Below are positions 1-24,492 of a stretch of 24,492 bases of DNA, in pieces. The notes beneath the pieces were generated by a model, which saw only the letters and a list, made by a program, of their open reading frames with translations, was not told the origin of the DNA and searched no databases. The position numbers and the translations under genes are program-made. The DNA is taken from positions 1 through 24,492 of IMG/VR virus record IMGVR_UViG_3300043331_002118; one strand, given 5' to 3'. The DNA is from a virus. Each line of letters begins with the position of its first letter. The stretch's first letter is position 1.

Positions 1-132
1 GCAGGCGGGGCGCGTACATGGGCTTTTGCGGCTGGGGAAAGATTTGTCCCTTATGTGGAAAACGGAAGCGGAGCAGCGGCAACGCTTGACACTTATGTTT
101 TGACAGTAACCCGTATAGAGGATAGATCATAA
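1..132 (+). CDS. Phage structural protein, C-terminal fragment (partial at window start)
   Basis: An open frame enters from the left edge and ends at the TAA at 130-132, giving 43 visible residues that finish in a beta-rich pattern (Thr/Tyr/Val alternation) and a charged tail. Its stop overlaps the ATG of the next gene (TAATG), so the two are translationally coupled. Position directly before a Gp37-like tail protein makes a distal tail or baseplate component likely, but too little is visible to assign a family. Confidence 0.75.
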   Translation, partial: AGGARTWAFAAGERFVPYVENGSGAAATLDTYVLTVTRIEDRS

Positions 133-1217
133 TGATAAAAATTTTTGATGCCGAATTTAATATAATTGGGGAAATTCGAAGCCTGCAAAAATTAAACATA
201 ACGCACAAATGGCATGAAACAAGCCTTTGCACATTTTCAATACACCGCACAACGAAATATGTAAATTTATTAGACGACGACGTTTTAATTATGCTGCAGA
301 ATGACCCCAATTTAATATTTTTGATTTCAGACAAAAAGTATAAAGGGAGCAGCTGGGAATTTACAGCGCTGGGGGCTAGTTGTCTGCTTAATAGGAGAAT
401 CACGGAGCCGCCCGCCGGAATTGATACCGATAAGTATACAAATGACCCCGTTGAAACGATCATGAAAGCCCTAGTTGATAAAAACGCGATTAACCCCACA
501 AATGCAGACCGGAAAATATTAAACCTAGTCAATGAACCGGACACGGGGCGCGGCGGCAATGTAACAGTATTTGAAACCCGATATAAAAATTTAGCCGAGG
601 AGCTTTTCAACTTGAGCTTGAGCAGCGGGGCGGGCTGGGGTATATCGTTAGATACGGAAGCAATGCAGCTGCGTTTTAATGTGCTTATTGGGCGCGATCT
701 TGCTTATAATACGACGGGCGCGCCTTATGTTGTCTTTTCTGAAGAATTTAAAAATGTGAGTGAACAAGAATACAGCAAGACCACAAGTAACTATAAAAAT
801 GTTGCCTATGCCGCCGGACAGGGCGAAGGAGCAGCCCGCAATATTGAAATAGTGGGAACCGCAGCCGGACAAGCCCGCAGAGAAGTTTTTATTGACGCCC
901 GCGATCTTTCCGACGATACCATTTTAGCCGACAGGGGCGCAGACAAATTAAATGAATATCAAGTGATTGAAAACTTTGAAAGTACAGTCATACAAAGTGG
1001 GCGCTTTCAGTATGGGCGGGATTACCTGTTAGGGGACATTGTAAGCGTCCAAAATAGGCAAATAGGCAAAACGCTGGATGCCCGCATAATCGAAATTGAA
1101 GAAAGCTATGAGGGCAGCAAACGCACGATTAAGCCCGTCTTTGATAATAAAACACCTACAGTTTTTCAAGTGATCAAAAGGGAGCTTATTAATATAAAAA
1201 GTCAAGTTAAATCATAG
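132..1217 (+). CDS. Siphovirus ReqiPepy6 Gp37-like tail protein
   Basis: This 361-residue protein has the opening typical of the ReqiPepy6 Gp37-like family: a short strand, a Phe-Asp near residue 5, and a W-H-E-T-S segment around residues 27-31, followed by a long beta-rich body with no signal peptide or membrane helix. In this family the protein sits at the tail tip or baseplate, near the tail-associated lysin or fibre in virions of Gram-positive siphoviruses. The start is fixed by a TAATG overlap with the upstream structural gene. A hairpin terminator overlaps its stop, so it closes the tail transcription unit. Family membership is recalled from sequence pattern, not a search; the exact tail role is inferred. 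Confidence 0.8.
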   Translation: MIKIFDAEFNIIGEIRSLQKLNITHKWHETSLCTFSIHRTTKYVNLLDDDVLIMLQNDPNLIFLISDKKYKGSSWEFTALGASCLLNRRITEPPAGIDTDKYTNDPVETIMKALVDKNAINPTNADRKILNLVNEPDTGRGGNVTVFETRYKNLAEELFNLSLSSGAGWGISLDTEAMQLRFNVLIGRDLAYNTTGAPYVVFSEEFKNVSEQEYSKTTSNYKNVAYAAGQGEGAARNIEIVGTAAGQARREVFIDARDLSDDTILADRGADKLNEYQVIENFESTVIQSGRFQYGRDYLLGDIVSVQNRQIGKTLDARIIEIEESYEGSKRTIKPVFDNKTPTVFQVIKRELINIKSQVKS

Positions 1218-1238
1218 CAGCCGCCGAGCTGCTTTTTT
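1216..1238 (+). terminator. Rho-independent terminator after the tail module
   Basis: AGCAGC (1216-1221) pairs perfectly with GCTGCT (1228-1233) across a six-base loop and is followed by a T run. The stem begins inside the stop codon of the Gp37-like gene. Confidence 0.7.
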
Positions 1239-1273
1239 ATTTGGACAAAATAAGCGGGAAAGGGGGGGCAATT

Positions 1274-1363
1274 ATGAAATTTGTCATTCGTTTTAGTGTT
1301 CGCCAGCTGCGCCGCCGTTTGCGCCGTTTGCTTAAACGAATTTTGAAAAATTTAGCCATATAG
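1274..1363 (+). CDS. 29-residue cationic amphipathic peptide
   Basis: A short frame starts at an ATG preceded by a run of seven G (1262-1268) with good spacing. The product is 29 residues with about ten Arg or Lys and no acidic residue. From residue 9 on, basic residues recur every three to four positions with Leu, Ile and Val between them, so it would form a strongly amphipathic helix. There is no signal peptide. It stands alone between the tail terminator and the LysM-CAP gene, at the entrance to the lysis cassette. I do not recognise a family. It resembles membrane-active cationic peptides in composition only; a leader peptide or a chance frame is the alternative. Confidence 0.5.
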   Translation: MKFVIRFSVRQLRRRLRRLLKRILKNLAI

Positions 1364-1465
1364 CCGGAAATAATCCCCTTTTGTTAAGGGCGGGCTTTAT
1401 GGGGAATATAAAAAAAGCAACAAATTCTTTTCTTTTATTTTACAAACAGTAGGAGGAAACAGAGC

Positions 1466-2128
1466 ATGAAAAACAAATTTTTGACGCTGCTTGCAGTTGG
1501 CGCGGCGGCTGCATTTTTAACAGCACAAACACCAAAAACAGAAGCAGCGGGCGAAATTGTACAACCTTATAGACAAGCTATAGGCAGTCACCAATATGTT
1601 ATAAAACGCGGGGACACCCTTTTTAAAATATGTAATTTGCTGCATATCTCTAAAAGCGAATTAATGAAAGCAAACCCAGCTCTACAGCAAAGCGGCGGGA
1701 ATAAAATTTATGCAGATCAAACGCTAGAATTGCCGCAGGAAGAAAGCATGAGCGGGTATGAGCAGCAAGTTTTGCAGTTAACAAATAATGAACGTGCAAA
1801 AGCAGGCTTGCAACCTTTAATGGGCAATTACAGCGAATTAAATTCGAGCGCCCGCGTGAAAGCCGAAGACATGGAAAAAAATAATTATTTCTCACATACT
1901 AGCCCAACACTTGGCGACCCCTTTAAACAAATGCGCGCGATGGGGGTTACTTATTCAGCAGCAGGGGAGAACATTGCAAAAGGGCAGCAGACCCCGCAGG
2001 AAGTTGTTAACGCTTGGATGAATAGCGCAGGACACCGCGCCAACATTTTAAACGGCGCTTATACCCATATGGGCGTTGGCTATACGAGCAATTCTAAATG
2101 CTGGGTACAGCAATTTGCGGCGAAATGA
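1466..2128 (+). CDS. Secreted LysM and CAP/SCP-domain protein (YkwD/SafA-like)
   Basis: The 220-residue product starts with a Sec signal peptide (Lys-rich start, hydrophobic core about residues 5-20, probable cleavage near residues 26-29). A LysM module follows (about 43-90, opening with YVIKRGDTLFKI), and then a CAP domain (about 98-219). The CAP cavity residues His144, Glu168 and His190 are present in their usual motifs, including the AGENIAKG and NSAGHRANIL stretches. LysM binds N-acetylglucosamine-containing peptidoglycan, so the protein should sit in the wall. The biochemical activity of bacterial CAP domains is not settled. This architecture is common in Bacillota chromosomes (YkwD-like) but odd inside a phage lysis cassette. 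AGGAGG at 1451-1456 sets the start. It overlaps the next tiny membrane gene by ATGA. Confidence 0.88.
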   Translation: MKNKFLTLLAVGAAAAFLTAQTPKTEAAGEIVQPYRQAIGSHQYVIKRGDTLFKICNLLHISKSELMKANPALQQSGGNKIYADQTLELPQEESMSGYEQQVLQLTNNERAKAGLQPLMGNYSELNSSARVKAEDMEKNNYFSHTSPTLGDPFKQMRAMGVTYSAAGENIAKGQQTPQEVVNAWMNSAGHRANILNGAYTHMGVGYTSNSKCWVQQFAAK

Positions 2129-2205
2129 TCAAATATATTTTTTCAGCTGTAATTGTGATCATGGGCGCGCTCTTTTTTTACAGGGATTATTTAAATAATC
2201 GGTAA
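2125..2205 (+). CDS. 26-residue single-helix membrane peptide
   Basis: The ATG overlaps the stop of the LysM-CAP gene (ATGA), and the frame ends at the TAA at 2203-2205, just before the holin ribosome binding site. The product has one hydrophobic helix (about residues 4-19) and a basic C-terminal end with Arg20 and Arg26, which suggests a positive side facing the cytoplasm. The translational coupling and tight packing argue that it is real. By position it may be a holin partner or small lysis regulator; no family is recognised. Confidence 0.55.
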   Translation: MIKYIFSAVIVIMGALFFYRDYLNNR

Positions 2206-2217
2206 GGAGGGAAACGA

Positions 2218-2676
2218 ATGTTTTTAAACCAAATTTTTACCGAAACAAACGAAATTACCAATGCCGCTATTTTAATTCCCGTTATTACGGGCGTAGTACA
2301 GGCATTGAAAATGATAGGTATGCGGGAGAAGTTTGCCCCGCTTGCTGCAATCGGAATTGGCGCAGGGCTTGCCGTTTTGCTACGACAGGACGCGCAGACA
2401 TTCACAAATGCGATCTTTACAGGGATTATTTTTGGGCTTTCTAGTTCGGGTTTGTACAGCGGTTTGGTTCATTCCCTCAAAGTGGGGAACGGAACAAACC
2501 AAACAGCCAGCCAGCAGCCGGAGACAGCCCCAGCAAGCGCGGCAACCTACCCAATGACGACTACATTAAACGACGGGAAAACCAGCCCCCCAACAACGAT
2601 TATAGTTGACAGCGGGGCAAGCATTAAAGCGACGGGGGACGGCGTGAACATTGAAACCGAAAAGGGGGAAAAGTGA
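2218..2676 (+). CDS. Putative holin
   Basis: The 152-residue protein has three hydrophobic stretches in its first half (about residues 14-32, 40-56 and 64-85), then a long polar tail rich in Thr, Pro, Ser and Gln that should face the cytoplasm. It has a strong AAGGAGG site upstream, and its TGA overlaps the start of the amidase gene. Holins form the lesions that let the endolysin reach, or trigger attack on, the peptidoglycan. Small size, multiple helices and immediate linkage to an amidase support the call; families of holins are too diverse to name one here. The tail of about 65 residues is long for the class. Confidence 0.75.
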   Translation: MFLNQIFTETNEITNAAILIPVITGVVQALKMIGMREKFAPLAAIGIGAGLAVLLRQDAQTFTNAIFTGIIFGLSSSGLYSGLVHSLKVGNGTNQTASQQPETAPASAATYPMTTTLNDGKTSPPTTIIVDSGASIKATGDGVNIETEKGEK

Positions 2677-3437
2677 TGCCGAAAATTTGCCTAGACGCAG
2701 GACATGGGGGGAAAGATGGAGGAGCAGCGGGGAATGGATTGCTAGAAAAAAATATAGCGTTGGCGCTTGTCCTAGCCTGCAAAGAGTATTTAATAAATAC
2801 ATTTTTAGACGTCGAAGTAATTCTGACTAGAGCAACAGATGTTTTTATAGAGCTTTCAGAGCGCGCCAACATTGCCAACAGGGAAAAGGCAGACGTCTTT
2901 GTAAGTTTTCATATTAACGCAAACCCAAAAGCAGCTGCAAACGGATTTGAAACATATATTTATGACAAATTCGGAAATGCCAGCACAAAAGAAAAAGCGG
3001 AGCGCCTACAATATGCAATCCATAAAGCCGTTGCCCCCCGCATTGATATTGCCGACAGGGGCATGAAAGAAGCAAATTTTGCAGTTGTTAGAGAAACTAA
3101 CATGACCGCTCTTTTGTCTGAAAATGGTTTTATCTCAAATGCTGCAGATGCCGAAAAAATGAAAAATCCTTTATGGATTCAAAACGTTGCAATTGGTCAT
3201 GCAGAGGGATTAGCAACATTTTTAAACTTGAAAAGAAAGCCAACCCCCGCGCCAGTGACTACAGCGCCGGATTTAACCGACGTTGCCGCAAATAGCCCCT
3301 ATTTAGATGCAATTTTATGGGCTATCAATTCGGGCGTAATGAGCGCCATTAATGGGCAGTTTGGAACACATGCACCTGTTACGCGCGCGGAGTTAGCCCA
3401 AATTTTATATAAGTTGAGTTTAAACCAAAAGCAATAG
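2676..3437 (+). CDS. N-acetylmuramoyl-L-alanine amidase (Amidase_3) with C-terminal SLH repeat
   Basis: The endolysin, 253 residues from the ATG at 2676 (the preceding GTG at 2673 is less likely). The Amidase_3 fold is clear. Zinc ligands are His10 in DAGHGG, Glu24 and His79 in SFHINA, and the catalytic Glu149 lies in LLSENGF. The enzyme cuts the bond between N-acetylmuramic acid and the L-Ala of the stem peptide. After a Pro/Thr linker (about 184-196), a single SLH repeat covers about 198-246 and ends in the diagnostic TRAELAQILYKL. SLH repeats bind pyruvylated secondary wall polymer in Bacilli or modified peptidoglycan in Negativicutes, so this domain probably targets the lysin to a host wall ligand. 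AGGGGG at 2662-2667 lies upstream. Confidence 0.92.
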   Translation: MPKICLDAGHGGKDGGAAGNGLLEKNIALALVLACKEYLINTFLDVEVILTRATDVFIELSERANIANREKADVFVSFHINANPKAAANGFETYIYDKFGNASTKEKAERLQYAIHKAVAPRIDIADRGMKEANFAVVRETNMTALLSENGFISNAADAEKMKNPLWIQNVAIGHAEGLATFLNLKRKPTPAPVTTAPDLTDVAANSPYLDAILWAINSGVMSAINGQFGTHAPVTRAELAQILYKLSLNQKQ

Positions 3438-3446
3438 GGCTATAAT
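3419..3446 (+). promoter_or_regulatory. Promoter TTTAAA-16-TATAAT overlapping the amidase stop region
   Basis: TTTAAA (3419-3424) and TATAAT (3441-3446) are 16 bases apart. The arrangement, plus the following GCT and TTGT, closely matches the promoter at 12397-12424. No gene follows before a terminator. Confidence 0.5.
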
Positions 3447-3452
3447 GCTATT

Positions 3453-3562
3453 GTCCAATGCTGGGGACATAAGTTTAACCGCCATACCACAAGTAATGTT
3501 TTTTTCATTTGGTTTTACGCAGCAAGAGCGCTCTTTCCCGCCGACGAGAAAGGGCGCTTTTG
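3453..3562 (+). ncRNA. Candidate small RNA of about 110 nt after the lysis genes
   Basis: The stretch runs from a predicted start about seven bases after TATAAT (3441-3446) to a strong terminator at 3528-3562. It holds no credible open frame: the one frame crossing it runs straight through the terminator. A second unit of the same plan lies at 12431-12534. The RNA could instead be the untranslated end of the lysis mRNA, with the promoter fortuitous. Nothing resembling a known RNA family was recognised. Confidence 0.4.
3528..3562 (+). terminator. Rho-independent terminator ending the lysis unit
   Basis: GCGCTCTTTC (3528-3537) pairs with GAAAGGGCGC (3548-3557) with one G-T wobble, followed by TTTTG. 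It serves the amidase transcript and the candidate small RNA. Confidence 0.75.
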
Positions 3563-3838
3563 TTTGTATAAAACGTCTTGAAAGGGCAAAAATAGGAATG
3601 CACCAAGTAACGATTGACAAGGCATAAAACGGGCGAAAGCCAGCGGAACGTTTTTGATCTTGTGCGATTTCCTATTTCATTTGGCGCGAGCTTATAGCCG
3701 CGACATAGGGAGCATTTCCTCTATAGTGTAATGTTATATGGTTTCTGTTTAGTTTCAAACAGGCTTGAAGCAATCACCTATCCATAAACCGTCTTTTTCT
3801 GGGGAAAGCGCCTATCATGTATAGGGGCTTTTCTTTTT
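3563..3838 (+). other. Gene-free, structured intergenic stretch ending in a terminator
   Basis: No convincing gene is visible in these 276 bases. They contain a nested hairpin: AAAACG (3626-3631) pairs with CGTTTT (3649-3654) around an inner GGC-GAAA-GCC tetraloop stem (3632-3641). A second hairpin CTGTTT/AAACAG lies near 3746-3763. The stretch ends in a terminator: AAAGCGCCTAT (3805-3815) against ATAGGGGCTTT (3821-3831) with one mismatch, then a T-rich run. A terminator with no gene before it suggests an RNA is made here, but I found no good promoter, so the 5' end is unknown. The TTGACA at 3615-3620 lacks a matching -10. Confidence 0.4.
3805..3838 (+). terminator. Rho-independent terminator with no gene upstream
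   Basis: An eleven-base stem with one mismatch and a five-base loop is followed by TTCTTTTTG. The nearest upstream gene already has its own terminator at 3528-3562. Confidence 0.65.
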
Positions 3839-3857
3839 GTCTATAACGATAACAAGA

Positions 3858-3894
3858 CAATTTTTTGTAATTACTCACATTTTTACAAAAATTG
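3858..3894. repeat. Long inverted repeat, possible operator
   Basis: CAATTTTTTGTAA (3858-3870) is matched by TTACAAAAATTG (3883-3894), with one A fewer, around a 12-base spacer. It lies just upstream of the TTGACA at 3899-3904 and of the folded leader, a position that suits an operator for the GNAT-protein gene. Confidence 0.5.
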
Positions 3895-3929
3895 ATCTTT
3901 GACAATTGAATATATCTATTGTGCATTTT

Positions 3930-4019
3930 CCCCGCAGGCATACAGGGAACGTCTTTGCCTATTCGACGTTTTGCCGAGGGGACGAAACAGGCGCCCACAA
4001 AGCAGGGGGCGTCTTTTTT
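3930..4019 (+). promoter_or_regulatory. Folded mRNA leader with terminator (riboswitch- or attenuator-like)
   Basis: Three nested stems are visible: CCCC (3930-3933) with GGGG (3978-3981), GGCA (3937-3940) with TGCC (3972-3975), and AACGTC (3948-3953) with GACGTT (3965-3970). Directly after comes a terminator, GGCGCCC (3990-3996) with GGGCGTC (4007-4013) and six T. The ribosome binding site of the next gene begins eleven bases later at 4030. Folded domain, then terminator, then gene is the layout of transcriptional riboswitches and protein-controlled attenuators. No known class was recognised from its core sequence. A plain terminator for the preceding region is the dull alternative. Confidence 0.5.
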
Positions 4020-4042
4020 GCGAACAAAAAGGAGGAAACCAA

Positions 4043-4669
4043 ATGAAAGAAAAAAAGACGTTAGCGGAACAAGATTATGAACAGTTTTTAGCAGCAACCA
4101 AAAATAGGGAAATTCCATATGATCTTTTAATTATGGAGAGCGGCGTTGTCCGGCTGGAATTAATGAGCGAAATTAAAGATTTAGAAGTTATGCGCGATCA
4201 AAAAGGGAAAGCCGCAATTGAAACATTTTTACATGCAACAGCTGCGCCACCCTTAATATACGAATTATTCCAGCGAACGCAAAGCGATCTTGTTTATAAC
4301 TTCTTAAAATGGATAGAGGAAAAAACAGAGAACCTTTTTTATTTAGTGACAATTCACAAAGAAAAAGGAGCTTTCTTTTTCAATAAAGATTTTACAGTTA
4401 TGTTTTGTTTGCAAGTTGTAACCCCTAATGATACGATAGAACATTTTTTAAAAGGGGAATCGCTGCAGCTGCATAATATAACGTCAATTAAGCAAGGCGA
4501 AGGAAAAAAAGTAATGAATGAGATTATAGAGTTTTGCTATTTGAATAATACGCCCCTTAATTTATGGACAGAGACAAAAGAAATAGCAGCCTATTTTGAA
4601 AAGTACGGTTTCAAAAATTGCGGGCAGCTGGGGGAAGAAAACGAGTATTTAATGGTTTTATATCCATAA
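4043..4669 (+). CDS. Phage protein with C-terminal GNAT-like acyltransferase fold
   Basis: Start chosen at the ATG at 4043 behind AGGAGG (4030-4035), since the longer frame runs back through the folded leader. The product is 208 residues. Residues 1-95 are helical and of unknown type. Residues 96-208 follow the GNAT pattern: strands around 98-127, a pyrophosphate-loop-like motif at 150-155 (KQGEGK, resembling Q/RxxGxG/A) leading into a helix, and an AAYFEKYGF stretch at 182-190 that looks like GNAT motif B. GNAT enzymes move an acyl group from acyl-CoA to an amine; small-molecule, protein and defence-related substrates are all known. The substrate here cannot be read. The gene stands behind a folded leader, so its expression is probably conditional. 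Confidence 0.65.
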   Translation: MKEKKTLAEQDYEQFLAATKNREIPYDLLIMESGVVRLELMSEIKDLEVMRDQKGKAAIETFLHATAAPPLIYELFQRTQSDLVYNFLKWIEEKTENLFYLVTIHKEKGAFFFNKDFTVMFCLQVVTPNDTIEHFLKGESLQLHNITSIKQGEGKKVMNEIIEFCYLNNTPLNLWTETKEIAAYFEKYGFKNCGQLGEENEYLMVLYP

Positions 4670-4686
4670 CAGAAAGGATTTTTAAA

Positions 4687-4938
4687 ATGCCCCATATAAC
4701 AATTGACGAGCTTATTATTTATGGTTCTCATTCAGCCCCTTATATTTACAAAATAGGAGAAGACAACATTATAGAAATGAGACAATATGACGCCGTACAT
4801 TTTTCGATAGAAAGAAAAATAAATGATAATGAATTTGCAATAGAAGAAATACAAGTGCGGGCGCCCCATGTTATAAAGCAGCATTTAACAATGGATGCAA
4901 TAGAATATAAACACTTCCAAGAGATTGAAGAAATATAA
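4687..4938 (+). CDS. Hypothetical protein, 83 residues
   Basis: The gene starts at the ATG at 4687 behind AAGGA (4675-4679), 17 bases after the GNAT-like gene, so it is probably cotranscribed. The product is acidic with alternating beta-prone and charged segments, no cysteines and no membrane helix. It ends in a Glu/Ile-rich tail. No family recognised. A longer frame beginning at 4618 overlaps the previous gene and lacks a binding site. Confidence 0.6.
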   Translation: MPHITIDELIIYGSHSAPYIYKIGEDNIIEMRQYDAVHFSIERKINDNEFAIEEIQVRAPHVIKQHLTMDAIEYKHFQEIEEI

Positions 4939-5307
<369 letters not shown>

Positions 5308-5532
5308 TTATAGCTTTATGTCTTGTACATTTTGCATATCCTTCATTGCAAAAAATCTAAAGTCTTGCTTGTCCATGTCATATGCTTCTATTAACCATTG
5401 GTCTTCTTTATGCCATTGATTGGAACCGAAAAACATACAAATGAGTTGAGCGCGGCGCTTGCCTGTTTCGCCCTTATAATTTGTATAGTCAAATTCAACA
5501 GCGCGCATTTTTTTAAGATAAGCCCTTTTCAT
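5308..5532 (-). CDS. Small WYL-like protein
   Basis: This 74-residue protein reads like a single minimal WYL-type sheet. A VEFDYTNYKGE segment (about 12-22) is followed by an arginine pair, then a WLIEAYDMDKQDFRFFAM segment (about 46-63) and a final short strand-helix. WYL domains are Sm-like beta folds that bind nucleic acid or nucleotides and usually form part of transcription regulators with an N-terminal HTH. Here there is no HTH. The ATG overlaps the stop of the upstream gene (ATGA on the minus strand), so the two are coupled. The similarity is by eye and moderate; a phage-specific small beta protein is possible. Confidence 0.6.
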   Translation of the reverse strand: MKRAYLKKMRAVEFDYTNYKGETGKRRAQLICMFFGSNQWHKEDQWLIEAYDMDKQDFRFFAMKDMQNVQDIKL

Positions 5533-5876
5533 TCGTTGGGCTTGTCCTGCTTCATTTTCAGATAAACTTCATGCTGCGCCAGTGTGCCGTTGCTATCGGG
5601 ATGATTTTCTAGTTCTGTTTCAATTGCCTTGTCCGCGCAGAAGTGCAAAAAGGTTGCATATTTGCGCGGGGACATGGTTAATTCTTCATTACATAATTTA
5701 ATAGCAGCCCGCAGCAAGTGAACAAGGCAAGTCGCTGCGGTTTCAATATTCATTTTCCCGCTATACAATCCCATAGGGGCGTTTGTAACATCTTTCATAC
5801 GCCCGCCAACAAACGCGCTTTCTAGCTCTATTTTTGTTCCGTCGCCTAAAATAATTGTTACTTCATCTAATTTCAT
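5529..5876 (-). CDS. Hypothetical protein, 115 residues
   Basis: The first 25 residues look like two beta strands around a turn (ILGDGTKIELESAF), followed by a largely helical body (about 45-110) with a short Cys/His-containing segment, LHFCADKA. No membrane helix or signal peptide. AAGGAG precedes the ATG. It is the first gene of a two-gene minus-strand unit with the WYL-like protein. No family recognised; a protein that assembles with the small WYL partner is a reasonable guess from the overlap only. Confidence 0.65.
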   Translation of the reverse strand: MKLDEVTIILGDGTKIELESAFVGGRMKDVTNAPMGLYSGKMNIETAATCLVHLLRAAIKLCNEELTMSPRKYATFLHFCADKAIETELENHPDSNGTLAQHEVYLKMKQDKPNE

Positions 5877-6006
5877 TTGTTCATTCTCCTTTTATAAATG
5901 ATGTACTTGCATAAAGTTAGCAGAGCGCCAATATATTTGAATTGTCGCTGTTTCTCTTTCAGTGTTTCCGGTTTCCCAAAATTTTCTATTCGTTACCTCT
6001 TTTGTG

Positions 6007-6035
6007 ATCATACCACAGAGAAAGGAGCGAAAAAA
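6007..6035 (-). promoter_or_regulatory. Minus-strand promoter with extended -10
   Basis: On the minus strand TGG directly precedes TATGAT (complement of 6007-6012), with a T-rich -35 (complement of 6030-6035) 17 bases upstream. It would drive the 5876/5532 gene pair with an untranslated leader of about 125 bases. Confidence 0.45.
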
Positions 6036-6128
6036 ACACCGTTTTAAAATTTCGTCAATACTCACACCGAAAACAACCAAACCAAATTTTTCTGCTTTTT
6101 TTATTGTCTGCATGGTCTGCGTTGGATT

Positions 6129-6151
6129 GCCGCTCATAAAGCGGCTTTTTT
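6129..6151 (+). terminator. Plus-strand terminator before the small zinc-site gene
   Basis: GCCGCT (6129-6134) and AGCGGC (6140-6145) form a perfect stem with a five-base loop and six T follow. Four bases later comes the GAGGAGG site of the next gene, so it may also act as an attenuator. Confidence 0.6.
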
Positions 6152-6169
6152 CATGAGGAGGGTTTTTTT

Positions 6170-6373
6170 ATGAAATTGCTTAGTTTACCAGCTGGGAAAA
6201 TGGGAATTTGTTATTATTGCAATGCGCCTGCCTGTTACATTTCAATGTTTTTTGCCCGCCCTGTTTGCGGCACAAGCTGCGCGCAAATGTTGCATATGGA
6301 ATGGTACGAACAACAGCGACGAAACGAATTAGAAAGCCCGTATCATGTGTTTAAAGAGCATTGCAATAATTAA
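6170..6373 (+). CDS. Small protein with four-cysteine zinc-site pattern
   Basis: The 67-residue product has CYYC near residues 14-17 and a second pair in PVCGTSC (residues 34-38), an arrangement expected to hold one zinc ion, followed by a charged helix. A GAGGAGG site at 6155-6161 sets the ATG. It is one of several miniature Cys4 proteins in this window. The fold suggests nucleic-acid or protein binding; no specific function can be read. Confidence 0.65.
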   Translation: MKLLSLPAGKMGICYYCNAPACYISMFFARPVCGTSCAQMLHMEWYEQQRRNELESPYHVFKEHCNN

Positions 6374-6375
6374 TA

Positions 6376-6404
6376 AAGACAACAGCCCCAAACCGCTTTA
6401 TAAT
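6376..6404 (+). promoter_or_regulatory. Promoter AAGACA-17-TATAAT
   Basis: AAGACA (6376-6381) and a perfect TATAAT (6399-6404) are 17 bases apart, ending about 28 bases before the ATG of the next gene. Confidence 0.6.
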
Positions 6405-6432
6405 GAGATCATAAAGAGAGGAGCGGGGGAAC

Positions 6433-6705
6433 ATGGCAAAAACGCAGGATATGAAATTGTATTATGTGGTATTGTTGGCATTCAAAAAGGCGCGGCTGCA
6501 GGGGTACGGAAAAGAGGAATCATTTGCACAAGCAAAGGCAGCTTTAATTGATTATTTTGTAAGCGCGCCAAATGTGAGCAAGCAAACTTTTATTAATATA
6601 TGGGAAGCGACTAAACAAAAAGAGTTTACCCAGCAATTAAATTTGGATTATGAATTGATTAAAAAACAAAAAGAAACCGCGCTATTGTCGCGCGGTTCAA
6701 TGTGA
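6433..6705 (+). CDS. Hypothetical helical protein, 90 residues
   Basis: An AGAGGAG site precedes the ATG, and a perfect TATAAT promoter lies just upstream. The product is mostly helical and basic (many Lys and Gln), with a central segment EEAFAQAK-like in character and a C-terminal helix of Lys/Gln/Glu repeats. No motif or membrane segment. No family recognised. It is a single-gene unit closed by the hairpin at 6759-6785. Confidence 0.6.
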   Translation: MAKTQDMKLYYVVLLAFKKARLQGYGKEESFAQAKAALIDYFVSAPNVSKQTFINIWEATKQKEFTQQLNLDYELIKKQKETALLSRGSM

Positions 6706-6758
6706 GTTAGAAGAAAATTTTTGTGTTCATTTTAACGTATGGAGGGAAAAATGAACAA

Positions 6759-6785
6759 GGGCAGCTTTGCAGCTGCCTTTTTTAT
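6759..6785. terminator. Bidirectional terminator between convergent genes
   Basis: GGCAGC (6760-6765) pairs with GCTGCC (6772-6777) and six T follow. A run of A on the other side makes it work for the minus-strand gene that ends at 6796 as well. Confidence 0.7.
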
Positions 6786-6795
6786 TTTGCCCTTA

Positions 6796-7104
6796 TTATA
6801 TTTTATATTCGTCTATTACGTCCCCGTCTGCGTTCAATTCGTGATACCAACCAAATTCAATATATCCTATGTCATTTCCGTCGTCGTCTACTTCAAATAG
6901 TTTACCGTCAAAATAATAATAACTAAATTCTTCTTTTTCCAATTCCATTAACATATCATACCAATCCCCATCTTTTAAACGATTTTCAAACCGATAGAGA
7001 AAATACATTGTATCTTTTAGCGTCCATTCTTTGCCGTGTTTCTTCCAAGCGTCGCCGCCCCATTCTTGCAAAAACTCTATATCGGAAAATTTAACATTGA
7101 TCAT
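6796..7104 (-). CDS. Acidic hypothetical protein, 102 residues
   Basis: The product is rich in Asp, Glu, Trp and Tyr, with a segment DWYDMLMELEKEEFSYYYF and an acidic hairpin EVDDDGNDIGYIEF. It has no cysteine, signal or membrane segment. The strong negative charge could mimic DNA or match a basic surface, as some phage inhibitors do, but this is only composition. It starts five bases after the stop of the 7109-7351 gene and shares its promoter at 7393-7422. Confidence 0.65.
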   Translation of the reverse strand: MINVKFSDIEFLQEWGGDAWKKHGKEWTLKDTMYFLYRFENRLKDGDWYDMLMELEKEEFSYYYFDGKLFEVDDDGNDIGYIEFGWYHELNADGDVIDEYKI

Positions 7105-7108
7105 TTTA

Positions 7109-7351
7109 TTAAGCCCCCATTAATTCATTATTTTTAGATTCTTCTTGAAGCCACAACCAAAGGGCAAGCTCTACACCGTCGAAAATTGCCGTGAAAAATT
7201 CGGCGTTACATTCTAGTACAGCAGCTTTTGCGACTTGAGCCAGCGGCTTGTTTGGCGTTTCTGCTAGAATCGCGGCAGCTGCTTGCTTTGCTTGTGATAG
7301 GAGCATTTTTTCTAAATCGTTAATTTCTTTCATCAATTCGTAATTAGTCAT
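7109..7351 (-). CDS. Hypothetical helical protein, about 80 residues
   Basis: Two in-frame ATG codons lie at 7357 and 7351. The AAGGAG is only two bases from the first and eight from the second, so 7351 is preferred. The product is helical: an N-terminal charged helix, an Ala-rich helix (QAKQAAAAILAE) and a hydrophobic end with LALWLWL. No family recognised. It is the first gene behind one copy of the repeated promoter-operator cassette. Confidence 0.65.
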   Translation of the reverse strand: MTNYELMKEINDLEKMLLSQAKQAAAAILAETPNKPLAQVAKAAVLECNAEFFTAIFDGVELALWLWLQEESKNNELMGA

Positions 7352-7380
7352 TGTCATTTCTCCTTTTTGTTTGCTGTTAA

Positions 7381-7422
7381 CCTTACAACTTTATTATAGC
7401 AAATAGTTGGCGTTATGCCAAC
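7381..7422 (-). promoter_or_regulatory. Repeated promoter-operator-leader cassette, copy A
   Basis: Minus strand: -35 TTGGCA (complement of 7416-7421), 17-base spacer, -10 TATAAT (complement of 7393-7398), then GTAAGG at the expected start site (complement of 7381-7386). The -35 lies in the palindrome GTTGGC-N5-GCCAAC (7406-7422), so a bound repressor would block polymerase. Confidence 0.8.
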
Positions 7423-7442
7423 CCTAAAAAGGAAGAAAGCAC

Positions 7443-7470
7443 AAAAAAAGAGCTGCCTTTTAATGGCAAC
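7443..7470 (-). terminator. Minus-strand terminator after the 7483-7839 gene
   Basis: On the minus strand GTTGCC (complement of 7465-7470) pairs with GGCAGC (complement of 7452-7457) with one wobble, followed by TC and seven T. Confidence 0.6.
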
Positions 7471-7482
7471 CCTACTTTATTT

Positions 7483-7839
7483 TTATATGAAAAATTCGTC
7501 CGCGTCGGCTTCTTCTGCTTCAATTTCTTCTGCGGTCATTTTTAAATATTTGCTATTTTCCACCTTATCAGCAAGGCGCTTTTCATCTATTCTATAAATA
7601 CATTGGTCAAAGCTAACACTAGCCCCCGTATGAATGTTTTCAATTCCATATTTCCATTCAAATTGCGCGCTTATTGGGTCTATGCCCCTAAACATGACAT
7701 ACGCTGTATAAGTACCGCAGCTAGAATAATAAAAGATGATATTCTTTTCAAGATCATACGAGCCGCGTTTAAATTCGACGGGCTGCGGAGCTTTTGCCAT
7801 ATCTTTCATTTCTTCCAAATCAAAAATTTTATTAGTCAT
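7483..7839 (-). CDS. Hypothetical protein, 118 residues
   Basis: AAGGAG lies eight bases before the ATG. The central part (about 20-85) is beta-rich with aromatic residues and one cysteine in YSSCGTYTAY. The C-terminal 30 residues are a very acidic helix. No membrane segment or known motif. Its 5' leader carries the same GTAAGG plus AACAAACAAAAAGGAG-type sequence as the cassette genes but no promoter in front, so it is probably read through from the 8134 gene. Confidence 0.65.
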   Translation of the reverse strand: MTNKIFDLEEMKDMAKAPQPVEFKRGSYDLEKNIIFYYSSCGTYTAYVMFRGIDPISAQFEWKYGIENIHTGASVSFDQCIYRIDEKRLADKVENSKYLKMTAEEIEAEEADADEFFI

Positions 7840-7882
7840 TGTGCAATCTCCTTTTTGTTTGTTATGTCCTTACACCGCCAAA

Positions 7883-7908
7883 GGCAGCGGGCTTTTATGC
7901 CCCCTGCC
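7883..7908. repeat. Intercistronic hairpin
   Basis: GGCAG-C-GGGC (7883-7892) faces GCCC-C-CTGCC (7899-7908) across a six-base loop with one mismatch. There is no T run on either strand, so an mRNA processing or stabilising stem is more likely than a terminator. It occupies the place where the sister units have their promoter. Confidence 0.55.
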
Positions 7909-7912
7909 CATA

Positions 7913-8134
7913 TTAAACGTTAGCTTTCAGTTGATTAAATTGATAGTTAATTTCGTTTGGAGAAACTGTATTTTCAATAACTAGCTTTTCAAGATTGGCG
8001 ATAGAAGCAAGAGCCGTTTTGTTAGTAGTCATTTCTTTAATGCCAGCAAATTGATATTTAATTTCGCTATTAGAAGGGCGATAGTTCAAAACCATATTTT
8101 GTAATGAGTTAAGAGCTGCTTGTAATTTTGTCAT
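7913..8134 (-). CDS. Small protein of two tandem ~30-residue repeats
   Basis: The 73-residue product contains two related halves. SNSEIKYQFAGIKEM in the first matches SPNEINYQFNQLKAN in the second, each preceded by an amphipathic stretch (LQNMVLNY and LEKLVIEN). The halves probably form paired helical units. It follows copy B of the promoter cassette. No family recognised. Confidence 0.65.
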   Translation of the reverse strand: MTKLQAALNSLQNMVLNYRPSNSEIKYQFAGIKEMTTNKTALASIANLEKLVIENTVSPNEINYQFNQLKANV

Positions 8135-8168
8135 TTTGTTTGTCCTCTTTTCGTTTGTTTGTTGTGTT

Positions 8169-8211
8169 CCTTACAAAAATAATTATAGCATATAGTTGGC
8201 ACATTGCCAAC
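8169..8211 (-). promoter_or_regulatory. Repeated promoter-operator-leader cassette, copy B
   Basis: Minus strand: TTGGCA (complement of 8205-8210), 17 bases, TATAAT (complement of 8182-8187), GTAAGG at the start site (complement of 8169-8174). The palindrome GTTGGC-N5-GCCAAC covers 8195-8211. Confidence 0.8.
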
Positions 8212-8242
8212 CTTTTTGAGAAAAAAGTTTTAATAGAGCGCA

Positions 8243-8267
8243 GAAAAAAAGCGCCCGTTTAGGCGCT
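8243..8267 (-). terminator. Minus-strand terminator overlapping a stop codon
   Basis: On the minus strand AGCGCC and GGCGCT (complements of 8262-8267 and 8250-8255) form a perfect stem, followed by seven T. The stop codon of the 8259-8477 gene is in the loop. Confidence 0.75.
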
Positions 8268-8477
8268 TGCAAGATGATCTTTCACTATATCAGAAGCCAT
8301 TTTTTTATTGTCATTGAAAACCAATTCAGCAATTTGCATACCGTTAAGCCCTTCAATTTGATAGTTTGAGCTAACATTCATTACGTCCATAACGCGTTTT
8401 GCCCCATATGCTATTGCTACTTTATCATTTGTTTTGCTATAGATTGCCTTTAGATTTTTTTCGTTGAATTTTGCCAT
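8259..8477 (-). CDS. Hypothetical protein, 72 residues
   Basis: A single-gene unit with its own promoter (copy C) and its own terminator. The product is Asn- and Lys-rich, with N-terminal and C-terminal helices and a middle part reading NVSSNYQIEGLNGMQIAEL. It shares length and general Asn/Ile/Leu character with the repeat protein at 7913-8134, and its SSNYQIEGLN segment recalls the SEIKYQFAGIK units there, so a distant common origin is possible. No family recognised. A GGGGG run precedes the ATG. Confidence 0.65.
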   Translation of the reverse strand: MAKFNEKNLKAIYSKTNDKVAIAYGAKRVMDVMNVSSNYQIEGLNGMQIAELVFNDNKKMASDIVKDHLASA

Positions 8478-8512
8478 GATTGATAACCCCCGTTAATTTG
8501 TTTTGTTGTCTG

Positions 8513-8555
8513 CCTTACATGTATAAATATATCATATAGTTGGCGTTGTGCCAAC
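8513..8555 (-). promoter_or_regulatory. Repeated promoter-operator-leader cassette, copy C
   Basis: Minus strand: TTGGCA (complement of 8549-8554), 17 bases, TATATT (complement of 8526-8531), GTAAGG at the start site (complement of 8513-8518). The palindrome GTTGGC-N5-GCCAAC covers 8539-8555. Confidence 0.8.
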
Positions 8556-8578
8556 CTTTTTTAATAGGGAATAAATAG

Positions 8579-8602
8579 AAAAAAGAGCGCTTAAAGGCGC
8601 CC
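8579..8602 (-). terminator. Minus-strand terminator after the 8591-8812 gene
   Basis: On the minus strand GGGCGC and GCGCTC (complements of 8597-8602 and 8585-8590) pair with one G-T wobble, followed by a T run. It closes the operon that starts at the 10637 gene. Confidence 0.65.
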
Positions 8603-8812
8603 TTGCTTTTCTAGCTCATATTCTTTATTTAAAGCGTTTACGGCTTGTTCATGGCATTTTAAATACTCCTCTAATGTTAAGCCCGCCGCGATCATATCCC
8701 GTTTATACTTTTGCATAACGTCGAAAATATCAGCCCTGTTTTGCTTGTAAAGATGATAGATATTAGACCGTGCTATTATTTGCAGCTGCGCCTTTTCAAC
8801 AGTCATTGTCAT
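8591..8812 (-). CDS. Hypothetical helical protein, 73 residues
   Basis: The ATG at 8812 lies ten bases after a GAGGGGGG site; a second ATG at 8806 is possible. The product is predicted all-helical, with HLYKQNRADIFDVMQKY and a C-terminal Lys/Glu helix. It begins inside the end of the 8796-9008 gene (17-base overlap). Last gene of the minus-strand operon. No family recognised. Confidence 0.65.
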   Translation of the reverse strand: MTMTVEKAQLQIIARSNIYHLYKQNRADIFDVMQKYKRDMIAAGLTLEEYLKCHEQAVNALNKEYELEKQGRL

Positions 8813-9008
8813 TATACTTTTTCCCCCCTCTAAAAGAAGTTGTTTGTTTTTCTATGAGCTTATCAAGCGTTGTTATTTCGGGGTCTTGCTGCCTTAATTT
8901 TATAAGCCCTTCTATTATTTCGCCGTAATACTCATAATTGTTTGGTGAAAGAGCGCGCATTGTTTTCAACGCAGCAATGGCAGCTTCAAGCGCTTCATAT
9001 TTTTTCAT
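8796..9008 (-). CDS. Hypothetical helical protein, 70 residues
   Basis: An AGAGGAG site precedes the ATG. The product has an N-terminal Ala/Leu-rich helix, an SPNNYEYYGEIIEGLIKLRQ helix and a basic tail. It overlaps both neighbours (14 bases upstream, 17 downstream), typical of a tightly coupled early phage operon. No motif seen. Confidence 0.65.
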   Translation of the reverse strand: MKKYEALEAAIAALKTMRALSPNNYEYYGEIIEGLIKLRQQDPEITTLDKLIEKQTTSFRGGKKYNDNDC

Positions 9009-9321
9009 TTTGTCTCTCTCCTCTTTTCGCGTATGGGCTTTCTGTTTGTTCAGCTGTTAACCGATCTATTAAAATGCTTTGTATCAAAGTACGAAATTTC
9101 CGGCAATCTTTTAAATATTTACGGCAATTTTTTAAATAGTGATCAGCGCGGGCGGCTTGCTGCTGGGTTGCTGCATTGTTTAATACTTGCCGCGCAGCTT
9201 CTACCATGTCCCCAGCTTGTGAAACCTTGCTTACGGCGTCGTCTAATATCTCTTTCAATTCATAGGTTTCTAATAATTGCAAAGATGTAAAAGTCATAAA
9301 TTCAGCCTTTTCATTTGTCAT
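8995..9321 (-). CDS. Hypothetical coiled-coil protein, 108 residues
   Basis: AAGGAG lies eight bases before the ATG. Residues 10-90 are helical with heptad-like hydrophobics (LLETYELKEILDDAV) followed by an Arg/Lys-rich helix with the repeat-like pair HYLKNCRKYLKDCRKF. The cysteine spacing in that repeat is seven residues, so both lie on the same helix face. No family recognised. Confidence 0.65.
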   Translation of the reverse strand: MTNEKAEFMTFTSLQLLETYELKEILDDAVSKVSQAGDMVEAARQVLNNAATQQQAARADHYLKNCRKYLKDCRKFRTLIQSILIDRLTAEQTESPYAKRGERQNEKI

Positions 9322-9334
9322 GGTTTGATTCTCC

Positions 9335-10141
9335 TTATTGAAAAAAACGTTTATGATGTTTACTATATAAAATTCTACCTTCTTTTTTCAGCATTCTATA
9401 CGAATAAACTTTAGTGCATAATTCTTCTAATAATACTTCTTTTGTTTTTGACGAAGGATTAAACCATTGCATTGCTTTTTTTGCTTGTTTTTCCATATGC
9501 TGCGGGTCATAGTCTTCATGTAAATACAAATGTAAAAAGGCTTGAATAAAAGAGCCGCTTCTATAATCTTTATATTCTTTACATATTTTTAGATGTTCGC
9601 AAAAGCCTTTCACCGCGTCGAAATGCGGTTCTATTTGGAAATTACCATTATTAAAAATAGTTGTAACATTGTCCAAGTGCATATCCATAAAGCCGCCGAA
9701 AATTTTTAACAAGCTAATTACACTTAAACCTGTTTCTTTCTTCAATTCAGCAAATTCTATATAATTTCTATTTCCTTCTTTAATGTATGTTTTCAAAAAG
9801 TCGTCACGCGTCCAATTTACGCCTGACGTATTTGCTCTTTTTACTTGCTCTATACCATATCCGACATTTATAATATATCGGACGGGTAAATTTAAGTGTT
9901 TCGCCCCATGAAACCGATGTTGCCCGTCAATTATTTCATATTTTTCATTTACTATAATAGGAATACGCAAATATTCTTCTTCCATGCTTTCAATAATCTT
10001 TTTCAAGTTGGCAGAATTTAAATTTCTGTTTGTATCTAATAAAGTAAATTTTCCATATTCAAACGTTTCATAAATACGATTATAAATATCCCCTTCTATC
10101 GTTTCGATGTTATCATATATTTCCATTTGTTGATTCTTCAT
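9335..10141 (-). CDS. ParB/sulfiredoxin-fold (DGQHR motif) protein
   Basis: The 268-residue protein carries a ParB-N-like domain in its first 100 residues. A strand with PIIVNEKYEI leads into IIDGQHRFHGAKHLNLPV (about 70-88), which is the position of the GxxR/DGQHR signature of ParB/Srx-fold proteins (ParB, Noc, nucleases, DndB-like DGQHR proteins). The C-terminal 150 residues are helical and rich in aromatic residues, with no recognisable HTH. Members bind nucleotides and often DNA. The gene overlaps the upstream zinc-site gene by 29 bases, so the two are coexpressed. Candidate jobs are DNA binding at the palindromes in front of the operon, partition, or DNA modification control; none can be proved here. 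Confidence 0.7.
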   Translation of the reverse strand: MKNQQMEIYDNIETIEGDIYNRIYETFEYGKFTLLDTNRNLNSANLKKIIESMEEEYLRIPIIVNEKYEIIDGQHRFHGAKHLNLPVRYIINVGYGIEQVKRANTSGVNWTRDDFLKTYIKEGNRNYIEFAELKKETGLSVISLLKIFGGFMDMHLDNVTTIFNNGNFQIEPHFDAVKGFCEHLKICKEYKDYRSGSFIQAFLHLYLHEDYDPQHMEKQAKKAMQWFNPSSKTKEVLLEELCTKVYSYRMLKKEGRILYSKHHKRFFQ

Positions 10142-10637
10142 TGTTGTTTTTTCTCCTCTCTCTTAATACTTTCACAAATAAATTTGCATGATAATTTTGT
10201 CTATACATTTCATGCTTTTCTCTATAGCAGCCCTTGCAAATTTTTTCGACTTTCCTTTTTTTCTTATTGCTTTTCATTTCATAGAAAGAACGGTCATACC
10301 CGCAAGTATTACATTTGAAAGTTATTTCTAATTGATCAGTTATCCAATTTTTGATGCTTTGACATTCATTACAAAGCGGGGCAGCTGGATTTTCTACAAA
10401 ATCCCCGCATTCTTTGCATTTTGGATTTTCTATAAGCCCCATATCTACAGCAAGTTGTATTTTTAATTCTTTCACCTTTTCCGCATATTCGCGGCGATCT
10501 TTACGCGGCAAATTGTAACAGGTTTTGCATACGCTGCGTAAATATTCTTTTTTCCGCGTATTGGGTTTATAAATGTAAAAATAGTCTGCAGTTGCAGGAA
10601 ATTCATTTTCGCATTTTGTACATTTTTTCATTTCCAT
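10113..10637 (-). CDS. Protein with three four-cysteine zinc sites
   Basis: The 174-residue protein shows three CxxC pairs-of-pairs: C6/C9 with C37/C40, C74/C77 with C89/C92, and C109/C112 with C134/C137. Sites one and three share a layout (CxxC, an F-Y or Y-F aromatic step, a basic loop, then CxxC), suggesting internal duplication. Similar CxxC-F-CxxC modules occur in phage endonuclease VII-like and HNH-linked zinc proteins, but I see no HNH or EndoVII catalytic histidines here. The function is therefore probably DNA or RNA binding. It heads the operon with the ParB-fold gene, behind a promoter flanked by two palindromes, and could be the autoregulator. Confidence 0.7.
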   Translation of the reverse strand: MEMKKCTKCENEFPATADYFYIYKPNTRKKEYLRSVCKTCYNLPRKDRREYAEKVKELKIQLAVDMGLIENPKCKECGDFVENPAAPLCNECQSIKNWITDQLEITFKCNTCGYDRSFYEMKSNKKKRKVEKICKGCYREKHEMYRQNYHANLFVKVLRERRKNNNEESTNGNI

Positions 10638-10656
10638 ATTTTCACCTCTCTTTCTT

Positions 10657-10685
10657 TGTAAACAGAAGAAAATTTTCTGTTTACA
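10657..10685. promoter_or_regulatory. Palindromic operator 1
   Basis: TGTAAACAGAA (10657-10667) and TTCTGTTTACA (10675-10685) are perfect inverted arms around seven bases. It sits downstream of the minus-strand -10, over the probable start site and just before the 10637 gene. Confidence 0.75.
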
Positions 10686-10690
10686 GATTT

Positions 10691-10720
10691 ATTTTAATTC
10701 ATGACCAAATCAAAAAACAA
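10691..10720 (-). promoter_or_regulatory. Promoter TTGTTT-18-TAAAAT between the two palindromes
   Basis: Minus strand: -35 complement of 10715-10720 and -10 complement of 10691-10696, spacing 18. It drives the zinc-site/ParB-fold operon and is flanked on both sides by the same palindrome. Confidence 0.55.
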
Positions 10721-10728
10721 GCCCTAAT

Positions 10729-10759
10729 TTGTAAACAGAATAAAATTTTCTGTTTACAA
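10729..10759. promoter_or_regulatory. Palindromic operator 2
   Basis: TTGTAAACAGAA (10729-10740) and TTCTGTTTACAA (10748-10759) are perfect arms around seven bases. Its centre is 73 bases from operator 1, close to seven helical turns, which would allow two bound dimers to meet on one face of the DNA. Confidence 0.75.
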
Positions 10760-10767
10760 CAGAAGAC

Positions 10768-10851
10768 AAAAAAGAAAAGCCCCAGCAGATGCCGGAGCTT
10801 TTCGCGTGTCAGGTTTATCAACAAATGAAAGGACTGTTTGTTAACAATCAC
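10768..10851 (-). ncRNA. Candidate minus-strand small RNA of about 84 nt
   Basis: A promoter (10858-10887) and a terminator (10775-10799) enclose a short stretch with no open frame of note. Its predicted 5' part contains the palindrome TTGTTAACAA (10838-10847 region). The unit is separated from the neighbouring operon by the terminator. It could also be an insulating terminator with a chance promoter. Confidence 0.4.
10775..10803 (-). terminator. Minus-strand terminator
   Basis: On the minus strand AGCTCCGGC and GCTGGGGCT (complements of 10791-10799 and 10778-10786) form nine pairs, two of them G-T wobbles. TTTTC and six T follow. On the plus strand the same stem has two mismatches. Confidence 0.65.
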
Positions 10852-10857
10852 AAGCCG

Positions 10858-10887
10858 AGTATATCACGAATAGAATAAAAAGGACAA
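10858..10887 (-). promoter_or_regulatory. Minus-strand promoter TTGTCC-18-TATACT
   Basis: -35 is the complement of 10882-10887 and -10 the complement of 10858-10863, 18 bases apart. No coding gene follows before the terminator. Confidence 0.5.
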
Positions 10888-10953
10888 CACCGGAAATAAT
10901 AGGGATACACCTTTTTGAAGAAATCGCGCTTTTCGTACGTTCATTGATGAAAG

Positions 10954-10979
10954 AAGCCCCCCGCGACGGGGCTTTTTTT
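10954..10979 (+). terminator. Plus-strand terminator insulating the early region
   Basis: AAGCCCC (10954-10960) pairs with GGGGCTT (10968-10974) and a run of T follows. No plus-strand gene is seen before it in 10638-10953, so it may end an unseen plus-strand RNA. Confidence 0.65.
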
Positions 10980-11063
10980 ATTTGTCATAAATTAAAAAGT
11001 GTGCAATAAGCATTATAAAGTACCGCAAAAATAAGGCGTTTTGTAAATAAAGGGGGAAACATC

Positions 11064-11468
11064 TTGAGCGAAAAAAATTACATCTTTCCGAGACGCTTTT
11101 TTGAGCATAGGACATTTAAAAGAATGAGCAGCAGCGGGAAATTGCTATATTTACACTATTGGAATGAATACTTTACGCCCAGCCAGCCGCTAAAAGTAGA
11201 CGACGACGGGCGCCCCATAATTAAAGATAATTGGAAGGAAGTTCGCCAGCTGTTAGGCTTTCATTCGTCCACAGCGAACACAGCACGGCGGGAGCTGCTT
11301 GCTGCTGGGCTTATCCGTTTATCAACTAGAGAAGGTTATTTGCTCATTGTACGCGATATTTTCAAAGTGGAGCCGCAATCATTAACCCTTTTAGAAATTG
11401 ACCATATCCAAACGCCGGAAACCCCGCCGCCGAGAAAGCAACCCCTTTTTAATTTGGAAACAGAATAG
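11064..11468 (+). CDS. Winged-helix replication-initiator-like protein 1
   Basis: A TTG start at 11064 follows AGGGGG. The 134-residue product opens with FFEHRTFKRMSSSGKLLYLHYW (written here in parts: a hydrophobic first helix with the S-x-x-x-K-L-L-Y-L step seen in phage initiator winged helices). A recognition-helix-like FHSSTANTARREL-LAAGLI segment follows, about residues 72-92. The C-terminal 30 residues are Pro-rich and polar. It resembles the N-terminal winged-helix domain of RepA/DnaD-like phage replication proteins without the rest. First of five such proteins in a row. Confidence 0.65.
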   Translation: MSEKNYIFPRRFFEHRTFKRMSSSGKLLYLHYWNEYFTPSQPLKVDDDGRPIIKDNWKEVRQLLGFHSSTANTARRELLAAGLIRLSTREGYLLIVRDIFKVEPQSLTLLEIDHIQTPETPPPRKQPLFNLETE

Positions 11469-11543
11469 GCTTTTTTTATGGCTTTCTTTTGTCTATATTT
11501 GAGACATGAGAAAGCTATATTACTTTTTAGAGGAGTGATCAAA

Positions 11544-11903
11544 TTGACGGCAATTTATTTTGAATATATTACGCCGGAAGCGTTAGCGCTGGGACGGTTA
11601 AAAATCCCTATTGAATTTGACGACGACGGCGAAATGAAACCGTTAAGCATGGCAACCCTTCTTTTCTGCGATCTACACGGACGGAATGAAATTGACCGCG
11701 TATTAAATGAGCAGGGGGAAATATGTTTCCTTATCAACACGATTGAATGGGAGCATTTTTTTTACAAGGTTGCAGGCATGACCCGCAGCCAATGGGAAAA
11801 ATATATAAGAGAAGCAACGGAAGCGAAATATATTGACGTTCAGAAGCGCGGGGACGGCTTTTCCTGCATTCGTTTTTACTTAGAGGTATACAAACCCCAT
11901 TAA
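11544..11903 (+). CDS. Winged-helix-like protein 2
   Basis: The TTG at 11544 is chosen because AGAGGAG lies eight bases before it; the longer frame from 11478 crosses an AT-rich control region. The 119-residue product has a helix with SMATLLFCDLHGRN, then a GMTRSQWEKYIREATEAKYIDV segment (about 87-108) that looks like helix-turn-helix plus wing, and a final beta strand. The palindrome TGTCT/AGACA at 11490-11506 region lies just upstream and may be an operator. By position and shape it is a member of the tandem initiator-like set, but it is the most divergent one. Confidence 0.6.
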   Translation: MTAIYFEYITPEALALGRLKIPIEFDDDGEMKPLSMATLLFCDLHGRNEIDRVLNEQGEICFLINTIEWEHFFYKVAGMTRSQWEKYIREATEAKYIDVQKRGDGFSCIRFYLEVYKPH

Positions 11904-11970
11904 GCAGCCCCGCGCCCTAGAACGTAAAATTATTAATCCTATCCTTTACGTGAAATTTTAGGGGGCATAA

Positions 11971-12132
11971 ATGAGAACATATACAAAGCGCCGCACATTA
12001 AAAGAGCTGGAAAAATGGGGCTTGTGTGCAATGTGTAACACATTAACGCACAAATTCAATGAAGGGGCGCAGCTGCATTTTTGCCGCGCAGCTTGTACAA
12101 GGAAATTCAATGAGAGGAACCGCAAAGAATGA
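11971..12132 (+). CDS. 53-residue zinc-site miniprotein
   Basis: The ATG follows TTAGGGGG with good spacing. The product is very basic, with CAMC (residues 24-27) and FCRAAC (C41 and C45) forming a four-cysteine site, and ends in an Arg/Lys/Asn helix. It overlaps the next gene by ATGA, which confirms it as coding despite its size. Upstream, ACGTAAA/TTTACGT (11920-11926 and 11945-11951 region) and a CCCTA that can pair with the ribosome-binding-site strand TAGGG suggest translation control. Probably a small nucleic-acid-binding protein. Confidence 0.65.
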   Translation: MRTYTKRRTLKELEKWGLCAMCNTLTHKFNEGAQLHFCRAACTRKFNERNRKE

Positions 12133-12401
12133 ATTTAAGTGTACCCAGCGAAATTTTAACGGCTGCGAAGTATCGGAAAATTACCCATGCCGCAAAAATT
12201 GTATATATCTTGCTATATCAGACAATGAACAAAAAGGACAGCGACGCGGGGCAGCTGGAATTGTTGGACGGCTACAGCGTCGCGCATTTGGCAAATGTGG
12301 AGCCGCCGCGCTTTAGAAAGTGTTTAACCGAATTGCAGCGGGCGGGGCTGCTTGCCTTACATGGGGAGCTTATAGAAGTAAGGGAACCCCAACAGGTTTA
12401 A
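12129..12401 (+). CDS. Winged-helix-like protein 3
   Basis: The start overlaps the previous stop (ATGA). The 90-residue product reads SEILTAAKYRKITHAAKIVY at its start, the opening helix of a winged helix with the A-K-I-V-Y-I-L-L step. A SVAHLANVEPPRFRKCLTEL recognition segment (about 49-68) and LQRAGLLALHGELIEV wing follow. It contains the wHTH unit and nothing more, so it may be a DNA-binding or dimerisation partner of the larger initiator-like protein at 12961-13896. Confidence 0.65.
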   Translation: MNLSVPSEILTAAKYRKITHAAKIVYILLYQTMNKKDSDAGQLELLDGYSVAHLANVEPPRFRKCLTELQRAGLLALHGELIEVREPQQV

Positions 12402-12424
12402 AACTAAAATAATTTGTCTATAAT
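12397..12424 (+). promoter_or_regulatory. Promoter TTTAAA-16-TATAAT, twin of the one at 3419
   Basis: TTTAAA (12397-12402) and TATAAT (12419-12424) are 16 bases apart and followed by GCT and TTGT, as at 3419-3446. It overlaps the stop codon of the preceding gene. Confidence 0.55.
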
Positions 12425-12430
12425 GCTTTT

Positions 12431-12534
12431 GTGCATATGTGAATGTGTACTTTGCTATGGAAGTAGTAAAGAGTGATGATGGATGAGACAAAAAGGCGCA
12501 TTTTTCTTTTGATACGGGGAAAAAGCGCCTTTTT
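12431..12534 (+). ncRNA. Candidate small RNA of about 104 nt
   Basis: It runs from a predicted start seven bases after TATAAT to a strong terminator. The longest frames inside are under 17 codons and lack ribosome binding sites. The 3' half is the terminator hairpin. The unit is a counterpart of the one at 3453-3562: same promoter, same length, each placed after a module's last gene. It might instead be a leader for the 12707 gene, but that gene has its own promoter. Confidence 0.45.
12490..12534 (+). terminator. Rho-independent terminator with long stem
   Basis: AAAAAGGCGC (12490-12499) pairs perfectly with GCGCCTTTTT (12525-12534). An inner TTTTC/GGAAAA extends the stem. Confidence 0.75.
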
Positions 12535-12634
12535 GTTTTGCCCAAAAAAGGAACCGCAGCCGCGCCCTTTTGTGTGGTCTACATATGGAGGGCGGCGCCC
12601 GAATTAAATTGGCAAAAAATGTTTAATAAAATAG

Positions 12635-12677
12635 TAGACAAGACCCGCAATTTGTTGATATACTTAATTTGTTAAGT
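12635..12677 (+). promoter_or_regulatory. Promoter TAGACA-18-TATACT with overlapping operator
   Basis: TAGACA (12635-12640) and an extended -10 TGATATACT (TATACT at 12659-12664) are followed at the start site by the perfect palindrome ACTTAA-N4-TTAAGT (12662-12677). It drives the 12707/12961 gene pair and is probably repressed by a dimer. Confidence 0.65.
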
Positions 12678-12706
12678 TTCTTAAAAATTAAAGAGGAGGA
12701 AAAATA

Positions 12707-12964
12707 ATGATCATTTATAATGCGAAGTTAGCGCAGAAAATAGGCATTGAAGCCGCGCTATTATACGGGGCATTCCAAACATTTCAAAAAGAGGGAAAAC
12801 CGCAATTGTGGAGCGTTACCGAAATGGAGGAACAAACCGCATTAAGTAAATACCAAATTAGAAAAGCAATTGCAGCGCTGGAAACGGCGGGGCTATTAGA
12901 ATCAAAATTAATCGGTTCGCCCCCTGTCCGTCGAATTGATTTAAAAGGAGCGCAAACAGCATGA
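12707..12964 (+). CDS. Winged-helix-like protein 4
   Basis: AGAGGAGG precedes the ATG. The 85-residue product contains the full wHTH plan: a first helix (KLAQKIGIEAALLYGAFQTF), LWSVTEMEEQTALSKYQIRK as the helix-turn-helix (about 37-56) and AALETAGLLESKLIG as third helix plus wing. This is the layout of N-terminal domains of DnaD-like phage replication proteins. It overlaps the larger wHTH gene by ATGA, so the two are made together, and the palindrome at its promoter may be its own target. Confidence 0.7.
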   Translation: MIIYNAKLAQKIGIEAALLYGAFQTFQKEGKPQLWSVTEMEEQTALSKYQIRKAIAALETAGLLESKLIGSPPVRRIDLKGAQTA

Positions 12965-13896
12965 GCAAAATTAAATTTAATAAACGTCGAAAAGTACATT
13001 CTTACACTCAAATAAATAATAGTGTAGCAGAAAATTCAACTTTATCATGGAAAGCAAAAGGCATTTTATTATATATGATGAGCCGCCCCGATGGATGGGA
13101 AATGAATAAAACTGATTTAATAAACCGCGCTACAGATAAAGAGGTATCCGTTGATAATGGGCTTAAAGAATTAAAGCAAAATAAATACTTGTATATACGT
13201 AAATATCGCAATGAAAAAGGGCATTTTGAGGGCTGGGAATGGATTTATGATGATGAACCTTTTGATTTAGAAACGCCGGAACCCGCGCCAACAAAGGATT
13301 TAGACCGAAACCCACAAAACATAGTTTTCGGAGAAAAAACAGATTCACCGAAACCCATAAAACACCGAAATCGGGAAAACACCGAAATCGGTAAAAAAGG
13401 GGTATATAACAATAAGGAGTTTTTAAACAAAAAGGATTTAAAAACAAAAAGGATTGATGATGATAAAACGAAACGCGTTTCGTTATTGCTTACAGCAGAT
13501 GATATTGATTCAATTAACAAACGAGTTAAAGAAGAATATATAACAGCGGGGGCATTAGAGACACGATCTATTAACCCAATAATACGCAAATTAGACCGCA
13601 AGTTAAAAGCAGGCGAAATAAAGCGAGACTATGAGGAATATTTGCGTACTTGCTTAGATAACAAAATTGTTGAATTAGAGGAGCGCCGCAAAAAGGAAGC
13701 AGCCGCAAAAGCAGCCCAGCCGCCAAATGTTTATACACGCAGCAGCCGCAGCAACAAACGAAAAGAAATTGTGCCGGAATGGGTAGAGGAGCAGAAGCAA
13801 GCAGCAAAACAAAAAAAGAGCGCCGACGACGTAACAGCCACAGAAGCCGAACGCGCAGCGCTTGAAAAAGAATTTCAAGAAATGTACAAACGATAA
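12961..13896 (+). CDS. Phage replisome organiser / DnaD-like replication initiator
   Basis: The 311-residue protein starts with a basic segment, then a winged-helix domain (about 12-85). It has the pattern S-W-K-A-K-G-I-L-L-Y-M-M-S-R-P-D-G-W, then DKEVSVDNGLKELKQNKYLY as recognition helix and LKELE-like third helix, and a G-H-F-E-G-W wing. A long low-complexity linker (about 90-165, Lys/Asn/Pro-rich) leads to a helical C-terminal part rich in Lys, Ala, Glu and Gln. Phage replisome organisers of this type bind the origin, often inside their own gene, and recruit the helicase loader; a DnaC-like loader is encoded at 20606-21433. Coupled to the upstream small wHTH gene by ATGA. Confidence 0.78.
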   Translation: MSKIKFNKRRKVHSYTQINNSVAENSTLSWKAKGILLYMMSRPDGWEMNKTDLINRATDKEVSVDNGLKELKQNKYLYIRKYRNEKGHFEGWEWIYDDEPFDLETPEPAPTKDLDRNPQNIVFGEKTDSPKPIKHRNRENTEIGKKGVYNNKEFLNKKDLKTKRIDDDKTKRVSLLLTADDIDSINKRVKEEYITAGALETRSINPIIRKLDRKLKAGEIKRDYEEYLRTCLDNKIVELEERRKKEAAAKAAQPPNVYTRSSRSNKRKEIVPEWVEEQKQAAKQKKSADDVTATEAERAALEKEFQEMYKR

Positions 13897-13914
13897 TATA
13901 AAACGCGTCTTGCA

Positions 13915-13963
13915 GGACGCGGAATAAATGAGATCAAAAGGGGACGTTTCCGCGTCCCTTTTT
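13915..13963 (+). terminator. Rho-independent terminator after the initiator gene
   Basis: GGACGCGGAA (13915-13924) pairs perfectly with TTCCGCGTCC (13948-13957), then CTTTTT. Confidence 0.75.
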
Positions 13964-14019
13964 GCGTTCACGGTAGGAATAATCATATTCACTATCAATG
14001 AAAAGTATAGCATGAAAAG

Positions 14020-14044
14020 AAGCCCCAGCAAAAGGGGCTTTTTT
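14020..14044 (+). terminator. Second terminator, no gene between
   Basis: AAGCCCC (14020-14026) pairs with GGGGCTT (14034-14040), then TTTTC. It lies 57 bases after the previous terminator. A frame beginning at 13928 runs through both and is not believed. Confidence 0.7.
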
Positions 14045-14233
14045 CAGTTGTACAGTTATTGTGATATGGACGTAATTTATTTATATGCCGCAGCCGTTGA
14101 ATGTTGCCGCCAAACGCTTTATTTTAGCCCGTACCGCGTTTTAAGGAAGACAAGGGCATAATATACCCCCGTGATGAATACGAGCAAAATAAACGGCTAG
14201 AATGAGACATACAAAACAAAAGGAGTGATTTAT

Positions 14234-14470
14234 TTGGAAAACGTCACAAAATTAGCTTATGGAGAAGCAATAGAATTTATTGCAGGCTTTTGCAATGAGC
14301 ATAAAGAAAAATTATATATCATGACAAATACGCGGGCTATTTTATGGATTGGCATATTATGCGAGATCATGCCCAGCTGGGCGCCGCTTGCCGCGTTCAT
14401 GGAAGAAAGTACATATCATTCACAAGCCATATATGATTTTGTACTAGGATTTAAGGCGTTGCACAAATGA
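14234..14470 (+). CDS. Hypothetical protein, 78 residues
   Basis: The TTG at 14234 is chosen because AGGAG (14221-14225) lies eight bases before it; the GTG at 14225 overlaps that site. The product is helical, with a moderately hydrophobic centre (AILWIGILCEIMPSWAPLAAF) too broken by Pro and Trp to be a sure membrane segment. It is followed closely by the next gene. No family recognised. Confidence 0.6.
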   Translation: MENVTKLAYGEAIEFIAGFCNEHKEKLYIMTNTRAILWIGILCEIMPSWAPLAAFMEESTYHSQAIYDFVLGFKALHK

Positions 14471-14487
14471 CAAAGGGGGTAAAAGAA

Positions 14488-14853
14488 ATGAGGAGCCGCG
14501 TATATATTACACCGCCGGAAATGCTGCCAGCCCTGCAAAAGTACAATAATTTTTTAGAGGGAACCGCCCCAGCCTTTGAAAAAAAGCTCTTTTTTTTATT
14601 GGCTGTTTGCGATCATGACAATTTAAGGAGAATCGCGGAAGCATTCCCGCCGCTAGTATTTGCTTATTGTTGCTACACTTGGCGCATTGACCCGCGCGCG
14701 ATCTTTACCCGTGACCCGCGCTTTATGTCCGCGCGTCGTGTACCGCAGCAAAGTTTTATAACAGCAAAAGAGCTGCCTTTATTTACAGACGAAATTTTAA
14801 ACAGTGAGTACGGGGGCATGATTAACGATAAATTAAGCCTGTACAGCAAATAA
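14488..14853 (+). CDS. Hypothetical protein, 121 residues
   Basis: Start taken at the ATG at 14488 behind AGGGGG; an ATG at 14467 overlapping the previous stop (ATGA) is also possible and would add seven residues. The protein has a hydrophobic helix FFLLAVCDHDNLRRIAEAF, a Cys/Tyr/Trp-rich segment FAYCCYTWRID, and an Arg-rich loop RDPRFMSARRVPQQ. Two adjacent cysteines are unusual. No family recognised; a terminator closes the unit. Confidence 0.62.
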   Translation: MRSRVYITPPEMLPALQKYNNFLEGTAPAFEKKLFFLLAVCDHDNLRRIAEAFPPLVFAYCCYTWRIDPRAIFTRDPRFMSARRVPQQSFITAKELPLFTDEILNSEYGGMINDKLSLYSK

Positions 14854-14882
14854 AAAAAGAGCGTTTAGATAGCGCTCTTTTT
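14854..14882 (+). terminator. Rho-independent terminator
   Basis: AAAAAGAGCG faces CGCTCTTTTT across a nine-base loop directly after the stop of the 14488-14853 gene. Confidence 0.7.
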
Positions 14883-15075
14883 AACAGGAGAAAAAACAAA
14901 TGAAATTGCGAAAACATACGATATGAAAATATTTTGCCTAAATGATCTAATGTTTATTCAGAGGAAAAACGGGTATCATATAAGCATGGAAGGCAGCAGA
15001 ATTGCAGCACGATGATTTTTCCCGTATGATTACTCCTTTCTCTAATGTTTAACCCAAAAAAGGCATTTAACACGT
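14883..15075. other. Gene-free stretch with direct repeat
   Basis: No gene of believable length is seen. An AGGAG site (14885-14889) leads to an eight-codon frame only. The 11-base sequence TCTAATGTTTA occurs twice, at 14946-14956 and 15041-15051. Between the copies, a GGAAAAACGGGTATCAT segment and an ATGATTTTTCCCGTATGAT segment are imperfectly complementary. Confidence 0.4.
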
Positions 15076-15107
15076 AAAAAAAGCAGCCCGCAACGGCTGC
15101 TTTTTTT
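15076..15107. terminator. Bidirectional terminator
   Basis: AAAAAAAGCAGCC (15076-15088) is the exact inverse of GGCTGCTTTTTTT (15095-15107), so it works for the repressor gene on the minus strand and for anything entering from the left. Confidence 0.8.
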
Positions 15108-15441
15108 ATTTGGCTTGCTTTCTTGTATATTCTATTACGTCTCTTTCCGGTTCCAGCCCCAACATTTCGTCCAGCGTCACATTGTAAAGGCGCGTTAAGT
15201 TGATCAAAATTGACAGAGACGGCAAACGATAATACGTCGCGTCTGCTGCTGCTTCATATCCTTTGTACGTATAAGGAGCAACCCCCAAAAATTCCGCAAC
15301 GTCCGCAATCTTTAAATTATGGTCTTTTCGTTTTTGCTTGAGAAAATCCCCAACATAAATATTTTTGTTATCTATGTTTTCGTTCTTTACGCGTTCAATA
15401 ACTCTTTTTGTAATAGTAGGTTTAACGGCTGCGATTGCCAT
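15106..15441 (-). CDS. XRE-family helix-turn-helix repressor
   Basis: The 111-residue product has a lambda-repressor-like HTH domain at about 32-95. LKQKRKDHNLKIADVAEFLG gives helices one and two, VAPYTYKGYEAA the recognition helix, and SLSILINLTRLYNVTLDEMLG the closing helices typical of Cro/CI-type proteins. There is no LexA/S24 autocleavage domain, so induction by RecA-driven cleavage is not expected. AAGGGGG lies seven bases before the ATG. It is transcribed divergently from the recombination operon and is the best candidate to bind the TTGGC-type sites in the window, including half-sites at its own promoter. Confidence 0.85.
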   Translation of the reverse strand: MAIAAVKPTITKRVIERVKNENIDNKNIYVGDFLKQKRKDHNLKIADVAEFLGVAPYTYKGYEAAADATYYRLPSLSILINLTRLYNVTLDEMLGLEPERDVIEYTRKQAK

Positions 15442-15482
15442 ATAAAAGCCCCCTTGTGATTGATTTGATTAATTTAATAGTC

Positions 15483-15538
15483 ATTATATCTCAAAATGTT
15501 GGCAATGTGTATACTTTCTTTCTACCAAAATATACACA
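15483..15538 (-). promoter_or_regulatory. Repressor promoter and inverted repeat
   Basis: Minus strand: TATAAT (complement of 15483-15488) with TACACA (complement of 15506-15511) 17 bases upstream. The -35 lies in one arm of TGTGTATA (15506-15513)/TATACACA (15531-15538), 17-base spacer. A half-site GTTGGC (15498-15503) is in the promoter spacer. Autoregulation is likely. Confidence 0.55.
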
Positions 15539-15578
15539 AACGCCTAAAAATAGAACCAAACCGACATATTGAAAATCC

Positions 15579-15624
15579 TTGTACGATTGGCAGAAGTGTT
15601 ATATAATTAGTTATATTAGTTGGC
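15579..15624 (+). promoter_or_regulatory. Recombination-operon promoter TTGTAC-17-TATAAT with TTGGC half-sites
   Basis: TTGTAC (15579-15584) and TATAAT (15602-15607) are 17 bases apart. TTGGC half-sites occur in the spacer (15587-15591) and just after the start region (15620-15624). The promoter overlaps an upstream in-frame TTG, which is therefore not the true start of the YqaJ gene. Confidence 0.65.
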
Positions 15625-15650
15625 ATTTGAGCAAAAGAGGAGGAGCGGAA

Positions 15651-16613
15651 TTGAAGAAAATAGCACATACTGACAGTTTAACGCAAGCCGAATGGTTAGA
15701 AGTGAGACGCGGCGGCATTGGCGGGAGCGACATTTCAACAATCTTTAATCTTAATGAGTGGAAATCACAAACTTATCTCTATATGGAAAAGCGCGGCGAA
15801 ATTACGCCGGATGATTTAACAGATAATGAGCCTGTTTATTGGGGCAATCAGTTAGAAGACATTATCAGAAAAGAGTTTCAGAAGCGCAACGGCTGGAAAG
15901 TGTATAAAAACAATTTTGTCCTTTGCCATGACGAATACGATTATTTAAGGGCAAACATTGACGGAGAAGTATTACACCCAGCAGACGGGCGCGGCGTCCT
16001 AGAGATCAAAACAACCAATGAATACAATAAAGACGAGTGGAGCGGCGATCATGTCCCAAATGCCTACATGCTGCAAATTCAATACTATATGGGCATTATG
16101 AATTATGGTTTCGCCTATGTTGCCGTTTTAATAGGCGGGAACAAATATAGACAATGGCGAATAGAGCGCGACGACGATTTAATAAATATGATCTTTGCCC
16201 GCTGCCATGCGTTTTGGCAGAGAGTGAAAGCAGGCAACCCGCCAGCGCTGGACGGTCATAAAAGTACAGGCGACGCGCTGCAGAAGTATTTCCCCCTTGA
16301 GAATGAGAAAGAGGGCGTAATAGAGCTTTCACACGACGCAACAGCCGCCCAGCTATTACAGCGGCATGAGGAAATCAAACAGGAATTAAGCAAGTTGACA
16401 GAGGAAAAAGAAGCCGTTGCAAATGAGCTTAAAAACAAGCTGGGCGACTTTACGCAGGCAAATTGTCATGATTTTGTTATCACATGGAAAGCGCCAAAAG
16501 AATCATTTTCCATTGCTGCAAAAGACCTGTTAGCAGCTGCGCCGGATGTATACGAAAAAATTAAAAAGCCGAAAAAGAGAAGCAGGACATTTAATATAAA
16601 AATTGCAAAGTAA
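15651..16613 (+). CDS. yqaJ: YqaJ-family viral recombinase / lambda-type exonuclease
   Basis: Start at the TTG at 15651, behind AGAGGAGG with eight-base spacing; 320 residues. The PD-(D/E)XK nuclease core is plain: RRGGIGGSDIS at 19-29, YWGNQLED (63-70) with Glu69, the metal-binding Asp104 in RANIDGEV, and Glu118-x-Lys120 in VLEIKTT. The last 100 residues are a coiled-coil and basic tail. The enzyme resects double-strand ends 5' to 3' to give single strands for annealing. RecT is encoded two genes downstream, forming the usual two-component recombination system. Confidence 0.9.
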   Translation: MKKIAHTDSLTQAEWLEVRRGGIGGSDISTIFNLNEWKSQTYLYMEKRGEITPDDLTDNEPVYWGNQLEDIIRKEFQKRNGWKVYKNNFVLCHDEYDYLRANIDGEVLHPADGRGVLEIKTTNEYNKDEWSGDHVPNAYMLQIQYYMGIMNYGFAYVAVLIGGNKYRQWRIERDDDLINMIFARCHAFWQRVKAGNPPALDGHKSTGDALQKYFPLENEKEGVIELSHDATAAQLLQRHEEIKQELSKLTEEKEAVANELKNKLGDFTQANCHDFVITWKAPKESFSIAAKDLLAAAPDVYEKIKKPKKRSRTFNIKIAK

Positions 16614-16615
16614 CA

Positions 16616-16636
16616 GAGGGGGGAGCTTTCCCCCTA
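16616..16636 (+). repeat. G/C hairpin before the miniprotein gene
   Basis: AGGGGGG faces CCCCCT across a short loop between the YqaJ stop and the AAAAGGAG site of the next gene. It has no T run, so a stability or processing stem is likelier than a terminator. Confidence 0.5.
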
Positions 16637-16651
16637 AAAGGAGCCGGAAAA

Positions 16652-16747
16652 ATGGAAGAATGCACACATGAACATAACGAAACAATCCCTATTAAGGGGA
16701 CAGATGAAAGCATAACAATATGCCATGAATGCGGAAAAGAATTATAA
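16652..16747 (+). CDS. 31-residue zinc-ribbon-like miniprotein
   Basis: AAAAGGAG precedes the ATG. The product has C4 and H6/H8 near the start and CHECGK near the end (C25 and C28), a pattern able to hold a zinc ion, in an otherwise acidic peptide. It sits between yqaJ and recT with its own ribosome binding site and ends 15 bases before recT, which supports coding. Function unknown; it may assist the exonuclease or annealing protein. Confidence 0.55.
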   Translation: MEECTHEHNETIPIKGTDESITICHECGKEL

Positions 16748-16762
16748 AAGGAGTTTAGACCA

Positions 16763-17617
16763 ATGACAAATACAGCAAGTACAGACCATGTAAAAGCAGC
16801 CATACAGGAACAAGAGCAGCCCCAGCAGCCGCAACAGCTTTCACCATATCGGAAAGTTGAGCAGACATTAGAACAGCTTAAACCGCAAATTTTAAAAGCC
16901 CTGCCAAATACGGGCATTACGCCGGACAGATTAAGCCGGATTGCATTAACAACAATCAAAATGAATCCCGCCCTTTTAAATTGTGAAAGTGAGAGCCTTT
17001 TTGCAAGTATCATGCAGGCGGCGCAGCTGGGTTTGACCCCAAATTTATTGGGGAGCTGCTATTTTATCCCGTATAAGGACACCAAAAATAATAGGCATAT
17101 TGTCCAATTTCAAATAGGGTACAGGGGACTAATTGACCTAGTAACCCGAAGTGGGCAAGTTGTCACCATTAAAGCAAATGTTGTACATGAAAATGATGTT
17201 TTTGAATATGAGTATGGATTAAACGAAAAGCTGCGCCATGTGCCAGCGCGAAACGAGCGGGGCGCCGTAACATTTGTATATGCCTATGCGCTCTTAAAAA
17301 GCGGCGGTCATTGCTTTGAAGTAATGAGCATTGAAGACATATATAAAATTCGTGACAGCTTTTCTGCAGCTTACAAGGGCGCGAAAAAGTATAACAATGA
17401 AAGCAGCTCTATTTGGGTAAAACATTTTGACAGCATGGCAAAAAAGACCGTAATAAAACAATTAATCAAATATCTACCAATTTCGACAGACTTGCATGAA
17501 CAAGTATCTTATGATGAAACGGTAAAGGATTCTTTTGACGATGAACCGCATTATATTGACTTGGAAGAATGGCAGGAAGTAGAAGGGGAAGGAGCAGCAC
17601 CAAATGAGGACGAATAA
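16763..17617 (+). CDS. recT: RecT-family single-strand annealing protein
   Basis: The 284-residue product follows the RecT pattern. A Gln/Pro-rich start is followed by LKALPNTGITPDRLSRIALT (about 51-70), LFASIMQAAQLGLTPNL with the G-L-x-P step, then YFIPYKD, VQFQIGYRGLIDLVTRSG (about 114-132) and an acidic tail (about 260-284). RecT binds single strands and promotes annealing and strand invasion, working with the YqaJ exonuclease encoded just upstream. AAAAGGAG sets the start. The end overlaps the next gene by 14 bases. Confidence 0.93.
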   Translation: MTNTASTDHVKAAIQEQEQPQQPQQLSPYRKVEQTLEQLKPQILKALPNTGITPDRLSRIALTTIKMNPALLNCESESLFASIMQAAQLGLTPNLLGSCYFIPYKDTKNNRHIVQFQIGYRGLIDLVTRSGQVVTIKANVVHENDVFEYEYGLNEKLRHVPARNERGAVTFVYAYALLKSGGHCFEVMSIEDIYKIRDSFSAAYKGAKKYNNESSSIWVKHFDSMAKKTVIKQLIKYLPISTDLHEQVSYDETVKDSFDDEPHYIDLEEWQEVEGEGAAPNEDE

Positions 17618-17819
17618 GCACGGGCGGGTTATTTTGACCCGCTGCGAAGTTTGCGGCGAAAAGTTGACAAAAGAGGAGCAGGACACGCGGGGATATAATT
17701 GTAATGCCTGCGTAGAAGACCTTAGAGAAACGTTTAGGCGAATTGAAGCCCGTTATAATATCAGCCGAAACGAAGAAACAGGCGAATTAATTGTAACAGA
17801 GAAGAAGCCCGCAAAATAG
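17604..17819 (+). CDS. Small zinc-ribbon protein, 71 residues
   Basis: CEVCGEKL (C14, C17) and YNCNAC (C33, C36) make a clear four-cysteine ribbon, followed by a charged helix and a two-strand tail. The gene overlaps recT and is the last of the recombination operon before a terminator. Small ribbons here are common in phage recombination operons but uncharacterised. Confidence 0.7.
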   Translation: MRTNKHGRVILTRCEVCGEKLTKEEQDTRGYNCNACVEDLRETFRRIEARYNISRNEETGELIVTEKKPAK

Positions 17820-17835
17820 CGCGGGTTTCTCTTTT
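17806..17835 (+). terminator. Terminator of the recombination operon
   Basis: CCCGC (17808-17812) pairs with GCGGG (17821-17825), extended by weaker pairs, then TTTCTCTTTT. The stem overlaps the stop codon. Confidence 0.65.
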
Positions 17836-17842
17836 AAAAATG

Positions 17843-17873
17843 TTGTCCAATAATGTAAATATCTTGCTACAAT
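17843..17873 (+). promoter_or_regulatory. Promoter with extended -10 TGCTACAAT
   Basis: TACAAT (17868-17873) is preceded by TGC. A TTGTCC lies at 17843-17848, 19 bases away, so the extended -10 probably carries the activity. AAAGGGGG and the ATG follow. Confidence 0.55.
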
Positions 17874-17889
17874 TGAAAGGGGGCTTTAT

Positions 17890-18924
17890 ATGGGACGTTG
17901 GACAAATTGGGAAACAGCCGAGCAGCTTTTTTTAGAGGAGCAGCGGGACAAGCAGCAAGAGCGCCAAAATTTAAGAGCCAAAAGCGGCAGGGGCGGCAGT
18001 CGCAGCGGAACCAAAAAATCAATAATGCCGTTTGAATCAATGAGCAAAGCAGAGCAAAAACAATACACACAAGCCGGAGAAATGAGGGTTTTTAGAATGA
18101 TTATGCCAATTGAACAATTTAAGGAATTTGACAAACCGAAACGCAAGGAGTATTTAGAGGAGCTATTAAAAACGACGTCAAAACAAGAATTGGCGCGCGT
18201 ATGGGGAAATACCGCCTATCATTATTTAGAGCAGGCAGGATTGCACCAGCCGCAAAAATCGGGAGAACCGCGCATGACCAAAAAGAAGCGTACAGCCCTT
18301 TTATTAGAGCAGGAACGCGAACAAATAGCAGCTTCAAAAGAGAAGTTAGAAAACGATGTAATAGAAGCCTTTACCGCTGCAGAGGATGCCCAAACGATTG
18401 CAAAGGAAGCGCAACGGGCTGCAAAGTCGCTGCGTAATGAGCTGGACGTATCAAAACAATCTTTTATACAATCGCTAGACGCAACAAAAAAATATTTTAT
18501 GCAACAGCAAGAGCATATAAAAGCCGAATTGTTAAAAGAAATGCAACATGCTGTTAATATCATTTGCGAAGATCATAAAAAAGAAATACAAGGCTTGCAC
18601 GAAATTATGGAAAATCAAAACACGAAATTATCTATCATGAGTAAAGTTGTAGAAGAACAAGAAAAAGAAATTGCCGCGCTGCGCGATCAAGTAGAAAGCA
18701 CAACAACGGCAATAGGCGAAAACGAAAATATTATTGAAAAATTATGCGCGGAATTTAACCAAAAAGACGATAATTATAAATATCTTGAAACGAAATTAGA
18801 TAAATTTGAAAGCCTTTCTACCTTAACACACACAGCCCCAGCGAACAACAATAATGAGCTGTTAAGCCGAGTTAGAACCGTTGAAATTGATTTGAATTTA
18901 TTGAAGCAGCTTGCAATTAGATAA
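17890..18924 (+). CDS. HTH plus long coiled-coil protein
   Basis: The 344-residue protein has a very basic, polar N-terminus (1-45). A segment with LKTTSKQELARVWGNTAYHY (about 93-112) looks like a helix-turn-helix of the transposase/KfrA type. A long helical region then runs from about 130 to 320, with Ala, Glu, Lys and Gln heptads broken near residue 245. This DNA-binding head plus long coiled coil is the plan of KfrA-like plasmid proteins and of some phage DNA-organising factors. The family itself is not recognised. Own promoter; AAAGGGGG before the ATG. It heads a unit of four genes ending at 19493. Confidence 0.65.
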   Translation: MGRWTNWETAEQLFLEEQRDKQQERQNLRAKSGRGGSRSGTKKSIMPFESMSKAEQKQYTQAGEMRVFRMIMPIEQFKEFDKPKRKEYLEELLKTTSKQELARVWGNTAYHYLEQAGLHQPQKSGEPRMTKKKRTALLLEQEREQIAASKEKLENDVIEAFTAAEDAQTIAKEAQRAAKSLRNELDVSKQSFIQSLDATKKYFMQQQEHIKAELLKEMQHAVNIICEDHKKEIQGLHEIMENQNTKLSIMSKVVEEQEKEIAALRDQVESTTTAIGENENIIEKLCAEFNQKDDNYKYLETKLDKFESLSTLTHTAPANNNNELLSRVRTVEIDLNLLKQLAIR

Positions 18925-18935
18925 GGGGGACTATT

Positions 18936-19160
18936 ATGAAGACCGATGCAAAACTTGACGCCGTATTTAAACATGTTATGGGCGAAATAGAGCAGACCGC
19001 AGGCGGCAAAATAAAAGCATTTAATATTTTGGGCGGCGACGAAAAAAGCTCTATTACATTTTACGCTGCTTTTGAAAATGAGAAAGAAATGGCGGGGCGT
19101 ATGACAATAGAGGAGTTAGGCGAACGTTTTGGCGTTCGTATTCAAGCCAAATTTATATAA
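18936..19160 (+). CDS. Hypothetical protein, 74 residues
   Basis: AAGGGGG lies before the ATG, eleven bases after the coiled-coil gene. The product has two helices and a central SITFYAAFENE strand. No cysteine or membrane segment. The stop overlaps the next start (TAATG). No family recognised. Confidence 0.62.
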   Translation: MKTDAKLDAVFKHVMGEIEQTAGGKIKAFNILGGDEKSSITFYAAFENEKEMAGRMTIEELGERFGVRIQAKFI

Positions 19161-19369
19161 TGCTTATTCATGAATGCGGCACAATTATTTGGCAGACCAA
19201 AAAGGGCATTATTAAAACCATGCACAATGTAACGATATACGACGACGGCAACGCCTATCGAATTTATTTTACAAAGATAAAAAACGGTAGTTTGTGGAAA
19301 AGCAATAAACGCGTTTGGAAAAAGAATGTCATAACCGTTGAGAGGTATTTGCATGATCTTAAAAGTTAG
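19160..19369 (+). CDS. Hypothetical small beta protein, 69 residues
   Basis: Starts at the TAATG overlap with the previous gene. The product alternates short strands with basic turns (VTIYDDGNAYRIYFTKIKNG) and is strongly basic towards its end, suggesting a small beta-barrel nucleic-acid binder. That is composition, not homology. It overlaps the next gene by 17 bases. Confidence 0.6.
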   Translation: MLIHECGTIIWQTKKGIIKTMHNVTIYDDGNAYRIYFTKIKNGSLWKSNKRVWKKNVITVERYLHDLKS

Positions 19370-19493
19370 CTGCTTAATTTGCGCGCGATCTTTCCCCAGC
19401 AAAAACGGCGCACAGTGGGTTTGTAACAGCTGCGACGCCGAAATTTTAGCGGACTATGAAAAGCGCAATATCAAAAATATTAAATCCAAATAG
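19353..19493 (+). CDS. 46-residue zinc-ribbon miniprotein
   Basis: GAGAGG lies seven bases before the ATG, inside the end of the previous gene. CLIC (C7, C10) and CNSC (C24, C27) make a textbook Cys4 ribbon with W22 next to the second knuckle, followed by a Lys-rich helix. The regular motif and ribosome binding site support coding. Function unknown. Confidence 0.68.
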   Translation: MILKVSCLICARSFPSKNGAQWVCNSCDAEILADYEKRNIKNIKSK

Positions 19494-19580
19494 TCATTAA
19501 CAGCCCGTATCATGATTTGGACTAGCCCGAATATAAATACAAGTAAAGTCACCATAAGCAGAAACCAAAAAAAGCGATTA

Positions 19581-19621
19581 AAAAGAGAATCCTTTTGTTC
19601 ACTCATTGGGATTCTCTTTTT
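19581..19621. terminator. Bidirectional terminator between convergent units
   Basis: AAAAGAGAATCC (19581-19592) is the exact inverse of GGATTCTCTTTT (19609-19620). It closes the plus-strand unit and the minus-strand GIY-YIG unit, whose stop codon is in the loop. Confidence 0.8.
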
Positions 19622-20018
19622 CATGTGTTAAGCCTGTAATTATTTTCAAGTCTGCTATATCATGGACGGCAGGCGGGCGGGCTTGTATTTCTAGCCGCTG
19701 CGTTTCGCTTAAATTGGTTCCCAGCACATTATAGAGCGGAGCCAAACGACGAAGGAGCAGCCATTCAACAATAATCCTTTCCGTTTCGTCCGGTTCCGGC
19801 AAAATGAAAATATGTTCCGGCTGCTTTGCAAAAGATTGCTTTGTTCGCCGTAAAGAGGATTTAACGCGCGCATGTAAATTTCCACTTTCCCCCACATACA
19901 AGCAACAAAATTCAAGATCAAAAAAGAGATAAACGCCCGCGTTTTTGGGAATGTGCTTCATATCGGACGAATTGAAATATTGTAAATTATCTAAAACGCG
20001 ACTGTAATTAATAAGCAT
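19599..20018 (-). CDS. GIY-YIG nuclease-fold protein
   Basis: The 139-residue product carries a full GIY-YIG core. GVY (28-30) stands for GIY, LYVGES (40-45) for YIG, Arg51 in NLHARV is the catalytic arginine position, Glu80 or Glu85 in ETERIIVEWLL the metal-binding glutamate, and APLYNV (93-98) the closing Asn motif. The isolated domain without a DNA-binding extension is like the UvrC-N or phage small GIY-YIG type. The domain cuts one DNA strand per site. Roles such as recombination, branch cleavage or host-DNA attack are possible. It is minus-strand, with a small coiled-coil gene upstream. Confidence 0.85.
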   Translation of the reverse strand: MLINYSRVLDNLQYFNSSDMKHIPKNAGVYLFFDLEFCCLYVGESGNLHARVKSSLRRTKQSFAKQPEHIFILPEPDETERIIVEWLLLRRLAPLYNVLGTNLSETQRLEIQARPPAVHDIADLKIITGLTHEKENPNE

Positions 20019-20032
20019 AATGACGCCCCCAG

Positions 20033-20221
20033 CTACAAAGATAAATTAACTATAGCTATGTCTATATCTTGAATTTGTCGCTCATAGTTTTTAATTTCAG
20101 CCCGCAGAGCTTGAGACAAACTAAGGGGCAAATTTTCATTCTCTATTGCCAAACAAACGTTTGTTAAATCGCTTATAATTGCGTTTTTTTCTTGCTGCAG
20201 AATGAAAATTGCATAAGTCAT
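20033..20221 (-). CDS. Small coiled-coil protein, 62 residues
   Basis: AGGGGG lies seven bases before the ATG. The product is a likely helical hairpin: residues 3-30, a LPLSLS turn, then 38-62 with heptad-like Ile, Tyr and Leu. It is cotranscribed with the GIY-YIG gene 14 bases downstream. No family recognised. Confidence 0.6.
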   Translation of the reverse strand: MTYAIFILQQEKNAIISDLTNVCLAIENENLPLSLSQALRAEIKNYERQIQDIDIAIVNLSL

Positions 20222-20605
20222 AAAAGCCCCCTGTTTGTTATGTATAAGCCCGTCAAAAAGCGGACAAGCAATATAATATTATTTATACTGTCTTATGGTA
20301 TATAGATTATATTTAACCCCATAAACAATAAGAGTACATATATCTTTAAAAGATGTTTAAAAGAATTTAAGAGAGTATTCTTTAAAACCTTAAAAAGATG
20401 ATCTTATAAAGATTTTAAAGATAAACCCATATATCTTTATTTGATATATAGACTAATACAGGATATTAAACAAAGTATTATTAAACATTACCCAGCCCCG
20501 CCCCGTTTATTCATGTCGAAAATTATTAATATTTGGCAAGATTAAAACGCCCGTTTTTTGTCCAAAATGGTTAGCACAGGATAAAAAACAAAGGGTTGAG
20601 GAGCA
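20222..20605. other. AT-rich non-coding tract, possible replication origin
   Basis: No gene is supported. From about 20270 to 20490 the sequence is almost entirely A and T and contains many variants of TTTAAAAGA/TCTTTAAA: ATCTTTAAAAGATG at 20342-20355, TTTAAAAGAATTTAAGAG just after, TTCTTTAAAACC, TTAAAAAGATGATC, and AAGATTTTAAAGAT at 20410-20423. ATATATCTTT occurs twice. The tract lies directly before the helicase-loader gene. It could be an AT-rich unwinding region with iterons or simply a promoter and leader. No DnaA-box consensus was seen. A TTGTCC at 20558-20563 with GATAAA 16 bases on may be the loader promoter. Confidence 0.45.
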
Positions 20606-21433
20606 ATGCAAAATATTAAAACCAATTTGCAAGCGGTTTTTAAATACGCCGAAATTTTGACACCGGAAGCAGTAGAAAGCGGAGTTTGCGAAGAATGCCG
20701 CGAAACGTATACGCTTTATGTTTCCCCCTGTATTGGCGGGGAGCGTAAAGGGGAACCCGTTTTCTGGAAAGCAGGCTGCAAATGTGCAAACAGGCGACTA
20801 GCTGCAGAAGCGATTGAGGAAGACCGCAAACTACACGCGCGATATATCCGGCGGCAGTTTGAAGAAAATAGCCTTGCAAGCGAAAATTTAAAAAAATGCA
20901 CACTACAAAATTTTTTTCCAACAGACCCCACACAAGAAAAATTTTTAGAATTAGCAAAAAAATTTGTTGACCGTTTCCGGCAGGGAATCAGCTATAATTT
21001 AATGCTTTATGGGGCTTATGGCGTAGGCAAAAGCCATTTAGCGTATGGAATGTGTACGGGCTTAATAGAGCGCGGTTTTTCTGTTATTTTCTTATCAATG
21101 CCCCAGCTATTGAAGCAGCTGCGGAGCGCCTACGAAAAACGGAACGGCGACGAAATGAAAATATATAGATCATTGCAAACCGTTGACTTTTTAGTAATTG
21201 ACGAATTGGGAGCCGAAAAAAAGAGCGAATGGACAGACGATATTTTATTGACAATCATAGAAAGCCGCGCCGGAAAATGCACACTGTATACAAGCAATTT
21301 CACGCGGGATGAATTACAAGAGCGCATGACAGAGCGCAATTTTAGTAAATTTTCTTTAGACATGCAGTATTTTAAAATAAACGGGCAAGATTATAGATTA
21401 AAGAGCGGCAAATTTGAACAAAGCAATGTTTAA
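20606..21433 (+). CDS. DnaC/DnaI-like helicase loader (AAA+ ATPase)
   Basis: The 275-residue product has an N-terminal zinc site (C28/C31 with C58/C60), a linker helix, and an AAA+ core. Walker A is GAYGVGKSH (136-144), Walker B FLVIDELG (195-202), and sensor-1-like TLYTSNF lies around 233-239. This is the plan of DnaC/DnaI and phage ATP-binding loaders that place the hexameric helicase on origin single strands. The presumed partner is the DnaD-like initiator at 12961-13896. No phage helicase or primase is seen in the window. GAGGAG sets the ATG. An arginine-finger step is not obvious in the NFSKFSLDM segment. Confidence 0.85.
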   Translation: MQNIKTNLQAVFKYAEILTPEAVESGVCEECRETYTLYVSPCIGGERKGEPVFWKAGCKCANRRLAAEAIEEDRKLHARYIRRQFEENSLASENLKKCTLQNFFPTDPTQEKFLELAKKFVDRFRQGISYNLMLYGAYGVGKSHLAYGMCTGLIERGFSVIFLSMPQLLKQLRSAYEKRNGDEMKIYRSLQTVDFLVIDELGAEKKSEWTDDILLTIIESRAGKCTLYTSNFTRDELQERMTERNFSKFSLDMQYFKINGQDYRLKSGKFEQSNV

Positions 21434-21480
21434 TTTTGCTGCTTTTTTGTTTGATCAAAATTGTGAAAGGATGGGACAAC

Positions 21481-21816
21481 ATGAAAAAACTTATTGCCAT
21501 GTTAGCAGCTTCAATGATGCTTTTAACGGCTTGTAATGCTTTGACCCCTAAACAGGAAGACGAGCCGGACGGCGTAATAAATAATCATAATAACGCAGTA
21601 GAAAACGGTAAAAATTCACTTAATAGAGCTTTAAACGGCACGAATAACAACGGCACAAATCCATATGCGTTAGATGAAAATACAAAGATCAAATACAATG
21701 ACAAAGTAATTATGTTAAATCAATTGTCAAGTGAAATTGATAAGCAGCTGGAAAGCGAAAATGTAGGGGTTAATTTTAAAGTTATTGTTGAAGCGGAAGA
21801 CGATAACACGCAATGA
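21481..21816 (+). CDS. Phage-encoded lipoprotein, 111 residues
   Basis: Start at the ATG at 21481 behind GAAAGGA. A lysine pair, a hydrophobic core and the lipobox LLTAC (C18) identify a lipoprotein signal peptide. The mature part is Asn-rich and disordered (about 25-70, NNNGTN), then a short helical/beta end. It would be anchored by lipid on the outer face of the plasma membrane, or in an outer membrane if the host has one. The stop overlaps the next gene, a membrane coiled-coil protein. Surface lipoproteins in phages often block superinfection; a spanin-like role is the other option. Confidence 0.75.
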   Translation: MKKLIAMLAASMMLLTACNALTPKQEDEPDGVINNHNNAVENGKNSLNRALNGTNNNGTNPYALDENTKIKYNDKVIMLNQLSSEIDKQLESENVGVNFKVIVEAEDDNTQ

Positions 21817-22097
21817 AAACAGACATAATTTTGCAAATCTTAATAGGGGACGTTATTTTGTCCGCTATTATTTCAGCGGTCTTTGTATTAGTTAGCAACC
21901 GAGCCAGCGGGCAGGAAAGGCAGCAAATAGAAAGGGAAATGCTTTTTTTGAAAGATCATACGTCAATGGAAATAAAGGCGTTAGAATTAAAGATAGACGC
22001 TTTAAAAGACTTGTTGTTAGAAAGCAATAAAACAAGCGACTTTTTAAACGTCCTGCAATTAGCCGAAAAGGAACGCCCCCCCAATGGGAAAAGCTAA
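21813..22097 (+). CDS. Membrane-anchored coiled-coil protein, 94 residues
   Basis: The ATG overlaps the lipoprotein stop (ATGA). The product has one N-terminal membrane helix (about 5-28) and a helical coiled coil (about 35-75) with heptad-spaced Ile and Leu. A short polar tail follows. Lipoprotein plus single-helix coiled-coil partner is reminiscent of spanin pairs in order-independent content, though the location in the replication region is unlike a lysis cassette. It overlaps recU by 14 bases. Confidence 0.65.
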   Translation: MKTDIILQILIGDVILSAIISAVFVLVSNRASGQERQQIEREMLFLKDHTSMEIKALELKIDALKDLLLESNKTSDFLNVLQLAEKERPPNGKS

Positions 22098-22596
22098 TCA
22101 AGGGAAAGCATTTGAAGACCTCATAAATTACGCCGTTGCAATGGAGCTGCAGCGGAGCAGCGGGGCGCTCATTTTTAAAGTGCCTACGCCGTGGAAAGTG
22201 CAAAGGCGTTTTAATCCTTATACGGGTAAAAGGGAGATAGCAGCAGCCTTTCCCGAAATGAAAAGCACCGTTGACTATATCGGAATTTTCAGAGGGCGGG
22301 CGCTTGCCTTTGAAGCCAAAAGCACAGAGAACAAAGGCGCCTTTCCTCTTTCAAATATAGAACAGCACCAAAAGGAGTTTTTGCATGATTGGCAACAGCG
22401 CGGCGGCACAGCTTTTTTTCTCATTCATTTTTCACTCTACAATCAAACCTTTTTTGTTACATTTGACCAAATAGCGGCATTTGAAATAAATAATAAACGG
22501 CGATCTATAACGCTAGAATGGTTTGTAACAAATGCAATAGAGCTTAAAGAGCCTATACGCCTATTTAAAGAGTTGGCAGAGCTAAATTTGATATAA
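22084..22596 (+). CDS. recU: RecU-type Holliday junction resolvase
   Basis: The 170-residue product matches RecU. QGKAFEDLIN carries Glu11, a basic RRFNPYTGKRE loop is present, and STVDYIGIFRGRALAFEAKST carries Asp64 and Glu77-x-Lys79 of the PD-(D/E)XK nuclease core. Gln96 lies in NIEQHQKEFL, and the W-x-x-R-G-G-x-A-F step follows. RecU cuts four-way junctions symmetrically, which is needed to resolve the concatemers produced by YqaJ/RecT recombination before packaging. It begins inside the preceding membrane-protein gene. RecU is typical of Bacillota, which supports the host assignment. Confidence 0.9.
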   Translation: MGKANQGKAFEDLINYAVAMELQRSSGALIFKVPTPWKVQRRFNPYTGKREIAAAFPEMKSTVDYIGIFRGRALAFEAKSTENKGAFPLSNIEQHQKEFLHDWQQRGGTAFFLIHFSLYNQTFFVTFDQIAAFEINNKRRSITLEWFVTNAIELKEPIRLFKELAELNLI

Positions 22597-22611
22597 GGAG
22601 CGGGGGCGCTT

Positions 22612-22848
22612 GTGATATATGACGAGGAAGATTTGAACAATTACATTATGGATATATTCAACGGCTTAACGTATACACTTGTAAAATATTATGATTTTTC
22701 GGTTCCCGATCTGTTAAATTTTTTTGCTAAATATGAGCAGGAAACAGAGTACAAATTATATTTAGAGCTAACAAACATGGAACATTTCGAGGAATTTAAA
22801 AAAAGAACAAAAGAACAGTATTACAAAGACCTGTTTAGATCAGAATAA
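22612..22848 (+). CDS. Hypothetical acidic helical protein, 78 residues
   Basis: A GTG start at 22612 lies eleven bases after AAGGAG. The product is rich in Tyr, Phe, Asp and Glu and helical throughout, with DLLNFFAKYEQETEYKLYLE in the centre. No family recognised. Last gene of the loader-recU unit. Confidence 0.6.
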   Translation: MIYDEEDLNNYIMDIFNGLTYTLVKYYDFSVPDLLNFFAKYEQETEYKLYLELTNMEHFEEFKKRTKEQYYKDLFRSE

Positions 22849-22917
22849 TTGTATGCCATCAAGTGACAACTTTTCTTGTCATGTGGTTTTTCTCCTTTTA
22901 AAGATACGAGTAGACGA

Positions 22918-22950
22918 AAAAGCCCCCGTTGGGATAACGCGGGCTTTTTT
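22918..22950. terminator. Terminator of the replication unit
   Basis: AAAAGCCCCCGTT faces AACGCGGGCTTTTTT with one mismatch and a five-base loop. It also has A-runs for the opposite direction. Confidence 0.75.
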
Positions 22951-23002
22951 GGTTAAAATTTCACATAACGGAATGTTTTACTTATGAAAAGAGGGGTTTG
23001 TA

Positions 23003-23170
23003 ATGATCAGAACATTATTGTATATATTTGTCTTTATTGTTATTGGCGTTGTCTTGCTGGGCTTGTCTACAGCAAACGCCATGCTGCAAATTGTCTTTAC
23101 CCCGTTTTTTTGGATAATTGTATTGATTATCTTAGTTGTTATGTTCTTTCTTGAGCGGCGCGGCGTATAA
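23003..23170 (+). CDS. 55-residue protein with two membrane helices
   Basis: The ATG follows GAGGGG. The product has two hydrophobic helices (about 4-24 and 28-50) separated by a short turn and ends in E-R-R-G-V. Two-helix proteins of this size include holin-like and superinfection-exclusion factors. It stands alone between the replication terminator and the packaging genes. No family recognised. Confidence 0.65.
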   Translation: MIRTLLYIFVFIVIGVVLLGLSTANAMLQIVFTPFFWIIVLIILVVMFFLERRGV

Positions 23171-23215
23171 TTGGCGCCTATTGGAAAATAATAATTATAC
23201 GATTTATAAAAAAAT

Positions 23216-23238
23216 AGCGCATATTCTGCGCTTTTTTT
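23216..23238 (+). terminator. Terminator just before terS
   Basis: AGCGCA (23216-23221) pairs perfectly with TGCGCT (23227-23232), then a T run. The terS ATG is only about 20 bases further, so either terS uses a promoter inside this stretch or late transcription reads through it. Confidence 0.65.
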
Positions 23239-23259
23239 GTATGAAAGAGTTGAATTGTT

Positions 23260-23709
23260 ATGAAGTTGACCGCAAAGCAAAAAAAATTTTGTGATTATTA
23301 TATTGAATGCGGGAATGCAACACAAGCTGCCATTAAAGCGGGATATAGTGAAAAGACAGCACGAACAACAGCACAAGAGAACATGACAAAACCCGCCGTT
23401 AAAGCATATATTCAAGCCCGTGTTGAAAAAAATGAAAATCCCTTAATTGCCAGCGGCGACGAAATTTTAGAGACATTAAGCCAAATTATGAGAAATAAAC
23501 GGGCAAAAGCTGCGGACAGGTTAAAGGCTGCGGACATGTTAGGGCGCCGCGCTCTTATTTGGAGCGATAAACGGAAGCAGGACGCAGACCTAGAAAAGAC
23601 GCTTGCAGAAACCGAATTTATAAAAGAACGCACAAAATTGTTAAAGGGCGCGGCAAAGGATACAAGCCTTTTAGAGAAGCTCATAGACACGATAGAAAAA
23701 GGAAACTAG
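23260..23709 (+). CDS. terS: Terminase small subunit
   Basis: The 149-residue product opens with LTAKQKKFCDYYIECGNATQ and a helix-turn-helix (NATQAAIKAGYSEKTART, about 20-37), the signature of the Terminase_2 small-subunit family. The C-terminal half is a coiled coil with basic patches. TerS binds the packaging site and presents DNA to TerL, encoded 39 bases downstream. The ribosome binding site is weak. A terminator sits on either side of the gene, so its dosage relative to TerL may be set by read-through. Confidence 0.9.
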   Translation: MKLTAKQKKFCDYYIECGNATQAAIKAGYSEKTARTTAQENMTKPAVKAYIQARVEKNENPLIASGDEILETLSQIMRNKRAKAADRLKAADMLGRRALIWSDKRKQDADLEKTLAETEFIKERTKLLKGAAKDTSLLEKLIDTIEKGN

Positions 23710-23730
23710 CCCGCCCCCTGCGGGCTTTTT
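23708..23730 (+). terminator. Terminator between terS and terL
   Basis: AGCCCGC (23708-23714) pairs perfectly with GCGGGCT (23720-23726), then five T. It begins in the terS stop codon. Confidence 0.65.
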
Positions 23731-23747
23731 GCATGGGAGGTTTTATC

Positions 23748-24492
23748 ATGATTGAGTTTTCAGACAAACAAAAAAAGATCATAAACCAGCCTTTTGACGT
23801 CACTTTAGAAGTCAATGAAGGGACACCGAGGAGCGGGAAAACAACAGGCGGCGTTTTTCGCTATGCCCGTTATTTAATCCAAACGCCGGACGAAAACCAT
23901 TTAATAGTTGGCTACAATCAAGAGCAGGCGTACAGGCTGTTTATTGAATGCGACGGGCTGGGATTGAAACATATTTTTGACGGTCTTTGCAAAGAAAAGC
24001 ATGATCAAAACGGCGATCATTTAGAGCTGCATACGTCAAAGGGAATCAAAAAAATTTACTACAAAGGGGGCGGCAAGGGAGACAGCCACAAAGCAATTAC
24101 AGGTATGTCTTTAGGCAGCGTTGTTTTCTGCGAAATTAACTTATTGCACATGGACATGGTACAGGAATGTTTCCGGCGTACATTTGCCGCAAAAATGCGC
24201 TATCATTTGGCAGACTTGAACCCGCCCGCCCCCAATCACCCCATTATTAAAGATGTTTTCGACGTTCAAAAAACGCGTTGGCAGCATTGGACAATTCAAG
24301 ATAATCCCATTATTAACGCAGAGCGCAAAAAAGAAATATATGAAACTCTTTCAAAAAATCCCTATTTATTGGCGCGTGATTGGTACGGAAAACGCGTAAT
24401 GCCGGAAGGGGTTATATATTCCATGTTTGACATGGAAGAAAATATTTGCGATCAGCTGCAGGGCGTCCCCGTCGAAATGTTCTTTGCTGGGG
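23748..24492 (+). CDS. terL: Terminase large subunit (partial, runs off window end)
   Basis: GGGAGG precedes the ATG. The 248 visible residues are the N-terminal ATPase part of a PBSX-type terminase. Walker A is GTPRSGKT (25-32), adenine-binding and Q-motif-like residues lie before it, and the Walker-B region reads SVVFCEINLL (124-133) with Cys128 in place of the usual Asp before Glu129. A C-motif-like WTIQDNP (about 183-189) follows. The nuclease domain lies beyond the window. TerL drives packaging and cuts the concatemer, so its presence next to replication genes marks the start of the late region. Confidence 0.9.
   Translation, partial: MIEFSDKQKKIINQPFDVTLEVNEGTPRSGKTTGGVFRYARYLIQTPDENHLIVGYNQEQAYRLFIECDGLGLKHIFDGLCKEKHDQNGDHLELHTSKGIKKIYYKGGGKGDSHKAITGMSLGSVVFCEINLLHMDMVQECFRRTFAAKMRYHLADLNPPAPNHPIIKDVFDVQKTRWQHWTIQDNPIINAERKKEIYETLSKNPYLLARDWYGKRVMPEGVIYSMFDMEENICDQLQGVPVEMFFAG

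Follow-up and report, generated by a model that had tools for sequence, protein, structure and literature searches.

The stretch of DNA analysed here (the window) is the complete 24,492-base virus record IMGVR_UViG_3300043331_002118 of IMG/VR. It encodes a Gp37-like tail protein, a SleB-like hydrolase, a holin, an endolysin, a block of small minus-strand genes and an XRE regulator, together with RecE, RecT, a DnaC-like protein, a Holliday-junction resolvase and a small terminase, and many of its ORFs belong to no family. From this gene content we infer that the window represents a temperate siphophage of the Bacillus type, with a Gram-positive and spore-forming host. The SleB-like cell-wall hydrolase (positions 1466-2128, plus strand; PHROG annotation 'sporulation protein') is phage-encoded and adjoins the lysis genes. 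Two near-identical 30-bp palindromes of the form TTTGTAAACAGAA-N-AAAATTTTCTGTTTACA, located at 10655-10687 and 10728-10758 with ~73 bp between them, lie upstream of a minus-strand operon for HNH/Lar-like and ParB-like proteins and possibly constitute an operator or a centromere-like site. The region at 20260-20470, upstream of the DnaC-like gene, is very rich in A and T, contains repeats of ATCTTTAAAAGAT-like units and is a candidate replication origin.

Three predicted promoter-operator blocks heading small-gene units

The small minus-strand genes considered here are arranged in three units. Unit 1 comprises genes for proteins of 82 (7109-7357) and 102 (6796-7104) amino acids, unit 2 genes for proteins of 73 (7913-8134) and 118 (7483-7839) amino acids, and unit 3 a single gene for a protein of 72 amino acids (8259-8477). 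The products have no Pfam match above the curated cut-off and no PHROG match at E 0.001, paralogy between them was tested and is not detectable, and no HTH family was found in any of them, the sole recognised HTH regulator of the window being encoded ~6.5 kb away. The 73-residue protein contains an internal duplication of ~28 residues (SNSEIKYQF / SPNEINYQF). Single-protein queries returned no close relatives in viral contigs, no DNA or protein similar to the 82-residue protein, the XRE regulator or the cassette region was present among 50,697 phage records, and no anti-CRISPR was identified in the window.

Each unit begins with the same minus-strand block, exactly where the original prediction had placed it. 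The palindrome GTTGGC-N5-GCCAAC occurs at 7406-7422, 8195-8211 and 8539-8555, and these three exact matches in the 24,492-base record compare with none in 100 dinucleotide shuffles. A longer core, GTTGGCN5GCCAACTATNTGNTATANT, likewise has three matches against an expectation of zero, even when three mismatches are allowed. The promoter scan confirmed, in all three blocks, the proposed -35 box TTGGCA within the first palindrome half, the 17-base spacer and the -10 box that follows, giving TTGGCA-17-TATAAT for promoters 1 (7393-7421) and 2 (8182-8210) and TTGGCA-17-TATATT for promoter 3 (8526-8554). TG precedes each -10 box, which is thus of the extended type. A motif-free scan, which required no more than a 6-N5-6 palindrome 7 nt ahead of an extended -10 box, yielded these three sites and no others in the window. 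With the palindrome centred ~30 bp ahead of the predicted start site, a protein bound there would obstruct RNA polymerase. An intrinsic terminator, a feature absent from the original prediction, is found on the minus strand upstream of unit 1 (7449-7473), unit 2 (8249-8268) and unit 3 (8583-8604), and the three units are therefore separate transcription units.

The repetition of one element three times within 1.2 kb could reflect recent duplications of a single promoter that carry no regulatory meaning. This is very improbable, as the palindrome spacers differ among the blocks (ATAAC, AATGT and ACAAC), so do the leaders and downstream genes, no paralogy is detectable among the small proteins, and only the palindrome halves and the promoter core are common to the blocks; in addition, two related phages, described below, combine this layout with another operator. 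The palindrome might also act as a hairpin in RNA or terminate plus-strand transcription (GTTGGC..GCCAAC followed by CTTTTT), the overlap with the promoter being secondary, and two of the three copies are indeed followed by a plus-strand T-run and were scored as terminator-like. However, the third copy and both copies in one of the related phages (L268) lack the T-run, the distance to the -10 box is fixed, and the site precedes the predicted start and is hence outside the transcript that it heads, so that a role of this kind is highly unlikely.

The GTAAGG element and the leaders

The sequence GTAAGG had been proposed to mark the start site, and in all three units it is found 6-7 nt past the -10 box, at 7381-7386, 8169-8174 and 8513-8518 (minus strand). 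The bare hexamer shows no enrichment across the window (7 copies against 6.3 expected), and consequently only its position carries meaning. The shared leader that was described together with it is genuine in that an A/C-rich leader is present in each unit, although the resemblance between AGCAAACAAA, AACAAACAAA and AACAAAACAAA is loose. The window leaders are almost without structure. A fourth GTAAGG with a AACAAACAAA leader (7854-7873, minus strand), lacking both palindrome and promoter, stands ahead of the 118-residue protein gene of unit 2. It is directly preceded by an RNA hairpin located between the two genes of this unit (7860-7910, minus strand; -23.8 kcal/mol, z -3.7), which is followed by UUU and possibly represents an attenuation or processing site. 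No known RNA family was recognised at gathering thresholds.

The pattern TATGNTATAAT-N6-7-GTAAGG has at least 120 matches in viral contigs. In the loci of the matches listed, GTAAGG follows extended -10 boxes in 19 instances against 0.6 expected, a count that leaves out every site fitting the selecting pattern, and TGTAAG and GTAAGA are likewise frequent after extended -10 boxes among the matches listed. TGTAAG(G/A) was observed 6-7 nt past the extended -10 box at many promoters of unrelated phages (contigs L348-L467, for example L386, L434 and L382). Because the element trails extended -10 boxes in so many phage promoters, neither GTAAGG nor the A/C-rich leader is specific to the regulon, and this part of the original prediction did not gain support in the form given. 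In independent viral loci GTAAGG after an extended -10 box is rare (1/189), and the extended -10 plus GTAAGG pattern was found once in 399 Bacilli genomes. GTAAGG is, judging from these patterns, a putative start-site element of some phage promoters rather than the definer of the three-unit regulon. No description of a TGTAAG(G/A) start-site element in phage promoters was found in the literature. Judged by eye, GTAAGG could pair with a later CCTTAC in several phages. An unrelated 84-kb phage (L351, position 10844) has a GTTGGC...GCCAAC pair with 18-bp spacing around a second palindrome centred on TTGACA, and the two palindromes are followed by TATGATATAAT and GTAAGG.

The XRE/recE control region and two related phages

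The XRE (HTH_3) regulator, a protein of 111 amino acids (15106-15441, minus strand; PF01381, 4.7e-7; phrog_8), is the candidate repressor, and its gene diverges from recE, which starts at 15651 on the plus strand. An operator-like site matching 9 of 12 positions (15498-15514) lies inside the spacer of the XRE promoter, and a second site with the same score (15619-15635) lies just past the predicted start of recE, whose promoter was read from the sequence as TTGTAC-17-TATAAT (15579-15607, plus strand). Of 924 overlapping windows scored elsewhere in the record, 8 reach this value. Both sites are half-degenerate rather than perfect palindromes and are weaker than the distal operators. The inverted repeat TGTGTATA (15506-15538) was considered as an alternative XRE operator. 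A further degenerate operator-like site (5916-5932), matching 10 of 12 positions and lacking a good -10 box, is located upstream of a minus-strand gene (5529-5876). Directly downstream of the latter gene is one for a 74-residue protein (5308-5532, minus strand) that consists of a WYL domain only (PF13280, above cut-off).

The comparison set consists of two distant relatives, L268 and L470, which are contigs reached via a RecE alignment and a RecT alignment and which both come from one metagenome. Their XRE proteins, 33% (L268) and 38% (L470) identical to that of the window, are also encoded divergently to recE, and L268 additionally has related RecE, RecT, DnaC and Holliday-junction-resolvase proteins in the same divergent XRE/recE layout. 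A profile search with the XRE protein returned three chromosomal HTH genes, none of which adjoins recE/recT, and no matching cassettes.

In L268 the motif-free scan retrieved exactly two sites, which share the half-site TWTCGC: ATTCGCTTTTTGCGAAA (position 178) and TATCGCATAAAGCGAAA (position 2873). By itself this result is modest, since 4 of 300 shuffles also reach two sites. Both sites head small genes, and that at 2873 has GTAAGG 7 nt past its -10 box. Copies matching 10 of 12 positions are present in the XRE promoter (3867) and just past the recE/cro start (3973), and none of the 406 other windows scores as high. The latter copy (3973-3989) occupies the same position as the window site at 15619-15635.

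The half-site of L470 is GTACGCC, which occurs five times against 0.28 expected, a number reached by none of 500 shuffles. Two copies lie in the cro/recE promoter, one each in the promoters of an ArdC antirestriction gene and of a gene for a 47-residue protein, and the fifth, at 7680, outside these promoters. The promoter of the 47-residue protein gene, TATGCTATAATTATTTTTGTAAG, is nearly that of window unit 2. A third accessory promoter, which precedes a TM2-domain gene (1763-2086), bears the variant GTATGCC. All four of the listed intergenic plus-strand promoters with an extended -10 box carry the half-site. The ArdC gene (829-1665) encodes ArdcN (2.9e-27) and MPTase-PolyVal (1.2e-32) domains, and a TM2-domain gene is found in L268 too (1904-2218). 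The L470 operators are strongly asymmetric, with a degenerate second half-site and a spacing that is off by 2 nt, and the palindrome score alone does not pick out the regulatory region (31/267 windows). L470 thus agrees with the apparent scheme of the window in principle, not in every detail.

What the three phages have in common is the layout and the inner GC-N5-GC core, which in L470 is complete on one side only; the small genes are not common to them, and no ArdC was recognised in the window even though operator-bearing promoters are present. The outer bases of the half-site are specific to each phage and appear to recur in the XRE/recE control region of that same phage. A conserved palindrome in related phages had been named as a test of the original prediction. 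At the level of sequence the palindrome is not conserved, the half-sites being TWTCGC and GTACGC in the relatives, but the promoter architecture is kept. The comparison lifts the block from a pattern in a single genome to what appears to be a kept architecture.

This recurrence bears on the nature of the protein that would bind the palindrome. The units lie on the XRE strand, between the lysis and the early genes, and have their own terminators, an arrangement typical of morons, so that they might be moron-like genes expressed in the lysogen and gated by a host regulator at the palindrome. We regard this as improbable, given that the half-site seems to shift between the relatives in concert with the XRE/recE region of each, a pattern that regulation by the host would not produce, and that 193 genomes of one Bacillales family, that of the presumed host, contain the strict promoter string only as weak, chance-like matches with two mismatches. 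This 29-base string is absent from viral contigs, and the bare palindrome pattern has only chance matches in the viral and genome collections. Alternatively, the palindrome could be the operator of another phage regulator, either Cro-like or an unannotated small DNA-binding protein, that activates or times the genes independently of the XRE switch. Consistent with such a regulator, both relatives encode an additional Cro-like HTH protein beside recE, the window sites near XRE and recE are weaker than those farther away, and ORFs without family are numerous in the window. In the window, however, recE has no recognised Cro-like neighbour, and the sites there flank the XRE gene itself, while a site centred near -30 makes an activator unlikely; we consider this alternative unlikely on balance. 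The regulator is likely to be the XRE protein and not one that is Cro-like or unrecognised. As the outer operator bases appear to track each phage's own XRE/recE region, the pattern points to a phage repressor of drifting specificity, and neither host regulation nor termination nor duplication without meaning would produce it.

A putative repressor-gated regulon of accessory genes

The reading that we favour, with a probability of roughly two in three, is that the phage XRE protein represses the three accessory promoters through the 17-bp operator and thereby controls an early set of accessory genes. The three blocks would be sigma-A-type promoters, each with one copy of GTTGGC-N5-GCCAAC over its -35 box, and the XRE protein would bind this operator as well as the weaker versions at its own promoter and just past the recE start. 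Since the -35 box lies beneath the sites, repression is the mode of action to be expected. During lysogeny, the XRE protein would deny RNA polymerase access to all operator-bearing promoters, keeping the units off, while upon entry of the DNA into a repressor-free cell, or upon induction, the three promoters would fire simultaneously. The short terminator-bounded units would then be expressed, yielding small accessory proteins that probably act early on the host. Three points of the original prediction, that the block is a promoter-operator unit, that the units form one regulon and that the XRE protein is the leading candidate for its control, gain support from the layout and from phage-specific half-sites that accessory promoters and the XRE/recE region have in common in both relatives.

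The closest parallel considered is the repressor-gated establishment regulon EGeRS2 of the Bacillus pumilus plasmid p576 and of clade II of the pLS20 family (PMC8708921). In p576 several dispersed strong promoters, each with an operator beside it, head ardC and small, mostly unknown genes, and one repressor, which also represses itself, allows a burst of expression after DNA entry until it accumulates (PMC8708921). Reg(p576) is a ribbon-helix-helix protein that binds direct heptamer repeats, TTATCCC-nn-TTATCCC, adjoining the -35 box (PMC8708921). The likeness extends to several operator-bearing promoters ahead of small genes in the window, where no ArdC was recognised, and in L470 to an ArdC member as well. 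In contrast, the candidate regulator here belongs to HTH_3 (XRE), the -35 box is overlain by a 6-N5-6 inverted repeat, and the carrier is a temperate phage. The putative window regulon would thus work like EGeRS2 but is no member of it.

The divergent orientation of XRE gene and early operon, separated by a promoter region that contains operator-like sites, resembles the lambda-type CI/Cro immunity region; the difference is that here extra, better-matching operators are found 7-8 kb away at accessory promoters. The repressor of Anoxybacillus phage A403 was dropped as a comparison, being a classical CI with a Zn peptidase. The c1 operators of P1 are dispersed binding sites of one phage repressor. 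Stoperators of the mycobacteriophage L5 type are likewise many genome-wide sites of one phage repressor, and they are asymmetric, oriented relative to transcription, located in transcribed regions and act on elongation (PMC9283540). The window shares with stoperators and P1 c1 operators a candidate single phage repressor with many sites across the genome, whereas, unlike stoperators, its accessory sites are perfect inverted repeats at promoters and overlap the -35 boxes. In acr-aca systems an early counter-defence burst is curtailed by an HTH autorepressor, with aca in the same operon (PMC8708921). The proposed scheme would also combine an early counter-defence burst with an HTH repressor, but here the candidate repressor is a distant XRE switch protein encoded outside the regulated operons. 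Dispersed phage-repressor operators are already known, and the putative window regulon is a new example of them, not a new mechanism.

The presence of ArdC in the presumed L470 regulon is a hint of a counter-defence role. More tentatively, and with somewhat less than even odds, the units may form an establishment regulon in which fast-changing small counter-defence proteins are placed under scattered operators of the immunity repressor, on at entry and silent in lysogeny, the operator changing together with the repressor. If this were true, scanning phages for their own switch operator at positions away from the switch would reveal anti-defence genes that lack homology. The comparison of the three phages indicates that operator sequence can drift while promoter geometry stays. 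If the repressor reading is right, the operator offers a handle on early accessory genes that lack recognisable homologues, with candidate anti-defence proteins among their products, and the immunity switch of the phage would be linked to entry-phase genes, as in conjugative plasmids.
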